Of a DNA stretch of 64,000 nucleotides, positions 1 through 64,000 are shown piece after piece. The notes under the pieces were generated by a model. That model made no database searches. It had not been told where the DNA came from and worked only from the letters and a program-made list of their open reading frames with translations. Both the position numbers and the translations under genes were made by a program. The stretch is from a virus. The stretch covers positions 1 to 64,000 of the IMG/VR virus record IMGVR_UViG_3300020468_000003, one strand, 5' to 3'. Position 1 is the first letter of the stretch, and each line of letters opens with the position of its first letter.

Positions 1-599
1 GTCTCTCTTTCTTTTCCTGCGTAAATTTTATGACAAAATGAACCTACGTCCCAGCCATAGTCTGCAAAGTCTTTATACATCTGTTCTACTAACGAAGTCG
101 TCGGAACAATTATCAGAGTATTTTGCTTGCGTTCAACAAAATATCGAACAATCGAATATATCATCAGAGACTTACCCGATGCAGTTGGGGATATCAACAA
201 CTTTCTATTATGCCTTAGAGCGTCGTATACTCCCTCTACTTGGTAAGAACGTGGTTTGATCTTACAAATTGCTTGCATATAATCTTTAACACCCTCTGGT
301 GAGATCTGCTCATTCACTTCAAAGGGTAGACCATAGAACTTGCTTGGTTGAAAAGCATAAGTGTAATTATGATCAGCACAGAATTGTATTACTTTATCTA
401 ATAGTCCAACATATATTTGCTTCGTTTGTGTATTAAATAACCTTATCTTTCCATCCCAATACTTATTTTTATAAGCAGGTGAAAACTTTGCGCCAGGTAC
501 TTCAAAAGTAAACTGATCTGCTAATTCATAATAAACATGAGGTTCTGCCTCAACATTTAAATATACTTCATTCTTCTTGGAAATAACCAAATGAGACAT
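1..599 (-). CDS. uvsW: UvsW-type recombination/repair helicase, N-terminal part
   Basis: Only the N-terminal ~199 residues are in the window; the gene runs off the left edge. It begins MSHLVISKK and carries the T4 UvsW N-terminal domain pattern (a YWDGKIRLF block matching T4 NWDGRIRLL), then the superfamily 2 helicase start: a RSYQVEGVYDAL Q-motif-like block, Walker A SPTASGKS and motif Ia IIVPTTSLVEQM. T4 UvsW is an ATP-dependent helicase that unwinds R-loops and branched DNA and shifts replication from origin-dependent to recombination-dependent mode. It sits directly downstream of uvsY, as in other T4-like phages, and a late-type promoter lies 20 nt upstream. Motifs were read directly by translating the minus strand. 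Confidence 0.93.
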   Translation of the reverse strand, partial: MSHLVISKKNEVYLNVEAEPHVYYELADQFTFEVPGAKFSPAYKNKYWDGKIRLFNTQTKQIYVGLLDKVIQFCADHNYTYAFQPSKFYGLPFEVNEQISPEGVKDYMQAICKIKPRSYQVEGVYDALRHNRKLLISPTASGKSLMIYSIVRYFVERKQNTLIIVPTTSLVEQMYKDFADYGWDVGSFCHKIYAGKERE

Positions 600-618
600 A
601 ATATCTCCACATCTGGTC

Positions 619-626
619 TATTTATC
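619..626 (-). promoter_or_regulatory. T4-type late promoter upstream of uvsW
   Basis: The minus strand reads GATAAATA, one base from the T4 late element TATAAATA, and lies 20 nt upstream of the uvsW ATG. It overlaps the last codon of uvsY. The assignment is by consensus only. Confidence 0.5.
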
Positions 627-1056
627 AATTAAATCCAGACTGAAATTTCTGCCATTCAATGGCATTTTTTATTTGATATGTACGGTTCGACACTGCCCTT
701 ATAATCTCTTCTAAGAACTTTAGGGTAGTATCATAGTATTTTACCTTAAGATTTATCTTTGCCAGTCTCTCGTCTGCCTCCATGTACTTTTGGAGTGCTT
801 CTTTCTCTCTGATCTTATATGGAAACGGTTCTTCTGCGTAAGTCTCTACAGTTGCCTTACCTGTATAATATCTGTATCTATCTAAATTTATTTCATTCTG
901 AGTAACTCTTGCTTTTTCTCGCATTAGAGTAATAGTATTATAAAGAGTATAATACTTAGAGTGTAGTTGTGGAATTCTTAGTGATTCATCATGTAAATTA
1001 TCAGGATCTATGCGAGAATCTTTCTCCCACATTTCCTGAATCTTATCAAGATCCAT
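625..1056 (-). CDS. uvsY: UvsY-like recombination mediator
   Basis: A protein of 143 aa, close to T4 UvsY (137 aa). It starts MDLDKIQEMWEKD with a mostly helical pattern, contains the YRYYTGKA segment that parallels LDYYSGRG in T4 UvsY, and ends in a helix with KNAIEWQKFQSG, parallel to the T4 C-terminus. UvsY loads UvsX recombinase onto gp32-coated single-stranded DNA during recombination-dependent replication and repair. It lies between a tail-tube-like gene and uvsW, the order seen in cyanophages, which supports the call. Confidence 0.9.
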   Translation of the reverse strand: MDLDKIQEMWEKDSRIDPDNLHDESLRIPQLHSKYYTLYNTITLMREKARVTQNEINLDRYRYYTGKATVETYAEEPFPYKIREKEALQKYMEADERLAKINLKVKYYDTTLKFLEEIIRAVSNRTYQIKNAIEWQKFQSGFN

Positions 1057-1072
1057 AATAAAGATTATTTAA

Positions 1073-1618
1073 TTAAAGTTCTTTGCCAAGCATATCATTG
1101 AGCTCGTATATAGTATACCTGAAAGATACCTCTGCTGTAAAGTAGTCTATGTCAGTTTCTGAAACATCAAATGTTAATCCACTTAGAGATATAGGAAATA
1201 AATCAATAAACTTAACTTGTGCGACTGGTTGGAAGTTACTATTCAAAATTTGAAGAGTTCCATCACTAAATGCTTCCTTTCCATCCTGTACACCATCATC
1301 ATTCGTTGTTAATGTCTTATAGTCTTGGGTACTTTGTGCAAAACCAAGTCTTTTCATCCATTTATGGATTATTGAAAAGTTTTCCAAGTTTTCATCTACG
1401 AGGAAAGTTAGAGAAAAATCCCCATAAGATATCTTCTCGCCAGGTACATCAATATCTTTTAGATATGATGGTTGGATTTGTGTTGCTAGACTTATATCAG
1501 GTATATTAGCAGACATTGATAAAAAATCAACTTTTGGATATTTTCCTAAAGTAAATTTAAATCCAACTGGAGTTAAAAAATTTCTATTCTGTATTTGATT
1601 TGCAAATGCAGTTGCCAT
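1073..1618 (-). CDS. Tail-tube-like protein (gp19 family; possible tail completion/tube initiator)
   Basis: A 181-aa protein with the layout of the T4 gp19 tail-tube family: N-terminal NFLTPVGFKFTLGKYPKVDF, a central DIDVPGEKISYGDFSLTFLVDENLEN strand-turn block before a helix (IIHKWMKRLGF), and a C-terminal SFRYTIYEL strand. It is a second tube-fold protein, separate from gp19 at 8063-8653. Cyanophage annotations at this place often use gp3, tail completion and sheath stabiliser; a tube initiator such as gp48 or gp54 is another option. The family is fairly clear, but the exact role is inferred. Confidence 0.65.
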   Translation of the reverse strand: MATAFANQIQNRNFLTPVGFKFTLGKYPKVDFLSMSANIPDISLATQIQPSYLKDIDVPGEKISYGDFSLTFLVDENLENFSIIHKWMKRLGFAQSTQDYKTLTTNDDGVQDGKEAFSDGTLQILNSNFQPVAQVKFIDLFPISLSGLTFDVSETDIDYFTAEVSFRYTIYELNDMLGKEL

Positions 1619-1620
1619 TA

Positions 1621-1776
1621 TTAATCGATAATGATATTAAACCAATCTTGACTCATTCCTTTGATGATATTATCTGCAGACTCTTTATCATCTGCGTATC
1701 CTTCTTTTATCAAATGGTCAACAACAGACTCATATTGTGCCTTGATTTTTTGTGCTTCTCTAGGTGTAGGTTTCAT
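1621..1776 (-). CDS. Conserved small protein, 51 aa
   Basis: A 51-aa reading frame starting MKPTPREAQKIKAQYESVV and ending MSQDWFNIIID. It fits exactly between the tube-like gene (start 1618, 2 nt away) and the Gly-rich gene. It looks like two amphipathic helices, and charge and spacing are those of a real gene. A late-type promoter lies 22 nt upstream. I recall similar short proteins at this place in cyanophages, but no function is known to me. Confidence 0.7.
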   Translation of the reverse strand: MKPTPREAQKIKAQYESVVDHLIKEGYADDKESADNIIKGMSQDWFNIIID

Positions 1777-1797
1777 TTTGAACGCAATATTTGTAGT

Positions 1798-1805
1798 TAT
1801 TTATC
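1798..1805 (-). promoter_or_regulatory. T4-type late promoter
   Basis: The minus strand reads GATAAATA, 22 nt upstream of the 51-aa gene, in the short spacer after the Gly-rich gene. It matches seven of eight bases of the T4 late consensus. Confidence 0.5.
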
Positions 1806-1809
1806 AATA

Positions 1810-2091
1810 CTATTCTCCACCACCGCCTCCACCGTTTCCACCGCCACCATTTCCACCACCATTTCCACCGTTGCTGTAACCACCATTACCATTCCCATTG
1901 CCACCATTACCGTTCCCATTCCCATTAGAACCATTTTTTTTATTGCTACTATCATCATTGTCTTGTCTTCCTCCCAAATAACGACCAACAACACTTACAT
2001 GTCTATTACCTTTTGGTACACATGCACCTAATTTTTTATCAAACTTGTAACCACTAGGACAATTACGACTAAACTCTTTGTATGATTTCAT
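1810..2091 (-). CDS. Small Gly/Asn-rich protein with N-terminal two-Cys domain
   Basis: A 93-aa protein in two parts. Residues 1-45 are ordinary and hold two cysteines (NCPSGYKFDKKLGACVPKG), possibly a small disulphide or metal-bound knuckle. Residues ~55-93 are almost only Gly and Asn (NGNGNGG, then GGNGGGG), a low-complexity tail encoded by a GGT/AAT repeat. It could be a linker or adhesive virion component; the sequence shows no more. It lies in the late module. The purine/pyrimidine-biased repeat makes length variation between relatives likely. Confidence 0.6.
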   Translation of the reverse strand: MKSYKEFSRNCPSGYKFDKKLGACVPKGNRHVSVVGRYLGGRQDNDDSSNKKNGSNGNGNGNGGNGNGNGGYSNGGNGGGNGGGGNGGGGGGE

Positions 2092-2124
2092 TACTTTTTT
2101 AAATTCCTAGTAATTATTTAGAAT

Positions 2125-2149
2125 AAAAAAGAGACCTGTTAAGGTCTCT
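2125..2149 (-). terminator. Intrinsic terminator after the 63-aa gene
   Basis: On the minus strand, AGAGACC and GGTCTCT form a 7-bp stem around TTAACA and are followed by a T tract. It lies 18 nt past the stop of the 63-aa gene. It is almost identical to the terminator at 2394-2419. Confidence 0.85.
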
Positions 2150-2166
2150 GATCCATCTCGAACATA

Positions 2167-2358
2167 CTATCTATATTCAGCAATGTTACCACCATTACGT
2201 CCACATGTATTATCCATGATTCCCATCATCTGTGAAACAAGTTGTGGATTTTTCTTTGCATACCCATCTCCAAAATGAGAGTCTATGCTACGAATCGATT
2301 CTTGCAGATATTGATCTGTAATGAAACTAACGATTTCAAATTTTTCAGTAATTTTCAT
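2167..2358 (-). CDS. Small protein of unknown function, 63 aa
   Basis: A 63-aa protein starting MKITEKFEIVSFITDQYLQES. The middle is helical and polar, with one cysteine near the end (DNTCGRNGG). It is a single-gene unit: the gp23 terminator lies upstream, its own near-identical terminator lies downstream, and AT-rich TATGAT/TAATAT promoter-like sequence sits just before the start. I do not recognise a family. The bracketed layout suggests an independently acquired gene. Confidence 0.6.
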   Translation of the reverse strand: MKITEKFEIVSFITDQYLQESIRSIDSHFGDGYAKKNPQLVSQMMGIMDNTCGRNGGNIAEYR

Positions 2359-2393
2359 GTTTATATTTGTATATTACCTCAATATCATAGCAT

Positions 2394-2419
2394 AAAAAAA
2401 GAGACCCGTCAAGGTCTCT
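2394..2419 (-). terminator. Intrinsic terminator after gp23
   Basis: On the minus strand, AGAGACC and GGTCTCT pair around a TTGACG-type loop and run into seven T residues. It starts 28 nt past the gp23 stop, as expected for a highly expressed capsid gene. Confidence 0.88.
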
Positions 2420-2446
2420 TTGTTAAACAAATATGTAATATCCGAA

Positions 2447-3853
2447 TTACATGAGGTTGTTAACTCTAACTCTTCTGTAGTATCTGTTGCTATTAGCAGT
2501 GATACGACCAAGACCAGCAGTTGTTCCTTCAGCAAATGGGTTGGAAACAAGACCATAACGAGTCTTAAATCCGATTTTTGGCTGGAAGGTGTTTTCTCCA
2601 ACTGCACGAACCATCTGTAATGGAACGTATGGGCAGTAGAATAAACCTGCGTCATAAGGTGAAGAACCTTTGTATCCAACAACGTAGTACTGCGCAGCAG
2701 CAACGTTTGCTGAATATGGATCGATGTATACTCTATACTTACCTTGTAAGATACCAGCAAATGTATTACCAGTGTCATCAACGTTAAGGTTAGCGTTAAG
2801 AGCAGGAGTGTAGTCTAGTACACCAGCCATTGTTAATGCAGAAGCAACGTCAGCAGAACAAAGGATCATGTTACCCTTTCCGCGTCTTGTTTCTTGTGCG
2901 ATTGCGTTGGCATCTCTTTCGATCTGGAAGATCAAACCTTTGAACTTCTCAACAGACCATCTACCGTTACTATCAACGTCTAAGTCAAATGTACCAGTTG
3001 AAGCAACGTTTGCCTGTGCACCAGACTTAGCAGCTTTGTATACTGTACGGATAACTTCTCTGTTGATCTCAGCAAGAATCTCAGTAGAAAGAATGTTAGC
3101 AAGTTCTGCTTCTGCATTCAATCCGTGGATTGCTTTGAGGTCTTGAGCAAGTTCTAATGAGTACTCAGCTTTAAGTGCTCTGGACTTAGCAGTCACAGTA
3201 ACTTTCTCGATGCTGAATGCCATCTGGTTGAACTCGTCTCCAGATGTACCTAGATCTTCAGATTGCTCTGTACCCATACCCTGACCAACAGGATAAGTTG
3301 TAGCAGCCTGTGAACCCTCTGGGTTAAGAAGACCTGGATTTGCAGCACTTGTAGGACCAGTTGTACCGAAACCAACGGATTCGCCACCACTATTGGCAAC
3401 GTACTTAGTACCTTCAAGATCAAACCCTGAGTTTTGTCCAGAGAATGATGTATCTGCTTCGTCGAACAATGCTTCTGAACCACCCATAGACTGGAACTTG
3501 GAACGCATTGCGAAGATTAAACCAGTTGGTCCGTTCATTGGTTGTACACCAGCTAGGTCATAAGCGACCAAGTTTGGCATAGAACGACGAATTAAACTGA
3601 TTAGGACTGGGTCAAAACCTGCAACAGGTGATGATGCGTCAGCAGAGAAACCTGCTGTAGATGATGTTGATCCAGTGTTTACTGTTGGCTGCTCAGATAA
3701 GAATTCTCTTTCTTCGTTTACAGCCTTTTCTTGGTTTTCTAACAGAATCGCAGTTACCGCTCTTCGATGTGAATCTTTGATTGGATCCAGACCATCGTGG
3801 TCTAGAATCGGTGCCCACTTCTCCTGTAGATGTTCAGCGTTGAACATTTGCAT
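2447..3853 (-). CDS. 23: Major capsid protein gp23
   Basis: A 468-aa protein of the T4 gp23 family (HK97 fold; T4 gp23 is 521 aa). Recognisable blocks are VFDPVLISLIRRSMPNLVAYDLAGVQPM-like N-terminal sequence (residues ~80-105), the YSLELAQDLKAIHGL helix, the EINREVIRTV helix and the C-terminal RAVGENTFQPKIGFKTRYG block. The first ~54 residues are a charged propeptide; LSE at residues 52-54 before Gln fits the (Leu/Ile)-x-Glu cleavage rule of the gp21 protease, so maturation there is inferred. A good AGGA ribosome site precedes the ATG, and the gene lies directly after the scaffold gene. Confidence 0.97.
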   Translation of the reverse strand: MQMFNAEHLQEKWAPILDHDGLDPIKDSHRRAVTAILLENQEKAVNEEREFLSEQPTVNTGSTSSTAGFSADASSPVAGFDPVLISLIRRSMPNLVAYDLAGVQPMNGPTGLIFAMRSKFQSMGGSEALFDEADTSFSGQNSGFDLEGTKYVANSGGESVGFGTTGPTSAANPGLLNPEGSQAATTYPVGQGMGTEQSEDLGTSGDEFNQMAFSIEKVTVTAKSRALKAEYSLELAQDLKAIHGLNAEAELANILSTEILAEINREVIRTVYKAAKSGAQANVASTGTFDLDVDSNGRWSVEKFKGLIFQIERDANAIAQETRRGKGNMILCSADVASALTMAGVLDYTPALNANLNVDDTGNTFAGILQGKYRVYIDPYSANVAAAQYYVVGYKGSSPYDAGLFYCPYVPLQMVRAVGENTFQPKIGFKTRYGLVSNPFAEGTTAGLGRITANSNRYYRRVRVNNLM

Positions 3854-3907
3854 TTGAATTTTCCTTTATGCTTAGTTTTATACGAGTTTGATTTTATAAT
3901 TTAAAAA

Positions 3908-5053
3908 TCACTTTTTGGCAACTCTACCTAGAGTCTGAAGATAAGCATCCATTCTTGTAGAATACTGCTTAGCTGGTTCTTCAACCCCTTCAGAAATTAG
4001 GGTATCAGAGTCGTCTTTCTTTGGAGCACTAGTGTTTGATGGGAAATAAGATTCCTTCAATTTAACTAGTTTCTCTCTATAGGTATCTTCACTATCAAAC
4101 TCAACATTTTCTGCAAGTTTAGCGAGCTTATCTTTCTGTGAAAGTGCTAATCCTTCTGTTACTTCTGAAAAAATTACATCGGCAACGGATTCTGCTAATC
4201 TCCTGTTCAAATTAACATTCTTGTCAATTTGCTCATTGAGTTTTGACTCCATTTCATCAAGTTTATCTACCATACTCTCTAGGACATCATATTTGTCTTC
4301 AGGGATTGTTACATAATGTTCTTCAAATAGTTTCTTCATTCCGTCTAAGAATGAATCAGTCATTTCAGCTTTGAGTCCTTCTTCGACTGAGAGTTGATTT
4401 TCTTTAACCCACTCATCGGCAACATACTCAAGGTATGAATCGACTCGTGCTGTCAAATCTTTTTTCACCGCTTCTACTTCTTCTACTAATACTTTTTCAT
4501 AAGCACTTTGTAGTTCTTCCTTAACGGTAGCAACCTTAGATTTGATTGCTGTCTCGAAGATTGTTCTTGCTTTATCTTGGAATTCTTCGGAAAGTTCCTC
4601 TCCTGCGATAAGAGCATTAATATCTGCATCGATATCAATTGCTTCTTCTTCCTCTTCAGCAATTACTTCTTCTTCAGTAGTTTCTTCTGCTTCAGCAACA
4701 ACTTCTGTTTCTTCGGTAGAAGATTCTTCGGATTCAGCAACAACTTCATCAGTTTTTGCTTCGTCTTCAGCGACTACATCGCCTTCAACTTCTTCCTCTT
4801 CCTTCATACCTTTAGCACCCTCTGCAGGTTTTGCTCCTTTATTAACAACATCTTTAACTTGCTTAAGTGTTGCACCAGGTGTTTTTAGTTTTGCTGAATC
4901 GTCATCAGGTTTGTAATTTTCGGGAGTAGGACCGCCTAGGTCTTCTACTTCCCCGCCTGACATTTTTTGCATTGGTTCTGCAGGTTTTGCACCTTTAGTA
5001 ACCACGTTTTCTTCGAGTTTTTCCATTTTGTCTAATTTGCTACCAACGGACAT
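3908..5053 (-). CDS. 22: Prohead core scaffold protein gp22
   Basis: A 381-aa, highly acidic, mostly helical protein between the protease and capsid genes, the invariable place of gp22. The N-terminal third is low complexity: two KGAKPAE copies (near residues 20 and 72), then Glu-rich runs such as TEETEVVAEAEETTEEE. Residues ~140-380 look like long coiled-coil helices (the SKVATVKEELQSAYEKVL region), the usual scaffold core. In T4, gp22 forms the inner core on which gp23 assembles and is later degraded by gp21. It is longer than T4 gp22 (269 aa) mainly through the acidic N-terminus. Confidence 0.88.
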   Translation of the reverse strand: MSVGSKLDKMEKLEENVVTKGAKPAEPMQKMSGGEVEDLGGPTPENYKPDDDSAKLKTPGATLKQVKDVVNKGAKPAEGAKGMKEEEEVEGDVVAEDEAKTDEVVAESEESSTEETEVVAEAEETTEEEVIAEEEEEAIDIDADINALIAGEELSEEFQDKARTIFETAIKSKVATVKEELQSAYEKVLVEEVEAVKKDLTARVDSYLEYVADEWVKENQLSVEEGLKAEMTDSFLDGMKKLFEEHYVTIPEDKYDVLESMVDKLDEMESKLNEQIDKNVNLNRRLAESVADVIFSEVTEGLALSQKDKLAKLAENVEFDSEDTYREKLVKLKESYFPSNTSAPKKDDSDTLISEGVEEPAKQYSTRMDAYLQTLGRVAKK

Positions 5054-5089
5054 GTGTTTTTTGTTATTAGATCGGTGATAATCTGTATT

Positions 5090-5097
5090 TATTTATA
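5090..5097 (-). promoter_or_regulatory. T4-type late promoter upstream of gp22
   Basis: The minus strand reads CTATAAATA, an exact T4 late element, 37 nt upstream of the gp22 start and just inside the 48-nt gap after gp21. It would add transcripts for scaffold and major capsid protein. Confidence 0.75.
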
Positions 5098-5101
5098 GAA
5101 C

Positions 5102-5752
5102 TTAAAGATTTGATAAGAAATCATTAAATAAATTTAATTTATGTTCTTCAAGAACTTTTTGATCTACAAGTGTATTAATATGTTTTTTTGTTTGAGATGC
5201 GAGAGATTCGCGGAGAATTCCACCTTCCCAAATCCATTCTTTTCCTTCCATAATTCCAGATACAAATGCATCAGGAGCAGAAGGATCTGCAACGATATCT
5301 GCAGCAGTTGCTAACATAAAATCTTCGCCAACAACTTTGCATCCATTATTGCTTTCTCTTAGTGATCCAACACCACGAGAAGATACTCCTAAAGTAACAC
5401 CTTCATCTAATAAAGATTTTGCAATCTTACCCATAGGTGTTTCTAAAAGTTGTGCCTTTCCTATAAAGTTATTTCCCTCTTGACGAAGAGAAGTAATTTT
5501 ATGAGAAACACGATCTAGGTTTACTGTAGGACCATCGGGATGTCCAAGTTCTCCAAGAGCACGACCTTTTGCAACGAAAGCTTCATTGTATCTGTTAACT
5601 TCTTTTGCAAGAGTTCCAACTGGATACATTCTTCCATTACGATTTTTTAGATCTCCCTGAAGGAATACTCCCTCAATATACATTTTCTTTTTACTACCTT
5701 TTCCTTCAGTAATAAATTTAACGTCTGAAATTTCTTCTGTTATTAGTTTCAT
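5102..5752 (-). CDS. 21: Prohead maturation protease gp21
   Basis: A 216-aa protein of the T4 gp21 serine protease family. The expected catalytic elements are present: His71 in GELGHPDGP and the Ser pair 124/125 in LGVSSRGVGS. The N-terminal NRNGRMYPVGTLAKEV block is also typical. The enzyme sits in the prohead core, cleaves core proteins and the capsid propeptide, and destroys itself. Size (T4 212 aa) and position between gp20 and gp22 agree. The stop is followed at once by the gap with the gp22 promoter. Confidence 0.95.
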   Translation of the reverse strand: MKLITEEISDVKFITEGKGSKKKMYIEGVFLQGDLKNRNGRMYPVGTLAKEVNRYNEAFVAKGRALGELGHPDGPTVNLDRVSHKITSLRQEGNNFIGKAQLLETPMGKIAKSLLDEGVTLGVSSRGVGSLRESNNGCKVVGEDFMLATAADIVADPSAPDAFVSGIMEGKEWIWEGGILRESLASQTKKHINTLVDQKVLEEHKLNLFNDFLSNL

Positions 5753-5756
5753 AGTT

Positions 5757-6032
5757 CTAATTTGTAAATCCTACTTTAGTACCTTTTACATTAGATCCAG
5801 AATCAACAAAAACAACATCTGTTGGATTCTTTTCTAATAATTCTGTTGTATTTGCTAATAATCCAAATGATCCTATAGTAGCAGAACCACCATTATTTTC
5901 AGCAACAGTAACGAGATAATCAGTTGTGCTTGGGTTAGATAAACGAACAACTGTTGCTTCACTAAAACTAGTTGCAGCACCAACTGTATTCGGTACAACT
6001 ATTTGTGACCCTTTTACTAGAATTCTTGTCAT
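5757..6032 (-). CDS. Small head-module structural protein, 91 aa
   Basis: A 91-aa, beta-rich protein starting MTRILVKGSQIVVPNTVGA, with alternating hydrophobic strands and Gly/Ser/Thr turns (SGSNVKGTKVGFTN at the end). No transmembrane segment or signal is visible. It lies between gp67-like and gp21 with its own late-type promoter. Cyanophages commonly carry a protein of this kind here and it is often found in virions; a head decoration or vertex role is only inferred. Confidence 0.7.
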   Translation of the reverse strand: MTRILVKGSQIVVPNTVGAATSFSEATVVRLSNPSTTDYLVTVAENNGGSATIGSFGLLANTTELLEKNPTDVVFVDSGSNVKGTKVGFTN

Positions 6033-6080
6033 TCTTTTAGTTCCTCAGTTTTTATTTCTAGAATATAGAATACTATCTTG

Positions 6081-6088
6081 TATTTATT
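6081..6088 (-). promoter_or_regulatory. T4-type late promoter
   Basis: The minus strand reads AATAAATA, 49 nt upstream of the 91-aa structural gene. It is one base from the T4 late element. Confidence 0.5.
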
Positions 6089-6101
6089 AAATTAAGTATC
6101 T

Positions 6102-6317
6102 TTATTCCTTTTCCTCTTCTTCTTCTGGTGTATCAGTAACTTCAGTTTCTGCTTCTGCTTCAACTTCTGCTGCAGGTTGATCGAACATGCCAGATGCTAC
6201 GCCAGGTCTTAAAGCTTCTATTTTTTCTCCTGCTTTTGCAAAAATTGCATTCTTGAGAGCATCAGAAACTTCGGATGCAGAAGCATCTGTTGCAATAGCA
6301 TTAATAATATCGTCCAT
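6102..6317 (-). CDS. 67: gp67-like prohead core protein
   Basis: A 71-aa protein with an N-terminal helical half (MDDIINAIATDASASEVSDA, then FAKAGEKIEALRP) and an extremely acidic tail (EAEAETEVTDTPEEEEEKE). This is the plan of T4 gp67 (PIP, 80 aa), which also begins MEELIEAI and ends in an acidic tract. Its place directly after gp20 is also that of T4 gene 67. gp67 is a minor core component needed for prohead shape and is cut by gp21. The call rests on layout and composition more than identity. Confidence 0.7.
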   Translation of the reverse strand: MDDIINAIATDASASEVSDALKNAIFAKAGEKIEALRPGVASGMFDQPAAEVEAEAETEVTDTPEEEEEKE

Positions 6318-6339
6318 AATTAATTTAAGTATTTAAACT

Positions 6340-6347
6340 TATTTATA
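6340..6347 (-). promoter_or_regulatory. T4-type late promoter upstream of the gp67-like gene
   Basis: The minus strand reads TATAAATA, an exact T4 late element, 23 nt upstream of the gp67-like ATG and directly abutting the gp20 stop codon. Confidence 0.72.
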
Positions 6348-8027
6348 CTAGATCTTTCCACCCTTTGGTTCAGGTAATACTGCACCATCTCCATCTTCGG
6401 GATCTACCATTGGTGCTTCTCCATTAGTAGGAACTTGACCAAGATCTCCTTCACCTTCTTGAGGTAATGGTTCTCCAGTTATTGGATCAACTTGAGATGG
6501 ATCTGGTAATATACCTTTTGCAATTTCATCTTCTATTTGTTCATCAATATCAATGATTTCTCCATCAGTTTGACGTAATACTCTCTTACGTACATATTCA
6601 GTAGAATAATACTTACCAATATATGGTTCAATGGTTGCTAATATTCCCAATCTTCCTTCTAATAATTCAGATTCTTTAAGTTCAGCAAATTGATTATCAT
6701 ATAGGTAATCATATTGTATATGATCGCTAATTTGTTCCCAATCTTCTGGAGCAATAATATTTTTAAGAATTAATTGTGTTTTTAAAAGATCGTTGAATAG
6801 ATTTGAAAATCTCTTTCTTAAACGTCCTACGTATTTTGCAAATTGTAATTCATCTCTTAAAATTTCTGAAGATCTACCAAGATTAAAACCATCTCCACCA
6901 CCAGGCATTCTTGTCTCAGGAACACTTAATGCACGATATAATTTTTTCTGGAAATATTCAATATCAGCAAGTTCGCCAAGATTCTGTCCTGCAGGTAAAG
7001 TTGTGATTTCAGTTCCTCTACCACCTTCTCTTCTAGGTAGCCAGAAATCTTCCATCATACTCATCATTTTTTTATCATCACGAACTTCTCCAGTGTTCGC
7101 ATCATAAACCATTTTATTTCTATAACGCATCATAACATCTTTAAGATATTGTTCTGCTTTTACTTTTGGTAAATTACCAACATCAATATAAAATATTCTT
7201 CTTTCTGGAGCACGAGACATACGATAGATGACTAGCGAATCTTCAATCATTCTTAACTGATTGAGTGCTTTAATTCCTTTATGTAAGTAAGATAAAACAG
7301 TATTTCTATTTCTATCAACTAATCCTGATGTTACAAAAGTAACTGAGTCTCTAGCAATTTTGATAGATGCTTTTGAAGCACCAAAATTACCAGGTCCACG
7401 ATTGGCACCTGAGTTTGGAGTATATACAAAATGCTCTTCTATTTCTGGATAATCCATAGGTGCTCGAACACCTACTGGTACACTACCCTTAAATCCTGCT
7501 GCGTCTGATTCTTTCTTCTTCTCTTTTCTAATATGCTTTATTTTTAAAGGATCAATATATCTTAAATCTTGAATACCTTTATCTGGATGATCAACATCAA
7601 TTACTTTTAGATAGAACAATCTACCATCAACATACCAGTTTTTAAATATTTCGTGTGCTTTCTTATCAAAATCAAGAATTTCTTTTATTGTTTTAAATTC
7701 TTCTCTTATTGCTTTCTTTAACTTATCGCTTGCATTTAAGTTTGATAATTCAACTTCTATAGGAGAATCATAAAGATCACTAACAATTGCTTCATTGATA
7801 ATATCTTCGATTGCTTTATCAGCTTCTGGATGTAACGACATCTCACGATATCGTCTGATTAGATCGTATTCAGTCTTATAGACACCTTCGATGTCTACGT
7901 ACTGTCCATAAAATCCTGATTGTAGATAGAAATCAGCCCCGTCCTCATTATTCTGAGGGACGGGGGATACTATACCTTTCGGTTTCTTTTCATTATCTTC
8001 AATCGAAAAACCAAAGAGTTTCGCCAT
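6348..8027 (-). CDS. 20: Portal vertex protein gp20
   Basis: A 559-aa portal protein (T4 524 aa). Conserved cyanophage/T4 blocks are present: YDLIRRYREMSLHPEADKAI near residue 55, SYLHKGIKALNQLRMIEDSL, and the YRMSRAPERRIFYIDVGNLPK stretch, followed by MMRYRNKMVYDANTGEV and LPGGGD-like PETRMPGGGDGFNLG. gp20 forms the dodecameric ring at one vertex, starts prohead assembly and is the channel for packaging by gp17. The C-terminal ~50 residues are Pro/Gly/Glu rich and probably flexible. This is the gene used as a cyanomyovirus diversity marker. Confidence 0.97.
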   Translation of the reverse strand: MAKLFGFSIEDNEKKPKGIVSPVPQNNEDGADFYLQSGFYGQYVDIEGVYKTEYDLIRRYREMSLHPEADKAIEDIINEAIVSDLYDSPIEVELSNLNASDKLKKAIREEFKTIKEILDFDKKAHEIFKNWYVDGRLFYLKVIDVDHPDKGIQDLRYIDPLKIKHIRKEKKKESDAAGFKGSVPVGVRAPMDYPEIEEHFVYTPNSGANRGPGNFGASKASIKIARDSVTFVTSGLVDRNRNTVLSYLHKGIKALNQLRMIEDSLVIYRMSRAPERRIFYIDVGNLPKVKAEQYLKDVMMRYRNKMVYDANTGEVRDDKKMMSMMEDFWLPRREGGRGTEITTLPAGQNLGELADIEYFQKKLYRALSVPETRMPGGGDGFNLGRSSEILRDELQFAKYVGRLRKRFSNLFNDLLKTQLILKNIIAPEDWEQISDHIQYDYLYDNQFAELKESELLEGRLGILATIEPYIGKYYSTEYVRKRVLRQTDGEIIDIDEQIEDEIAKGILPDPSQVDPITGEPLPQEGEGDLGQVPTNGEAPMVDPEDGDGAVLPEPKGGKI

Positions 8028-8062
8028 TATTAAATTCTCTTAAAAAATATTCCTATGTTTAT

Positions 8063-8653
8063 TTAGTTGATGTTTTCACCACCTGCTGCGGAACCAACAC
8101 CCTTGGCAGCTTCCCACCAGTGAACTTGGAACTCTGCAGTAAACTCTTGAATACCTTCCGTATCATATGATAGGTTGATAGGAGCAACTTGAGTTGGGAA
8201 AATATCGTAAAAACGATAAGATCTTAGTGTTTCTCCAGAACGATCTAGTTGGAAAACAGTCGCGTCTGCTTGATAAGATGCAGGATCTGTTGAACCTGTA
8301 TTATCAGAGACTCTGTTTATTGCGTTCATCCATGATTCCATGGCAGAACGAATAGCAAAATCTGTATCGTTAATAACTGTAATTGTCCAACTATCAAAAG
8401 TTCTATCTCCTGCTACGTGGAGAATCCTACCTCTGAATGGGACTGTTATGTCAGCTATGTTTGAAGCAGGTAAATTTGCTGCTTTAACTAAGAATCTTGC
8501 TTTGTCAAGAACTTCTGAACTTGCTGGAGCAATACTAGGGAAGTTGAGTACAACTTCAAATAGATTACTTCTTGCACCGCCACCGATTAACTTACTTTTA
8601 AAGTCAGTAATCTTTCTTAATGGAGGTGGATTGATTTGTTGTCTGGTGGGCAT
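8063..8653 (-). CDS. 19: Tail tube protein gp19
   Basis: A 196-aa member of the T4 gp19 family (T4 163 aa). It has an SNLFEVVLNFPS strand near residue 30, KAANLPASNIADITVPFRGR, then AGDRTFDSWTITVINDTDF before the helix ESWMNAIN, and a C-terminal EFTAEFQVHWWE strand. Hexamers stack inside the sheath to form the DNA conduit. It lies between the sheath and portal genes, and the spacer to gp18 is only 15 nt. No promoter of its own is evident. Confidence 0.94.
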   Translation of the reverse strand: MPTRQQINPPPLRKITDFKSKLIGGGARSNLFEVVLNFPSIAPASSEVLDKARFLVKAANLPASNIADITVPFRGRILHVAGDRTFDSWTITVINDTDFAIRSAMESWMNAINRVSDNTGSTDPASYQADATVFQLDRSGETLRSYRFYDIFPTQVAPINLSYDTEGIQEFTAEFQVHWWEAAKGVGSAAGGENIN

Positions 8654-8668
8654 TTTTTAAACCTCTAA

Positions 8669-10846
8669 TTAAACGTTACCGATTACTTCTTCAAATGAAA
8701 CACCTGTTCTAGTTGCAACAAATGTTAGACCAATGAAGTTAATTGATCTTGCTGGTTTGATAAAGATGTCAGCGACGAATTCGTTTGAATCAATAACTGC
8801 TGCAGTATTGTTTGTCTGATCGCAAACAACAACATAGTCTGTAATTCCACGCTTTGCTTGAACATCGCGTAAGAATGGTTCAACTATATTTACAAAGTTA
8901 GTTCTTGTAATTTCATCGTTAAACTCAAATAATTGATCTTTGGCAGCAGCTGAGATTGCATCTTCTAAGAAGAGGAATAAACGACGAACGTTAATTCTGT
9001 CGAATGCTGATGCTCTGGCAAGACCAGTCTTGTCACCGAATAGGATAATTCCGTCTCCTGGTGAGAAGATTACGGGGTTAACTCTGTTACTATACAGAAC
9101 ATCCCTTTGAGATTTTGTAGGATTATACGCTAGTTTGATAGCATTGAGGATTGAACCTCTTGCTGTTCCCGCAGGTGAGAACCAGGGGAAGTTATTAATA
9201 TCGTTTCTAGCACAGATACCTGCGATGTCTCCATTTAGAGGTACATATCTAAATGTATTTGCAAACCTATCATACATGTATTTGTATCCACTGTCAAATA
9301 CAGCGTAACTTGATGAAGGTAATGGTGCAAAGAATGATACTACATTGTCTGTAATTGTATTAGCAGAGTTTATAGTATTAGTTGTATTATCAGCTGATTC
9401 TGATAAAAAAGCACCTCTATATGGTGATATGAACGCAATTGCGTCTTTTCTAAGTTCAGCAACTGAAATAAGTTTAGATGCTAAACCTTGTGCTGCTTCT
9501 TTTCCATAACTTGCAGATCCTTGAATTAGGAAGTCAACGTCATATTCTTCGGTGTTACCAAGAATATCATAACCTCCATTGATATCTGCTTTAGTTGAAT
9601 CTAAAGCACCTGCGGTTCCAATACCAGATGAATAATCGTAGTTGAAACCTTTTGAAAGAGTGAATGTCTGATTTCCAGCTGCTGAGAAGATTATATCTTC
9701 TGCAGGTTGATCCCAAGCATCATCTCCTTGTAATGTAAATCCAGAACTGTATCCAGTAGTTGTTATACCCGCAGGTGCACTACCACCAAAGATAAATTCT
9801 GAGTTGTTATAAAGATATTTTCTCCAGTAAGAAGGACTTCCTGCTGAGAATACTGCGTCATCTGCCTTAGAAAGACTTAGATGCTTCTCAAGAACAGTAC
9901 CAACAGTTCCTGTTACAGATCCGTTTCCATCAAAAACAATAACATGGACTTCATCATTCTTAGACTTTCTAGATTCAGCGAATGAAGAAGTTCCTGGTCT
10001 TCCTGCTAAAGCATTCCACTTATAAGTTATTGTTGAAATACCTGTTGAACTGATGTTAACTGTTTGAGTATCGAACCAGTCTACTGCAGTGTCATAATTT
10101 TTAGTTGCGTAAGCACTAGAATATCCATTTGTATGAACTCCTACTGTTCCACTACTATCAAACTGCCATGTTCCCCCTGCAGTGTAGTCTACTTCAACTT
10201 CATCTCCGTTTGGATCAATGTAAGAATTAACCTTAACTTTGACTGAACTATTTCCTGCACCAACTTCAGTAACTATACCTTTAAGGTAATATCCAGTTAA
10301 CTGTGTTGTTGTTCCTGCACCAATTAATACTTTAGTATCAAGTCCTTGTGTTACACCATATCCAACTACAACATCAGCGAACTCTCCGCTTAATGTTTGG
10401 TCAGCAAGTGAATCAATTATTGCTACTTGAATACCATTCGCCCAAGAACCTGGATTTCTAGCGGCTACCACTACATTTCCAATTGTGTTCTCGTCGTATG
10501 TTTTTGTTACGTAATCTTCAGTACTGTTAATAGTAATACTACTTGCAGTTCCTGCTAGTGCGTTTGTTAAATTATCTCCCGATGCCCTTACTACTCGCAA
10601 ACCGCCACCATACGCTAAGTATGATGATGCGGTAAGCCAGTGCTCATAGTGCTTATCGATAGCAGCAGGTTCCCCAAAAATATCTACTAGTTGCTGTTCT
10701 GTGCTCACCAATGTTGGTAAGTTAACAGGACCTTTTGGGAAAGGTGCTACAATTGCTCCAATTTTATCCGTTGTTGGATCAATTCGACCACTAGTAAGAT
10801 CAACTTCTCTTACTAGTATCCCTGGAGATGCTAAATTTAGTGGCAT
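8669..10846 (-). CDS. 18: Contractile tail sheath protein gp18
   Basis: A 725-aa sheath protein (T4 659 aa). The N-terminus MPLNLASPGILVREVDLTSG is typical, as is the inner C-terminal domain: RINVRRLFLFLEDAISAAA, FNDEITRTNFVNIVEPFLRDVQAKRGI and the last strand SINFIGLTFVATRTGVSFEE. The middle third (~120-480) is variable and exposed in contracted and extended tails. The protein polymerises on the gp19 tube and contracts to drive it through the cell envelope. It has its own late-type promoter 35 nt upstream. Confidence 0.96.
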   Translation of the reverse strand: MPLNLASPGILVREVDLTSGRIDPTTDKIGAIVAPFPKGPVNLPTLVSTEQQLVDIFGEPAAIDKHYEHWLTASSYLAYGGGLRVVRASGDNLTNALAGTASSITINSTEDYVTKTYDENTIGNVVVAARNPGSWANGIQVAIIDSLADQTLSGEFADVVVGYGVTQGLDTKVLIGAGTTTQLTGYYLKGIVTEVGAGNSSVKVKVNSYIDPNGDEVEVDYTAGGTWQFDSSGTVGVHTNGYSSAYATKNYDTAVDWFDTQTVNISSTGISTITYKWNALAGRPGTSSFAESRKSKNDEVHVIVFDGNGSVTGTVGTVLEKHLSLSKADDAVFSAGSPSYWRKYLYNNSEFIFGGSAPAGITTTGYSSGFTLQGDDAWDQPAEDIIFSAAGNQTFTLSKGFNYDYSSGIGTAGALDSTKADINGGYDILGNTEEYDVDFLIQGSASYGKEAAQGLASKLISVAELRKDAIAFISPYRGAFLSESADNTTNTINSANTITDNVVSFFAPLPSSSYAVFDSGYKYMYDRFANTFRYVPLNGDIAGICARNDINNFPWFSPAGTARGSILNAIKLAYNPTKSQRDVLYSNRVNPVIFSPGDGIILFGDKTGLARASAFDRINVRRLFLFLEDAISAAAKDQLFEFNDEITRTNFVNIVEPFLRDVQAKRGITDYVVVCDQTNNTAAVIDSNEFVADIFIKPARSINFIGLTFVATRTGVSFEEVIGNV

Positions 10847-10880
10847 CTTGTGTTCTCCGAATCCAGAATTATACTGAAAT

Positions 10881-10888
10881 TATTTATT
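10881..10888 (-). promoter_or_regulatory. T4-type late promoter upstream of gp18
   Basis: The minus strand reads CAATAAATA, 35 nt upstream of the gp18 ATG, in the 78-nt gap after the zinc-ribbon gene. Confidence 0.6.
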
Positions 10889-10924
10889 GAAAAGTATATT
10901 TACAACGGGGAAACCCTGCGTGAA

Positions 10925-11146
10925 CTACCAATCTGGATACTCCCATTTGTTACTAATCTTCTTTTTCGACCTTTTAACTCTTATTTTTGTGCAATCCTTA
11001 CATTCATAAGAATATGAAGATAAAGTAGTTCTATTCTTACGTGTTAGATAAAATTCTTGTACAAGATCTTTCGTTTCTCCACATACACGACATTTTCTTT
11101 CAGTGAATAGTAAATGATCTAAACTAATTTCACTATCAAAGTCCAT
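10925..11146 (-). CDS. Small zinc-ribbon protein
   Basis: A 73-aa protein with two CxxC pairs: RKCRVCGETK near residue 18 and YECKDCTKIRVKR near residue 48. The spacing fits one zinc knuckle of the kind found in HNH-type and other nucleic-acid-binding proteins. The C-terminus is basic and ends KWEYPDW. No catalytic HNH residues are visible. It abuts the NifU-like gene (shared base at 11146) and precedes gp18, a usual spot for this protein in cyanophages. A DNA-binding or regulatory role is an inference. Confidence 0.7.
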   Translation of the reverse strand: MDFDSEISLDHLLFTERKCRVCGETKDLVQEFYLTRKNRTTLSSYSYECKDCTKIRVKRSKKKISNKWEYPDW

Positions 11147-11430
11147 TATAAAACCTGAATTACTCCTACCACTTCAGGAAATGTTTGAACTAAGTGTTTC
11201 TCAATACCCATTTTTAATGTTTGTGCACTCATTGCACAGGTTTCGCATGCACCAGATAATCTTACTTTTACTATAGCTGCCTCTTCATTCTTCTTGACAC
11301 CATAATAATCCCTAATTGCTTCTTCCAAATTATCTTCAATTTCCACAAACTCCAAATATCCACCATCTGCTTCCACATATGGTCTCAATTCATCTAATGC
11401 TTCATTTACTTCTGTTGGACTTGGAATCAT
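11146..11430 (-). CDS. NifU-like Fe-S scaffold domain protein
   Basis: A 94-aa protein made only of the NifU C-terminal (Nfu) domain. It has LDELRPYVEADGGYLEFVEI near the N-terminus, the cluster-binding CxxC in RLSGACETCAMSAQTLKMG (residues ~60-64), and the ending FPEVVGVIQVL. Cyanobacterial Nfu/NifU proteins share this pattern and carry [4Fe-4S] or [2Fe-2S] clusters for transfer to apoproteins such as those of photosystem I. It is probably a host-derived auxiliary gene acting in the cytoplasm. A clear AGAGGA ribosome site precedes the ATG. It is co-expressed with packaging and tail genes. Confidence 0.88.
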   Translation of the reverse strand: MIPSPTEVNEALDELRPYVEADGGYLEFVEIEDNLEEAIRDYYGVKKNEEAAIVKVRLSGACETCAMSAQTLKMGIEKHLVQTFPEVVGVIQVL

Positions 11431-11560
11431 AAATCTTTTCCTCTCTTCTTATATATTCTAACCTAATTCCTTTATGTTGCAACAAAATCCTCTTTGCTTC
11501 CGTCATCTTTCGATGATAAAAAACAATAGGTTGCTCGTGTAATCCTGAGTCACCACTCAT
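11402..11560 (-). CDS. Small basic protein, 52 aa, coupled to the NifU-like gene
   Basis: A 52-aa frame starting MSGDSGLHEQPIVFYHRKMT and ending YDSKSNRSK, rich in Lys/Arg. The start is marked by a strong GGAGG ribosome site five bases before the ATG. The end overlaps the NifU-like start by 29 nt, which suggests translational coupling. The 110 nt between this gene and the membrane-protein gene hold only AT-rich sequence with weak promoter-like boxes. I do not recognise a family. Confidence 0.65.
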   Translation of the reverse strand: MSGDSGLHEQPIVFYHRKMTEAKRILLQHKGIRLEYIRREEKIYDSKSNRSK

Positions 11561-11670
11561 AAATCCTCCGTTGTAAAGTACTTTTATATGTTCTTCTTTC
11601 TTTCAGTTTATCATATAACTTTAATATTTACAAATTTTATATTCTCTTTATACTTTATTTTGTTACATAT

Positions 11671-12045
11671 CTAAGTTCTGAAAAGCATTATCTGGTAATT
11701 TAACCATCTTTCAAAATTTACCATTCTAATCCAAATCCAATCCCAAACCATCGTATAATATTGATTTATGTATAATCCAAATAAATCAATCTGCTTGAAT
11801 ATTGGTGTAACTCTATAATCAAATTCTGCTTGAGGTCCAGTATCATATTTTATTTCTTCATCACAAAACTGTTTACTAACTGCACCTTCTTTTACTAACT
11901 TTGCACACAATTCTCTTTTATCAAAAATTTCATACTGTCTTTCTCTCCATCCAGTATAAACACCAGAAACATTACTGTATACAATTAAAGGTACTGCAAA
12001 TGCAACAGTAAAATTAACATATGCTTTTTTTAATTTCTTAAACAT
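11671..12045 (-). CDS. Small membrane-anchored protein downstream of terminase
   Basis: A 124-aa protein when started at the ATG that overlaps the gp17 stop as TAATG; a start five codons earlier is possible but has less support. Residues ~7-25 (AYVNFTVAFAVPLIVYSNV) form one likely transmembrane segment after a short Lys-rich N-terminus. Two cysteines follow, then an aromatic-rich C-terminus (YYTMVWDWIWIRMVNFERW) that may lie on a membrane surface. Cyanophages often carry such a protein after gp17; function unknown. Coupling to gp17 suggests late expression. Confidence 0.7.
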   Translation of the reverse strand: MFKKLKKAYVNFTVAFAVPLIVYSNVSGVYTGWRERQYEIFDKRELCAKLVKEGAVSKQFCDEEIKYDTGPQAEFDYRVTPIFKQIDLFGLYINQYYTMVWDWIWIRMVNFERWLNYQIMLFRT

Positions 12046-13724
12046 TACATATAATCCCACATAAATGAGTTATCTCCATACTCATCTGTGTTCCATTCTT
12101 TAGTTTGCATCGGATTTTCTTTAGTCCACACATCTCCACCTTCTACAATAGGAGACATATCATCTAACCCATCATTAATAAATCCAAAAGGTGCCATGTC
12201 CTGTTCTATCTGGTCTCTCTGATCTTCATATATCCTCTTTCTTACATCATTATCAGTCATTTCCTTGAAATAATCTTGGGCAACTAACCAAGAAAATATA
12301 ACCATACACATTGCTAGATCATCATTACAACCCTCCTCTGCCATAAATGAGTTGTTTCTTTGAATAAAAGTAGTTAATTCTGATATGATTTCGTAATCAG
12401 ATACTAGTAGTTTATCATCCTCAATCAGTGTTTTCAGGTTTGAGCACCCTAATTTTTTAACTGCCTGAGACATTCTTACACCAAGTTGGGATTTTTTGCC
12501 AGAAAAACCTGCTCCAACTACTTGTCCATTTCTTCCTCTCATAGAACACATAAGAAGATTGTCATATTCTAAATCAAAATGAAGAATACTTGCTACTTGA
12601 TCTCCAATATCATTAACTTCTACCAATAAGAAGGCACCATTGTATGCTTTGCCCACTTCATTTATGATATTAGGGTATAACATTGGTTTAATTTCATTAT
12701 TTCTATACTTACCTACTATCTTATAGGGGAATTTAGTTATATCATAAATGATAAATGCCGAGTAATCGTTACCAATTCCACGGGCAACATCTATAGTCAT
12801 GAGATAATTAGATTCTTCTTTTGGGTGTTCATATATGTCTAAACCATTATGTCTCTTTATAGGTTCATGATAAACAAGACTTTTTAACTTATCAGGTCTT
12901 ATAAGAGTACCTACTGATCCTAGAAATTCGCATTCAAATTCAATTTTGAATTGTTGTTCAGAAGTATTTGCTATTGTTTGCTCTTTCCACGCATCATCTC
13001 TACCTGGTACTTCAGACCAATGAACTTCTGTTGGGATATAATCACTTTTACCTTTTTCTGCATCATGCCACATACGATAAAAATGATTCATACCTTTAGG
13101 GGTAGAAACAATAATTACTTTAGTGCTTTGTCCAGATGTAATAGTAGGATATACAGACGCAAAGAAATCATCCGCAATATGATTTGGTATGAATGCAAAT
13201 TCGTCTAAGAATATAACGTTATAAGATCCACCACGAACAGCAGATGATGATGTAGAGTTTGCTGATATTTTTGATCCATTCTCTAATTCTAAGGAACCTT
13301 TATTCCATGCAATAATACCTTGTTGCATCCAAGTTGGTAAATTTTCATATGCTAATTGAAGTCTACCTAATAAATCTCTGGCAGTAGAGGCTTTGTTTGC
13401 CAATATTGCAACATTAACATTATCATTGAATACTGCATAATGAAGTAAATATGATACACAAGTAGTAGATTTACCTGTCTGCCGAGGCATTTTACAGATG
13501 TTAAATCTATTATCGTGAAAGTTTTCTAGTAACTTCTGCTGAAATGGATACAATTTAAAGGGTTGTAGTCCATGATCAAGAGTTACTATTTTTATATAAT
13601 TCTTTGCAAAATATACGGGATCTTCTCTACATTTTATAAACTCAACTATTTGATCTTCAGTAAAGTTTATAGGAGTATTTGCTTTTTTCAGATTTGGATT
13701 ACCCAAATATACATTATCACTCAT
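12045..13724 (-). CDS. 17: Terminase large subunit gp17
   Basis: A 559-aa packaging motor (T4 610 aa). The ATPase half has Walker A MPRQTGKS (Lys85) and Walker B VIFLDEF (Asp174, Glu175). The nuclease half has the RNase H-like acidic residues Asp312 in MTIDVARG, Glu369 in LLVEVND and Asp468/469 in GCNDDLAM, matching T4 D401, E458 and D542. The enzyme docks on gp20, translocates DNA by ATP hydrolysis and cuts the concatemer at headful. AGGAG precedes the ATG. The gene is intact with no intron or intein. Confidence 0.97.
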   Translation of the reverse strand: MSDNVYLGNPNLKKANTPINFTEDQIVEFIKCREDPVYFAKNYIKIVTLDHGLQPFKLYPFQQKLLENFHDNRFNICKMPRQTGKSTTCVSYLLHYAVFNDNVNVAILANKASTARDLLGRLQLAYENLPTWMQQGIIAWNKGSLELENGSKISANSTSSSAVRGGSYNVIFLDEFAFIPNHIADDFFASVYPTITSGQSTKVIIVSTPKGMNHFYRMWHDAEKGKSDYIPTEVHWSEVPGRDDAWKEQTIANTSEQQFKIEFECEFLGSVGTLIRPDKLKSLVYHEPIKRHNGLDIYEHPKEESNYLMTIDVARGIGNDYSAFIIYDITKFPYKIVGKYRNNEIKPMLYPNIINEVGKAYNGAFLLVEVNDIGDQVASILHFDLEYDNLLMCSMRGRNGQVVGAGFSGKKSQLGVRMSQAVKKLGCSNLKTLIEDDKLLVSDYEIISELTTFIQRNNSFMAEEGCNDDLAMCMVIFSWLVAQDYFKEMTDNDVRKRIYEDQRDQIEQDMAPFGFINDGLDDMSPIVEGGDVWTKENPMQTKEWNTDEYGDNSFMWDYM

Positions 13725-13732
13725 AGTTTCTC

Positions 13733-13975
13733 CTATGTCATCTCATAAGGAAGATCTCTTGCAGGTTTACTCTTCGGAAGCAAACCGCTAGAAGTTTTAT
13801 CGTGTTCTAAGGTTTGTTGTGCAAGATCTACCATTTTCTCCAAGTTTTGAATCCTTTTTTCAAGATTCTTCACTTTGGGGTCCTGTCCATCGTTGCCAGA
13901 TTGTATTTTCTTGTCCAAGTTTTGTTCTCCAGTCGTAATGCGATAACTGAAGTTTCTCACTTGCAATAAGGTCAC
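13733..13975 (-). CDS. Small coiled-coil protein between gp16 and gp17
   Basis: An 80-aa frame whose C-terminal half is a clear heptad coiled coil (DPKVKNLEKRIQNLEKMVDL) followed by a Lys/Pro-rich tail. It ends 8 nt before gp17. The first ~39 codons overlap the 3' end of the 173-aa gene in another frame, so the true start may be downstream, or the product may be made by frameshifting from that gene. The coiled coil downstream of the overlap supports that this frame is translated. Confidence 0.5.
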   Translation of the reverse strand: MTLLQVRNFSYRITTGEQNLDKKIQSGNDGQDPKVKNLEKRIQNLEKMVDLAQQTLEHDKTSSGLLPKSKPARDLPYEMT

Positions 13976-14381
13976 TGCCTATTCCTTTTGAAGGTTTTAG
14001 GGGTTCGTTTGGAATAACATCAATGAAATCTGCATAATGTTTACCATTAGCATCTTCTATAGAAACAGAATTAATATCTTCTTTTTGCATGTAATTAGAT
14101 GCAGAATCCATTTTATCTGTTGATGTTGTTATCTTTGCTTGAACCCAAGCAGGTATATTTTTTTCCTTCTTACCTAATGCTTTTTTAAGTTTGGCAACAT
14201 TTCTCTCAGTTCTAGATAACTGCCTTTGTGCCATTGAAACTTCGTGATCTTTGTTCTCCTTTCCTTCGGAGACATCTTTTTTGACTAACAATCCATCGGG
14301 TTGTACCATGCTACCCTCTGGAATTGGCTTACATTTTTCATCGGTATTACAGTAGTAATATCCATCCTTACAAGATTTCAT
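13860..14381 (-). CDS. Conserved protein of the packaging module, 173 aa
   Basis: Starts MKSCKDGYYYCNTDEKCKPIP, a short Cys-rich segment of four cysteines. A helical charged region follows (SMAQRQLSRTERNVAKLKKA), then LPAWVQ-type KNIPAWVQAKITTSTDKMDSA, a block I recognise in cyanophage proteins near gp16. The C-terminus has HYDWRTKL, similar to a recurrent YDWR segment of cyanophage proteins. A role in packaging or in the virion is inferred from position only. A late-type promoter lies 29 nt upstream, inside gp16. Confidence 0.75.
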   Translation of the reverse strand: MKSCKDGYYYCNTDEKCKPIPEGSMVQPDGLLVKKDVSEGKENKDHEVSMAQRQLSRTERNVAKLKKALGKKEKNIPAWVQAKITTSTDKMDSASNYMQKEDINSVSIEDANGKHYADFIDVIPNEPLKPSKGIGSDLIASEKLQLSHYDWRTKLGQENTIWQRWTGPQSEES

Positions 14382-14389
14382 ATGTAAGT

Positions 14390-14827
14390 TTAAGCGTCTG
14401 ATGCTTTATTATTTATCATTCCTTGCTTTAGTAACTTAGAAAGATCGGAAGTTGAACCCACATACAAGGCATTATTTGTTACATTATTTGTAGTGGTTTT
14501 AGGAGAATCTTGTTCAATATCTTTAATTTTTTTCTGTAAATCAATCAATTTATCTGTAGTGTCTGCAACACTTTTGATTAATTGTCCTGCAACTTCGTAT
14601 GCTCTAGCACTAGCACCTTCCTCTGCTACTTCCATAATACCGTTTATTGCTTCTTGCCCCTTTTCAATTAAAGAATATAAATTACCTCTAGTATATTCAT
14701 AGTCTTTTTGGATATCTTTATCCTCAGATTTTTTAGTTTTTAATATCTTCAACTCTTTAGGTTCTTCTTTCACGATGTCAGAAGCAGTGTTAAGAGCATC
14801 ATTTAAATCTTCAAATTGATCTTTCAT
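14390..14827 (-). CDS. 16: Terminase small subunit gp16
   Basis: A 145-aa helical protein (T4 164 aa) with the gp16 core: ARAYEVAGQLIKSVADTTDKLIDLQKKIKDIE, two antiparallel helices that oligomerise into a ring, and a C-terminal VGSTSDLSKLL segment. gp16 recognises DNA for packaging and regulates the gp17 ATPase and nuclease. Charged, disordered stretches precede the core. It directly follows gp15 (1 nt apart), as in other T4-like genomes. Confidence 0.9.
   Translation of the reverse strand: MKDQFEDLNDALNTASDIVKEEPKELKILKTKKSEDKDIQKDYEYTRGNLYSLIEKGQEAINGIMEVAEEGASARAYEVAGQLIKSVADTTDKLIDLQKKIKDIEQDSPKTTTNNVTNNALYVGSTSDLSKLLKQGMINNKASDA
14410..14417 (-). promoter_or_regulatory. T4-type late promoter inside gp16
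   Basis: The minus strand reads GATAAATA within the last codons of gp16, 29 nt upstream of the 173-aa gene. It would give extra transcripts of the terminase large subunit operon. Confidence 0.45.
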
Positions 14828-15649
14828 TTACTTTCCGTCCTGAAAGAACTCTAATCCTTCAGAGAATCCAAAATCATCTCCAGGACCAACTAATGCATCA
14901 TCAACTGTATCTATAACATTATCTGCATTTAAATCAGTTGTTGCTTTAGGAGTAACAGTATACCTCATTTCTCTCTTTGCAGTTGCAGGATTGGTCTGAG
15001 TGTAAGTATCGACTTGAACTTTCTTGATAAGACCTTCTGCATTATCAGCAATTTTACCGAATAGATATGTCTTAGCAGTAAAGTTTAAAGTATAAATTAG
15101 TGCTCTTCTGGTAGAAAAATCTCCTTCATAATCATCTACAAAAGATACACCATTCAAAACTATAGGAATATCTCTCTTTTCTCCGATAGCACTAACAAGG
15201 TCTATAGTTACATTAAGAGATGGTTGAAAGAATGGTAATATTTGTTCTACAATCTGTAAAGCATCATCATTTAACTTACAATATATGTTTAATTCAAATC
15301 CAACGTCGTAAGGGACAGGCATAAAAACTTTTCTCATAGTTGAAGATGCTGTATCAACTGCTTTAAAGGTTGATGTCATTCCTGTTTTTCTAGTTCCATC
15401 ATATGTTAAGGATGTCATTTCAAAAGACATTCTTGGTAAAGATATTGCTACTGCCTTGTTTAATTGTGATTGTTGTGTAAGTCTTGCTAAAAATTTCTGT
15501 CTTGGAGCATATGCTAATGGAACTCTCAGTTCATCAATAACATTCCCCGTCTGTCCATCATAATGCTTAATATAAATTTGATTGAACAATGTTCCGAAAG
15601 ATACAATGGTCTTTCGCATTATTTCGTGGTAGTAATGACTTCCTAACAT
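14828..15649 (-). CDS. 15: Tail sheath terminator/stabiliser gp15
   Basis: A 273-aa protein (T4 gp15 272 aa). Recognisable features are the N-terminal SFGTLFNQIYIKHYD, the VPLAYAPRQKFLARL block, and the central MPVPYDVGFELNIYCKLNDD strand region with YTLNFTAKTYLFG later. gp15 hexamers cap the sheath and tube and join the tail to the gp13/gp14 neck. The ATG overlaps the stop of gp14 by one base (TAATG), so the two are coupled. Confidence 0.93.
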   Translation of the reverse strand: MLGSHYYHEIMRKTIVSFGTLFNQIYIKHYDGQTGNVIDELRVPLAYAPRQKFLARLTQQSQLNKAVAISLPRMSFEMTSLTYDGTRKTGMTSTFKAVDTASSTMRKVFMPVPYDVGFELNIYCKLNDDALQIVEQILPFFQPSLNVTIDLVSAIGEKRDIPIVLNGVSFVDDYEGDFSTRRALIYTLNFTAKTYLFGKIADNAEGLIKKVQVDTYTQTNPATAKREMRYTVTPKATTDLNADNVIDTVDDALVGPGDDFGFSEGLEFFQDGK

Positions 15650-18600
15650 TAAACGTCACCAAATGGGTTAACTTCTGTAAAATCTAAAATCATATCTGCT
15701 TCTCCTTCAAATAGATCATTTTGATCATATGAATCTATATTCTCAACTGAACCAGCTGCAGGTACTTCTGAGAGTAGCATATACTTATCTAAAACATATA
15801 TAGCACCCGAAGACTGTCCAATAATATTCTCTCCCGCAAAGAATGTTCCATTTTCTTGTCCAACTTGAAGCACTCCTTCATCCTGATCCCAGTTCTTAAC
15901 TCTTGCACTTATGCTAGAACTTGCACCAATAACCACCTCATTAAACCAGAATGTTCCTATTCCTGCATTTCCTGCGAGTGCAGCTGGATCTTGTACTAAC
16001 ACTGTGCAAGGTCCAAGATAACCTGCACCTGGACTGGTGATATGAATACTTTCAATGTCGTTAGCTGCTGCATCAAGAACAACGACACCAGTAGCAGTTC
16101 CAAATCCAGAGACACCATCTCTATCTCCAATAGTATTAGCAATACTTACTGTAGGTGGTACGGTATATCCAATACCTGTTTTAGTAAATGTTATGCTAGT
16201 AATTGCTCCAGAAGCATCAACATTTCCATATCCTTCTGCTGTTTGCCCAAGTGGAGCATCAATAGTTACACTAGGAGCAGATAGATATCCTCCACCCATA
16301 GTTAATATTTCAAACTCACTTATTTGCCCATAACCGTTAAGTTTAGCTCTACCAGTTGCTGTAAATTCAGAAGGACTTCCAGTTGCACTAGTAACTCCAA
16401 CAGTTGGGGTAGTTAAGTAACCAGCACCTGAAGATGCAATAGAAACTGTATTTACAAATCCTTCGCTAATAGTTGCTGTTGCTGTTGCTCTGAAATTAGT
16501 TGCAACACCTATTGGTGTGTCTATAACTGCAGAATTTATAGCAGTTACTATTCCAGTTAAAGTAGAACTACTATTAACAAGGGATGCTACTTGTCCAGAT
16601 ACGACAGTTGTATCAATACTTAATTCTTGCTCAGAACCAATCTGATCTTCAAAGTCATCATAAGTTACCGTATTAGAATCTACAGTATAGGATGAAATAC
16701 CACTTGATGGAGGTGTTGATGAAGCAGATCCAATAACTATAGTTGAGAATATATCATCTACAAAAATACCACTATTATATGAGTTCTTCAGAATAGGTGG
16801 TGTTAAATTAGCATTAGTTATTAGTTCTTTGTCTCCTGCTAATGGGAAGAATGTAAATGCATAATCTCCACCATCTACTGATAGAGAAATTTTCTGAGAA
16901 CCAAATTCATTCTTAGATTCTATGTAAGCATAATGCCAAGCATCATCTCTTACAGATCCACCAACAGTAGATGCAATAGATACTGTTCCAATACCCAATT
17001 CAACATTTCCATTGGTGTTAATTCTTAAATTAGTATCCTCTGCTTTACTTCCATTACTATTTTTATTTAATTCTAAGAATGTTGAAACACCTGTTGTAGA
17101 ACTTTGTGTTTTAAAGAATAATTGAACAGCACCTTCAGCACCTATAGTAGTCTGATTACGATGTGTTAAATTTCTATCGCTATCTGCATCGATTAATTTC
17201 CATGCTACTGTTCCAAATCTTGGAGAAGTTGCATCAAATCCTGCAGATAATGTAAGATATTTTATAGTAAGTGTTGGTGGATCTAGATAATATCTACCTG
17301 CACTAGTTAAACTATAAGAGAATGTAGTTATACCTAAGTTAGAGACATAAGATGTATTCGCAGTTGCTGTAGATGCAATTCCTGTGGGAGCATCAACTGT
17401 TAATATTGGGTTTCCAAGGTAGAATTGTCCAGAAGAAGCAATTGATATAGTTTCAAGATTTTCATTTGCATTTACAGTAGCAGTAACGACTGCAGTAGAT
17501 CCAACTCCAGTAGGAGCAGCAATTGTTACAGCAGGTTCTACGCTATATCCTATACCTGCATTATTAACTGAAAGACTTACTAATTTTTCATTAGCAATTG
17601 CTGTATTTGCTGTTGCCTGTACAAGTCCTGAACCAGTTGGAGAAGATATTGTAACTCCAATCTGTCTTTGTGGTGCATAATTGCTTCCCCCACTGCTTAG
17701 AGTTATCCCAGTCACTACATTATTTGCTACTACTGCGGTTCCAGCTGCTCCAGTATAAGTTGGTGACCCGAAGGTTAATAAAGGAACATCTGTGTAACCA
17801 TTTCCAGAAGAAATAACAGTTGCTTTACTTACACCTTGTCTATAAGTCTCAATACCGACAGTTACTGCAGCACCAACACCTCCACCACCAGTAATTGTAA
17901 CCGTCGGTTCTTCTACATATCCTTTACCAGCATCAGTCAATACAATTTCTTTTAGTGATCTACTGCCTCCAACAGATGTTGTAATCGCAACTGCTGTAGC
18001 AGTTCTACCACCACCAGGTGCTGCAGAAAATGTTACTGTTGGTGTTGAATAATATCCATATCCATCATCATTTAGATATATTTGTCTTACATAACCAGTT
18101 TCCATTTGAACACCGATAGTAGCAGTGTTTCCATAACCAATCATCTTAAGATTGATGATCTCTCCAACATTAGATACTTTATTATCAATTGCTTCTATAC
18201 CAGTATCAATAACCTCATTTTCATATTCAAATAATTCACACTGAAGTTCATAAACATAATTCTTTTGTAGTTGGTAGAATGGATTCTCATGTTCTACAAA
18301 TTTTACTTCAAAGAATCTACCACCTAATGGGAAATATATTAAATCCCCTTCTCTAGGTCTATGTGCAAGTTCTGTTTCATACGCATCTCCCATTGCCAAG
18401 AATGGTGCAATATAATCCTCCCATCTTTCCTTAGATATAGTTACTACTAACTCATCTTTGAGTTGCATACCAAATTTGGTTAATACATCTCCACCACCAG
18501 TATATCCTTCATATGTGTTTACATATGCTTCTATTAAAAAATTGTCGTCAAATTCTGAACTTTGTACTTCCTGAAAAACTTCTTTTCTATTCTTTATTTC

Positions 18601-18714
18601 TCTAGGTAAATAATATACCTCAATACCAAACATCCTCAACTGTTCGTTGACGAGATCTTGTACAAGTCTTTGTTCTGATGCAGATCCTTGAAGGAAGAAT
18701 GGATTTAATGGCAT
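15649..18714 (-). CDS. 14: Neck protein gp14 with large repeat and LamG-like extension
   Basis: A 1021-aa protein. Residues 1-190 match the T4 gp14 neck protein (256 aa in T4): FGIEVYYLPREIKNRKEVF and GDLIYFPLGGRFFEVKFVEH. Residues ~210-480 and ~700-950 hold many copies of a ~30-residue beta unit of the form GxGYxxxPxVTI (for example NNAGIGYSVEPAVTI). Residues ~495-640 resemble a LamG/concanavalin-like sandwich, with DDAWHYAYIESK then LSVDGG. The neck part joins head and tail; the extension is probably exposed and could form whiskers or bind carbohydrate, which is inferred. Confidence 0.85.
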   Translation of the reverse strand: MPLNPFFLQGSASEQRLVQDLVNEQLRMFGIEVYYLPREIKNRKEVFQEVQSSEFDDNFLIEAYVNTYEGYTGGGDVLTKFGMQLKDELVVTISKERWEDYIAPFLAMGDAYETELAHRPREGDLIYFPLGGRFFEVKFVEHENPFYQLQKNYVYELQCELFEYENEVIDTGIEAIDNKVSNVGEIINLKMIGYGNTATIGVQMETGYVRQIYLNDDGYGYYSTPTVTFSAAPGGGRTATAVAITTSVGGSRSLKEIVLTDAGKGYVEEPTVTITGGGGVGAAVTVGIETYRQGVSKATVISSGNGYTDVPLLTFGSPTYTGAAGTAVVANNVVTGITLSSGGSNYAPQRQIGVTISSPTGSGLVQATANTAIANEKLVSLSVNNAGIGYSVEPAVTIAAPTGVGSTAVVTATVNANENLETISIASSGQFYLGNPILTVDAPTGIASTATANTSYVSNLGITTFSYSLTSAGRYYLDPPTLTIKYLTLSAGFDATSPRFGTVAWKLIDADSDRNLTHRNQTTIGAEGAVQLFFKTQSSTTGVSTFLELNKNSNGSKAEDTNLRINTNGNVELGIGTVSIASTVGGSVRDDAWHYAYIESKNEFGSQKISLSVDGGDYAFTFFPLAGDKELITNANLTPPILKNSYNSGIFVDDIFSTIVIGSASSTPPSSGISSYTVDSNTVTYDDFEDQIGSEQELSIDTTVVSGQVASLVNSSSTLTGIVTAINSAVIDTPIGVATNFRATATATISEGFVNTVSIASSGAGYLTTPTVGVTSATGSPSEFTATGRAKLNGYGQISEFEILTMGGGYLSAPSVTIDAPLGQTAEGYGNVDASGAITSITFTKTGIGYTVPPTVSIANTIGDRDGVSGFGTATGVVVLDAAANDIESIHITSPGAGYLGPCTVLVQDPAALAGNAGIGTFWFNEVVIGASSSISARVKNWDQDEGVLQVGQENGTFFAGENIIGQSSGAIYVLDKYMLLSEVPAAGSVENIDSYDQNDLFEGEADMILDFTEVNPFGDV

Positions 18715-18719
18715 TTATC

Positions 18720-19547
18720 CTACCCTATCATATCTAATGGAGGTAATTCGTAAGTTGATGACATTTGATCTCTAATCGAATTAACTTCCTCAACACCATC
18801 CTGATAGATTTCTCTACCATTAAATTCTATACCACCAGGTAATTTTACTCCTTTAAATTTAATTAAATTCTGTCCCCACTGTTTCTTAATAAGGGCAGTA
18901 CAATATCTCTTTAAAAAACTATCATTGTAAACTTGACTAAAGTTTGCAGGATCTAATGCTCTATAACAATCAAGGACAAGATATTGATCTTTATCCTGTG
19001 ATCCCCAATCTATATCAAGGTATAACCTATCTTGTCTCTTATTAAATCTTATTTGCTTATCAGTTGTAAGTAAAAAATCAATATCTTCCAAATATCTTTT
19101 TGTCATTTGATATTGTAGTAATTCAACTGAGTTGAAGAAATATAGATCATTTAGAAATAATTGATACTTAATACTAAACATACCACCAGATATGGAACTA
19201 GTATCAAATTTAAATACTTTTTCTACACCAATTACAGAGTCTGGAACATTTATGAAGTTTGCGTTTTCATACCAAGTATTACTAAATCCTCCTCCAGTTG
19301 CTGTTGTTCCCACCATTCCAGTTCCACTTGGAGCATTTGCTCTTCCTCTATCAAGATCATCTTGAGTAATTTTATATTTTAAATACATTCTTTCGACACC
19401 ATCAAAGTGTCTTTCTTGGAAATATTGAATTGCATCATCTATGCAATCATCAAGTTGCTCTTCTGAAACGTTAACTTCAAGAACTGGTGCACCAAGTTTT
19501 CTTAAGCAATGATCTATTAACTCTTGTTTGGTGGTAGGCTTTGCCAT
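18720..19547 (-). CDS. 13: Neck/head completion protein gp13
   Basis: A 275-aa protein of the gp13 family (T4 309 aa). It has the N-terminal TKQELIDHCLRKLGAPVLEVNVSEEQLDDCIDDAI block typical of T4-like gp13, then YFQERHFDGVERMYLKYKIT, and a C-terminal VNSIRDQMSSTYELPPLDMIG. With gp14 it closes the filled head and provides the tail docking site. It precedes gp14 with a 5-nt gap. Confidence 0.93.
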   Translation of the reverse strand: MAKPTTKQELIDHCLRKLGAPVLEVNVSEEQLDDCIDDAIQYFQERHFDGVERMYLKYKITQDDLDRGRANAPSGTGMVGTTATGGGFSNTWYENANFINVPDSVIGVEKVFKFDTSSISGGMFSIKYQLFLNDLYFFNSVELLQYQMTKRYLEDIDFLLTTDKQIRFNKRQDRLYLDIDWGSQDKDQYLVLDCYRALDPANFSQVYNDSFLKRYCTALIKKQWGQNLIKFKGVKLPGGIEFNGREIYQDGVEEVNSIRDQMSSTYELPPLDMIG

Positions 19548-19550
19548 TAG

Positions 19551-19856
19551 TTAGAAATCTCCTTCATCCACACTATTTATTGTTTTCGATTTAGTTTTTT
19601 GCTTTGCTTTAGAAACAGTGTCTAAATTCTCTTCTTCTTCTGCTCTTTTCTGCTCTGCTCTTTTTAATTCTACTACAACTTCTTTTGCATGTTCTAACTC
19701 TTTAAGCAAGTCATTAACCTGTTTATTGAGTGCGTCTATAGTATTATTATTTTGTCCTACTCTTGCTTCAAGTGCTATTACTTGAGCGAGTAAATCTGCA
19801 GATTTTCGTTGATAAGTTGCCAACAAAACCTGATAATCCAATTCATTATTTGGCAT
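19551..19856 (-). CDS. Coiled-coil protein, 101 aa
   Basis: A 101-aa protein that is almost entirely one helix: DLLAQVIALEARVGQNNNTI, then LNKQVNDLLKELEHAKEVVVELKRA, a regular heptad pattern, followed by a Lys-rich tail (KAKQKTKSK). It has an exact late promoter upstream and is 3 nt from gp13. It may be a structural or assembly protein; no specific family is recognised. Confidence 0.7.
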   Translation of the reverse strand: MPNNELDYQVLLATYQRKSADLLAQVIALEARVGQNNNTIDALNKQVNDLLKELEHAKEVVVELKRAEQKRAEEEENLDTVSKAKQKTKSKTINSVDEGDF

Positions 19857-19876
19857 TATTAATTATTCAATTGTAT

Positions 19877-19884
19877 TATTTATA
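19877..19884 (-). promoter_or_regulatory. T4-type late promoter upstream of the coiled-coil gene and gp13
   Basis: The minus strand reads TATAAATA, an exact T4 late element, 21 nt upstream of the coiled-coil gene, in the 31-nt gap after the fibre-like gene. Confidence 0.72.
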
Positions 19885-19887
19885 CTA

Positions 19888-22038
19888 TTAGAATGAACCC
19901 CCGTCAACGGTTATGTTCTGTAAAACTCTATTACTACCATCGTGCCCAATTACCTGAGACTGTCCTGCAGCATCGTTAACCCATAATCCACCAACTTCAA
20001 AGTTTGCGTAAACAATTTCTGTCATAACATTTGAAGATTCAGTAACTGATGATGCAACTGCAACTCTCTGTGCAGAATCATCCCAATATATCGCAGCAGT
20101 CTTTGCAGCAGATGCTGTATAGTAGTGCATTATAACACCAACATCTAAGTTCTGATCTGTAGATGGTGCGACTAAGTTACCACCACTATTAACAAGTCCA
20201 AGTTCAATTATTGGATCTTCAACTTTAAGTGCTTCTGTATTAACAATAAACTGAGAACCTAAAACTGTTATATCTCCAGTAATAGTAACACTACTTGCGA
20301 AACTTACATTACCAGTAGTATCAGCAAGTGTCATTGCATCGCTACCATCAGATGCCTTAACAGCACCTGCTTGTATGGTAGGAACAGTTAAAGTATTTGA
20401 GTTTGCATTATACTTAATTTGAGGATCAACAAATACTGTCTGTCCTAAACCTGTTGATGCTAAATCTCCAGCAGATGCATTTACAAATGATACGTATCTG
20501 TCATTTGTATCAGCAACTGAACTAACGTCAACTGAATTTGATCTTTGTGCAGTTGAGATAGAACCTGAAATAGTACCGTTAATTTGTCCAGTAACAATTA
20601 AGTCTGAAGTAACTCTTACAGAATCCGATCCAGTAGCAGCTCTTAAGAATAAATCTCCTGATTGTGTACTAATTGTATTATCATTTAATGTGGCAATACC
20701 AATATTACCTGCAACAATACCTTTTCCAACTCCACCTGTAGCAGTAATACCATTGGTGAATGTGGACATTCCTGTTATGTTTGTCTGTGCCGAGATATCA
20801 ACAGTATTAGATGAAGCATCTAACTTAAGATTTCCAGCTGAAGTATTGATTGTAGTATTATCTACAACACCAATTTGAACTTCTTTAACAGTTGAACTAC
20901 CTTCAACAGTTTGATTACCTGTTACAAGTGATGTTCCTAAAATACGTTGAGCAGCATCAGTAACTACTTCATTATTCTGAGAATCAAGAATTAAAGGACC
21001 ATTATCTGAGTAAATTGTTCTTGTTGAAGTTATAGCAACCTGAACAGTTCCAAAGTCACCACCATTTGTGGCAGTAACAATTCCACTTAAACTAGCATTA
21101 GCAAATGTCTTACCTGAAGACTGGTCACCAAGATTAAAGGTGTTGTCAGTTTCTGGTAAAATATCTCCTGAAATATCTGCATTAATCGTAATAACATCTG
21201 TTTCAGCATTACCAAGATTTACGTTACCGTTAATTACTGTAGCACCTTGTAGTGTTGATGTTCCAGTAACACTTAAACCTGCACCAATATATGCGTTCTG
21301 TCCTACACTTAATCCACCTTTGATATCTACAGCACCTGTTCCTGCAGCATTTGTTTGTGCAGTACTAGCAAATGTTGTAATTCCAGTAACACTTAATCCT
21401 GCACCAACATATAAATCTCTTGAAATTCCCGCACCACCATCAACAACTAAAGCACCTGTCTGAGATGAGGATGAGGCAGTAGTATCATCTATGTTTACTG
21501 CACCAACAAAAGTACCCATTCCACCAACTTTTAAGTTGGAACCGATATTTGCTGATAGTTCTATACCAAGACCACCTTCTGTTTTTAATGCACCTGTATC
21601 TTTATCAGATGAATCAATATTAGAAGTAACATTGACTGCACCTTGGAAAGTTGATAAACCTGTTACATATAAAGCACTTAAAGTAGTCTGTGTTAATGAA
21701 CTACTCCAAGAAAGAGTACCACTAGCATTTGTTACTAAAGTTCCACCATCTACTGGTGTTTCTGGAAAAACATATGTAGTAACACCTGATAACGTATTAG
21801 GTGCTCTTAATGCTATTCTATTAATTCCGTCTCTATCTACTAAGTTTAGTCTTAACGAGTCTATACCGTCTTCTCTAGTCCAATATCTTTGACTTCCAAA
21901 AAATTTATTACCGTTAGAGGTTCCGTCTAAACCTATAAAATAATCGTATTTGTCAGTTGAAAAACCTGGTTCACCAGCATTTAACGCAGGGAGACCTGCA
22001 TACGTACCTCGTTTAAACTGAATAACAGCGGCTGCCAT
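19888..22038 (-). CDS. Tail-fibre-like protein with repeated beta modules
   Basis: A 716-aa protein. The N-terminus (VIQFKRGTYAGLPALNAGEP, then GFSTDKYDYFIG) is a short attachment domain seen at the start of many cyanophage and other tail-fibre proteins. Residues ~130-420 contain repeated modules of the type TGALVVDGGAGISRDLYVGA followed by LSVTGITTF. The C-terminus (~600-716) has the block VLGSQFIVNTEALKVEDPIIE, which I recognise from fibre-like proteins. It is probably a trimeric fibre exposed at the baseplate; receptor unknown. It is followed by neck genes rather than by a chaperone. Confidence 0.8.
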   Translation of the reverse strand: MAAAVIQFKRGTYAGLPALNAGEPGFSTDKYDYFIGLDGTSNGNKFFGSQRYWTREDGIDSLRLNLVDRDGINRIALRAPNTLSGVTTYVFPETPVDGGTLVTNASGTLSWSSSLTQTTLSALYVTGLSTFQGAVNVTSNIDSSDKDTGALKTEGGLGIELSANIGSNLKVGGMGTFVGAVNIDDTTASSSSQTGALVVDGGAGISRDLYVGAGLSVTGITTFASTAQTNAAGTGAVDIKGGLSVGQNAYIGAGLSVTGTSTLQGATVINGNVNLGNAETDVITINADISGDILPETDNTFNLGDQSSGKTFANASLSGIVTATNGGDFGTVQVAITSTRTIYSDNGPLILDSQNNEVVTDAAQRILGTSLVTGNQTVEGSSTVKEVQIGVVDNTTINTSAGNLKLDASSNTVDISAQTNITGMSTFTNGITATGGVGKGIVAGNIGIATLNDNTISTQSGDLFLRAATGSDSVRVTSDLIVTGQINGTISGSISTAQRSNSVDVSSVADTNDRYVSFVNASAGDLASTGLGQTVFVDPQIKYNANSNTLTVPTIQAGAVKASDGSDAMTLADTTGNVSFASSVTITGDITVLGSQFIVNTEALKVEDPIIELGLVNSGGNLVAPSTDQNLDVGVIMHYYTASAAKTAAIYWDDSAQRVAVASSVTESSNVMTEIVYANFEVGGLWVNDAAGQSQVIGHDGSNRVLQNITVDGGSF

Positions 22039-22100
22039 TTAATTATGCCCTCATTTGAGAATATTACATTTATTTCACTTTATTCATTCAATCTAAGATG

Positions 22101-22108
22101 TATTTATA
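22101..22108 (-). promoter_or_regulatory. T4-type late promoter upstream of the tail-fibre-like gene
   Basis: The minus strand reads TATAAATA, an exact T4 late element, 63 nt upstream of the fibre-like ATG and 8 nt past the stop of the 105-aa gene. Confidence 0.7.
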
Positions 22109-22115
22109 ATTTAAA

Positions 22116-22433
22116 CTACCAAGTCCCCCCATCCATATCAATATTAGCACTTCTGCTAGTATCTGTATCCAATGCATCCAAGAATGCATCAGGTAATCCA
22201 CTGCTTCCAATTACTGTTCCAGTAGTAGAAGCTGCCGATGTTAATACAACATCTGGATCTACAAATTCATATTTTGCGGTGTTGGCATTGTATGTTAGAA
22301 CGAACCTATGTGCTTGAGTACTAGTATCTACATCAGAAACATCTGATAATTTACTTCCTGATCCAGCTAACGAATTTGATGCAATAACTTTTATAGCGTT
22401 AGTCGCTCCAACTCTTGCTCTGATACTCGACAT
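22116..22433 (-). CDS. Short tail-fibre-associated structural protein, 105 aa
   Basis: A 105-aa protein starting MSSIRARVGATNAIKVI. It contains LSDVSDVDTSTQAHRFVLTYNA, a motif common in short cyanophage structural proteins next to fibre genes, and ends SANIDMDGGTW. It has beta-strand composition and no membrane segment. It abuts the 115-aa gene (TAA directly before its ATG). Probably a fibre or baseplate accessory subunit. Confidence 0.7.
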   Translation of the reverse strand: MSSIRARVGATNAIKVIASNSLAGSGSKLSDVSDVDTSTQAHRFVLTYNANTAKYEFVDPDVVLTSAASTTGTVIGSSGLPDAFLDALDTDTSRSANIDMDGGTW

Positions 22434-22781
22434 TTAGGTTACTCCTTCTCTAACTAATACACTTCCTTCAATAACTCTAGTTTTCAAATAACTACCAGAG
22501 TTTTCTGTTATAACGATATCATAAACGTGTCTTCCTGCTTTTAATGCTGATGTTTGTGTATCAGTTAGTGCAAGAGAGATTGTTCCATTAGTAGCATTTT
22601 CAATAGCAGCAGTAAACGCAGTTGCTGAAGTATCAGCAGCTGCTGCATGTTTTTTTAACTTAGCGGCTATTGTATATCCTGTTAAATTAAAGGATGAATC
22701 TCCTATAGTATTAGCAAGGTTAAATGTCTGACTAAAATCAGCCCCTTGGTTTATTTGGAGATTAGCAACGTAGACTGCCAT
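22434..22781 (-). CDS. Baseplate/fibre-associated structural protein, 115 aa
   Basis: A 115-aa protein starting MAVYVANLQINQGADFSQTF, with FNLTGYTIAAKLKKH and the C-terminal YDIVITENSGSYLKTRVIEG then SVLVREGVT. The pattern is a single Ig-like beta sandwich also seen in N-terminal domains of phage upper-baseplate proteins. It sits between the 2364-aa structural gene and the fibre-like gene, so a connector role is inferred. Confidence 0.72.
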   Translation of the reverse strand: MAVYVANLQINQGADFSQTFNLANTIGDSSFNLTGYTIAAKLKKHAAAADTSATAFTAAIENATNGTISLALTDTQTSALKAGRHVYDIVITENSGSYLKTRVIEGSVLVREGVT

Positions 22782-22817
22782 TAATAATGCTCAAATATAA
22801 TTTCTAGTTATAATTAT

Positions 22818-23021
22818 TTAGTTTTTAGTCAATTCAGTTAGTAGTTTCTTTATTTCACTTAATTCATTCTTTACATCTTCAAGTTCTTTCTTATCATTCA
22901 TCCTTCTTTGTTTTTCAGAAAGATATTGAGAATACCCAAAAGTATCCTTATTCACAATAGCACCAGACTTTGCATCTCTGTACAAATTCTTCTCGCCTTC
23001 AACTCTAATTAGTTTAGACAT
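22818..23021 (-). CDS. Small conserved protein with C-terminal coiled coil, 67 aa
   Basis: A 67-aa protein: MSKLIRVEGEKNLYRDAKSG, then a charged helix (DVKNELSEIKKLLTELTKN). Its ATG overlaps the stop of the 2364-aa gene by one base, so it is translationally coupled. I recall this small protein from other cyanophages at the same position; function unknown. Confidence 0.7.
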   Translation of the reverse strand: MSKLIRVEGEKNLYRDAKSGAIVNKDTFGYSQYLSEKQRRMNDKKELEDVKNELSEIKKLLTELTKN

Positions 23022-26000
23022 TATGCTAGTGCAATTGCACGAAGATCTTTAAATCTAGGTGATCTTGCTTCGTTAGTACCATTCATAACCACTTTAATTT
23101 GGTATCCTGTAAACTGTTCAAGATTATCAATACTAAATTGATATTCGTTAAACTCATTCAAATTACTTGGAGTAACATTTGAATCTGCTCTTCCACTGTT
23201 TTTAGAAATATCTATTACAGTATCTCCGAAACCATCTTGATCAGTATCGTTCATATTTTCATAACCAGGGAATAGAACATAAGTTTGTTCCACTTCGCTA
23301 GAATCTGATTTAAACAATCTGTATAGAACTCTGAAATCAGCAGATGCATCTCTGTATGATGCAACAAATACTTTAAGAGAAGTTGCAGGTTGCTCAAGAT
23401 TTACTCTATTAGAAATATAAACTGCTGCATGTGGATCTCCACTAAGTTGATTTGATCTAGAATCATTTACATAATCTGTAATTGGTTTATTCAAACGATT
23501 TCTTCCAAACATTACAAATGCAGTTTGAGTATCAATTGCAGGAGATAAGTTAGGATCTTCTGGATCTCTAGACATAGAAACTCCAACAGTTAAAGAGCGA
23601 TTCTTAGGTAATGCAGTTAATCTAGTAGTTTCATTTACTTGTGAACAAACTATTCTTGTAGTAGAAAGATCATTTACATCATTGATTTGAACTGCTTCAA
23701 AACCTTGATCTATGAATGATGGTTCTACACCACCTGCACTTGTTCCACTAACAGTTCTAATTGTTCCAGTAACACTTGATGATCTACCAGGTGTAATAAC
23801 ATCGAATTGTGGTTGAACTCTATTAAACTGGATGTTTCTAGATGCTCTAATATTTTTTCCACCCACAGTGGATTCATCTTTAAAGTTTAGTGTACTTTCG
23901 CCACTTGATCTACTACCTCTATTAAATTCTACATGATACTTATCAATATCTCTGTAGTTGGATAGACCACTAGACATATTATGTTCTGTGTTAATTCTGA
24001 TTAGAGAAACATCTCCAACTTCATACTTATAAACTGTATCGTTTGTAAAGTGTTTTTGTATTGCAGTTCCATCTACACCACGAGTTGCAATTCCAAGTTG
24101 TCCACTTCCGATACTGTTATAGAAGATAATTTCATTATTAACTTTCAAGTATCCTGAAGCAGTTGTAATTCCTTCAAATGTTGAATATCCAGTTGTGTCT
24201 GCAAGAGATATTTGAGTATCTGATATATCAAGATCAACTGAAAGAGTTGTAGGTACAGTATCAGGTGCGACTCCAGTAATATCAACTACGTTATTATCTG
24301 CACTCATACCATGATTGTAATGATTTATTTCTATAACATTACCAGCATATAATCCACCAACAGCAGTAGAACTAGTAACTTGAGTACTTGCTAACGATAC
24401 GCCAGGTGTATCATTTACATATATCTGTAGATTTCCACCGACAGTAAAGTTATCTCCCTGAACATTTGTTAGATATAGAGTATCAACATCCATTGTATCT
24501 CTAATGGTCATTCTTACTCCAGAACCTTTATTGCCTACATCAGCAGTTGTGATTCCTACAACATCTCCAGTTGAGAATCCATTTCCAGTTTGAATACCCA
24601 AGGTATTCAATACTATTCCATTTAGAGTTCCATCTGCGTTAAACACAACTGTTTGTGCTCTAAGATTTCTTCCTCTACCTACGATTGAATACAATCCTAC
24701 GTCTGTATATGTTCCTGCAGAATAACCAGTACCAACATTTGCGGTTGTAATACCTGTAAAGGAAACACCACCACCAACATTTTCAATATATCCATTTGCA
24801 AGAGATGCACTTTGCTTAACTCTTGCACCTGGTACTAATTGATTAGTAACAATAGAAAGTGTTGTGCTAGTAATTCCTACATCAATCTTTCTAGGATAGA
24901 TCTTAACTGCATCTGGTTGTAATCTAGGTACATTTTCATTTACACTTTCTAAAGGTGGATTATAGAAGAATGCAGTTCCAGCATTTGGAATGAAGTTTGC
25001 TTTATAAAGTTTAAACTTCATATCTTCAAACTGACTTGCAGTCCATATAGTTCCGTTCTGAGACTTGAATAAACTACCACCAATATACTGTCTAGTTACC
25101 ATTACTGCTTCAGCATCAGGTAGATTCTGTCCGTTTATAGTCCTTTCTCCCATCTGAGCAATCCAGACTTCGTAATTGTTTGTTGTTGGTGCTAGAAGAA
25201 CTAGTGCATATTCCCTATTTTGCTGTAAGTAAACTGGTGATGGGAATTTAACATTAGTTGCAACAGAAGCATCAGTAGATACGGTTATATCTGATGGATA
25301 TAAAACTGCTCTTGCATATTCGTGAACCAATCTATCTGTTGGAGTTCCAAGTTCAACTTCTCTAACTTCAACAAATAATTTTTCGTTTGCGTCTTTACTT
25401 GAGAAGTATAAATCTACAGATGTTAGGAATGCTCCTGTTTCATCTACAGTAAATGATTGTGCAAGAGGATCTTTTCCTCCTCTTCTTCTCCTTCTACGAC
25501 GTTGACGTACTGTTTGAACAACAGTATCTTCTCTAAAGGTTTCAACTATTCCACTTGCAGAATATCTTCCTTCTCCATGACTTATTAGTAAACTACCAGG
25601 TAATTGTTCAGCATCAGATTGACTTGTAGTTACTCTAAATGTTCTATCTCCTGATTTAATTCTAACTGTAGGAGGTGGATTTGTATTAGGATCTCTAATA
25701 AAGAATGTTCCTATTAAGTCTCCGAAAGTATCAGTAACTAACCTTACATCAGTAACATTTGCTGTAGCACCACTATTTGCTCCTACAAGAGTCATTCCTG
25801 AAGTTATATACCCAAAGTAAGTTCCTTGAGCATTAGAGCATAGAGAGCGTGTGTCAACGTTAACAGTAGATCCTGATGCGGAGTATTGAGTACTTAATAT
25901 TTCTGAAGTATTATATGGGTTTGCATTGTATGTTACATCTGGTGCATTATAGGTACCATCTTTATGATCAGGTCTTGCTGTTCTAAATGTTATTAATTTT

Positions 26001-29000
26001 TCTGACCCAACAAATCCTTCTACAGTCTCTCCAACAGCGAATGTGCCAGACACCATTGAAACTTCAATAAGTTTAGGTACAACATCTATACCTGATATTC
26101 CATCCATGAATGGATAGAACCTTGAAACAGGTCTTAAACCACCAGCTTGGAACTGGACGTTTCTTGAACGCATGAAAGTATCTGGTTCTGCACTGATAAA
26201 GACTTCTTCAAGGAATGTTCTTGCAACATTTCCTGTTCTGTTTACAGTTCCACCAGGTACAACTACAGTTCTTGTCCAATTATCTGTTGCAGGAGTCATA
26301 ACAACTCTTCCAACAAATTCAACCATATTAAATGGGTTAACATTTTCTGATCTAGATGCTAATGGTTGCTCTAACCAATTTGCTTCATCATATCTTAGTG
26401 TAATTAAATCTCCAGTCTTCTGTACATTAGTATCAAGTAGAGTTAAATTTTCGCTAAGATCAGCACTTGCTGTATTGACATTAGATGCAAATGCAGGTTC
26501 CAATTCTAATGAATAAACATCAATCGGTGTAAGTAATTCTTTGTTTCTTCCATCTACAGATGCTTTTGCATCAAAGTTTCTGATTTGCATTCTGCGGTTA
26601 TCCGCAAAATCATCAACAAAGAATCCAGACTTAAATCTGTTTAATCCTTGAGCATCCTGAACTTGTAAAGTAGATGTATTTAATTCTAGTAAACTTAATG
26701 AAGTTACAGTTTCTAGTGTATCGATTCTATCTTCTAATACACCAATATCCTTCATAGTGAATCTCTTGTTATCAACAACACTTACTTCAGCATCATCAGG
26801 ATGGAAAAGATATGGTGGGAACTTAATAACTGCCAATGTCATCGAATCATTAATACTTGATGGTTCTTTTGGATTTTCAGCAGATGTTCCTTTAACAACA
26901 GAGATATTACCTTCAACATCCAATATAATTTTATCAATTCTTCCTAAGTAATACTCAACACCTAATACTGAACTTTCATTCGGTGCAGAAACTAATGTTG
27001 TGTTTACACTAGATGTTCCAAATGTACGACTTGCAAAATCGAAAGGAGATGCACTAGGAGTTGCAGTACTAAAATCAGCAACTCTTGGTCTAAAGTCGAG
27101 AATATCTGATATCCTAGTTCCATCTTCTAATGATGGTATTTCTTTACTATATCTTTCTTTATCGTAAGAATTAACAGTATAGAAGTCTCCATTATCGTTT
27201 GCAGGAACTACGTACCTATCACAAATTACTAATAGTTTTTTGGAAGGTGAAAGTGCTTGATTATTTCTTACAAGTTTTGAATAATCATAATATTGTTCTT
27301 TTTGTCCACTATCAAGTGAAAATCTATCAGTAATATCAAGATAACTACCTTGAGTCTTAGATTGAACTGAAGTTATAACCTGAGATTCTTCAAAAGTAAC
27401 AGTTTCTCCAACTTGGAAGTTATTAGCATTCAAAGGAACATATCCAATCTCAGTAGCAGAAGGTCTAGTTACTACTTGTGCTACAGCATTACTCTTCTTA
27501 CCAGTTATTTTTTCTCCAACAATAGCATTTACATTTAAACCTAAACCACTAACAAATTGAAGTGTATTTAAAGTTGGAGTTTGTTTATTTAAAGACTCAT
27601 ATACCTTATGTACTTTAACTACATCAGGTGTGTTTAAAGATATTTCTCTATCTTCTACTCTTAAACCATAATAGAAAGTAGTTGATAATCCAGTTACTGC
27701 TGTACTAATTCCAGTAGTAGACTTGTCTATAACAACTTGATGACTTCTATCATAAGTTTTTTGCTTACTCTTTATTCCCTGTCTCTTGATTGTATTAGTT
27801 ATAGTTACATTACTTTGACTTACTTTTAGACCAGAGAAATTAATTGTAGTTCCGTTTGAACCAAAAGTGATTTGTGATGAATTTAGTGGTTCAAATGTAC
27901 CATCAGTATATGCAACACTATAAGATTTATTCTCAAATGGTTCAAAGAAAGCACTTGTGAAACCTATATTGGCAGTATTCAAACTTAATGCACCAGTGCC
28001 ACTTGTAGCTTTGCCTGTTTCTTGATGTATAATTGTAAGAGTAGAATCGCTTAAATCTACAGATGCAACATTTGGAGAGGATAATTTAGAATATAAGAAA
28101 GCATCTTTATCGTTTCTAATTCTTGGTTCTCCTATCGCAAAGGTAGTTGTAACGGTATCAATACCAACAACACCACCATCACAAACTCCAGTTACTGTAG
28201 ATACTCCACTTAAAGTTAAGAATTGAAGATCAGTTGATACTGCTGATACTCTAGCAAATGTTTCTGTTGTAAATCCATCTCTCTGATAACGAATTATACT
28301 ATTAGTTGCTATTCCACTAAATGTATTTCCTGCACAAGAAGCAATTCCTGTTGGTGAAATACTAATTTTATCTGTAATTTTAAAGTTTCTCGGAGCAATA
28401 CTCTCAAGAACTGTATCTGCTGAGAAATCGGTAGTTATGCCACCTACAGTAGAGAAAGTTTGATATATTGATTTAACATCTTTTACATTTTTTGCATCAA
28501 CAGCAGTAATTGAACGAACATATTCAGAACCTCCATTAAGAGAAATTTGTTCTCCAACAATAAATTGTCCAGAAGTTTGAGTTAATGATAACGATAAACT
28601 AGATGCACCAGGAGAAGTAACAACAAAACCTGTAGCACCACTACTTAAACCCTTTATGTAAGTTGAAGCAGGACAATAACCAGATGAAACTGCAGCACTT
28701 AAAGTTAAAGTTGTATATGTTTGAACATCGAATAAGTAGAGATCAAATTGAGAACTATTATTAGTATATGAAACATCTGATAATGAGAAATTATAAACTC
28801 TTGCTTGTCCTATAGTTACTCCGTCTGCACCTGTTCCACCTTCTTTTCTACGACTCTGTAAGGTTACTACATTATTTGTATTATTGATTCCTACAAATGG
28901 AACTCCTTGAACATTATCAACTTTTACCAAGTTGCCCATTTTGAATGGTACAGATGCTCCTTGAAGTGTAGTTGTGTCTCTAGGTTTGTCTAAATCTAAA

Positions 29001-30115
29001 ATTGTTGTTCCAGCAAAATCAACATCATAACCTTTAACGTACGCTGTTCCTGAAGAAACTCTAGCACATGCTAAATCTTCGCTAGGATCATTAAGTTGTT
29101 CTGTTTTTTGCTCTTCAGTGAATATTCCGTTATTTGATATCTTATCATTTAAACACTCTTCAATATCAATTGTAAAATCATTTACAGTATAATCTCCAGA
29201 TTCATCAAATGTTCTTTTAGCAAAGTAATCTCTAATTACAGAATATGTTGATTTATCTTGTAATTTCTTTATTTCTCCATTAACTATTCTTATTAACTCT
29301 ACAAAATTCTTATCATCAAAATCAGTTATTGCTTTTTTACCTAATTTTGCAGTTAACTTTAATCTATCTGCACCTGGTGCTGCATAATTTGAAAATCCTC
29401 TTGCATTATCGTATAGACTAGATTCATCTCCTGCAGAGACTAATTCTTCATTTACAACTAATCCAACTCTATATGATGAATCATTTTTGTATGGATCAAG
29501 TACAATAGTGTCTGTTTGAACACTTGCAAATACACCACGAATGAAATATATTCCATTAGAAACATGTACTGCTGATGAAGTTGATGTAGCATTTAAATCA
29601 AGAACTGAAGCAAAACTATCTCCTACATTTATTGTAGTATTTCCGTAGGTTACTGCATCTTCAGCAATTAAAGTTTCTCCATCTGAAAAAGGTCTAAATT
29701 GGAAATCTCTATTAGAATTTAAATATTTTACATAAATTGTTGGATATTCTATTCCATCAGTTGGAGGAAATACAACTTTTTGAATAGTTCCCGTTACACC
29801 AGAAGTTCCACCAGATACCTTTTTACCTATAAAATTATTTAAATATATGTTCAAATCTAATCCAAAATGTGTTGGATTTATTTTTACTGCCTCAAAAAAC
29901 CTATCGTATGTAACTCCACCAGGAATTACCATAGATCCTTCTTTGAAAATATGACTACCAAATGATTCAATCTGACTTTGCAGTATTGATTGTAAAGTCG
30001 TTAATTCTCTTGCTTGGATTGGATATCCAGGCTTAAAGAGAACTCGATAAAAATTATTATCCTTATCGAAGTCATCATAGTATGGATTTATATTTAAATT
30101 GGTCTTTTGTGGCAT
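23021..30115 (-). CDS. Very large DUF4815-type virion structural protein
   Basis: A 2364-aa protein. Residues 1-~200 carry the DUF4815 signature of cyanophage virion proteins: YRVLFKPGYPIQARELTTLQ followed by FGSHIFKEGSMVIPGG. The middle is beta-rich with Gly/Ser/Thr repeats. Near residue 1540 there is an Arg run (RQRRRRRRRGGK) directly before DPLAQSF and a conserved strand-rich domain (VDLYFSSKDANEKLFVEVRE). The C-terminus ends with a compact domain (QYQIKVV-type GYQIKVVMNGTNEARSP). It lies between gp8 and short fibre-associated genes, so it is probably a baseplate or long-fibre component. Some annotations equate this protein with gp10, which I cannot confirm. Confidence 0.85.
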   Translation of the reverse strand: MPQKTNLNINPYYDDFDKDNNFYRVLFKPGYPIQARELTTLQSILQSQIESFGSHIFKEGSMVIPGGVTYDRFFEAVKINPTHFGLDLNIYLNNFIGKKVSGGTSGVTGTIQKVVFPPTDGIEYPTIYVKYLNSNRDFQFRPFSDGETLIAEDAVTYGNTTINVGDSFASVLDLNATSTSSAVHVSNGIYFIRGVFASVQTDTIVLDPYKNDSSYRVGLVVNEELVSAGDESSLYDNARGFSNYAAPGADRLKLTAKLGKKAITDFDDKNFVELIRIVNGEIKKLQDKSTYSVIRDYFAKRTFDESGDYTVNDFTIDIEECLNDKISNNGIFTEEQKTEQLNDPSEDLACARVSSGTAYVKGYDVDFAGTTILDLDKPRDTTTLQGASVPFKMGNLVKVDNVQGVPFVGINNTNNVVTLQSRRKEGGTGADGVTIGQARVYNFSLSDVSYTNNSSQFDLYLFDVQTYTTLTLSAAVSSGYCPASTYIKGLSSGATGFVVTSPGASSLSLSLTQTSGQFIVGEQISLNGGSEYVRSITAVDAKNVKDVKSIYQTFSTVGGITTDFSADTVLESIAPRNFKITDKISISPTGIASCAGNTFSGIATNSIIRYQRDGFTTETFARVSAVSTDLQFLTLSGVSTVTGVCDGGVVGIDTVTTTFAIGEPRIRNDKDAFLYSKLSSPNVASVDLSDSTLTIIHQETGKATSGTGALSLNTANIGFTSAFFEPFENKSYSVAYTDGTFEPLNSSQITFGSNGTTINFSGLKVSQSNVTITNTIKRQGIKSKQKTYDRSHQVVIDKSTTGISTAVTGLSTTFYYGLRVEDREISLNTPDVVKVHKVYESLNKQTPTLNTLQFVSGLGLNVNAIVGEKITGKKSNAVAQVVTRPSATEIGYVPLNANNFQVGETVTFEESQVITSVQSKTQGSYLDITDRFSLDSGQKEQYYDYSKLVRNNQALSPSKKLLVICDRYVVPANDNGDFYTVNSYDKERYSKEIPSLEDGTRISDILDFRPRVADFSTATPSASPFDFASRTFGTSSVNTTLVSAPNESSVLGVEYYLGRIDKIILDVEGNISVVKGTSAENPKEPSSINDSMTLAVIKFPPYLFHPDDAEVSVVDNKRFTMKDIGVLEDRIDTLETVTSLSLLELNTSTLQVQDAQGLNRFKSGFFVDDFADNRRMQIRNFDAKASVDGRNKELLTPIDVYSLELEPAFASNVNTASADLSENLTLLDTNVQKTGDLITLRYDEANWLEQPLASRSENVNPFNMVEFVGRVVMTPATDNWTRTVVVPGGTVNRTGNVARTFLEEVFISAEPDTFMRSRNVQFQAGGLRPVSRFYPFMDGISGIDVVPKLIEVSMVSGTFAVGETVEGFVGSEKLITFRTARPDHKDGTYNAPDVTYNANPYNTSEILSTQYSASGSTVNVDTRSLCSNAQGTYFGYITSGMTLVGANSGATANVTDVRLVTDTFGDLIGTFFIRDPNTNPPPTVRIKSGDRTFRVTTSQSDAEQLPGSLLISHGEGRYSASGIVETFREDTVVQTVRQRRRRRRRGGKDPLAQSFTVDETGAFLTSVDLYFSSKDANEKLFVEVREVELGTPTDRLVHEYARAVLYPSDITVSTDASVATNVKFPSPVYLQQNREYALVLLAPTTNNYEVWIAQMGERTINGQNLPDAEAVMVTRQYIGGSLFKSQNGTIWTASQFEDMKFKLYKANFIPNAGTAFFYNPPLESVNENVPRLQPDAVKIYPRKIDVGITSTTLSIVTNQLVPGARVKQSASLANGYIENVGGGVSFTGITTANVGTGYSAGTYTDVGLYSIVGRGRNLRAQTVVFNADGTLNGIVLNTLGIQTGNGFSTGDVVGITTADVGNKGSGVRMTIRDTMDVDTLYLTNVQGDNFTVGGNLQIYVNDTPGVSLASTQVTSSTAVGGLYAGNVIEINHYNHGMSADNNVVDITGVAPDTVPTTLSVDLDISDTQISLADTTGYSTFEGITTASGYLKVNNEIIFYNSIGSGQLGIATRGVDGTAIQKHFTNDTVYKYEVGDVSLIRINTEHNMSSGLSNYRDIDKYHVEFNRGSRSSGESTLNFKDESTVGGKNIRASRNIQFNRVQPQFDVITPGRSSSVTGTIRTVSGTSAGGVEPSFIDQGFEAVQINDVNDLSTTRIVCSQVNETTRLTALPKNRSLTVGVSMSRDPEDPNLSPAIDTQTAFVMFGRNRLNKPITDYVNDSRSNQLSGDPHAAVYISNRVNLEQPATSLKVFVASYRDASADFRVLYRLFKSDSSEVEQTYVLFPGYENMNDTDQDGFGDTVIDISKNSGRADSNVTPSNLNEFNEYQFSIDNLEQFTGYQIKVVMNGTNEARSPRFKDLRAIALA

Positions 30116-30119
30116 CTTC

Positions 30120-31700
30120 TTAGAACTCTAGAATAATCTTAATGTCTTCTTTTTGCCTTGCATCTCTAGTAACTATTGGTCTGTTGTCCAAATAGATTAC
30201 ATCACCCGACGTTTTATTTATCTCAGGTTCGGCAAGTCCCTTTGTAAATTGAATCCCAAGGTTGATATTTTTGTTACCAGATGGGTTTGTAGTGATTCCA
30301 GTATATCCATTATCTATTTTTCCAGAAAATCCGTCGCTAGTAAAAACCTTTCCAGATGCATCTGAATCAAAAGAGAATCTCCTACCTTCACTACTTACAC
30401 CAACATAATCTTGTTGATTAAATGTTGATGGATGGTAATTTTGAGATCTGTCTTGGAAAAACTTAATAACTTTAGTAGTTTCATCGTATGATGCAACATA
30501 TCCTTCAGCAGTAACATTGCTGCCATCTACTGTGACACTTTGAGTTATCTTTTTACCCACAGTTAAGAAATTTTCTCCACTAATGGTACCATCGTCTAAT
30601 AATTTAATGGCATTTGTACCAGAAAACTGATTATCATTAAAAACATTAGTAGAACTTCCCCTTAAAGGATTTTTAACTACTGAAATTTGTGCAAATTTAG
30701 TATCTGTTGGGAAATCTTTATCAGAGTCATCAAATCTTGCATATAATAATACTCTGTCAGTACCTAATTCTTTATAAAGATCATGTCCATGTCCCTTAGA
30801 TGGTGGGATAATTGGAATTAATTTAGCAGGGTTAGGTATACTACCAGTTGGTTGTAGTGTTCCTAAATCAACCATCGCATAAGTATAACCTTTTCCTCCA
30901 GAAGAAATAACCACATCTGTTATTCTACCGAGACTATCAACAGTTACAACTGCTTTAGCACCTGAACCATCTCCAACAATAGGAACTTCTCCACCCGCAT
31001 AACCAGCACCAGGATCTTCAATGAAGACATGTTTTATTTGGTTTTCGTTTAAATCGGAATCTCCATTATCCCTAACTGCTTGAATTTGGGAGTCAGTAGA
31101 CGTTGACCAATCATTTGGAACAGAAATATATTCTGTAGAATCAAATTTGATTATATCGCTTGGTGGTACTGTAAATAAGTATTTCCAAGTATACCCATCT
31201 CCACTCTCTCCTGCTTTAGATGGTTCTAAATCAGTGAAAAATGGTTCATCTTCTGAACCTTTACCAGTTGAATTGATACCAGAGGAACCATTGTTAATAC
31301 AAATATAGACTCTGAAATCGCTATTCATCACATAATATTTTGCATCATAAAGTCTTGTTGAGGAAGTTTCTGGAGATTTATTATCAGCACTATAATCGTG
31401 CCTGAATATTTCATACGTGGTTCCACGTTTCCAGTCAACCTTTCTTATTAATCTTCTAATATTAGAAGTACCTAGTTTTTTACCAAAAAGAATAGTATCT
31501 TGTGCGTGATTAACATAATTAAAATTATCTGTAGGATCAGGTGTTGCACTATCCCAGTTTGTTGCTCTACCAAAACCAACTGCATCAGCTGGATTTGCTA
31601 AACCCACGGTAATATAATATGAGTTACTGGTATTACCTACCGACTCAATAAAATTGTTCGCATTTAATATTCTAAATTGGTCAGTAATTATTGCCGACAT
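30120..31700 (-). CDS. 8: Baseplate wedge protein gp8
   Basis: A 526-aa protein of the gp8 family (T4 334 aa). The N-terminal two thirds match: ITDQFRILNANNFIES, then YYITVGLANPADAV, RRLIRKVDWKRGT, and the characteristic GDGYTWKYLFTVPPSDIIKF, which parallels GDGYVWEYLFEIPP in T4 gp8. The C-terminal part adds GAGYAGGEV and SSGGKGYTYA beta units like those of the gp14 extension. gp8 dimers sit in the baseplate wedge. It is transcribed from a late-type promoter 20 nt upstream. Confidence 0.9.
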   Translation of the reverse strand: MSAIITDQFRILNANNFIESVGNTSNSYYITVGLANPADAVGFGRATNWDSATPDPTDNFNYVNHAQDTILFGKKLGTSNIRRLIRKVDWKRGTTYEIFRHDYSADNKSPETSSTRLYDAKYYVMNSDFRVYICINNGSSGINSTGKGSEDEPFFTDLEPSKAGESGDGYTWKYLFTVPPSDIIKFDSTEYISVPNDWSTSTDSQIQAVRDNGDSDLNENQIKHVFIEDPGAGYAGGEVPIVGDGSGAKAVVTVDSLGRITDVVISSGGKGYTYAMVDLGTLQPTGSIPNPAKLIPIIPPSKGHGHDLYKELGTDRVLLYARFDDSDKDFPTDTKFAQISVVKNPLRGSSTNVFNDNQFSGTNAIKLLDDGTISGENFLTVGKKITQSVTVDGSNVTAEGYVASYDETTKVIKFFQDRSQNYHPSTFNQQDYVGVSSEGRRFSFDSDASGKVFTSDGFSGKIDNGYTGITTNPSGNKNINLGIQFTKGLAEPEINKTSGDVIYLDNRPIVTRDARQKEDIKIILEF

Positions 31701-31719
31701 TGTTTGACAGTTTTCTTTC

Positions 31720-31727
31720 TATTTATT
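31720..31727 (-). promoter_or_regulatory. T4-type late promoter upstream of gp8
   Basis: The minus strand reads AATAAATA in the 30-nt gap between the giant baseplate gene and gp8, 20 nt before the gp8 ATG. Confidence 0.6.
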
Positions 31728-31730
31728 ACT

Positions 31731-34700
31731 TTAATCTGGGAGAGTTTTTCTGATCGCTCCATTATCCCTCAAACCATAACCTCTTCTTTGTATTAGAGGG
31801 TATGTTGAAAGACCTGCAGTAACCGTTCTACCAGAGATTCCTATTGCAATTGGTTCAGAATTTCTTACCAAATTGGTAAGTCTTCCCCAAGAATAGTATC
31901 CGTTAGGATTATATATCGAAGTTCCAAGTGTCTGTATACCAGTTGTTATAGTATCAGACTTAATATTACACACAATTTCATTAGCAACAGGGATTTGATG
32001 AACTCTAAAAATGTTATCAACAAATTCAGTTCCCACTCCGATAATATCATTATCATGAGTGTAAATTGAGGTAACACCACTTCCAACTGTACTATCAGTA
32101 ACAACGATATGATAACCGACTTGTAAATCAGTAGTATTGTTAGTAAAGAACTTGATTGCTAAATCAGTTCCAATACCAGCAACTGTTGAAATACCAGTTA
32201 TGATACCTGTATTACCTTGAACAGATTGAATGTTTGTTACTACCTCATTTATTAATCTTGGTTGAGGTATGATAATTTGTGGGGGTACAGGTGTATTAAG
32301 TGAATTAGTATATCCAAGACCTACATTAGTAACACTTATTGATGCGACTGCTCCATTTGTGATAGTCGCAGTTCCTGTTGCTGTTGTACCAATACCAACT
32401 CCAATGAATTTAGGAGAAGAGAATTTAACATCAACAGTTGCTGTTGTATAACCAAAACCTGTATTGGTTATAGTTGTCGCAGTAACCTTTCCACTTGAAT
32501 CCACTGTTGCGGTTGCAGCAGCAGAAACAGTATTAATCTCATCCAATACAACAGCATCAACATATGCGGTTACTACACTAGACTCATTTTCTTCATAATT
32601 AAAGAATTGTCCATTATCAAGAAGTATATCAGTATCTCCAACATTAACATCTCTGATAATTCTTGAAGTTGGGAATACCATTCCCTCAATAGAATCTCTT
32701 GCTTTAGAAATTTTCTCTCCATTTATAAAGATATCTCTTTTTTGTTTAGTCCAATTAACACTTCTATCATTAAATTCATCAATACCTGCATCAGCATAAG
32801 CATTAGTTTCTATTCTATCTGATGATGCTATATCATAAACTATTCTACCTTCTGATTGATTTACAGAAGTTTGAATACCAGATGCTTTTCTAACTGATAG
32901 AGTATCTCCAACTTTAACACTTTCAGCAATATCTGTTTCTACACTATCAATTGATCTTGTTCCATTATAGAAGAATATAGAAACTTTATCTTCTTTCTTC
33001 GGTGCTTCAAGGAATTGTATTGAAGATCCACCATCAAAGAGATATGCTTTTGTTGGTTCTTGTAGAACCCCATTAATAAACACTACTAATGTAGCATCAA
33101 TATCAATTAATTTTGAATCATTATCATTAGTGTCTATTTGGAAACTAACTAATTCAGCATTGTAGAAGAGTGGGAATACTGTTCTAACATCATCTTGAAG
33201 ATTATCAATAGGATCAATGAAATCTAACTGTCCAAATTGCCAAGAAGCAAATCTATCAGAGAATACCTCTACAACTTCTAATTCAAATGGTTTTAATGGT
33301 TTCTTCAATCCTTTTGCTGTTACCAATCCAACAGGTGCAAACACATCTCCAAGTTGGAATGCATATCCCGCACCTTTGATTGAGAAATCAGAAACTTCAA
33401 AGAACTTAGCAGGAGCAAATGATTTCTTAGATGTTACTGTACCAAAACCAATAGAACTAGTAACAATACCAATGAATGAATTTATAGATGATCTTACATT
33501 TGCACAACCATTAGCATCTGTATTGTATCCAACAGCAGGATCTGCTGTAATTGTTAGATCAAAGACTTGATCTCTTGTTGTATAATCAGACTTAGCAATT
33601 GCTACGTTGTTAATAACTTTATTTGCTAGATCTCTTGCAGCATGGAATACGTAAATTGATTCCTGCTCTTCTCCTGCAACGTGTGCTCCAGTAATATAAA
33701 GATTAGCAGCATCCCATATTTCATCATTACCACCAAATCTTAAGTTAAATGCAACTGCTTCAAGAACATCAACAACATCATCCTTACAATTTTGACTTCC
33801 ACCAGGAACACTAAATGATGGATATACATCTAACATCTCTCCAACAGAAATATCAGCAATAATTAATTTATTCGCTTCTATTAAATCAGCAGCATCTGCA
33901 AATCTATTTGCAAATATTGGACTAGAATTAGCACCTAATTTGAGATTAATTAATTCGTTTATTCCAGTTACAGTTGTTGCTCCAATACCTCTTCTACTTA
34001 CACCTGTAATATCTAAGTCAGTATATGTTGGTTCATCAACTAATACATCTGGGTTTGTGTATCCGCTACCACCATCTACGATAGTAAATTCAACTTGTCC
34101 ACCTGTTCCATTTACTGATGTTCCTGCGTTAACTGTAATTGTTTCAGTTGTTGTTGCACCTATACCCAGAACTGCTCTGTGTATTGGGTCTGTTGCTCTT
34201 GGATATGAATGATCAGTTGCAAAATTGTCTTGAGCACATCTGAATGTCAAACTTCTTGTATGAATTCCAATTGAACCATTCGGACCATCAGTTCTAATAT
34301 TACCAGGTTGTGAACCTACAAATGTATGTGTAGATGTGTCTGATGATGTACCTACAACCACAGTAAATGTATCTGCATCAACTTTAGTGATTGCTAACCA
34401 TCTACCACTAGCAGGATCATCTTCTCTTGGGTAATAATGTTCAGATATATTATTATCTTTTGCACATGTAAATGTAAATGAGTTATCTGCAAGTTGAACT
34501 CTTTCTCCAGTTACCATACCATGAGCAGTGCTTGTATTTACTGTTAATACTCCTGTAGAGGGGTTATAAGACGCACTACTGGTTGTTAATATACCAGCAG
34601 CTGTAAATCCATGTCCTGCACCAAGATTCAATACAAGATCACCTGTAGACGGTTCGTAAGATGCTGTGGATATCGATACACTAGAATTTACACTTGCACC

Positions 34701-37700
34701 AACATTAATAGTAAATGCAGTTGATGAAGTTACAGTAACTGCAGTTGTTACTCCTGCAATTGGGTCATGAGGACGAGGATAAGCATGAACAGTAGCAAAA
34801 TGATCTCTTGCACATTTAAAGTTAATACTTCCTTCATCAAGAGTAATAGTATCGCTAGTGCTCATTCCATGTGCAGAACTAAATGATAATGTTAATACCC
34901 CAGATATTGCATCATAAGACGCACCGTTAGGTGTTTTCTGATTACCTACCTCTGAACCACTTTGAACGTTTACAGCACCTGTGGACGCAGAATCAAACGT
35001 ATGTAAGTAATTTCCACCATAATAAATGTTATTTGCTGTACTATACCAGAACTTATGTTTGTTAGTCTTAACTTCTGCTGTTATGTTTGCAGTATTCCCT
35101 ACATGTCCAGGTTCATATACACTAACACCAATTGCTACTCTTCCATTATAACCAGATCCAAATGCTCTAGCAGTTGAATTATAGTATGGATAGACAGTTC
35201 CAAATCCAACATAAGTTTGATCAAATGTGCTAATTCCAATTTTTACTTTAATATTTGTGGAATCAACAATTTCAGTTATTCGGAATATATTACCTAAAGT
35301 TGAATTACCATATGTTGTAATTCCTAATGCACTAGTAAATCTCGCACCCTCAAGATAAACATCTTGGTTTTGTGCATTTAAATTATGAGCAGTTCCTGTA
35401 GTTAGATCTAATATTCCAGTATTAAAATCATAAGAAGCAGTGCTTATTGATTTGCCAGGTGTAGTAAAGGTTGGAATACCAATTATTCCTGATATTGAAC
35501 CACCTGCACCGATAACAGGTAGAACATCAGCACCTAATAGAGGAGCAAATCCTAAACCAGTTGTAGATCCAAGAGATATTATTAATCCACCTTTAGGGAA
35601 AGCATTTTGATTAGGATCTTGCAGTGAAACTACAGGAGTTCCATCAGTAGATGTTATACCTGTAAATGTAATTTGAGAATCTGAACCAGATTGTTTGTAG
35701 AAGAAATTATTTCCTGCATTATTATCTGTTGTTGGAGTTTGGAATATTCCATTTATTAATACTAACCCACTTCCAGTCTCTATACCAGTTGTACTAACTC
35801 CTGATTGTCTAACTGTAAATGTTTGAGCAATACCTGTAAATTCATTAGAAACATCATCATATATTAAATTATTTGTATAATCCTTTCTCAAGAATACTCT
35901 TCCATTAAATTCAGAGAATCCTTTAGGGAGATTACTTTCATTAATAGTTACTAAACCACTTCCTTTTGGTGGATCAGTAAAGAATATATTTTGTCCAGCA
36001 AAGTTATATGAACCTCTATAAATTCTTGCTGCGGTTCCATCAGTGTGTAGTGTTGCTGCAGTACCAACATAACCTCTTATAACTTCAACTAGTTTTACAT
36101 CGCCATCACTTATTGGTCCTACTGATGTTGTTCCTAGACCAACACCACCAACTTTCATAAATTCGTTATCAATTTTTAATATATCTCCATTACCTATGGA
36201 AGTAATACCAGTCATTGAGAACACTGTTGATGCTGTTCCTATTTGTCCACCATTTGCTTCTAAATCATAAACTATTGGTGTATATGAAAGTGGAGATTGA
36301 ATTACATCATCAATAGAAATTATTGCTTTCTCTAACTTCTTAACCATTTCAAAGGAATGTTTATTACCACTTCCTTCATCTGTAAATGTTACTGCAATTC
36401 CTGCAGCTGCATATTCAGGTCTTGTAGCAATTTTAAACTTTTCGTTATTAGTTCTAATTGCATAAACTTGATATGGAAGTTTGTTAGTTACAATACCAAT
36501 AGAATCAGCAGTTACTCCAATACCAATAGAGGTTGATGTAAGTCCTGCTACTGATGATCCTGCTCTGTAAATTAATTCTTCTCCAGTTTCAAAGAAATGG
36601 TTTGTTATTGAAAATTCACCAGTTACCTTGTTTAAAACTGTAGTCTCTGATGGATTCCAGAATTTTTGGAATATAGGTGTATCCTGATAATCCATTCTGA
36701 AGGATGTTTTATTAATTCTTGAACTATTAGTTGCATCAAATAAACCAATACCAAACTCTTGTGTTTTGATAGAACCATAATTAATATTTTGATATAGATT
36801 TTCTATTTCTACTTCTTGATATAATACTTCATTAAATGATTTAATAGTAACAATTCCAGTTACAGAGGAATCAGGGTAGAATTTAACTGCAACATTTGAA
36901 CCATCAATAGCAGCACCAAATGTTCCTATTCCAGTTGTACTTCCGATTGATAAGAAAGGATATTGAGTAGAATAAGTATCTGTACTATCAGGACTTAATG
37001 TTAATATTTGATGTAATGCATAGGTTGCACCATAACTTACACTAACTAAAGATTTAATAGAGTTAGTTAATGTTGCATCTGCACTAAAGATTGTAGTTTC
37101 TCCAGTACCAACTGTAGAATTACCTGAGAAATATGCACTTCTTTCGTTACCATCTGCTTGAGAAGTTCCTATCTTAAATCTTAGAGCACCATCAGCATTA
37201 GATGTAGAACCAAATCCAACAGCATTCGCTCTAACAGTTACTGGAACAGTAAGTGGGTTTGTATATGATAATGTTAATTTTCCATTTGCTACAGATGCAA
37301 CAAAGTTTGAGAAATCATTCCCATTAAAACCTTGAGCTGAATCTGAATCAACATAGTAATCACTTACATAAGTGTCAGTTCCGTCATGATGAACATATAA
37401 TTCAGTATAGTTCTGAGTATACAAATCATTTGCATTTAAATGTAAATGAACGTGCATAGCATCAAAGTTATCAGAATCATATTCAAGTATAGTATTAGTA
37501 GAACCAACTCCTACAATAGCATTTGTAGACTGGTTCTTTATTAAACCAATAGATGTGGATGCTAGTCCAACTACGTTGCCATTAAATGTATCTTTAATAA
37601 ATTTAACATCATAATCAATATTGAATACATCATTAGGTGTAAATCTTAGAGATAAAGTGTCAAACTCATCAACATTACCTTCTAATGTGGCAAATTCAAG

Positions 37701-40700
37701 TTCTGTCCAATTATATTCGTTTGTTGTTGTATTTGCTATACCTGTAGATGATAGATATCCTTTCCTTAAAGTAAATGCAGATTCAAATTGTGGATCATGA
37801 AGTACAATCATTTCATAAATTGCATTTTGTAAGTTATTGGTACTTCTAATTTGAACCAAATATCTTGCAAAGTCTTTTCCAGATTCATCTAAATCTATAA
37901 ATGTATCATTTACATTTTCTTTGTTTGTAAATTGCTTGCTTACATCATCAATTACAAGAACTCTATTTGTTTTACAAATAATACTATCAACAAAACTCTT
38001 AAATCTAAACTCAAGGAACTTGGAAGTATTTCTACCTTCTATTAGTTGATTATCAGCATCTCTAGCTTGAGCAAACCCATAAATTGTATCAACTCTAGAT
38101 TCATCTATTAGATCTGTGAATATTAAGGATTTTACAGTTGTTACTCCTATACCAACTGAAGTATTGGTTGATAATCCAACATCAACAAAGTTCTTTAAAC
38201 CAGTCGTATGGACTAAACGATTAATTACATCTATTGAATCTTTATACTGAATAGGACTCTTAACTGAGTATGATAAATTTTGATAATAATCATTGTCAGG
38301 AAGGACTTGAATATCATTATTAAGTTCTCCTGTATTTTTCTTCCATCCTCTATTTGCTCTTACAGAGAAATCAATATCAAATTTAGCATCACTCTTGATA
38401 ATTGCTTCTATAGTTCCACTTGAACCAGATTGTACTCCTCTAAGGGAATCTCCAGATTTTACTTCAAATTTTCCAGATGTTTTAATATAATCTGGTAAAA
38501 CTGTAGTTACATTTAAGTCTGTTGATTCTCCGTTAACAAATAATTGCTCACCTGATACAAATTTACTCTTACCTTGAGTAACTTTGAATACAGGATAATT
38601 AGATCTCTTAACTATAGTTGCAAATGATCCCTGAGTCGTATCTGCTAAACCTGGATTAGTAGTTAAACCTGCAACACTAAATTTAAGTTTTGCTGGTATT
38701 AAATTTTCATAAGATATTACATCAAAGAATCTGAATCCATAATCTTCAGAGTTAAATCCACTACCACCTATTCCATTTTTAGTAATTCCTTCTACAAATA
38801 TTTGTTCTCCGACAGTAAAGATAGAAGTACTGAATCCAAGTAGAGGTGTAGTTAAGAAACAAGTAACTATACCACTACTTGAAGTTTGCATAGTGGATAT
38901 TCCAACACCATTACTATTATTAATAGTGAATAAATTCTTACTATTAAAATTAAGTCCAGATGGTTGTTCAAATATATTAATAGAAGAAACTGAACTAGAC
39001 TGAACCTCAGTAGTTAATATACCATCATCAATTTTTTCTCCTGTAATTGAATCTACGATTGCAATATCAGGTGCTGTTGTGTAATTATTTCCACCATCGA
39101 CTATTTGTACATCTGTTATTGTTAAATTAGATTTTAACTCAAGTGTAGATGGTATATTTGCTTCAGGTCTAAGAGATTTATCTGTATTATACTCAAATGC
39201 TTGATCAATAACTCTTATTTCTTTTATCTTACCTACTGTTGGAGATTGAGCAAATAATACAGCATCAGAACCATTTAAAGTTGTAATACTTGAAATACCA
39301 GGCAATTGCTTGTAATCATTACCTTCTGATACCATTTTAAGTTTAGAAATAGGTCCTAAAGCATTCTTAGAATCAGTACTATACTTCATAGTAGTAGTAT
39401 TGTCTGGTGTGTAAAGATTTAATTCAGGATCTTTAAGTAAGGATATCACAAATGAAGTGGAAGCTACACCAACAACAGAGTATGTTCCATCATACTTACT
39501 ATTATCAAATGTAATTTGGTTAAAATTAACAACTGTTGAATCTGCTGTGGATATAAATCCACCTTTTTCTACATTATAGAATAATGGTTGTGTAGGATCT
39601 GGTACAACATCAATTAGAGCATCTGTATATGTTAATGTAAACGAAGCAGTAGATGTTACACCAACAGTTCCAACACCTGAAGTTGAGAAAGTTGTTGTAT
39701 TTGCAACAGATACAAATTGATTTTCAAATGTTTGATCGGTATATAAATTAAACTTAAATCCTTGTAATGTGGAATCTGATAAATCAAATACAACATTATT
39801 ACCTTTAGTTGGGAATAATCTTGGGTTGATTGCTGATAACTCTTGTTCTGCTCCACCTGTAGATCCTATGGATACAATCTTAGGAGGTGATGCAATAGAA
39901 TCTTCATATGTAAGAGCAAGTTTGAATCTATTCTTATCAATCTTGTAAACATAAAATAAACCAGGTTCTAATCCAGTTGCAACTTCATCTTGAGCATTAT
40001 AATATATTTTTTCCCCTGTTACAAATGGATGATTATTAAGTGTTACTATATTATCTAAAGTATCAATGGCAGTTGAAGTAAATCCAATAGGATCAATAAC
40101 TAATTTCTCTATATCAAAGTTATACTTAACTCTTACTTTTGTTGATGTTCCAATTCCAACAGATCTATTTGGTACAACACTTAATGAAATTTGATCATCT
40201 GGTTGTAAGTTATGTGCAGTTGATACAGAAATTACCGCATCATTTTTTTGAACTACGCATATAATTTTATTCTTAGTGGGTTCTAAAGAATATTCATAAT
40301 TATCTGAACCATTACTAAAGAAGAATAAACCATTTGTAGATGTTGTTAAACCAGATTGAGTTACAATACCAATAAAGTCTGATGATTTATTAATAACAAA
40401 AAGATTCTGATCAGTATCCCCAATATCAAATGTTGCAGAAGATTCAGTATTTGCTACAGAAATAGAACTACCACCAGCATTTTTTCTTAAAATTACTCTT
40501 TCTCCACTACGGAAAGGATGGTTAGGTAAGTAGATACTTTGATTAGCAATTGATATATCATAGTTTCTATCTCCTAAAGGATATTCTATTGTACTTTCAA
40601 TACCTGCAGTAGATCCAACACCAACAGATTCAGTAGGATTAAAGAATACTTTTTCATTTAATGATGAATCAAAGAAAGAAGATTCTATTGGAATTTCAAA

Positions 40701-43700
40701 TGTATTAGGATAAACAAATCCTCTAGTAGTAGTTGTATGTGCTGTGCCTGTAACACCTCTCTTTGCTCTAATTATTCCTCTTTCATTGAATATATTCAAT
40801 ACTGATAATACTTCAGTTCCAATACCGATTGTAGATCCAATTGATAATGAATTAGGTATACTAGAAACATAAATGTCTGTCATAATACCAGAAGAACCAT
40901 TAGCAGGTATATCCTGATATATGTTAAAGTTTTCTGTAGATATTGCAACTCTTCTCAATCCTGCAATCTGATCTACAAATGTTGATAAACCACTTATAGA
41001 AATTACATCATTAGTATTGAAAGTGTGGAAAGGATCAACTTTAACGGTTATCTTATTGTTGCTCCATTGTAAAGTACAATTTGTAAATTCTGAAACAGAA
41101 GATGCTATAGAAGTTACTGTTGCACCTTCTACTTTAGAAATGATTGCACTTGCACCACCACCATTAGTCCCTTCATTATCAAAATTAATTACATCGTCTA
41201 CTTTATAGTTAATTCCAGCATTTCTAATATCCACACCTGTAATAGATCCTTTAGTAGTAGATTCGATTTCTGATTCTTGACTAAAGAAACTTTGAGATTC
41301 AATAATAAAATCATTTCTAGATCCAGTTATACCTAACTGATGTGGGAAAGTATTTCTAACTAACTCTGATGAATTTAAATCAAAACTTTGATCTTTATCA
41401 TCTAATTGATTTAATGATCTAAATCTCTTACCTACAAAGTAAGGGAATTTTGGAGTAAATAAACCATCAGTTGATATACCTGCAAAATATGCATAAGTTC
41501 CATTTGGATATTCTGGAGTTTTACAGAATCTTGTATTATGAATATCTAAATCTCCAGTAGCATCATATCTGTAATCTTCAATGAAGAATCCATTTGCAAA
41601 TCCGCTTGGACGATCTACAATAATAGATGGATCTAATTTATAACCTACTTGTAATGGTCTTACACCCGATGTAGGATCAAGAGGATCGCTATAACCAAAA
41701 GGGCCGTAGATTGGATGTCCATCATAAGCATATCCAATGATTGGAGAGTGTGTTGTTCCTGTATCATTAAATTCTCCAGATGCTATTTCATTTGAATAAG
41801 ATAGATTAACATATTCCAATCCTTTCTTAAGAGTAGGATACAAATATTCAGATCCATGTCTTTGAGCATCATTTATAATTAGAGATCTAACACTACTGGA
41901 TAATATTGCATTTTTACCTGCTGATGTAACACTAATACTAGTTTTTGCTTGTGTATAATTTGTTCCTTCAGATATAACAACTACTTCTATAAGTTGACCA
42001 TCTCTTATAATAGGACGAACTACTGCACCACTACCATCTCCAACTACTATTGCTTCAGGAACAGAGAAATATTCAGATCCTCTAGATCTAACATCAACTC
42101 TAATAAGTTTACCACCAACTACAACAGGATATAATGATGCACCTTTACCATTTTTAATACTAACACTAGGAGATCTCTCAAAGTTTAATGTTGTGCTTCC
42201 ATATCCAGTTCCAGTTTCATAAAGATAAGCATCTATAATATTACCTCTAACATAAGGTGTTGCTGTGATAACCCCTGTACCTGCTGCACCGAACGAAACG
42301 TTAATGTTTAACTTTATGTCTGGATACTTGAATTGGTGGAACCCAGACCCAACAGAGTCTAATTTAATGTATAACTTACTATCATAATTATCTCTAATAG
42401 TTCCAGCAACACCTGCATCAGCAACTCTAAACTGATCTTTACTTTTCTCAAAGATATAATATTGATTAGTAGTAACTAATCCAGATATAACAGTTCCTGA
42501 ATTTTGATATTCTACTAAATCACCTTCTTGGAATCCATGATTTTTAAAATTAACAAGATGATCTATAGTAGATATGCCAACTGGTTTAACACTTAGCTCT
42601 CTATTTTGATAATTAGAACCTCCTTCTATAACTCTAATTGATTTTAAAGTCTTCTTACCATTAAAAGTCCTAAATCTATGAATACCAGAATTAGAAGTAG
42701 TAGTAAACCCAACAGTATTAATACCAGTTTTGAAATCAGTTTCGGAGAAATATAATCTAATTGTTTTTGAGTTTACAAATTCTGCGATATATTTTGTATT
42801 CTCTATTAAAAATCTATTCTGATCTGCATTAGAAGCAGCAAATGTTCCTATCCCTAATGCAGGATTACCATTTGTTCGGTATACAACTTCTTCTCCATCT
42901 GCAAAATTATGTTCTCCTAAAAATGTAATAGTTTCTGCAGTCTCTCCTATACCACCACCAAATGTTAATAATCTAGCATCAAAACTAGCACTTAAGAATG
43001 ATTGCTCAACAACTGGTTCTAAAGCAACACCATTACCAGGACCTCCACCAGTTATACTAACAGAAATAACTTTATCTAATTCTTTTGTTTGAGGATCTAC
43101 TAAAATTTTATCAACAGATCCACTAAGAACTGGTCTTACAAGTGCTGTTGTTCCTGATCCAGTATTTGCAACCTCCATAGTTGGTGGATTTATAACATCA
43201 TAACCAGTTCCTGAGTTTACTACGTTTACAGATGTTAAAGGACCTGAATATATTTTATCTTGAGATTTGTAATTCTTAATCTCAACACCATTTATCATCA
43301 TACCCACAGTTTCTGTGGTAGTATCTAATCCATCATTCTCTCTAGGTATTAACGGAAACTTTCTAAGAAGTTTTTGTGGTTCAATTTGTTTTTGATGAAC
43401 AGATCTTAAAGTAAAAGTATGTTTTCCTCCAACTCCTACAATTAAAGGATCAAATTCAAGATTTAAATCTCCTTGGATAAAAGAGTTTGATGAATAAAGT
43501 TTAATTTTATTTTTATCGTTTAATACTCTAACGTAATATGATTTACCTGTATCTAATCCTGTGATTGCTACATTTTCTGGTTCATAAACAACTTCATCGC
43601 CAGTTAAAAATGGAACGTCAGTAGGGAAATTGATAATAGAATATGCCAATTCTCCTGTATCTGCTTGTAGAGCATTAGTTTCCGTGTTTCCTGCACCAAT

Positions 43701-45491
43701 AAAGGTTATAGCAGTTCCAACCACTATAGATGGTGTTGAAGGTACAGTGTCTTGTCTAAATGTATAAGATGGAAGAGAGTTAGATGCAACATACAAAAAC
43801 TCTTCACCATAAAATCCAAAATCAAGATCTTCGCTATAAACGTTCTGTACGTCCGCAAATAAGTCTGAATATTGTAGAGGTACAAATTTACTTGTAGTCT
43901 TCTTTGGTACTCTTCTAATCGAATGTGGGATGCTTGCATCAGTGCTAAATCCAGTATAATCTAGTGTTACTTGCTTATCATTAAAATCAATAGCAGTAAC
44001 TTTAGCATTTGTTAATTTTACCTCTTTAGTGCTATCGTTTATAATATCAACGCGATCATTTATTTTTAAACTTGCTTTATCAATTGTAGACTTTAAAGTA
44101 AACTGTTTTGTACCTGTATCAATATTAGAACATTCATAACTGGAACTAGTATTGTATATGAAAGAATTAGCAAATCTTTCCTTATCAGTTCTATCTGCTG
44201 CTGATACTGGATTATTAATTACATCTCCTAATTCTTTAACTGTTATTTTTTCATTAACTAATGCAAGACCTGCATCTTTTGCAAGATTTATATTTGATAC
44301 TATTGCTGCTACTCTTAAGTTAACTGGTTTAGTGAAATCTCCATTTTCGTAACCAAATATAATTTTGTCAGATCTAATATCAGCAGCTGCTGTAATATCA
44401 TTATCAATACCAGAACAATTTAAAAATTGGTTTATTGTTTTATCAGTATATGTTATAGTGTTAATACCACTAAGAACAGTTCCAGTTGCATCAAACCCAA
44501 CAGTAGAATCAACTGTAATTACTGAAGATCCAGCTGAAACATTAGTTATAGATTTTGTATTAGGAGTTACTTCAAAATCCCCTTCAATGAGATCTTTATT
44601 ACTATATCCAATAAACAGTGCTAACTTATAATATGTCTTATTATTTCTAGTTAATATTTCAATTTCAGATACTGCTGCTTTTGTTCTAGGATTACTTTTA
44701 CTATAAATTGTTTGTCCTACTAATTTATTAACATCTCCTGATAGTTTTTCTACTAAAACTATTTCTCTTCTAATATATTCTGCATCAGAGGGTTTTAATA
44801 GAAACTGTTCTAAGTCAATAACAGAAGGTGAAACACCAAATAAAACTTTGTAGAGTATTCTAAATGATTCTTCTGTACCTTTTGATTGATAAAAAGTTCT
44901 TGCTTCTTTAATAAAATTACCAGCATCCAATTCAGGTACGAAACCTACATCTTCTAAACCAGGTGTATATGAATATTTTATCTTTTTATAAAATTCTTTT
45001 AAAAATAAAGAACTTAAATTCTGTACTGGAGATTCATTAGTATGATCTGCACTAACCGATGTATCAAATACAAGTTCTTCTGAATCACTAAGACTATGGT
45101 AGGATGTTATTCCACTAAAACCACGTACACAACCTGTAAAAGTATTTGTAGTTAAACCAGTATATGTAATTATTTCATCATCAATCTTAAGAAGACCATA
45201 TTCATTAGGAAATCCTCTTGTACTTTCAACAGTAATAGTACTATCTGTTGAAACAGAATCTGAAGTAAGAGAAGTAACACCTACAATAACTTGTGGTGTT
45301 AATTGGTCAAGACTTAAATACTGGTCAAGATTATCAACCAGGTCAATAGGACCTCCTTGATACTCCTGTGAACGGTAGTATTGCTGAAAGAATTCTACTG
45401 TCTTAGGACTTTGATCTAAAATATATTCAGGTAATTGTCCTTCTATCAGTTGGTGAACCTTTACTCTCGATTCGATACCAGTTTGTATCAT
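31731..45491 (-). CDS. Giant baseplate structural protein (4586 aa) with YHYH domain
   Basis: One uninterrupted 13.8-kb frame between gp6 and gp8, the place of gp7 in T4 (1032 aa). Residues 1-~260 form a conserved helical N-terminal domain (QLPEYILDQSPKTVEFFQQY, GTEESFRILYKVLFGVSPS) that probably docks to the wedge. Residues ~1240-1345 match a YHYH domain: SPIIGYAYDGHPIYGPFGY, then LDIHNTRF and TYAYFAGIS. The rest is dominated by repeated beta units, including GxGYxxxPxVxI units and, near residues 3530-3785, three copies of an HGM...F.CA.D....HYYPR.DDP module. A gp7-equivalent role is inferred from position. Confidence 0.85.
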   Translation of the reverse strand: MIQTGIESRVKVHQLIEGQLPEYILDQSPKTVEFFQQYYRSQEYQGGPIDLVDNLDQYLSLDQLTPQVIVGVTSLTSDSVSTDSTITVESTRGFPNEYGLLKIDDEIITYTGLTTNTFTGCVRGFSGITSYHSLSDSEELVFDTSVSADHTNESPVQNLSSLFLKEFYKKIKYSYTPGLEDVGFVPELDAGNFIKEARTFYQSKGTEESFRILYKVLFGVSPSVIDLEQFLLKPSDAEYIRREIVLVEKLSGDVNKLVGQTIYSKSNPRTKAAVSEIEILTRNNKTYYKLALFIGYSNKDLIEGDFEVTPNTKSITNVSAGSSVITVDSTVGFDATGTVLSGINTITYTDKTINQFLNCSGIDNDITAAADIRSDKIIFGYENGDFTKPVNLRVAAIVSNINLAKDAGLALVNEKITVKELGDVINNPVSAADRTDKERFANSFIYNTSSSYECSNIDTGTKQFTLKSTIDKASLKINDRVDIINDSTKEVKLTNAKVTAIDFNDKQVTLDYTGFSTDASIPHSIRRVPKKTTSKFVPLQYSDLFADVQNVYSEDLDFGFYGEEFLYVASNSLPSYTFRQDTVPSTPSIVVGTAITFIGAGNTETNALQADTGELAYSIINFPTDVPFLTGDEVVYEPENVAITGLDTGKSYYVRVLNDKNKIKLYSSNSFIQGDLNLEFDPLIVGVGGKHTFTLRSVHQKQIEPQKLLRKFPLIPRENDGLDTTTETVGMMINGVEIKNYKSQDKIYSGPLTSVNVVNSGTGYDVINPPTMEVANTGSGTTALVRPVLSGSVDKILVDPQTKELDKVISVSITGGGPGNGVALEPVVEQSFLSASFDARLLTFGGGIGETAETITFLGEHNFADGEEVVYRTNGNPALGIGTFAASNADQNRFLIENTKYIAEFVNSKTIRLYFSETDFKTGINTVGFTTTSNSGIHRFRTFNGKKTLKSIRVIEGGSNYQNRELSVKPVGISTIDHLVNFKNHGFQEGDLVEYQNSGTVISGLVTTNQYYIFEKSKDQFRVADAGVAGTIRDNYDSKLYIKLDSVGSGFHQFKYPDIKLNINVSFGAAGTGVITATPYVRGNIIDAYLYETGTGYGSTTLNFERSPSVSIKNGKGASLYPVVVGGKLIRVDVRSRGSEYFSVPEAIVVGDGSGAVVRPIIRDGQLIEVVVISEGTNYTQAKTSISVTSAGKNAILSSSVRSLIINDAQRHGSEYLYPTLKKGLEYVNLSYSNEIASGEFNDTGTTHSPIIGYAYDGHPIYGPFGYSDPLDPTSGVRPLQVGYKLDPSIIVDRPSGFANGFFIEDYRYDATGDLDIHNTRFCKTPEYPNGTYAYFAGISTDGLFTPKFPYFVGKRFRSLNQLDDKDQSFDLNSSELVRNTFPHQLGITGSRNDFIIESQSFFSQESEIESTTKGSITGVDIRNAGINYKVDDVINFDNEGTNGGGASAIISKVEGATVTSIASSVSEFTNCTLQWSNNKITVKVDPFHTFNTNDVISISGLSTFVDQIAGLRRVAISTENFNIYQDIPANGSSGIMTDIYVSSIPNSLSIGSTIGIGTEVLSVLNIFNERGIIRAKRGVTGTAHTTTTRGFVYPNTFEIPIESSFFDSSLNEKVFFNPTESVGVGSTAGIESTIEYPLGDRNYDISIANQSIYLPNHPFRSGERVILRKNAGGSSISVANTESSATFDIGDTDQNLFVINKSSDFIGIVTQSGLTTSTNGLFFFSNGSDNYEYSLEPTKNKIICVVQKNDAVISVSTAHNLQPDDQISLSVVPNRSVGIGTSTKVRVKYNFDIEKLVIDPIGFTSTAIDTLDNIVTLNNHPFVTGEKIYYNAQDEVATGLEPGLFYVYKIDKNRFKLALTYEDSIASPPKIVSIGSTGGAEQELSAINPRLFPTKGNNVVFDLSDSTLQGFKFNLYTDQTFENQFVSVANTTTFSTSGVGTVGVTSTASFTLTYTDALIDVVPDPTQPLFYNVEKGGFISTADSTVVNFNQITFDNSKYDGTYSVVGVASTSFVISLLKDPELNLYTPDNTTTMKYSTDSKNALGPISKLKMVSEGNDYKQLPGISSITTLNGSDAVLFAQSPTVGKIKEIRVIDQAFEYNTDKSLRPEANIPSTLELKSNLTITDVQIVDGGNNYTTAPDIAIVDSITGEKIDDGILTTEVQSSSVSSINIFEQPSGLNFNSKNLFTINNSNGVGISTMQTSSSGIVTCFLTTPLLGFSTSIFTVGEQIFVEGITKNGIGGSGFNSEDYGFRFFDVISYENLIPAKLKFSVAGLTTNPGLADTTQGSFATIVKRSNYPVFKVTQGKSKFVSGEQLFVNGESTDLNVTTVLPDYIKTSGKFEVKSGDSLRGVQSGSSGTIEAIIKSDAKFDIDFSVRANRGWKKNTGELNNDIQVLPDNDYYQNLSYSVKSPIQYKDSIDVINRLVHTTGLKNFVDVGLSTNTSVGIGVTTVKSLIFTDLIDESRVDTIYGFAQARDADNQLIEGRNTSKFLEFRFKSFVDSIICKTNRVLVIDDVSKQFTNKENVNDTFIDLDESGKDFARYLVQIRSTNNLQNAIYEMIVLHDPQFESAFTLRKGYLSSTGIANTTTNEYNWTELEFATLEGNVDEFDTLSLRFTPNDVFNIDYDVKFIKDTFNGNVVGLASTSIGLIKNQSTNAIVGVGSTNTILEYDSDNFDAMHVHLHLNANDLYTQNYTELYVHHDGTDTYVSDYYVDSDSAQGFNGNDFSNFVASVANGKLTLSYTNPLTVPVTVRANAVGFGSTSNADGALRFKIGTSQADGNERSAYFSGNSTVGTGETTIFSADATLTNSIKSLVSVSYGATYALHQILTLSPDSTDTYSTQYPFLSIGSTTGIGTFGAAIDGSNVAVKFYPDSSVTGIVTIKSFNEVLYQEVEIENLYQNINYGSIKTQEFGIGLFDATNSSRINKTSFRMDYQDTPIFQKFWNPSETTVLNKVTGEFSITNHFFETGEELIYRAGSSVAGLTSTSIGIGVTADSIGIVTNKLPYQVYAIRTNNEKFKIATRPEYAAAGIAVTFTDEGSGNKHSFEMVKKLEKAIISIDDVIQSPLSYTPIVYDLEANGGQIGTASTVFSMTGITSIGNGDILKIDNEFMKVGGVGLGTTSVGPISDGDVKLVEVIRGYVGTAATLHTDGTAARIYRGSYNFAGQNIFFTDPPKGSGLVTINESNLPKGFSEFNGRVFLRKDYTNNLIYDDVSNEFTGIAQTFTVRQSGVSTTGIETGSGLVLINGIFQTPTTDNNAGNNFFYKQSGSDSQITFTGITSTDGTPVVSLQDPNQNAFPKGGLIISLGSTTGLGFAPLLGADVLPVIGAGGSISGIIGIPTFTTPGKSISTASYDFNTGILDLTTGTAHNLNAQNQDVYLEGARFTSALGITTYGNSTLGNIFRITEIVDSTNIKVKIGISTFDQTYVGFGTVYPYYNSTARAFGSGYNGRVAIGVSVYEPGHVGNTANITAEVKTNKHKFWYSTANNIYYGGNYLHTFDSASTGAVNVQSGSEVGNQKTPNGASYDAISGVLTLSFSSAHGMSTSDTITLDEGSINFKCARDHFATVHAYPRPHDPIAGVTTAVTVTSSTAFTINVGASVNSSVSISTASYEPSTGDLVLNLGAGHGFTAAGILTTSSASYNPSTGVLTVNTSTAHGMVTGERVQLADNSFTFTCAKDNNISEHYYPREDDPASGRWLAITKVDADTFTVVVGTSSDTSTHTFVGSQPGNIRTDGPNGSIGIHTRSLTFRCAQDNFATDHSYPRATDPIHRAVLGIGATTTETITVNAGTSVNGTGGQVEFTIVDGGSGYTNPDVLVDEPTYTDLDITGVSRRGIGATTVTGINELINLKLGANSSPIFANRFADAADLIEANKLIIADISVGEMLDVYPSFSVPGGSQNCKDDVVDVLEAVAFNLRFGGNDEIWDAANLYITGAHVAGEEQESIYVFHAARDLANKVINNVAIAKSDYTTRDQVFDLTITADPAVGYNTDANGCANVRSSINSFIGIVTSSIGFGTVTSKKSFAPAKFFEVSDFSIKGAGYAFQLGDVFAPVGLVTAKGLKKPLKPFELEVVEVFSDRFASWQFGQLDFIDPIDNLQDDVRTVFPLFYNAELVSFQIDTNDNDSKLIDIDATLVVFINGVLQEPTKAYLFDGGSSIQFLEAPKKEDKVSIFFYNGTRSIDSVETDIAESVKVGDTLSVRKASGIQTSVNQSEGRIVYDIASSDRIETNAYADAGIDEFNDRSVNWTKQKRDIFINGEKISKARDSIEGMVFPTSRIIRDVNVGDTDILLDNGQFFNYEENESSVVTAYVDAVVLDEINTVSAAATATVDSSGKVTATTITNTGFGYTTATVDVKFSSPKFIGVGIGTTATGTATITNGAVASISVTNVGLGYTNSLNTPVPPQIIIPQPRLINEVVTNIQSVQGNTGIITGISTVAGIGTDLAIKFFTNNTTDLQVGYHIVVTDSTVGSGVTSIYTHDNDIIGVGTEFVDNIFRVHQIPVANEIVCNIKSDTITTGIQTLGTSIYNPNGYYSWGRLTNLVRNSEPIAIGISGRTVTAGLSTYPLIQRRGYGLRDNGAIRKTLPD

Positions 45492-45494
45492 ATT

Positions 45495-47393
45495 TTATCC
45501 TCTTTTTAGCTCTCCGTTGCTATAACTAGATGTTACCTTAAATCCTACACCTGAAATCTTCTCTCCTGAAGATATAGTGTCCTTAATCATATTTATCGTA
45601 CTTTTTGAAACATCAAACTCAAGGTATAAATCCTTCAATCCAACTACATCATTAGATTCTGGGAATGCTTGAACTTCAATTATATCATCTGCTAAAACAG
45701 TACTGGTTATTAAAGTTGTAGTTAGAATTACTTCTCCTTTTATATAATCTACAATACCTGCAGATTTAATAACAACTCTATTTTCTCCAGTTTCTTCAAT
45801 TGGTTTAACTATTGAAAGAACACCAGTTCTTCCATCTGTATTAGGAATATCTGTTAAGTAAACTATATCAGGTTCATTGATAATTCTAAATCCAGTACTT
45901 TTTATATTGAAACCACCACTATTTACATGGAATCTGTTTCCGAAGCATAATTCATACTGTGCTTCTTGATTTACAAGTGCTCTTAGATTTCTTCTAATCC
46001 TTACTCTTGTAATATTAGAAGTTATAGAACGATCTACATCATCAATTACATTTAAAATCTTACTATATTTAAATCTTCCACCAAATTTACTTAAATCCAC
46101 AGAATTTGAGTATGATTGAAGAGAATTTGAAACGTTTGTCTTCAAATTATCAACGTTTGTAATCTGAGATGAGTTGAAATAGACTGAAGAATCAACTTCA
46201 ACATAAAGAATTTTAATATCAACAAGTTTTTGGTTAATTCCTGTTAATGCATAACTCTTTAATTTACTCAAAATAAAGTCTTTATCAAAATCTGACACAA
46301 AATCGCCATTTTTTGGTTTAATACTAATCCTAACAGTACCAAATTCAGGTGGTTCTAACTCTTCCCCACCAACAACTGATATAGATTCAGTGTTTGGGTA
46401 GATATTTTGTATGATTGCCTCATAATCTCTTGCTGTAACTGCTCTAAATTGAGCAGCATATAATCTTGGAGCAAAATATTTAACTGATTCTATGGGTTCT
46501 ATGTCTGTTCCACTAGTACTTTTAGTAACTGTAGTTAATTGTGCTGATGTTACTGTAACAGGATTGTTCAAACTGTTTATAAATGTACCTGCAAATGAGA
46601 AATTAGCAGCTCCATTACCCAATTCTCCATCTGTAACGATGTAGGTTACTGTAATTTCTGTCCCATTTTCTAATTTTTTACCAAAAATACCATCTCCAAA
46701 GAGTAATTCGTACTTCTCATCCTGTACTTCTTGTATTAAATATATTTCCGAATCAGATCCAACACCAATAATATTATCAACAAGTGAATATTCTCTTCCA
46801 GTACCTGATTCTCCTACACCTTTTACCTTAACAACAATGGTTTGTATGTCTATAAATGGGTTATCAAGTAAAAAACGTTGATCTAAACTACCATCAACTG
46901 TAAATTTCTTCTTTAAAAGTGCTCCTTGATATATTAAAACTGGATCTTCGAGTGTACCAAAACTTGCTTTACCATCTACTACTGCTGTGGTAATAGGTTC
47001 TGGTATAGAAAATATGTAAGAACTATCATCTGTAGCACCCACACATACTGGTCCTCTTGCTTCAAGGGTAAGTGTTGCTAAACTTGCTGAACATTCTACA
47101 TCCAATCTTATACTTGCTCTTGAACAAGTTCTAGAACGAGGTACATATCCTATTCCTCTTGCCAAAGATACGACATTTTCCCTCAAAGTTGCAGAATCTA
47201 AGAAAGATTCATTAACAACCATGTTTGCATTGAAGGAGTTAATGTAAGTATTGTATGCTAAAGTATTTAAAAGAACCGAAAAGTTAGATCCCTCAAAATC
47301 AAAATCAGTAAAAGTAGAATTTGCTCTCAAATAATCTTTTAACTGTGTCTTGATTTGATCAAAATCTAAGTTTGTAAATTTAGTAAAAGGCAT
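45495..47393 (-). CDS. 6: Baseplate wedge protein gp6
   Basis: A 632-aa protein (T4 660 aa; gpJ-like fold). The N-terminus FDFEGSNFSVLLNTLAYNTY followed by NMVVNESFLDSATLRENVVSLA is the strong gp6 signature. The middle has LFGDGIFGKKLENGTEITVTY, and the later RAVTARDYEAIIQNIYPN block is typical of gp6/gpJ baseplate proteins. gp6 forms the iris-like ring that links the six wedges. It lies 1 nt downstream of gp25. Confidence 0.95.
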   Translation of the reverse strand: MPFTKFTNLDFDQIKTQLKDYLRANSTFTDFDFEGSNFSVLLNTLAYNTYINSFNANMVVNESFLDSATLRENVVSLARGIGYVPRSRTCSRASIRLDVECSASLATLTLEARGPVCVGATDDSSYIFSIPEPITTAVVDGKASFGTLEDPVLIYQGALLKKKFTVDGSLDQRFLLDNPFIDIQTIVVKVKGVGESGTGREYSLVDNIIGVGSDSEIYLIQEVQDEKYELLFGDGIFGKKLENGTEITVTYIVTDGELGNGAANFSFAGTFINSLNNPVTVTSAQLTTVTKSTSGTDIEPIESVKYFAPRLYAAQFRAVTARDYEAIIQNIYPNTESISVVGGEELEPPEFGTVRISIKPKNGDFVSDFDKDFILSKLKSYALTGINQKLVDIKILYVEVDSSVYFNSSQITNVDNLKTNVSNSLQSYSNSVDLSKFGGRFKYSKILNVIDDVDRSITSNITRVRIRRNLRALVNQEAQYELCFGNRFHVNSGGFNIKSTGFRIINEPDIVYLTDIPNTDGRTGVLSIVKPIEETGENRVVIKSAGIVDYIKGEVILTTTLITSTVLADDIIEVQAFPESNDVVGLKDLYLEFDVSKSTINMIKDTISSGEKISGVGFKVTSSYSNGELKRG

Positions 47394-47394
47394 A

Positions 47395-47796
47395 TTATCT
47401 TGTTGCTTCTAATAGGAACGTATAATCTTGTGTTGGTGCAGATTCTCCAATCAAACTGAAGTTTACATTTACTTCAAATTGATTATCATCTGGATTCGCA
47501 TCCACTTTAACTACTAAGTTAGAGACTCTTGGTTCAAAGTTTAGTATTGCTTCTGTAATTTCACGTTCAATTACTGATGCTGTAGCAAAATCAACAAAGT
47601 CGAACAATGATCTACGGACATTTGATCCGAAGAGACTATCAAAAAATCTTTCTCCACGAATAGTTTGAACGATATTGCTTACAGACTTACGAATACACGC
47701 AGTATCTCTCAATACAGGTATATCTTTTGTAACAGGATGTGGTTCAAAAGATAGACTTATATCTCTAAATTCTCGTGATCTTAATTGGGATGCCAT
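47395..47796 (-). CDS. 25: Baseplate wedge protein gp25
   Basis: A 133-aa member of the gp25/lysozyme-like family (T4 132 aa). Expected blocks are present: LSFEPHPVTKDIPVLRD, AIRKSVSNIV-type CIRKSVSNIVQTIRGERFF, and FEPRVSNLVVKVDANPDDN. It is one of the most conserved parts of contractile injection machines and binds gp6. No late element with good consensus precedes it. Confidence 0.95.
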   Translation of the reverse strand: MASQLRSREFRDISLSFEPHPVTKDIPVLRDTACIRKSVSNIVQTIRGERFFDSLFGSNVRRSLFDFVDFATASVIEREITEAILNFEPRVSNLVVKVDANPDDNQFEVNVNFSLIGESAPTQDYTFLLEATR

Positions 47797-47832
47797 TTAT
47801 ACAATACTTCTTCATTGTATTTAGCATGTTTT

Positions 47833-48348
47833 TTACAATAAGTTACAAGGATAGTGTTTATTGGGTTGTTCCCACCAAAAATGGAGGTCAAATTGGTCGC
47901 TATCGTACTGTAAAGACGTTAAATTGCACTTAAAACGACTATGTTGGCTCTCACAAAGTGCTACAGCATACAAATCAGCACCTGATGCCCTTGTCATTAC
48001 GTTACATAACTCCATCAAATTATTTCCTTGCACTACACCAGACTGAACTAATACAAACTTATCCCATCTTCTCTGCCACTTCATAAAATTCTGTGTAAAT
48101 TCAGTTAAATACTCAGTTTTGTCTTCATCTGGGTATGGAACGTTAACTGATTCAATATTAAATATCTCTTCATCCACTGTTAGACTATGAGAAATTATTT
48201 GTGTCGCAATTCCTGAGTAATCAGGAGCAACACACAGGAAACAAGTGTTTTTTGGATGAATTGGCATCTTTGCCATCTTCATTTTATACACTAATTCCTG
48301 TATTAATGCCCTTTCTTTATCTTCTGATATAAAAAGTAGTTTTTTCAC
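47833..48348 (-). CDS. Conserved phage protein, 171 aa, possibly phosphoribosyltransferase-like
   Basis: A 171-aa globular protein starting MKKLLFISEDKERALIQEL. The strand FVLVQSGVVQGNNLMELCNV followed by SGADLYAVALCESQHSRF resembles the loop-helix-strand of type I phosphoribosyltransferases, but the acidic PRPP-binding signature is not there, so this is weak. The ATG overlaps the stop of the 267-aa gene (ATGA). A similar protein is common upstream of cyanophage gp25. Function unknown. Confidence 0.65.
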   Translation of the reverse strand: MKKLLFISEDKERALIQELVYKMKMAKMPIHPKNTCFLCVAPDYSGIATQIISHSLTVDEEIFNIESVNVPYPDEDKTEYLTEFTQNFMKWQRRWDKFVLVQSGVVQGNNLMELCNVMTRASGADLYAVALCESQHSRFKCNLTSLQYDSDQFDLHFWWEQPNKHYPCNLL

Positions 48349-49148
48349 CCTAATTCTGGATAATCTGTGTAATTTATACCATCAATTTGGGGACCTCCGT
48401 AGTTTATGCCATCAATTGATGGATCTGCAGTCACATAAAACTCAGATGCAGTGTTTCCGACACCTACTTCACCTACTAGATCCCAACCTGATGGATCATT
48501 ATTCCTTTCTTTTGCTGTTTTCCAGTAATAATTGTCCTCAGAACCCAATCCATCTCTATCATGACCATTTTCAACCTGATAATACACCGTTGAGACCTTA
48601 AAATCGGGCACTTTTGGTGTTTCTGGGGTTAAACTGTTATCATATATCCTCATTCTGTTGTTAGGATAGAGTGCAAACTGCCCATTATCCAGTTCTAAGA
48701 GGTTAAAAGACTTATGTTCAGCAGGTTGTTCGCTAGTTGAGTAATCAATTGCGTCTACATCCTGATGATAGTTGTCTAAAGTACAAATATATGTACCACT
48801 TTGCGTTCCGAAGTCTCTTGTATAGATTTCATAGTGCATTGAACCCACAAATTGCTTCTGAGTTGCCACTACACCATAGTCCATACAGTTCCAAAACTGT
48901 AAATTATGCAATGTCATGTCTGGAGTTGGTGTTTCTGGGTCTGAAACAAACGCAGAAATCGGCAACTTATCAAACATCGCAGCATATTCGGGTAAATACG
49001 TCTCAAAATAAAAGGCACGACCAGGAATACTCTTAGCCGATACCCATACTCCTTTAACAAACTCACCATGACCACTCTTATGGTCGGTTAAGTATTCCTT
49101 TCTTACCCACACTTCATAAGAAGGTAAATTACAAATAAGTGCTGGCAT
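48345..49148 (-). CDS. Conserved cyanophage protein, 267 aa
   Basis: A 267-aa protein starting MPALICNLPSYEVWVRKEYL, with HGEFVKGVWVSAKSIPGRAF, WNCMDYGVVATQKQFVGS and FALYPNNRMRIYDNSLTP. I recognise the whole pattern from cyanophage genomes, where it is strongly conserved but has no assigned function. The C-terminus ends with two similar IDGINY segments. It is translationally coupled to the 171-aa gene. No membrane segment or known catalytic motif is visible. Confidence 0.8.
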   Translation of the reverse strand: MPALICNLPSYEVWVRKEYLTDHKSGHGEFVKGVWVSAKSIPGRAFYFETYLPEYAAMFDKLPISAFVSDPETPTPDMTLHNLQFWNCMDYGVVATQKQFVGSMHYEIYTRDFGTQSGTYICTLDNYHQDVDAIDYSTSEQPAEHKSFNLLELDNGQFALYPNNRMRIYDNSLTPETPKVPDFKVSTVYYQVENGHDRDGLGSEDNYYWKTAKERNNDPSGWDLVGEVGVGNTASEFYVTADPSIDGINYGGPQIDGINYTDYPELG

Positions 49149-49153
49149 CTAAG

Positions 49154-49276
49154 TTATCTCCCCTGTCCTCTGTATCTCTTACGAGCCGAGTTACGCGATG
49201 TGGGGGCATATTTTGAATGCTTACCTCTTCCTTGTCGAGACTTTTTAGGTTTTCTGTCTCCTTCTTTCATTGCCAT
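49154..49276 (-). CDS. Very small basic conserved protein, 40 aa
   Basis: A 40-aa frame, MAMKEGDRKPKKSRQGRGKH through RKRYRGQGR, with 15 or more Lys/Arg residues. It lies between the 267-aa and 52-aa genes with no spare sequence. I recognise this short basic protein from other cyanophages at the same location. The charge suggests nucleic-acid binding. Confidence 0.75.
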   Translation of the reverse strand: MAMKEGDRKPKKSRQGRGKHSKYAPTSRNSARKRYRGQGR

Positions 49277-49279
49277 AGT

Positions 49280-49438
49280 TTATTTTCGTATTGTTTCGAG
49301 TGATTCAGGTCGAGGGGTTCCCTCGCTGTAAAATTTCTGAGAAAGATCCATCATAGTATCGAAGTATTCTTCCTCAGTTAAGTTTTGGTAGACGAGTTCC
49401 CCGTCCACCTTAATATCAAATAACTCTAGTCTTTTCAT
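49280..49438 (-). CDS. Small protein, 52 aa
   Basis: A 52-aa acidic frame, MKRLELFDIKVDGELVYQNL through SLETIRK. The start overlaps the end of the glycosyltransferase-like gene by 23 nt and the stop is 3 nt before the 40-aa gene. Such dense packing, together with the amino-acid composition, supports a real gene. Function unknown. Confidence 0.7.
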   Translation of the reverse strand: MKRLELFDIKVDGELVYQNLTEEEYFDTMMDLSQKFYSEGTPRPESLETIRK

Positions 49439-50315
49439 GTCCTACACGGATACGAGGGTCGCACCAGATTTCAAAACCTGCTTCCTTTGCATCAAGACAG
49501 AAAGATACGTCCTCTCCGCACATATCCTGCACTTCTCCAGATTCAAAGACCTGCATCTTAGGTGCGAACCATGGATAAGGCATTTCTGGATGCTCAAATA
49601 CTCCATGTTTAATCAGCAACCATCCGAAACCTGTATAGTCTACTGTAAAAGGTTTGCGTCTTTTCTGTATTGTTTCAAGAGTTTCATGATTCATAACTCC
49701 ACCATTAGATCGGAAATCATCCTCCTCTAACCAGTGTGCAACTGAAGTAGTTTGACCATCTTCAGTACAATACCAACCACCAACAATTGATCTTTCCTTA
49801 CTCGGATCAACCTTAAGGTTCTGTCCAATAACCTGACTTGCTGCTTTACCATCAGCATCTAATACAGCATTACCATCTTTATCAAGTATATCCTGTACTA
49901 CATCTTCCTTGGTAATTGCTTCTTCTGGTGTTGCCATCAGAACAAGTTGATAAAACTTCTCTGAGTTGAATACTATATCACTATCAATCCATAACTGATA
50001 ATCATACTTTAACTTACCATCCCAAGGTATCTGATCAGGACCACGAAGAACGTTTGCTCCTAAACATTTACATCTTGCAAAGTTCACCATTGAACTATAG
50101 TCTTGAGAAATCTGAATACTTGCTCCTGCTTGTACTAGATCAAAACATAGTTGAACGAATGACTTTAAAAAGATATAACTTACACCTCTACCAGGTAAAC
50201 AGAATACTACTGTTTTTCCTTTTATTAATTGTCTTGCTAAAGCATAATCCCATTCTTCCTTTTTTGGTTTGGACTTGACGGGGGTTTTTGCTTTAACTGT
50301 AAATCCTTTAGCCAT
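49416..50315 (-). CDS. Glycosyltransferase-like protein (GT-A type)
   Basis: A 299-aa protein. After a basic N-terminus the Rossmann-like half has KTVVFCLPGRGVSYIFLKSF and QISQDYSSMVNFARCKCLGA, then a DxD-type metal/nucleotide-sugar motif in YQLWIDSDIVFNSEKF (Asp-Ser-Asp). Later blocks YTGFGWLLIKHGVFE and MCGEDVSFCLDAKEAGFEIW are typical of GT2-like transferases. Phages use such enzymes to modify virion proteins, DNA or host surface; the substrate is not predictable. A strong sigma70-type promoter lies upstream, so it may be expressed early. Confidence 0.75.
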   Translation of the reverse strand: MAKGFTVKAKTPVKSKPKKEEWDYALARQLIKGKTVVFCLPGRGVSYIFLKSFVQLCFDLVQAGASIQISQDYSSMVNFARCKCLGANVLRGPDQIPWDGKLKYDYQLWIDSDIVFNSEKFYQLVLMATPEEAITKEDVVQDILDKDGNAVLDADGKAASQVIGQNLKVDPSKERSIVGGWYCTEDGQTTSVAHWLEEDDFRSNGGVMNHETLETIQKRRKPFTVDYTGFGWLLIKHGVFEHPEMPYPWFAPKMQVFESGEVQDMCGEDVSFCLDAKEAGFEIWCDPRIRVGHEKTRVI

Positions 50316-50337
50316 AATGTGTTGTAATTACATTCAT

Positions 50338-50366
50338 ATCATACACTATTATATAGTGGTTGTCAA
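50338..50366 (-). promoter_or_regulatory. Sigma70-type promoter with palindromic spacer
   Basis: On the minus strand, TTGACA (50361-50366), a 17-nt spacer and TATGAT (50338-50343) precede the glycosyltransferase-like gene. The spacer contains a near-complete palindrome, CACTAT-ATA-ATAGTG, that could serve as an operator. Confidence 0.7.
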
Positions 50367-50585
50367 TTAGTATGAATGATCATCAAGAGAGGGGTTTTCC
50401 ACCTCTATTTTTTGTGCAGGTAACTTAGTATATGATAGGTCTTCTTCTTTATATGATGTATGCATTAGACCAACCATTGCTTTAAGTGTAGTCCAAGTAA
50501 CTTTGAAATCTTCTTCTTTTACCGAATGTAATATACAATCCTTACCTGCGTAAAAATGATATATGGTATCAGTTTCTTTAATCAT
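50367..50585 (-). CDS. Small conserved protein, 72 aa
   Basis: A 72-aa protein starting MIKETDTIYHFYAGKDCILH, with VTWTTLKAMVGLMHTSY in the middle. It overlaps the AbrB-like gene upstream by 8 nt. It is of a type I recall from cyanophages, with no assigned function. Its stop codon directly abuts the -35 box of the promoter for the next gene. Confidence 0.7.
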   Translation of the reverse strand: MIKETDTIYHFYAGKDCILHSVKEEDFKVTWTTLKAMVGLMHTSYKEEDLSYTKLPAQKIEVENPSLDDHSY

Positions 50586-50814
50586 CTTCTTTTTCTTTTA
50601 AGATTAATTCGTTATCTGAGGATATGTCTAATTGTAGCATAGTTCCCTCATACCATCCCATATCGTTAACCATCCACTCAGGCAGATCAATCATGAAGTT
50701 CCCAGTTATGGGATCGACCTCTACAGGCGAAAAATTTTCTGCGGGATTTTTTTGCATATCATGAAAAATCGTATTGGATTTCGTATGGGTTTTGACTTTA
50801 TGTATAACGTTCAA
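50578..50814 (-). CDS. AbrB/MazE-like small DNA-binding protein (tentative)
   Basis: A 78-aa frame if started at the TTG preceded by GAGAGG (seven bases away); a 59-aa form from an internal ATG (MQKNPAENF) has no clear ribosome site. The C-terminal half GNFMIDLPEWMVNDMGWYEG then TMLQLDISSDNELILKEKE follows the swapped-hairpin AbrB/MazE pattern (strand, Leu-Pro-x-helix, Gly-Trp-x-x-Gly, strand). That suggests a dimeric DNA-binding regulator or antitoxin-like protein; no toxin partner is evident beside it. Confidence 0.6.
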   Translation of the reverse strand: MNVIHKVKTHTKSNTIFHDMQKNPAENFSPVEVDPITGNFMIDLPEWMVNDMGWYEGTMLQLDISSDNELILKEKEDD

Positions 50815-50892
50815 TATTTACCTCTCGAATCGGGTCGTTTATAGCTTATCGGTACCTACCCGTTTTATATACGGGGTCGGCATACTGCAACT

Positions 50893-50916
50893 GCACTAAC
50901 TAATAATAATTAGTGC
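50893..50916 (-). terminator. Hairpin at the end of the 65-aa gene
   Basis: GCACTAA and TTAGTGC pair across a 10-nt loop and include the stop codon of the gene ending at 50900. There is no T tract, so it may protect mRNA or be a weak terminator rather than a classical one. Confidence 0.4.
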
Positions 50917-51097
50917 TCTGCGGTTGTCCTGATACTGGGCATGGGGGTAATGGTTCGCCTGTGTAATATGGGTTCCAATAGTTTGCCAGTTCAGCAGTGG
51001 GGAGGTGTGGTTGGATGCTTACATATGTCCCAGTGTTGGAATATGTAACCCACCTGCGATCTCTGGATTTGAGATCGCTTGCCATAATTAATCTCAT
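50900..51097 (-). CDS. Small protein, 65 aa
   Basis: A 65-aa protein when started at the ATG overlapping the upstream stop as ATGA (MRLIMASDLKSRDRRWVTYS). It ends in a Pro/Tyr-rich tail (YWNPYYTGEPLPPCPVSG). A longer form starting at 51142 would overlap the previous gene for no reason. Function unknown. The 80 nt between its end and the AbrB-like start hold a GGGT/ACCC hairpin and no further gene. Confidence 0.6.
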   Translation of the reverse strand: MRLIMASDLKSRDRRWVTYSNTGTYVSIQPHLPTAELANYWNPYYTGEPLPPCPVSGQPQSTNYY

Positions 51098-51516
51098 ACT
51101 GCGAACCTCTTCTTTCCATGGTAGAAGTTGTATTCTCTGCACATGGTTCTAACCTGTAGATCTGTATCCCATTCTGTATCCTCTGGAAATAGGTTGTCTA
51201 ACGTTCTGATTCTGCTGATCTTCTGCCAGACTGAAGAGGTGCTATGCTTAGTGTTTGGAAACTCAGAAAAGAATACTGCTCTTGCTGATTCCATGTCCGC
51301 ATGGTTCAGTAGGTACGCATTTAATAGGCACTCTGTCTCAGCATCTGTATAAGGTGTCTTTTTCTTAGATGCTGTTCTTTTAGCGTCCTCTAAAAGTTTT
51401 CTTCCGTGCTTGAATAGCAGTCTGTCTGCTCTCTCAAAGTTGTGTAGTCCTAAGTACTTAACCTGTTCCTTAAGTTCGTTGAATGTGTCGATTGCTAACT
51501 GGTCTGTTGAGTTCAT
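51094..51516 (-). CDS. Protein with SANT/Myb-like helical segment, 140 aa
   Basis: A 140-aa protein. Residues ~54-105 (TPYTDAETECLLNAYLLNHA, then WQKISRIRTLDNLFP) have the three-helix spacing of SANT/Myb-like or related helix-turn-helix domains, in which a DAETECLL helix is followed by a helix with WQKI. The N-terminal part is helical and basic (RLLFKHGRKLLEDAKRTASK). A DNA-binding role is inferred. It is driven by the TATAAT promoter at 51540. Confidence 0.6.
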   Translation of the reverse strand: MNSTDQLAIDTFNELKEQVKYLGLHNFERADRLLFKHGRKLLEDAKRTASKKKTPYTDAETECLLNAYLLNHADMESARAVFFSEFPNTKHSTSSVWQKISRIRTLDNLFPEDTEWDTDLQVRTMCREYNFYHGKKRFAV

Positions 51517-51539
51517 AATGTTTGTTTGTGTATACTACA

Positions 51540-51574
51540 ATTATAAAGGATAAAGGGGGTACTTGTAAACCCCC
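51540..51574 (-). promoter_or_regulatory. Stem-loop/promoter cassette (no inverted repeat)
   Basis: On the minus strand, a GGGGG/CCCCC stem-loop (51555-51574) that ends the 58-aa gene is followed by TATAAT (51540-51545). A TTTACA box inside the loop lies 18 nt before the -10. The ATACACAAACAAACATT leader then leads to the 140-aa gene. Confidence 0.65.
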
Positions 51575-51586
51575 GAAAGGAAAATA

Positions 51587-51763
51587 TTAATCTTTGTCTG
51601 TATATTCTCCTTCTACAACTCTATTACCGTTAAGAGCATACCAGACTAACTGAGCATGTCCGAACTGTTGTGCCATGTCGTAACATAGGTCGAATCCGAA
51701 GTCATTTGTAACTTCTTCTTTAATATCTGTATTTGGAACTTCGATGAATTTTTGAATGAACAT
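51587..51763 (-). CDS. Small protein, 58 aa
   Basis: A 58-aa frame, MFIQKFIEVPNTDIKEEVTN through EGEYTDKD, with a central FGFDLCYDMAQQFGHAQLVW. It is flanked by stem-loop/promoter cassettes on both sides. I recognise no function. The composition (aromatic core, acidic ends) resembles its early-region neighbours. Confidence 0.65.
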   Translation of the reverse strand: MFIQKFIEVPNTDIKEEVTNDFGFDLCYDMAQQFGHAQLVWYALNGNRVVEGEYTDKD

Positions 51764-51800
51764 AATTTTTAAATTTGTTTTGAACTTTGTTTATACTTCT

Positions 51801-51861
51801 ATTATAAACAATTTTTTGTCTCTTTTGGGAAAATAGTGGACAGTTTGTTCGACTGTCCACT
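51801..51861 (-). promoter_or_regulatory. Early cassette A: inverted repeat plus promoter
   Basis: On the minus strand, AGTGGACAGT and ACTGTCCACT form a perfect 10-bp stem (51835-51861), followed by ATTTT and then a TATAAT -10 box (51801-51806). It separates the 96-aa gene (stop at 51868) from the 58-aa gene. Here the inverted repeat itself can act as the terminator. Confidence 0.75.
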
Positions 51862-51867
51862 ACTGGT

Positions 51868-52158
51868 CTATCTTAGGTGTGCGTAGTTTCCTGCGGGATG
51901 TGGATTTGATTTAGTGTAACCAAATGAACTGAAAAACTGATCAAGTAGTTTGTAATCTAATTCCTGATTGAGTTCCCATTCCATTCTGCCATTCTTCTCA
52001 ATCCTTTTACCAGAGTAAAGTTCAACTTTGGCGATTGCTTGTACTCCCCATTCTTGAATCTCATCAACGAAAGTTGAGAAGTCTTCGCATAATTCTGCTA
52101 CGTCGTTAAAGTTGTCTACTTCTCTGATTCTGTTGATTAGTCTTTCTGTTTGATTCAT
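51868..52158 (-). CDS. Small protein, 96 aa
   Basis: A 96-aa protein starting MNQTERLINRIREVDNFNDV. The N-terminal half is an acidic helical bundle (CEDFSTFVDEIQEWGVQAI); then YSGKRIEKNGRMEWELNQEL. GGAG precedes the ATG. It has its own promoter cassette (B) and terminator (A). Function unknown. Confidence 0.65.
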   Translation of the reverse strand: MNQTERLINRIREVDNFNDVAELCEDFSTFVDEIQEWGVQAIAKVELYSGKRIEKNGRMEWELNQELDYKLLDQFFSSFGYTKSNPHPAGNYAHLR

Positions 52159-52186
52159 GGATGGATCTCCTTTTGTTTATACTACT

Positions 52187-52246
52187 ATTATAAACACTAT
52201 TCCCCCAGAAAAGGGGGTTTAGTGTGCACTTTGTTAACTGTCTACT
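52187..52246 (-). promoter_or_regulatory. Early cassette B
   Basis: On the minus strand, the repeat AGTAGACAGTTAACAAAGTG (52221-52246 in full) supplies the TAA stop of the 60-aa gene. Then come a CCCCC/GGGGG stem-loop (52202-52217) and TATAAT (52187-52192). The stem-loop lacks a T tract on this strand. Confidence 0.75.
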
Positions 52247-52416
52247 TGAGAGCATGCATAATCCCAAGGTGCGGGTTCGCATATTTTTTCAATCAGTGTG
52301 TCAAAGTCATTTTCTGATTCTGCGTCAACCCATCCATTCTCTATAAAAAATTGTCCCATTTTTACGAGGACTGATTCCTCTGCTTCAGTCATTGTCAATT
52401 CACGTTCCCATTTCAT
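52234..52416 (-). CDS. Small acidic protein, 60 aa
   Basis: A 60-aa protein, MKWERELTMTEAEESVLVKM then FFIENGWVDAESENDFDTLI, ending SQVDS. The last codons and the stop belong to the cassette B repeat. Start overlaps the stop of the 54-aa gene (ATGA). Function unknown. Confidence 0.6.
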   Translation of the reverse strand: MKWERELTMTEAEESVLVKMGQFFIENGWVDAESENDFDTLIEKICEPAPWDYACSQVDS

Positions 52417-52577
52417 GATTCAATCTCCAAAGAATTAATAAAGTTTGTACAATAACGATTAAATCGTGTAAGAGATTCAAACGGTATTTGGTCGTCTTCT
52501 TCACCGACGTAGTAAAAAAGTTTGTTAATGTCGCTCTGAAAAGTCTCCAGAGCGATTTCGTTTTTAGTGTAACTCAT
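52413..52577 (-). CDS. Small protein, 54 aa
   Basis: A 54-aa frame, MSYTKNEIALETFQSDINKL through NSLEIES. Both ends use ATGA overlaps, with the 72-aa gene upstream and the 60-aa gene downstream, which is typical of coupled phage genes. Function unknown. Confidence 0.65.
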   Translation of the reverse strand: MSYTKNEIALETFQSDINKLFYYVGEEDDQIPFESLTRFNRYCTNFINSLEIES

Positions 52578-52792
52578 ACCAGTGAATCCAGTCTGGACTG
52601 TGGAATTTCTTTTCCATCTCTAGCACCCCACTTGTTGATATGGCGTGAAGTTGTTACTGACCAAAACTGCTCTGTTTTTACGAATCCTTCACCGAAGATG
52701 TAAGCAGCAACAGGTGTGCGGTATGAAAACAAAATTCTTGCTTCTTTTGTTTCAACCTCGGTCATGTTTGATGCGATTGGTGTGAGTTGCAT
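52574..52792 (-). CDS. Conserved small cyanophage protein (DUF8033-like), 72 aa
   Basis: A 72-aa protein with the pattern LTPIASNMTEVE, then ILFSYRTPVAAYIFGEGFVKTEQFWSVTTSRHINKW, ending IPQSRLDSLV. I recognise this pattern from many cyanophages. It looks like one compact beta/alpha domain in which a WSVTT..HINKW block is invariant. First gene of a three-gene operon behind cassette C. Function unknown. Confidence 0.75.
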   Translation of the reverse strand: MQLTPIASNMTEVETKEARILFSYRTPVAAYIFGEGFVKTEQFWSVTTSRHINKWGARDGKEIPQSRLDSLV

Positions 52793-52818
52793 TGATGCTC
52801 CTTTTTGTGTATATGTTT

Positions 52819-52878
52819 ATTATAATAGAAAACCCCCAGTGAATGGGGGTTGAGTGGACACTTATTTAACTGTCTACT
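52819..52878 (-). promoter_or_regulatory. Early cassette C
   Basis: On the minus strand, the inverted repeat (52853-52878) overlaps the last codons and stop of the membrane gene. A CCCCC/GGGGG stem-loop (52833-52849) with a TTTTCT tract is a good terminator, and TATAAT follows (52819-52824), then an AAGGAG ribosome site. Confidence 0.8.
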
Positions 52879-53032
52879 TGAGACCTGCTAATAATTCATC
52901 ATTCTTTCTTCTGAGTTCTTTTAACTCCGCACGATTAAAACGACGATAATCAATTTCGGTTGCAATTGCCATGCCTACCGTATATAATGCATAGCAGCCG
53001 CCAACTAATATTAAAAGTTCAATTCCTGTCAT
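52874..53032 (-). CDS. Small single-pass membrane protein, 52 aa
   Basis: A 52-aa protein if started at the ATG behind AAGGAGG: MTGIELLILVGGCYALYTVG, one hydrophobic segment (residues ~4-26), then a charged helix (RFNRAELKELRRKNDELLAG). A longer form from 53104 would bury this ribosome site. N-terminus probably outside and charged tail in the cytoplasm. Could be a holin-like or envelope-modulating protein, but nothing proves it. Confidence 0.65.
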   Translation of the reverse strand: MTGIELLILVGGCYALYTVGMAIATEIDYRRFNRAELKELRRKNDELLAGLK

Positions 53033-53114
53033 TTTTGGGTTCCTCCTTGGGAAGTTGTTGTTGTTTGTAATTTTTAAGAAGTTCTGCGTAAACTTCTGGA
53101 TCAAGCGGTTGCAT
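53019..53114 (-). CDS. Possible very small protein, 31 aa
   Basis: A 31-aa frame starting MQPLDPEVYAELLKNYKQQQ that overlaps the end of the 94-aa gene and the start of the membrane gene. It has start/stop overlaps on both sides consistent with coupling, but its length makes chance possible. Confidence 0.35.
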   Translation of the reverse strand: MQPLDPEVYAELLKNYKQQQLPKEEPKNDRN

Positions 53115-53385
53115 AAGACCTCCCGAATCTTTCGGCATAATATCCGATATTTACATAGTCCCTTTTAAGGGTGCATATCTGGGTAATGTCTGCCAGTGCT
53201 AAAAGATGGTCGGGTGTGTAAACTGATGGATCGTCCCATTCAGAAACCGCAACTGCATTTTCAACGTCCATAGTTGTACGTCCGAGTTCGTCCGTAACTG
53301 CGGGACAACTCATAAGAAGTCCATCTTCAGCAATCCAGAATCCCATTCCGAAAGAGTGTGAGTAATGAATTTCAGGTTTTGGCAT
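53101..53385 (-). CDS. Small protein, 94 aa
   Basis: Started at the ATG behind a GGAGG site (MPKPEIHYSHSFGMGFWIAE), 14 codons inside the longest frame. Contains LGRTTMDVENAVAVSEWDD and ends YYAERFGRSYATA. The upstream extension would run into the promoter leader of cassette D. Function unknown. Confidence 0.65.
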   Translation of the reverse strand: MPKPEIHYSHSFGMGFWIAEDGLLMSCPAVTDELGRTTMDVENAVAVSEWDDPSVYTPDHLLALADITQICTLKRDYVNIGYYAERFGRSYATA

Positions 53386-53407
53386 TTGCCTCCGTGTGTA
53401 TGTCTTA

Positions 53408-53465
53408 ATTATAGTACCCATTAACAACGAATGGGAAAGTAGTGGACACTTTAACCAACTGGCAC
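53408..53465 (-). promoter_or_regulatory. Early cassette D
   Basis: On the minus strand, an inverted-repeat remnant with GTGCCAGTTGGTTAAAGTGTCC (53441-53465 in full) carries the TAA stop of the 308-aa gene. Then come a CCCATTCG...AATGGG stem-loop (53417-53435) and TATAAT (53408-53413). The stem-loop and -10 region are almost the same as in cassette F. Confidence 0.75.
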
Positions 53466-54377
53466 AAAGCGACCACTATTAAAATTTGCGTATGAGAAAA
53501 TATGTCTATAAACTAATTTGTGCATACCGAACTTATTCGTCATTACGAATCCTTCGCCTATGTGCTTGTCATAACCTAAGTATGCTTGAACTGGATCGCT
53601 GTGAGTCAATCTGCTCATAACGTCCGCTTTAGTTTCTTGAACTAACTTCCAGTAGTTTATCAACCTTCCATGAATCCCGTAGTTAACGGGATCCACTTCT
53701 TTCCCTTCCCTATAGTCTTTATTTATTTGTTTCTTTAACTCTTTAGCGGTTTTATTATCTACGAACTGGATCCCCTTCGCCATATGTCTAATGAAATCAA
53801 TAGACGGTTTTAAGTTAGATATTGGATCGTTTTCTCTCTCCTTGACTTCTGCTCTGATGAATAAACAGTCGTCCATCTTTTCCCAGTTGTAATAATATGG
53901 AAAAGATTTCATAGGGTGTGCTTCAGCATTTGCAAGATTGTCTGTGCACTGTGTGGTGATGTATTGCGTGTGAGGTGCAATAATGATCTTTTGATCTACC
54001 ACGTCAGGGAATTTATATGTTAAGGTATTAGGTTTGTATTCATCAGAACCACCAAAACCAATAAAGTCCCCCTGAAAAACCATATAACCTAGATGGTGTG
54101 GTATGTGGTCGAAACACGCATGAAGAATTTTTGCAACTTCTCCTGTGTGATTTGCGTCAATATCCTTGTGTGAGTAATTGATCTTGATTTTGATCTTGTT
54201 AAAGACGCTTTTAGTACCCACGAAAAATCTGTGAGTCTTTGGATGATTACCCCATACAACTGCGGGTGCACCATCATATTTTAATGAGATGTTCCCACCA
54301 CCAGTAAACCAATCTAGCACGGATAAATCCCCTGTTAGGATTGTGTCTTCTGGATGTTCTAGGTGTGTGTTTTTCAT
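53451..54377 (-). CDS. Ligase-like nucleotidyltransferase (DUF6267-type)
   Basis: A 308-aa protein, the largest of the early region. It has a KxDG-type nucleotidyl-lysine motif in NISLKYDGAPAVVWG (Lys33, Asp35, Gly36), a FFVGTKSVF block near residue 52, a motif III-like YMVFQGDFIGFGG (residues ~98-110), a motif IV-like GEGFVMTN (Glu275) and a motif V-like MHKLVYR (Lys287). Order and spacing fit ATP-dependent DNA/RNA ligases and capping enzymes. I recall related proteins as a phage family of unknown function. RNA or DNA end sealing is therefore an inference. Flanked by cassettes D and E, so it is a one-gene transcription unit. Confidence 0.7.
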   Translation of the reverse strand: MKNTHLEHPEDTILTGDLSVLDWFTGGGNISLKYDGAPAVVWGNHPKTHRFFVGTKSVFNKIKIKINYSHKDIDANHTGEVAKILHACFDHIPHHLGYMVFQGDFIGFGGSDEYKPNTLTYKFPDVVDQKIIIAPHTQYITTQCTDNLANAEAHPMKSFPYYYNWEKMDDCLFIRAEVKERENDPISNLKPSIDFIRHMAKGIQFVDNKTAKELKKQINKDYREGKEVDPVNYGIHGRLINYWKLVQETKADVMSRLTHSDPVQAYLGYDKHIGEGFVMTNKFGMHKLVYRHIFSYANFNSGRFVPVG

Positions 54378-54383
54378 ACCTTT

Positions 54384-54442
54384 ATTATAACGAATAAAAG
54401 ACCCTCTGTGTAGAGGGTGTGTGACACTTAATTAACTGTCAT
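54384..54442 (-). promoter_or_regulatory. Early cassette E
   Basis: On the minus strand, GACAGTTAATTAAGTGTCAC (within 54421-54442) carries the TAA stop of the 60-aa gene. A CCCTC/GAGGG stem-loop with TCTTTTATT (54401-54418) and TATAAT (54384-54389) follow, leading to the ligase-like gene. Confidence 0.75.
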
Positions 54443-54614
54443 AATCCGAGCCATCATATTCGCCTTCATAGTTATCATCGTAAATACGAACGGCTAACTC
54501 CGCATCTTGGCTTAATTTAATCCCTGCTCTATCAAGTGCTTCCCAAATCTTGTTAGAAATGTGGCTGTGTTCGTCTTCGGGGATATGTTGAAAAAGGTTT
54601 AAGTAGTTTTCCAT
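54432..54614 (-). CDS. Small acidic protein, 60 aa
   Basis: A 60-aa protein, MENYLNLFQHIPEDEHSHIS, then KIWEALDRAGIKLSQDAELA, ending in an Asp/Tyr-rich tail YEGEYDGSDYDS. The last codons and stop belong to cassette E. Start overlaps the stop of the 91-aa gene by one base. Function unknown. Confidence 0.6.
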   Translation of the reverse strand: MENYLNLFQHIPEDEHSHISNKIWEALDRAGIKLSQDAELAVRIYDDNYEGEYDGSDYDS

Positions 54615-54889
54615 TAGAATTGCTCCCTCCTATCGTGGATAAATTCTTGCAATTCTTCATACGCACCTTCTTGATCTAATACCATAGGTGCAAGAAATTC
54701 ATACAAGTTTTCATCATAATCATCAATCTCATCTCTGATTTCATCCTCCGTGCATCTGTTCAATTCGGCAAGATAAGTTGTACGAATCCAGTCTGCCATT
54801 TGTTCGGTGTTCATATCGTTGATATAAAATTCAACGAATTCTTCCCTTAAGTCTTGGATTTGCTCTGCTGAAAATAATGATGTAATCAT
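54614..54889 (-). CDS. Small acidic paralogue-family protein, 91 aa
   Basis: A 91-aa acidic helical protein with EFVEFYINDMNTEQMADWIRT, which matches the same segment in three neighbours (54886-55131, 56192-56434, 57130-57360). The shared pattern is F-V/I-x-(D/N/E)-M-x-x-x-x-L/M-x-x-Y/W followed by an acidic helix. I recall similar short proteins in Synechococcus phages. Overlaps the 81-aa gene by 4 nt. Confidence 0.65.
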   Translation of the reverse strand: MITSLFSAEQIQDLREEFVEFYINDMNTEQMADWIRTTYLAELNRCTEDEIRDEIDDYDENLYEFLAPMVLDQEGAYEELQEFIHDRREQF

Positions 54890-55131
54890 AGTTCTAAAAG
54901 TTTTAAATTGAATGGTTTTAATTTATCATCGAAGAAATCTTCTCCTCCGAAATCTATCATTTCCCCGAATGCACCCTCTTGCCCATCAACAATTTTAATA
55001 TTTTCAAGGTTGTGGTGTAGATTGTCTCTTACATATTCTCTGAGTTGATTAACTTCCATATCTTCTACGAAGTCGTTAACCCAACTACGAACCAACTCAT
55101 CATATTTGGACTGTACCAGTTCTAACTTCAT
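54886..55131 (-). CDS. Small acidic paralogue-family protein, 81 aa
   Basis: An 81-aa protein with SWVNDFVEDMEVNQLREYVR, the family segment, then a Gly-rich turn GQEGAFGEMIDFGGEDFFDD. Overlaps both neighbours by 4 nt, so it belongs to the five-gene operon running from cassette F to cassette E. Confidence 0.65.
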   Translation of the reverse strand: MKLELVQSKYDELVRSWVNDFVEDMEVNQLREYVRDNLHHNLENIKIVDGQEGAFGEMIDFGGEDFFDDKLKPFNLKLLEL

Positions 55132-55346
55132 GCTACCAACCCCTCTAGAACTAATTGTTGCTGTGGAATTTCTTCTTCTTTGATTTCTACAGTTTCATAA
55201 TCGAATTCTTCCCAATCAAAATCATAGTAATCCCAACCATTTTCTGCTTCCTCTTTGGCTTCTTCAAGACTACTTGCCTTAACTGTAAAGTACTCCATCT
55301 TAGTACATTTACGAGTTACATAAAACTCATGTTCATAAGGTTTCAT
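55128..55346 (-). CDS. Small acidic protein, 72 aa
   Basis: A 72-aa protein, MKPYEHEFYVTRKCTKMEYF, then KASSLEEAKEEAENGWDYYD and a Glu/Tyr-rich tail. The strand-helix-strand layout (a TVKASSLEEAKEEAE helix) is common in small phage proteins. Start shares a base with the stop of the 47-aa gene (TAATG). Function unknown. Confidence 0.6.
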   Translation of the reverse strand: MKPYEHEFYVTRKCTKMEYFTVKASSLEEAKEEAENGWDYYDFDWEEFDYETVEIKEEEIPQQQLVLEGLVA

Positions 55347-55489
55347 TAGAACTGCCTCCAGTGGTAAGAATTTTCTCCGTTAATCTGTTTGATTAACGCA
55401 TCTGCCTTTGCCTGATCTTCTTTTAGGAAGTCGTCTGCAAATTTGATCAAGTCTAATAGTCCTTGAACATCTTTGTTTTTGTTGTCCAT
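55346..55489 (-). CDS. Small helical protein, 47 aa
   Basis: A 47-aa frame, MDNKNKDVQGLLDLIKFADD through NSYHWRQF. It is the first gene of the five-gene operon, 24 nt behind the -10 box of cassette F with an AAGGGG ribosome site. TAATG coupling to the next gene supports it. Confidence 0.65.
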   Translation of the reverse strand: MDNKNKDVQGLLDLIKFADDFLKEDQAKADALIKQINGENSYHWRQF

Positions 55490-55513
55490 GTAGAACCCCT
55501 TGTGTATGTCTTA

Positions 55514-55570
55514 ATTATAGTACCCATTAAATACGAATGGGAAAAAAGTGGACAGTTGTTAAACTGTCCT
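55514..55570 (-). promoter_or_regulatory. Early cassette F
   Basis: On the minus strand, AGGACAGTTTAACAACTGTCC (55547-55570 in full) carries the TAA stop of the 146-aa gene. A CCCATTCG...AATGGG stem-loop (55523-55541) and TATAAT (55514-55519) follow. It is nearly a copy of cassette D. Confidence 0.78.
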
Positions 55571-55999
55571 AGTTGTCTTTGGGATTTCTACGGGTTTCGT
55601 GTAGAATCCTGTAATCTTCCATGTCTCGTCGTCATGTGTGATGTCTGTTTCATACGCATGCCATTTACCTTTCAAGAAGATGTAAAGGAATTCGGAACCG
55701 CAGTCAATTTGTGCCAGTTCATCAAGATTTTTTGATAGGACTGGTCCCTCATCTTTCCCACCATAATATTCAACGTGACCTTCGCAATCCTCGAACTCTT
55801 CGGTTTCCTTGTTATACTTGCTTGTAGAAAAGCACGAAGACATATTGCCACCGTCGATGAGTTCGCGAACTGTCTCATCTGTGTTGTAGTGCTCTTCAAG
55901 AGTTACACCCAACCATTCAGGATATCCATCCCAGTGATGATAAACAGAAAGAATGGAATCATCTTGTAATACATAACCAATTCGTGAACGTGTTGACAT
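55559..55999 (-). CDS. Conserved HWDGYP-type protein, 146 aa
   Basis: A 146-aa protein starting MSTRSRIGYVLQDDSILSVY, then HHWDGYPEWLGVTLEEHYNT, a pattern widely conserved in phages and bacteria (MSTRSRIG... HWDGYP... LLEHY). The middle has acidic loops (NKETEEFEDCEGHVEYYGG) and SEFLYIFLKGKWHAYE. It has no known function. Its mRNA would start near 56139 and carry the structured leader at 56021-56139. Confidence 0.8.
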   Translation of the reverse strand: MSTRSRIGYVLQDDSILSVYHHWDGYPEWLGVTLEEHYNTDETVRELIDGGNMSSCFSTSKYNKETEEFEDCEGHVEYYGGKDEGPVLSKNLDELAQIDCGSEFLYIFLKGKWHAYETDITHDDETWKITGFYTKPVEIPKTTRTV

Positions 56000-56020
56000 A
56001 ATGTTTTTAAAAAATGGATT

Positions 56021-56139
56021 GTAGAGGTACTTGCACCAGAGTAATTAACTACTGGGGTCGATCTCGACATTTCAAGAGTGGGACTAAGATGCATCTGCCC
56101 TGTTAAGGTGTCTCCCGCTTCACTATCTCTGCCCTCTAC
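56021..56139 (-). ncRNA. Putative structured 5' leader RNA (possible cis-regulator)
   Basis: On the minus strand GTAGAGG (56133-56139) pairs with CCTCTAC (56021-56027), closing a ~119-nt domain directly after a promoter. Inside are hairpins AGATGCATCT, GTCG-AGAT-CGAC and AGTA-GTTAAT-TACT flanked by CC/GG, plus a GGG...CCC pairing. Other early genes have ~30-nt leaders. No known riboswitch class fits that I can name, and no tRNA cloverleaf forms. Confidence 0.5.
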
Positions 56140-56145
56140 TCTTAT

Positions 56146-56204
56146 ATAATAAACGATTTTGAGTCGTTTTCAATAAAAAGTGGACACTTATTTAACTGTC
56201 CACT
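56146..56204 (-). promoter_or_regulatory. Early cassette G
   Basis: On the minus strand, AGTGGACAGTTAAATAAGTG (56179-56204 in full) carries the TAA stop of the 80-aa gene. An AAACGA/TCGTTT stem-loop (56151-56169) and a TATTAT/TATATA -10 region (56146-56151) follow. The stem is AT-rich here, unlike the G/C stems of the other cassettes. Confidence 0.7.
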
Positions 56205-56434
56205 CTTGATTTTTTGAAGTCGCATTTCATGTAGTCTTGGACTTCATCAATAACTTCACCGAAGTAATCACCCCAATAATCCTTCGCATCATTTAGAAAT
56301 TCATCGTCAGTTTGACCATCAACATATTTGTCCATGTCGTTGTGAACATACTCAACTAAATCTTTAGTGTCCATGTTATCAACATATCTCTCAACAAAGA
56401 AAGATTTGAGCTCATTAATTAAGGCTTTGTCCAT
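56192..56434 (-). CDS. Small acidic paralogue-family protein, 80 aa
   Basis: Started at the ATG that overlaps the upstream stop as TAATG, behind GGAGG (MDKALINELKSFFVERYVDN). The family segment is ERYVDNMDTKDLVEYVHNDM; then an acidic helix region DEFLNDAKDYWGDYFGEVID. It ends SRVDS, with the stop provided by cassette G. The longer upstream frame is out of keeping with the ribosome site. Confidence 0.65.
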   Translation of the reverse strand: MDKALINELKSFFVERYVDNMDTKDLVEYVHNDMDKYVDGQTDDEFLNDAKDYWGDYFGEVIDEVQDYMKCDFKKSRVDS

Positions 56435-56583
56435 TATCCCATTTCCTCCAATATTTGCTGTGCACGAACTCCTGCAACATACTGAGCATCTTCGCAATGT
56501 GGATCTAATCCTGCTTCTTCAATCTGTAATAGTAGATCTTCAAAGATTCCTTCTAGTAGTTCTTCGTTTGCTAGGCAACTCAT
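56434..56583 (-). CDS. Small protein, 49 aa
   Basis: A 49-aa protein started at the ATG behind GGAGATC (MSCLANEELLEGIFEDLLLQ), 23 codons inside the longest frame, whose N-terminus would be the cassette H promoter leader. It is helical and acidic, ending GVRAQQILEEMG. Its last codons hold the ribosome site of the next gene. Confidence 0.65.
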   Translation of the reverse strand: MSCLANEELLEGIFEDLLLQIEEAGLDPHCEDAQYVAGVRAQQILEEMG

Positions 56584-56610
56584 TTTGATCTCCTTTGTTT
56601 GTATATTATT

Positions 56611-56667
56611 ATTATAAGTCCCCACTCTTACGAATGGGGATTTAGTGGACACTTTTTAAACTGTCCT
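56611..56667 (-). promoter_or_regulatory. Early cassette H
   Basis: On the minus strand, AGGACAGTTTAAAAAGTGTCC (56644-56667 in full) directly overlaps the TAG stop of the 154-aa gene. A CCCC/GGGG stem-loop (56620-56639) and TATAAT (56611-56616) follow. Confidence 0.75.
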
Positions 56668-57130
56668 ATAAGTACCCTGCAGATTCACATCCTGGTTCAT
56701 CATAGAACCACTGGATCGAAACTTTTTTATATTGTCGTTTCAGTTCAGAGGCAACGTCTTCGGGTGGAGCCCATGCTGTGTCGAAATGGATCTGGAAATA
56801 ATCCTCTTCGTCGTCTCCCCATTCGACTGCATCCTTACGAATGTCCCATTTAGTTCCCCAGTTATGAACATTCCAGTCGTACCATCTGTCATCATTTTTT
56901 CCATCTGGGAAGTAATAGGATTCATAGATGAGTTTGCCATCCTTATTAAATTCCTGCCTTAGAGATGGTAATTCACCTTTATCATTCGGCATTTTTTTCC
57001 AGTCTGGTGGTGGAATGATCTTGGCGAATGGATTGTCTTGAGAGAAAATTTCTCTGATCTCATTGATCTCTTGAACACTTTCTTCATCCCATCCAGATAC
57101 TGTTACTCGGTTACTGCACCAATTTGGCAT
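56666..57130 (-). CDS. Api92-like ferredoxin-fold protein, 154 aa
   Basis: A 154-aa protein with the Api92/DUF1281 pattern: MPNWCSNRVTVSGWDEESVQ, then FAKIIPPPDWK, VHNWGTKWDIRKDAVEWGDD, and FQIHFDTAWAPPEDVASELK followed by FYDEPGCESAGYL. Such proteins are spread through phages and plasmids; their job is unknown. It shares its ATG with the stop of the 76-aa gene region (57130), so the two are coupled. Confidence 0.82.
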   Translation of the reverse strand: MPNWCSNRVTVSGWDEESVQEINEIREIFSQDNPFAKIIPPPDWKKMPNDKGELPSLRQEFNKDGKLIYESYYFPDGKNDDRWYDWNVHNWGTKWDIRKDAVEWGDDEEDYFQIHFDTAWAPPEDVASELKRQYKKVSIQWFYDEPGCESAGYL

Positions 57131-57360
57131 TAGTTTAACCTCCAGTCAATCTTAAGGTATTCTGGATCAGCATAGTTCATCAACTGTTCTGGTTCCATGT
57201 CGAATATGAATTCTTCCATGAAATATTGAACTGAGAAGTTCCCTAATTCTTCAGCACAACGAAAGACCATTCCGATCTGTTCATTGTTTAGACCTAGAAC
57301 ATCAATACAGTAAGAGATGTCCTTTTCAAGATCTGAAATTCTTTTGGAAGATTTTTTCAT
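57130..57360 (-). CDS. Small paralogue-family protein, 76 aa
   Basis: A 76-aa protein with a basic N-terminus (MKKSSKRISDLEKDISYCID) and the family segment YFMEEFIFDMEPEQLMNYAD. The helical part LGLNNEQIGMVFRCAEELG is extra compared with the other members. First gene of a two-gene unit behind cassette I. Confidence 0.62.
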   Translation of the reverse strand: MKKSSKRISDLEKDISYCIDVLGLNNEQIGMVFRCAEELGNFSVQYFMEEFIFDMEPEQLMNYADPEYLKIDWRLN

Positions 57361-57385
57361 AAAAACCCTGTTTGTGTATGTTCTT

Positions 57386-57444
57386 ATTATAAAGGCAAAA
57401 GGGGGTCATGTAACCCCCTAGTGGACACTTTTTTAACTGTCTAC
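57386..57444 (-). promoter_or_regulatory. Early cassette I
   Basis: On the minus strand, GTAGACAGTTAAAAAAGTGTCC (57420-57444 in full) begins with the TAG stop of the 167-aa gene. A GGGGG/CCCCC stem-loop with a CTTTTG tract (57401-57418) and TATAAT (57386-57391) follow. Confidence 0.78.
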
Positions 57445-57944
57445 CTTAAGTAAAGATATCCTCCTGCCCAATCTACGAAGTTTGGATCTAATAATTTTTG
57501 TAGATCCTTTGGTTCGCAAAATGAGAATCTAACGTGCTTTGTATGCGGTGCCTTCCATGATGCGGGTTTGTATACGTTACCTAGGATCGATGGATCCTTT
57601 CCTACGAATGCATGAACGCTACCGTCGCGATATTCATTCCTATCTTGAAAAGTGTCGAACTCTTCTTGAATGATTTTGTAATACTTCCTGCCTACCTCAT
57701 AACGAAATCTCATTAGATTCGCAGTCCCGTCTTTCATCGCGTCTAACTGTTGTTTCGCATAACTTGAAAGATCTTCGCGCTCTAACTCTAGATTTCTTGT
57801 TAAGGACCTCTTGTGGTAGATGCGATAATTCTCAGTAATTGCTCTACAATAATCTTTTATGTAAGATAAAAGAAACGTTTGATCCGTTTGCTTTACTGAT
57901 TTTCCAATGATAAAATCATTTTTGGATCCAATTACTTGTTGCAT
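57441..57944 (-). CDS. Protein of unknown function, 167 aa
   Basis: Started at MQQVIGSKNDFIIGKSVKQT, because the promoter of cassette J lies inside the longer 195-aa frame and the leader ATACACAAATCTT precedes this ATG. It is helical and basic (SYIKDYCRAITENYRIYHKR, RFRYEVGRKYYKIIQEEFD), with a C-terminal HTKHVRFSFCEPKDLQKLLD and the end GGYLYLR. No motif I can name. Confidence 0.65.
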   Translation of the reverse strand: MQQVIGSKNDFIIGKSVKQTDQTFLLSYIKDYCRAITENYRIYHKRSLTRNLELEREDLSSYAKQQLDAMKDGTANLMRFRYEVGRKYYKIIQEEFDTFQDRNEYRDGSVHAFVGKDPSILGNVYKPASWKAPHTKHVRFSFCEPKDLQKLLDPNFVDWAGGYLYLR

Positions 57945-57965
57945 AAGATTTGTGTATGTAATACT

Positions 57966-58025
57966 AGTATAAAGTCCCCGCGCATGTAATGCTACGAAGG
58001 TTGTGCCACTATTTAAAGTGTCTAC
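57966..58025 (-). promoter_or_regulatory. Early cassette J (degenerate)
   Basis: On the minus strand, GTAGACACTTTAAATAGTGGCAC (58003-58025) begins with the TAG stop of the 74-aa gene. A weak GCAT/ATGC hairpin and a TATACT -10 box (57966-57971) follow. Compared with other cassettes the stem-loop is eroded. Confidence 0.6.
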
Positions 58026-58246
58026 CACATGTCATCTGGTGTGTCATATGATGTAAAATCAGTCAGCCGTTTTTCTTCTCCTGCTTCTAGAGGTACCGAG
58101 AAGTTAATTTCAAACTCGTCGCTGTAATCTTTATAGTTGGTGATTTCCACGGGACATTCATTCAACCATTCTTGAAACATCTCATATTTTGTTTTACGTG
58201 GTTTCTTACGCATTTCGTCGTACATTGCCTGTTGATAAGTTTTCAT
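58022..58246 (-). CDS. Small protein, 74 aa
   Basis: A 74-aa protein, MKTYQQAMYDEMRKKPRKTK, then FQEWLNECPVEITNYKDYSD and a strand-rich C-terminus (FEINFSVPLEAGEEKRLTDF). Overlaps the 68-aa gene by 4 nt (ATGA). Function unknown. Confidence 0.62.
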   Translation of the reverse strand: MKTYQQAMYDEMRKKPRKTKYEMFQEWLNECPVEITNYKDYSDEFEINFSVPLEAGEEKRLTDFTSYDTPDDMW

Positions 58247-58449
58247 TTAAGTTGTACCTCGTAGTCAATAAATTTGATGCACCATCCTGCTGATGCTGTG
58301 ATCTCTTCAATAAGATCGTCTTCATCATCCGCGTCCCAAACACCGAGTGCGAGATCCCGCAATTCGATTTCCTCATCGAATGTGAGTTTGAATCCGTTGG
58401 CATAATCGTCATCGTAATCAAACTCAATTTCTGTTACGTTAAATTTCAT
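58243..58449 (-). CDS. Small acidic protein, 68 aa
   Basis: A 68-aa protein, MKFNVTEIEFDYDDDYANGF, with DDEDDLIEEITASAGWCIKF then IDYEVQLK. The DLIEEIT..GWCI..IDYEV block is one I recall from cyanophage small proteins. Overlaps both neighbours by 4 nt. Confidence 0.68.
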   Translation of the reverse strand: MKFNVTEIEFDYDDDYANGFKLTFDEEIELRDLALGVWDADDEDDLIEEITASAGWCIKFIDYEVQLK

Positions 58450-58583
58450 CTCGTAATGATTTCCTGTAACGATGCAAGATCATCCCAAGTTTCATCATCT
58501 TCTTGAATGAATGGACAGTCCATTGCTCTGTCGAGTGCAGTACTGAAGCGATCTAGTTGCTCATCAGTAAGTTTGAAGTTCAT
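58446..58583 (-). CDS. Small acidic protein, 45 aa
   Basis: A 45-aa frame, MNFKLTDEQLDRFSTALDRA through LQEIITR. GGAG lies upstream and an ATGA overlap couples it to the 68-aa gene. First gene of the operon behind cassette K. Function unknown. Confidence 0.65.
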   Translation of the reverse strand: MNFKLTDEQLDRFSTALDRAMDCPFIQEDDETWDDLASLQEIITR

Positions 58584-58605
58584 AGAAATCTCCGTGTATA
58601 AACTC

Positions 58606-58663
58606 ATTATAGACAAAAAAATCCCCCTTGCGGGGGACTAGTGGACAGTTTCTAGACTGGCAT
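58606..58663 (-). promoter_or_regulatory. Early cassette K
   Basis: On the minus strand, the repeat with TGCCAGTCTAGAAACTGTCC (58640-58663 in full) carries the TAG stop of the 81-aa gene. A CCCCC/GGGGG stem-loop with seven T residues (58623-58636) is a strong terminator, and TATAAT (58606-58611) follows. Confidence 0.8.
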
Positions 58664-58897
58664 AGGCAATCCATAACTGATATGATACATATCCATCATA
58701 TAATCTCTTACTCTCTCCCGATCAAGGGAATCTCCATCTCCCCACGTAACCTTAAATTCAGCAAGCGGGTCGCTGCAGTCATCAAGATATTTGAGCGTTG
58801 CATATGCGATTTGCTCTTTAGAGACGTTGAGGGGATACAACCCACCTTGCCCGTAGAATGAAAACACATAATCGATGAACTCCTGAAAATTGTGCAT
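58652..58897 (-). CDS. Conserved small cyanophage protein, 81 aa
   Basis: An 81-aa protein with FIDYVFSFYGQGGLYPLNVS followed by AYATLKYLDD, a FYGxGGxYP pattern I recall from cyanophages, and RERVRDYMMDMYHISYGLPM. It is the last gene before the 1-kb non-coding region. Function unknown. Confidence 0.7.
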   Translation of the reverse strand: MHNFQEFIDYVFSFYGQGGLYPLNVSKEQIAYATLKYLDDCSDPLAEFKVTWGDGDSLDRERVRDYMMDMYHISYGLPMPV

Positions 58898-58952
58898 GAG
58901 ATGTTTTTGTATGTATCTTTATCTTATCAGTTCCTGTAGCAATTGGTCATAC

Positions 58953-58978
58953 TATGTGACACTAATATTTCTGGCACA
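58953..58978 (-). repeat. Outermost copy of the cassette inverted repeat
   Basis: On the minus strand, GTGCCAGAAATATTAGTGTCAC (58956-58977) resembles the repeat halves of cassettes D, J and K. No stem-loop follows, but GATAAGATAAAG in front of the 81-aa gene may be the -10 region. More CTGGCACAC and TGTCACA fragments lie at 59119-59130 and 59212-59224. Confidence 0.55.
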
Positions 58979-59026
58979 CTGGCTGATGCATTCGAGCTCG
59001 ATTTCTCTTATAATAAATTTATAAAC

Positions 59027-59050
59027 AAAAAAAGAGCGGAAGTACGCTCT
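59027..59050 (-). terminator. Intrinsic terminator of the non-coding region transcript
   Basis: On the minus strand, AGAGCG and CGCTCT pair around TACTTC and run into seven T residues. No convincing gene ends here, so it implies a transcript from the repeat region between 59.05 and 59.86 kb. Confidence 0.82.
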
Positions 59051-59307
59051 CTAAAATCTTCGCCACTCCCCCTGCCTTATAATATCTCTGTGTTCCTTTC
59101 CTGATATCCAATTCTCGTACTGGCACACTCGCTGTTGCCTTCCCTTTAAAATATGTTACACTTCCTCGAACAAACCATACAAAGGTATGTATATAAAACC
59201 AAAATTTAAACTGTCACATTGTGCCAATCTAGATGCGTCACATGTCGTATAATGTATTACATGCATGAATCTCGATGTGTATCATATGTTACTAGTACAT
59301 GCGTATC

Positions 59308-59655
59308 CTCGTCGAGATGTGTGCCCCTGCTCATATGTGTGTATGATATGTGCAGGCTCGTCGAGATACATGTGCGCAAGCTCGTCTAGATGCATGCGTT
59401 CATGTGTGCGAGCTCGTCGAGATTATGCATAATGATAGATGGATAGCTCGTAGAAATCCTGATTGTTGTCTCGTCGAGAGTTATATTCCTCGTCGAGATC
59501 TAAGTCTTGTGTATAAGACTGTGTACTCTCGTCGAGATCGTCACCTGTTTCATAGTCGAGATCGTACCAGTCTGCGCAGTCTTCGTACATAGTCGAGATG
59601 AATAGAATACTTATAGTATAACACATATCTCGACTAGAGGCAAGCTCGTCGAGAT
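59308..59655. repeat. Array of CTCGTCGAGAT elements
   Basis: Six exact copies of CTCGTCGAGAT start at 59308, 59357, 59413, 59489, 59528 and 59645. Near copies lie at 59381 (CTCGTCTAGAT), 59447, 59470 (CTCGTCGAGAG), 59553 and 59590 (TAGTCGAGAT), and an inverted one at 59628. Weaker ones occur at 59228 and 59269. The core CTCG-T-CGAG is a dyad. Spacers are 8-39 nt and irregular, so this is not CRISPR. The spacers are rich in alternating TG/CA/CG steps. Confidence 0.9.
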
Positions 59656-59860
59656 TCACAGTAGTATATATGTACGCAAAAGGATCTATTGTTACAATAT
59701 AGTAACATTGTACTTATAAGACTACAAGTACTTCGCGACCCTGTGTGTTAGGAAATCGCGATCCGTGGGTTGACAAACTCCGCGTCTCATGCTACGCTCG
59801 CTAAGTCAACATAAGATCTGAGCATTAAATCATAATACTTTCTCTCTTCTTTATACACAT

Positions 59861-59889
59861 ATTATAACACACTTAACATCCTTTTGCAA
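59861..59889 (-). promoter_or_regulatory. Minus-strand promoter into the repeat region
   Basis: On the minus strand, TTGCAA (59884-59889), a 17-nt spacer and TATAAT (59861-59866). It shares its palindromic -35 hexamer with the plus-strand promoter and points to the repeat array and the terminator at 59027-59050. Confidence 0.7.
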
Positions 59890-59912
59890 TGTACTTGTAC
59901 TTATGGTATAAT
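59884..59912 (+). promoter_or_regulatory. Plus-strand promoter of the HNH module
   Basis: TTGCAA (59884-59889), a 17-nt spacer and TATAAT (59907-59912) point to the only plus-strand genes. The spacer is occupied by the direct repeat TGTACTTGTACTTAT, a likely operator. Confidence 0.72.
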
Positions 59913-60005
59913 TAAAAGAACCAGTTATTTAGACAGTTTACCAAAACCTATTCTCAATGTACTTGTACTTATAAATTAGTAATAAGTACATCCTATAAGT
60001 ACATT
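59887..60005. repeat. Operator-like ATGTACTTAT elements
   Basis: The 18-mer CAATGTACTTGTACTTAT occurs at 59887-59904 and 59955-59972. Inverted ATAAGTACAT copies lie at 59982-59991 and 59995-60004, and a further ATTGTACTTATAAG at 59707. They surround the divergent promoters and the start of the HNH module, which fits a regulator binding site cluster. Confidence 0.75.
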
Positions 60006-60007
60006 AT

Positions 60008-60091
60008 ATGAAAATTGATAGGTTCATCGGTAGAATCCCTTGGTATGACTGGAGTTTCGCCCTTAGTATGTGTCATGGTTTCTTGAAGTGA
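60008..60091 (+). CDS. Possible leader peptide of the HNH module, 27 aa
   Basis: A 27-codon frame starting MKIDRFIGRIPWYDWSFALS. Its TGA overlaps the GTG start of the endonuclease as GTGA, so it may couple translation. There is no clear ribosome site, and its short length leaves room for chance. It has two Trp residues and no other marked feature. Confidence 0.4.
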   Translation: MKIDRFIGRIPWYDWSFALSMCHGFLK

Positions 60092-60606
60092 GAAAGCATA
60101 AAGTTTTGAATGAAATAGAAGACTTAGAGGATTTCAGTGGTTACTCGATTGATACTGATGGAAACCTTTGGTCTCTGAAGTATAAAGTACCGAAGCTAAG
60201 AAAACCTGTATGGTCTGGTAAAGATGAATGTGCATATCTTACCTGTAGATTGAGAGATGATAATGGTAAAGCAAAGACTCTCTACATTCATAAGTTGGTA
60301 GCATTAGCATTTCTTCCGTGTGATGATCCTACCCGAAGGGTTGTGCATAAGAACAAAGATCGAAGTAACAACCAACTTGAAAACTTAGAGTGGATTGCTA
60401 ACGTAAAGGAGAAGAAGAAAGCATTAGACTTCGTATTACAGGAAGAACTGGTAAATAAGATACAGCGTATTCATGTAGTTGCTCAAAAGAAAGGAATTCG
60501 GGATGTGTCGTCTGATTCTTATTCATTTACCACGAAGATGATCGAAGATGCCATTGAAGCATACATTAAAGAGTATGGACTACGTAAAATTGATAGAGAC
60601 TTATGA
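60088..60606 (+). CDS. HNH endonuclease with NUMOD4-like domain
   Basis: A 172-aa protein if started at the GTG that overlaps the leader frame; another GTG lies at 60070. Residues ~14-30 (DFSGYSIDTDGNLWSLKYK) form a NUMOD4-like module. Residues ~65-106 (YIHKLVALAFLPCDDPTRRV, then VHKNKDRSNNQLENLEWI) are the HNH_3 nuclease with His, Asn and Asn at the usual places. The C-terminal 60 residues are helical and may bind DNA. Homing-type endonucleases of this kind are free-standing selfish genes in phages. It is on the opposite strand from everything around it. Confidence 0.85.
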   Translation: MRKHKVLNEIEDLEDFSGYSIDTDGNLWSLKYKVPKLRKPVWSGKDECAYLTCRLRDDNGKAKTLYIHKLVALAFLPCDDPTRRVVHKNKDRSNNQLENLEWIANVKEKKKALDFVLQEELVNKIQRIHVVAQKKGIRDVSSDSYSFTTKMIEDAIEAYIKEYGLRKIDRDL

Positions 60607-60728
60607 AAAATCCATTTAGAAAGAATAAAGAGACTAACTTGAAGAATCTCTTACAAAAATTGTTCCCAAATCATAAAATTACTGTGGTAAATCATAAAGA
60701 TGGTTCTCAGACCATTTCTCTCTTATAA
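60603..60728 (+). CDS. Small basic protein coupled to the HNH gene, 41 aa
   Basis: A 41-aa frame, MKNPFRKNKETNLKNLLQKL, then FPNHKITVVNHKDGSQTISLL. ATGA overlap with the endonuclease stop supports translation. It is basic at the start and strand-rich at the end. The 130 nt after it (60729-60857) hold no gene I can support. Confidence 0.6.
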   Translation: MKNPFRKNKETNLKNLLQKLFPNHKITVVNHKDGSQTISLL

Positions 60729-60857
60729 GGGGGGTTACTACCATAAGGAGAAGTTTTTACAGGGGTGTTACAGGCGATCCTGGCGTTAGTAGTTTGGTAT
60801 CAGTACTATACAAAACGGTGTATTTCGTTAAATGTGGAGCAGTGAGTAGAAAAACGC

Positions 60858-60906
60858 AAAAAAAATTTCCTCCGCGCCTCTCGACGGGAGAGAATGGTAG
60901 AGGAAA
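60858..60906 (-). terminator. Terminator of the oxygenase operon
   Basis: On the minus strand, TTTCCTC and GAGGAAA form an outer stem that encloses a CTCTC/GAGAG inner hairpin, followed by eight T residues. It lies 33 nt past the stop at 60939. Confidence 0.85.
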
Positions 60907-60938
60907 GGGGGAGAAAGGAAGATATAGAAATTATAGAG

Positions 60939-61271
60939 TTACTGGATAGTATATGAATATCCCTCGAAGTGTTCCATAACGTTGAGCATCGTTTCCTTAC
61001 CGTAGCATATAATTGTATGTGTCTGATATGGGGGATGTTTGCTTGCTTTGTGATCTTCGTATGTAAAAGTAAACTTTGGTTTATCATCTGGGTATTCGCC
61101 TGGTGTCCAGATTGATCCGTCTGTGTTGTAGGTATCAAACTCTAATGGATTGATTTCTTTTTTTGATTCTTTCATTTGTTCTACTAGGTGATCGACGCAA
61201 GATGCATAGTAACTTGCATTAAGTGTTTCTTCTGATTCATAGAAGTTGATGTAGTTAAAAGGTTTACTCAT
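60939..61271 (-). CDS. Protein of unknown function, 110 aa
   Basis: Started at the ATG overlapping the end of the oxygenase gene (ATGAGTAA): MSKPFNYINFYESEETLNAS. It is a charged alpha/beta protein with DGSIWTPGEYPDDKPKFTFT in the middle and MLNVMEHFEGYSYTIQ at the end. The extra 33 codons of the longest frame lie wholly inside the upstream gene. Last gene of the operon. Function unknown. Confidence 0.65.
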   Translation of the reverse strand: MSKPFNYINFYESEETLNASYYASCVDHLVEQMKESKKEINPLEFDTYNTDGSIWTPGEYPDDKPKFTFTYEDHKASKHPPYQTHTIICYGKETMLNVMEHFEGYSYTIQ

Positions 61272-61761
61272 ATTTAAGTGCGACTGTAAATCTGTGTTTG
61301 GTGCGGAAAGAGGTGGCTCTGTGTAAAATTGATGCATCGAAGAAACATAAGCGATTTGGTTCGGGTGCAACTGAGTAGGACTTGTCGTTTACATAGAACT
61401 CTGTTTGTCCTAAAAAGTTGGGTGTCCACATTTCTTTGTGTGGATAGTATAGGAATGTCACTCCCTCATCTGCATCTGTATGAAAGTATGGTATTTCATT
61501 TGGTGCGAACAAATTGATATACATTCTTAACAGACATCGGTTTGGTACAAGTGGTTGAGTCTTCTCATAGAAAAAGCGATAGATGAACTCTCCCTTCTTG
61601 ATTTCTGCACTCATTCCAGTTGGAGCTACCTCTGCTTCATCCTTTTCGCCAAAAGTGTAGTTCGCATTCTGGCAGTACATAAGCACATTAGCCTGTTCTT
61701 GTGGATTTAACCAGTCGTCCCGTATATGAACTGGCACATCCTTTCCGTAAACAAAATCCAT
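61264..61761 (-). CDS. 2-oxoglutarate/Fe(II)-dependent oxygenase, 165 aa
   Basis: A 165-aa double-stranded beta-helix enzyme. The iron ligands are visible: HxD in PYFHTDADEGVTFLYYP (near residue 93) and the distal His in CFFDASILHRATSFRTKHRF, with Arg about ten residues later for 2-oxoglutarate. GQTEFYV sits between them as expected. The core is close to prolyl-hydroxylase-like phage enzymes. Substrate unknown; cyanophages often carry several. It shares one base with the upstream oxygenase stop. Confidence 0.88.
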   Translation of the reverse strand: MDFVYGKDVPVHIRDDWLNPQEQANVLMYCQNANYTFGEKDEAEVAPTGMSAEIKKGEFIYRFFYEKTQPLVPNRCLLRMYINLFAPNEIPYFHTDADEGVTFLYYPHKEMWTPNFLGQTEFYVNDKSYSVAPEPNRLCFFDASILHRATSFRTKHRFTVALKYE

Positions 61762-62402
61762 TATTTGCTAGAATTGTAAGAAGTTACTGCAAAGTTGAAT
61801 GCAATTGAGATACGTGGGTTACCAGGTGTTGGTTTGTTTGCTTTAACCTCATGCATTAGATATGATGGAAACATGATCAAATCTCCTTCATTGATGTCAG
61901 GAGAGAACAGTTCATCATAATTGTGTGAATCGAACTCTAATGAATGAGATCGAATGATGCCCATTGGATCAGTAAAGGTCAATGGACTATGCACCTTCTT
62001 ATCATAACATAGAAAATGTACACATGCAAAATGATTTGGGTCTAACGGATCTCCAATATGATTGTGTGATTCTTGCCACTCCTCGTCCTCATAGCAATTA
62101 TACCAACATTCGTCTACCTCCACCTCAAACTTGTTATCGAAAAAGGTTTTAATTAAATTATGATACTGTCTCTGTAATTCTCCTTGCGACATGAAAAAGC
62201 GATTGATGTCATCTCTTTCATGACTTGTCTTGATCTTTGTCGTTAACCATCCTTCTGGTGGTGTTAATGTTTTTTGAGTCGATTCAATAAATGGTAGCAG
62301 ATCTTGCTTCAACCTTTCATTGTTCTCTACCTGTCCCTGATAGTAAGAGATCGGGAAAATGGTTCTACGTTGCGTTTCCATGGAATTCATCAAATTCTGC
62401 AT
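61761..62402 (-). CDS. 2OG-Fe(II) oxygenase-like protein, 213 aa
   Basis: A protein of the phage PF13759-type oxygenase family. Key blocks are WQESHNHIGDPLDPNHFACV (His/Asp ligands), a VHFLCYDKKVHSPLTFTDP strand pair, and GDLIMFPSYLMHEVKANKPT followed by PRISIAFNFAV with the distal His and the Arg. Three possible ATGs lie within the first eight codons and none has a good ribosome site, so the start is uncertain. The gene overlaps the upstream gene by 38 nt if started here. Confidence 0.85.
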   Translation of the reverse strand: MQNLMNSMETQRRTIFPISYYQGQVENNERLKQDLLPFIESTQKTLTPPEGWLTTKIKTSHERDDINRFFMSQGELQRQYHNLIKTFFDNKFEVEVDECWYNCYEDEEWQESHNHIGDPLDPNHFACVHFLCYDKKVHSPLTFTDPMGIIRSHSLEFDSHNYDELFSPDINEGDLIMFPSYLMHEVKANKPTPGNPRISIAFNFAVTSYNSSK

Positions 62403-62712
62403 AATGATCGGGACTTTTCTTATTTCTTTTCTTCACAAACTCCAACTGATGCCAACTATGTTCATAACACAATAAAAGAACATGTATGTACCTGTGTGGA
62501 TTATTCTTATCGTACTTACAATTTGGTTTCTCTTTAACAGCAATTTCAATTGTAATGTAATTTAAGACTGGTCTCCATCCACCCTTAACTCTTGCTTGAT
62601 TGTCTTCAGATTTTGGTTTACAATAAACCCATCCTTCATGCTTCATTCCCAGATCCGTAGTCCAGATTACATAATCATCGACTTCTGGGATGTATTGTGT
62701 TTCTGTACTCAT
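62365..62712 (-). CDS. Conserved cyanophage protein, 115 aa
   Basis: A 115-aa protein with VDDYVIWTTDLGMKHEGWVY, then RVKGGWRPVLNYITIEIAVK and HRYIHVLLLCYEHSWHQLEF. I recognise this block order from many cyanophages. It looks like a small beta-barrel; function unknown. Its start shares TAATG with the 55-aa gene stop. Confidence 0.8.
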   Translation of the reverse strand: MSTETQYIPEVDDYVIWTTDLGMKHEGWVYCKPKSEDNQARVKGGWRPVLNYITIEIAVKEKPNCKYDKNNPHRYIHVLLLCYEHSWHQLEFVKKRNKKSPDHYAEFDEFHGNAT

Positions 62713-62879
62713 TAATCGGGAACTGCTTTAAGGTCTTTTGGACTGATGCCTTCATTGATCAGTTGATCTAATCTAACCTTACATTGTTCTTTTGTGAGTC
62801 CTGATGTATTTGCTTCAGGTGATTTAAACCATCCCATTGTTGTTTGTTGGACGATTTGCCATTTTTTCTCTTGAGTCAT
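62712..62879 (-). CDS. Conserved small cyanophage protein, 55 aa
   Basis: A 55-aa frame, MTQEKKWQIVQQTTMGWFKS, then LTKEQCKVRLDQLINEGISP and DLKAVPD. The pattern W-x-(I/V)-x-Q-T-T-M-G-W followed by LTKE and INEG.xP..LKAV is one I recall in cyanophages. It directly follows the oxygenase gene (0-nt gap) and is coupled to the 115-aa gene. Confidence 0.78.
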   Translation of the reverse strand: MTQEKKWQIVQQTTMGWFKSPEANTSGLTKEQCKVRLDQLINEGISPKDLKAVPD

Positions 62880-63695
62880 TTAATTAAACCTAATTGGTGC
62901 GGTGCGGGTTGTGATATCCCCTGTCATCATTGCATTGAATGAAATGGTAATACGAGGAATGCCATTATAATCTTGATAGGATTGCTGTACTCCGTGTGGC
63001 AACCACGATGGAAACATAAGCAAACTACCATTATTTACGATTGGTGAAACTGTACCTGAGTTATGAGCAGCATGATCTTTATTTACACTTGGTTCAATAA
63101 CTCTTGCAGCAGGTCTTGGATCACTAAAAGTTGTAGTTTGAGCAAATTGTGTTCCCAGATTTGGGGTACTTACATGCCATACTCCACTAAAGATAGAATT
63201 TGGGTGTGTATGATTCATGTGACAATATAATGGTCTAAAACCAACATTTGCCCACATTGAAGTCAAATAGACTTGTTCTACCTTATAATCATAATATGCA
63301 AATACAGCAGCAGCTTCTTTAAGTAAGAAACTATGTACTTGTTCAAAACCTTCTCTCTGGTGAAGATCATCGAAACTGTACCAACCTACAGGATCTTTTG
63401 GATCTCCTGCAATTGTTCCTGCATTCTCATCTTTTGTTGCTGCTAAGACTTTTTCCTTAACATCTTTAAGGAAATCTTCATCATCAACTCTTGATTTAAA
63501 AAGTAAAGAGGGAAAAAGAACACCAATGTCCCTATCGGTAACTTTGATTTCTTTTTCAACCTCCCTTGTTGGAGATACAGGTTCATTACTTAGTTGATTT
63601 ACTTCAACTCCAGTATTAATAGTAAATCCACCTTCTGGTTTACCAGATGGTATTTTTACATCACGATTCCATCCCGAATTATGTTCAGTTGTCAA
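62880..63695 (-). CDS. 2OG-Fe(II) oxygenase-like protein, 271 aa
   Basis: A PF13759-type oxygenase. The first ~50 residues are a polar extension. LYCHMNHTHPNSIFSGVWHV holds the first ligands and GSLLMFPSWLPHGVQQSYQD the distal His, with the Arg in PRITISFNAM. The only supported start is a TTG, eight bases after GGAG; no ATG occurs until well inside the domain. The protein is longer than its 213-aa paralogue, with the same core. Confidence 0.87.
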   Translation of the reverse strand: MTTEHNSGWNRDVKIPSGKPEGGFTINTGVEVNQLSNEPVSPTREVEKEIKVTDRDIGVLFPSLLFKSRVDDEDFLKDVKEKVLAATKDENAGTIAGDPKDPVGWYSFDDLHQREGFEQVHSFLLKEAAAVFAYYDYKVEQVYLTSMWANVGFRPLYCHMNHTHPNSIFSGVWHVSTPNLGTQFAQTTTFSDPRPAARVIEPSVNKDHAAHNSGTVSPIVNNGSLLMFPSWLPHGVQQSYQDYNGIPRITISFNAMMTGDITTRTAPIRFN

Positions 63696-63717
63696 TTAAG
63701 TATCTCCGAATATGGTT

Positions 63718-63746
63718 ATTATAGCATAATAAATTGATTTAGACAA
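63718..63746 (-). promoter_or_regulatory. Promoter of the oxygenase operon
   Basis: On the minus strand, TTGTCT (63741-63746), a 17-nt spacer and TATAAT (63718-63723). The -35 box overlaps the stop of the 64-aa gene. It lies 23 nt before the TTG start of the 271-aa oxygenase. Confidence 0.55.
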
Positions 63747-63933
63747 GGAACTCATCCATATAGTAATCAACTGTTACTTGCATTTTGGCAGCTTCCTTTT
63801 CTAAGTAGTCTCCATGTTGAGCAAGACCTTTATAGTATTCTTGTCTCTGTTTCCACTTGATGATTTCGATTTCAGATGTAATCATGTATTTTTTTAATAA
63901 TTCCATAAATTCTTCTATCTCTTCATCATTCAT
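63739..63933 (-). CDS. Small helical protein, 64 aa
   Basis: Started at the ATG of MNDEEIEEFMELLKKYMITS rather than at a TTG three codons earlier. It is helical and charged throughout (IIKWKQRQEYYKGLAQHGDY). Overlaps the end of the partial upstream frame by 8 nt. Function unknown. Confidence 0.62.
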   Translation of the reverse strand: MNDEEIEEFMELLKKYMITSEIEIIKWKQRQEYYKGLAQHGDYLEKEAAKMQVTVDYYMDEFLV

Positions 63934-64000
63934 AAGTAACAAATCCCTTGGGTCTTTGTGTCCATTTCGGATTCTTATCTCTGTAACTTGGTTCTATAGT
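63926..64000 (-). CDS. C-terminal end of an upstream gene (partial)
   Basis: An open frame of 24 codons from the right edge, with SYRDKNPKWTQRPKGFVTYE before the TGA. The overlap of its stop with the next start is of the kind seen all along this operon. Too short to identify. Confidence 0.45.
   Translation of the reverse strand, partial: TIEPSYRDKNPKWTQRPKGFVTYE

Follow-up and report, generated by a model that had tools for sequence, protein, structure and literature searches.

A clustered dyad element in and around a small acidic gene of T4-type cyanophages, a candidate protein-binding control region

The window analysed here is a 64,000-nucleotide stretch of a 105,044-base viral record (IMG/VR IMGVR_UViG_3300020468_000003), a T4-type cyanophage fragment as judged by matches to S-SM2, P-SSM2 and others, and within it some 350 bp are occupied by a dense array of short dyad sequences. 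What is this array for? An earlier note on the sequence had proposed a selected array of operator or iteron type, which our analysis supports, and had also raised a partition or packaging locus, for which we found no evidence. T4-type cyanophages are common in lakes and seas, and their early gene control and replication starts are poorly known; the locus yields a precise, widespread cis element together with a new small gene family. In open-access full text we found no description of the dyad motif, nor of iterons in cyanophages.

Copies and distribution of the dyads

The array consists of the following parts.

59308 to 59655, no strand: dyad array, ATCTCGWCGAG(AT), with cores from 59308, 59357, 59381, 59413, 59470, 59489, 59528, 59629 and 59645
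59447, 59552 and 59589: degenerate dyad copies within the array
59308 to 59423, minus strand: part of the array downstream of a small acidic gene, with dyads at 59413, 59381, 59357 and 59308

There are six exact copies of the 11-mer CTCGTCGAGAT, starting at 59308, 59357, 59413, 59489, 59528 and 59645, all on the plus strand as written and just where the earlier note had placed them; the rest of the 105,044-base record contains none, and the reversed 11-mer, used as a control, has no match in it. The excess of near copies is equally real, with 22 matches at up to two mismatches in 64 kb against 6.9 expected, a number that none of 100 shuffles reaches, and the surplus sits at the array locus. 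All nine occurrences of the symmetric nine-base core CTMGWCKAG in the record fall inside 59308–59653; chance would provide about 1.6 in 104 kb and 0.005 in 350 bp. The nearly uniform orientation also claimed in the note is misleading: because the core itself is palindromic, orientation resides only in its central base and the flanking AT, and the copy at 59627–59637 has the opposite sense. Spacing within the window is irregular. Distances between dyads peak at 22–25, 30–33 and 39–43 bp, which fit the helical repeat roughly at best, and we set helical phasing aside as suggestive.

Related arrays are widespread. A scan of IMG/VR for two copies 10–40 bp apart returned at least 119 stretches, and a CTAG variant returned 57 (45 of them new), giving more than 160 stretches with paired sites against three for the reversed-motif control. 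Four or more sites within 400 bp are present at 105 of 119 viral loci among the matches listed. In 12 further records and in genome G011 (246 kb), with sizes of 49–246 kb, almost all of the dyads fall into one to three clusters located within some 10 kb, the exceptions being a match at 154 kb in S-SRM01 and a terminal duplicate in S-T4 (NC_048049, in which about 9.5 kb is present at both ends, 1–9.5 kb and 171.6–181 kb, probably through assembly of a permuted genome). In this sense the dyads are restricted to one locus per genome, and the array is found 5–12 kb upstream of the gp25–gp6 baseplate genes in each of S-T4, S-SRM01 and the window. Within these 10 kb or so, additional arrays follow stop codons or surround a hairpin. 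This conserved hairpin, GTGCCACT...AGTGGCAC, is flanked by dyads between two small genes (S-SRM01 88118–88200, and loci L025, L058 and L063). As the loci were retrieved by motif, co-occurrence counts are biased, with positions and codon statistics less affected; the sequences are related to one another, and redundancy was reduced by identity thresholds only.

The small acidic gene and its promoter

The region is not gene-free, as had been supposed: the minus strand codes for a small conserved acidic protein, with some of the dyads serving as DLDE codons.

59423 to 59590, minus strand: small acidic gene (SAG), 55 aa, MYEDCADWYDLDYETGDDLDESTQSYTQDLDLDEEYNSRRDNNQDFYELSIYHYA, pI 4.05, with homologues and signs of purifying selection
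59589 to 59599, minus strand: degenerate dyad ATCTCGACTAT overlapping the SAG start codon
59615 to 59643, minus strand: predicted SAG promoter, with −35 TTGCCT (59643–59638), a 17-bp spacer containing the dyad CTAGTCGAG, and an extended −10 with TATACT (59620–59615)
59645 to 59655, minus strand: upstream dyad directly 5′ of the SAG −35

S-SRM01, S-T4, S-SKS1 and P-SSM2 all have a SAG homologue, as do about 100 IMG/VR loci; the P-SSM2 copy is annotated as hypothetical protein PSSM2_098, and those in S-SRM01 and S-T4 are unannotated. The products are 42–65 aa long, with the consensus MYDDYDLDYTY..NDY.DLDE...DLDEDYARD..DY..LAYRHYA. When the DLDE words are left aside, 99.6% of 3081 pairs have a pN lower than pS (median pN 0.218, median pS 0.562), which indicates that SAG is under purifying selection and truly protein-coding. 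It matches no family in Pfam or PHROGs, and structure prediction gives weak helices and no confident fold (mean pLDDT 60, pTM 0.18). Loci L028, L046 and L065 carry a strongly diverged version, MYDWSYEYLVELPDADEHMRTNLDEIPARDVHNLDELARKPYE, with ten dyads around it. The gene behind SAG in most relatives is phrog_12516, a PHROGs family of unknown function. All 116 phrog_12516 loci, including lineages without SAG, have at least two dyads within 700 bp upstream; these loci were picked for carrying arrays, so that adjacency rather than presence is the finding.

Several features indicate that selection acts on the dyads as DNA and not on the encoded peptide. First, the LDE triplets in SAG are spelled exactly CTCGACGAG in 126 of 146 cases (86%), whereas about 5% would be expected from codon usage elsewhere in the gene (CTC for 76 of 208 Leu, 37%; GAC for 277 of 807 Asp, 34%; GAG for 57 of 143 Glu, 40%). 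Second, dyad copies lie ahead of, inside and behind SAG with all reading frames represented, those upstream occupying three frames, and in the window SAG holds one out-of-frame copy (read as SRRD) besides the in-frame ones. Third, the dyads behind SAG are kept across the window, L013 and L066, and the spacers between them vary in sequence and length. Fourth, in lineages where SAG was not found (e.g. L078, L100, L054 and L165) the array is present as noncoding DNA upstream of phrog_12516. Finally, C/A and G/T substitutions in the half-sites are seen on one side alone, as DNA half-sites would show. The locus provides a clear example of DNA-level sites embedded in coding sequence through codon choice.

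The SAG promoter, which reads TTGCCT-CTAGTCGAGATATGTGT-TATACT in the window, is by its sequence of sigma-70 type, and the dyad has a fixed place relative to its −35 and −10. A spacer dyad is present at 67 of 79 nonredundant loci, centred 11–14 bp before the −10 in a spacer of 17–18 bp; the −35 of these promoters begins TTG and the −10 is mostly TGn-TATAAT-like. P-SSM2 has the dyad likewise in the spacer (TTGACA-ATCTCGACTAGATCTGG-TATAAT), and promoters of the S-T4 type deviate in that the dyad is closer to the −35. At other loci a full dyad is centred 7–13 bp ahead of the SAG ATG. The S-SKS1 array has mostly single CGAGAT half-sites in place of dyads, one of them in the promoter spacer (TTGACA-TACGTGCGAGATGTCTG-TATAAT), and the half-site may therefore be the unit of recognition.

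Promoter control and the origin question

The locus is shared by many related viruses and so is very probably a real protein-binding control region. The explanation that we favor, and consider rather likely, is that the array is a cluster of sites for a putative, probably dimeric DNA-binding protein that controls the SAG promoter. Such a protein would read the half-site ATCTCG and would be bound ahead of the −35, in the −35/−10 spacer, at the SAG start codon, inside the gene and behind it. Occupancy would control the promoter, most likely through repression or timing rather than activation, and in most relatives phrog_12516 would be controlled likewise. The arrays after stop codons and around the hairpin, however, are left unexplained by control of one promoter, and several dyads in the window lie 170–280 bp downstream of the SAG start codon, which is far for a simple operator. 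It also counts against this explanation that the dyad spacings match a helical repeat only loosely, and that S-SM2, Bellamy and S-SCSM1 keep the neighboring gene and the divergent promoter described below but have no dyads. Of the two observations that the earlier note would have taken as refutation, the first, an 11-mer equally common elsewhere, does not hold for the record, and the second, relatives that keep the region and lack the sites, is seen in these three phages. Isolated phages carry the element (P-SSM2, S-T4 and S-SRM01 the array with SAG, S-SKS1 the half-site version), so the binding protein and the question of an origin are directly testable.

Candidates for the binder were tried and rejected. 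The paired motif occurs in 99 bacterial or archaeal stretches (mean GC 0.65) with no cyanobacterium among the matches listed, and four or more sites within 400 bp are found in 8 of 80 such stretches compared with 105 of 119 viral loci, which speaks against a host regulator. An AbrB-like 58-aa gene is present in 62 cyanophage records, and is thus unspecific, and has no Pfam match; the small genes shared by S-SRM01, S-T4 and G011 are mostly core genes or antisense frames, none an obvious regulator.

The other side of the array has features of a different kind.

59770 to 59798, plus strand: divergent promoter-like sequence, TTGACA-17-TACGCT, with a weak −10 (3 of 6)
59709 to 60003, no strand: second repeat family, ATAAGTACA, accounting for every copy in the 105-kb record (five), within and close to the AT-rich stretch by the divergent promoter
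59830 to 60030: AT-rich stretch, GC 0.27, with DnaA boxes at the corresponding place in other lineages
60070 to 60606, plus strand: HNH homing-endonuclease-like gene following the divergent promoter (HNH_3 match just under the Pfam cut-off), not considered part of the proposed mechanism

Counterparts of the divergent promoter are present at 59 of 74 loci. In S-SKS1 (L301 919–1028) tandem 22-nt repeats, CTCTTATAAACCTTCTCTAATA, lie directly downstream of it, and S-CAM7 (NC_031927; L306 1096–1397) has an array of 13 CGCAG/CTGCG sites upstream of phrog_12516.

These surroundings suggest a second explanation, which we regard as possible and clearly less probable, namely that the dyads are the iterons of a phage replication origin: they would be bound by an initiator, the divergent transcript would prime replication or open the AT-rich stretch, and host DnaA or another factor would help in some lineages. 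Control of the SAG promoter would then be autoregulation, as at plasmid iterons. Clustering of repeats at a single locus per genome, flanked by a divergent promoter and an AT-rich stretch, fits such a role. So does the distribution of the cyanobacterial DnaA box, TTTTCCACA (PMC4674748), whose density in the 1.2 kb upstream of phrog_12516 is about 16 times that elsewhere (0.292 against 0.018 per kb), with 28 copies near the gene and 13 far from it, while 200 shuffled words give no more than 11 near. Perfect boxes occur at 12 of 88 nonredundant loci, co-oriented and spaced by 11–12 and about 20–28 bp, and in this minority of lineages they fall downstream of the divergent promoter. The DSL-LC03 genome has ten exact boxes, seven of them in a 460-bp segment that extends to either side of the divergent promoter (80123–80579, corresponding to L309 1624–2080); five of the seven take the position of the dyad array, and we consider this segment a candidate origin of that lake cyanophage. 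Two of the three boxes in S-SM2 are at this locus, boxes are present there in S-SCSM1 and S-SKS1 as well, and the S-CAM7 array, unrelated to the dyads, stands upstream of the same gene.

Nonetheless, DnaA boxes are absent from the locus in the window, S-SRM01, S-T4 and G011, no initiator gene was recognised there, and T4-type phages encode their own replication machinery. The earlier note had suggested an iteron-type origin and GC skew as a check; the origin-like neighborhood in related phages keeps that suggestion plausible, but no skew switch is seen at the locus in the window or in S-SRM01, a weak test given the several origins of T4-type phages and the dependence of skew on gene direction. 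In its broadest form, about which we are slightly more tentative still, the locus would be an undescribed T4-type cyanophage origin with a conserved divergent promoter, next to which lineages swap one recognition array for another (CGCAG repeats, DnaA boxes, ATCTCG dyads or half-sites), the array being built into the coding sequence of SAG, whose product may antagonise or assist the binder. Promoter control and an origin role may both be true: given the origin-like features of the region in relatives, the protein proposed to control SAG may also act in replication initiation, and the array is possibly part of a replication start site new for these viruses.

Known systems and the remaining readings

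The earlier note knew of no comparable array in T4-type phages. A review does report evenly spaced 12-nt iterons of undefined role at T4 oriE, which with repEA and repEB resembles the present locus in having repeats that neighbor small early genes, upstream of gene 6 (PMC3016281). In the T4 sequence, however, the repeats near oriE have an even 24-nt period and lie in frame within gene 5, whereas the window array is irregular, occupies several frames and is partly noncoding. We take the T4 repeats to code for the octapeptide repeats in the beta-helix of gp5; as in-frame gene 5 repeats, they are no model for this array. No resemblance between RepEA or RepEB and the SAG protein was apparent when compared by eye.

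The origin of phage lambda, with iterons inside gene O, is similar in having dyad-bearing repeats in coding sequence, an adjoining AT-rich stretch and transcription nearby; it differs in that SAG (42–65 aa) is no recognisable initiator, that the window copies are irregular and lie also in a promoter and outside the gene, and that the origin role here is putative. At the autoregulated iteron and operator regions of plasmids P1, pSC101 and R6K, sites for the initiator overlap a neighboring gene's promoter and bring about autorepression, whereas the window locus has no recognised initiator gene and its sites are dyads of 11–13 bp. Cyanobacterial oriC is matched by those relatives with clustered perfect TTTTCCACA boxes beside or replacing the array, unlike the window, S-SRM01 and S-T4.

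It seems very unlikely that the dyads are an RNA-level element, such as transcript hairpins or protein-binding words. The downstream part of the array does fold better than shuffles (z = −3.5), as inverted repeats would, but other segments fold little or no better, there is no Rfam match, one-sided substitutions that break pairing are common, and the predicted transcription start site comes only after the first two dyads. No more credible is the reading of the dyads as a by-product of DLDE repeats in SAG. The gene is truly coding and at most loci has about two in-frame copies of GATCTCGACGAG, which encodes DLDE, yet dyads also stand in every frame, between the −35 and −10, ahead of the start codon and beyond the stop codon, the codon bias is confined to LDE, and arrays exist without SAG; as a complete explanation it is refuted by the dyads outside the gene. 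A short REP-like repeat, selfish or spread by recombination, or a homing-endonuclease target, which the local clustering and the frequent nearby homing endonuclease genes might suggest, is just as improbable, as the promoter position is fixed over divergent lineages and the adjacent endonucleases differ in family (HNH, GIY-YIG) and place.
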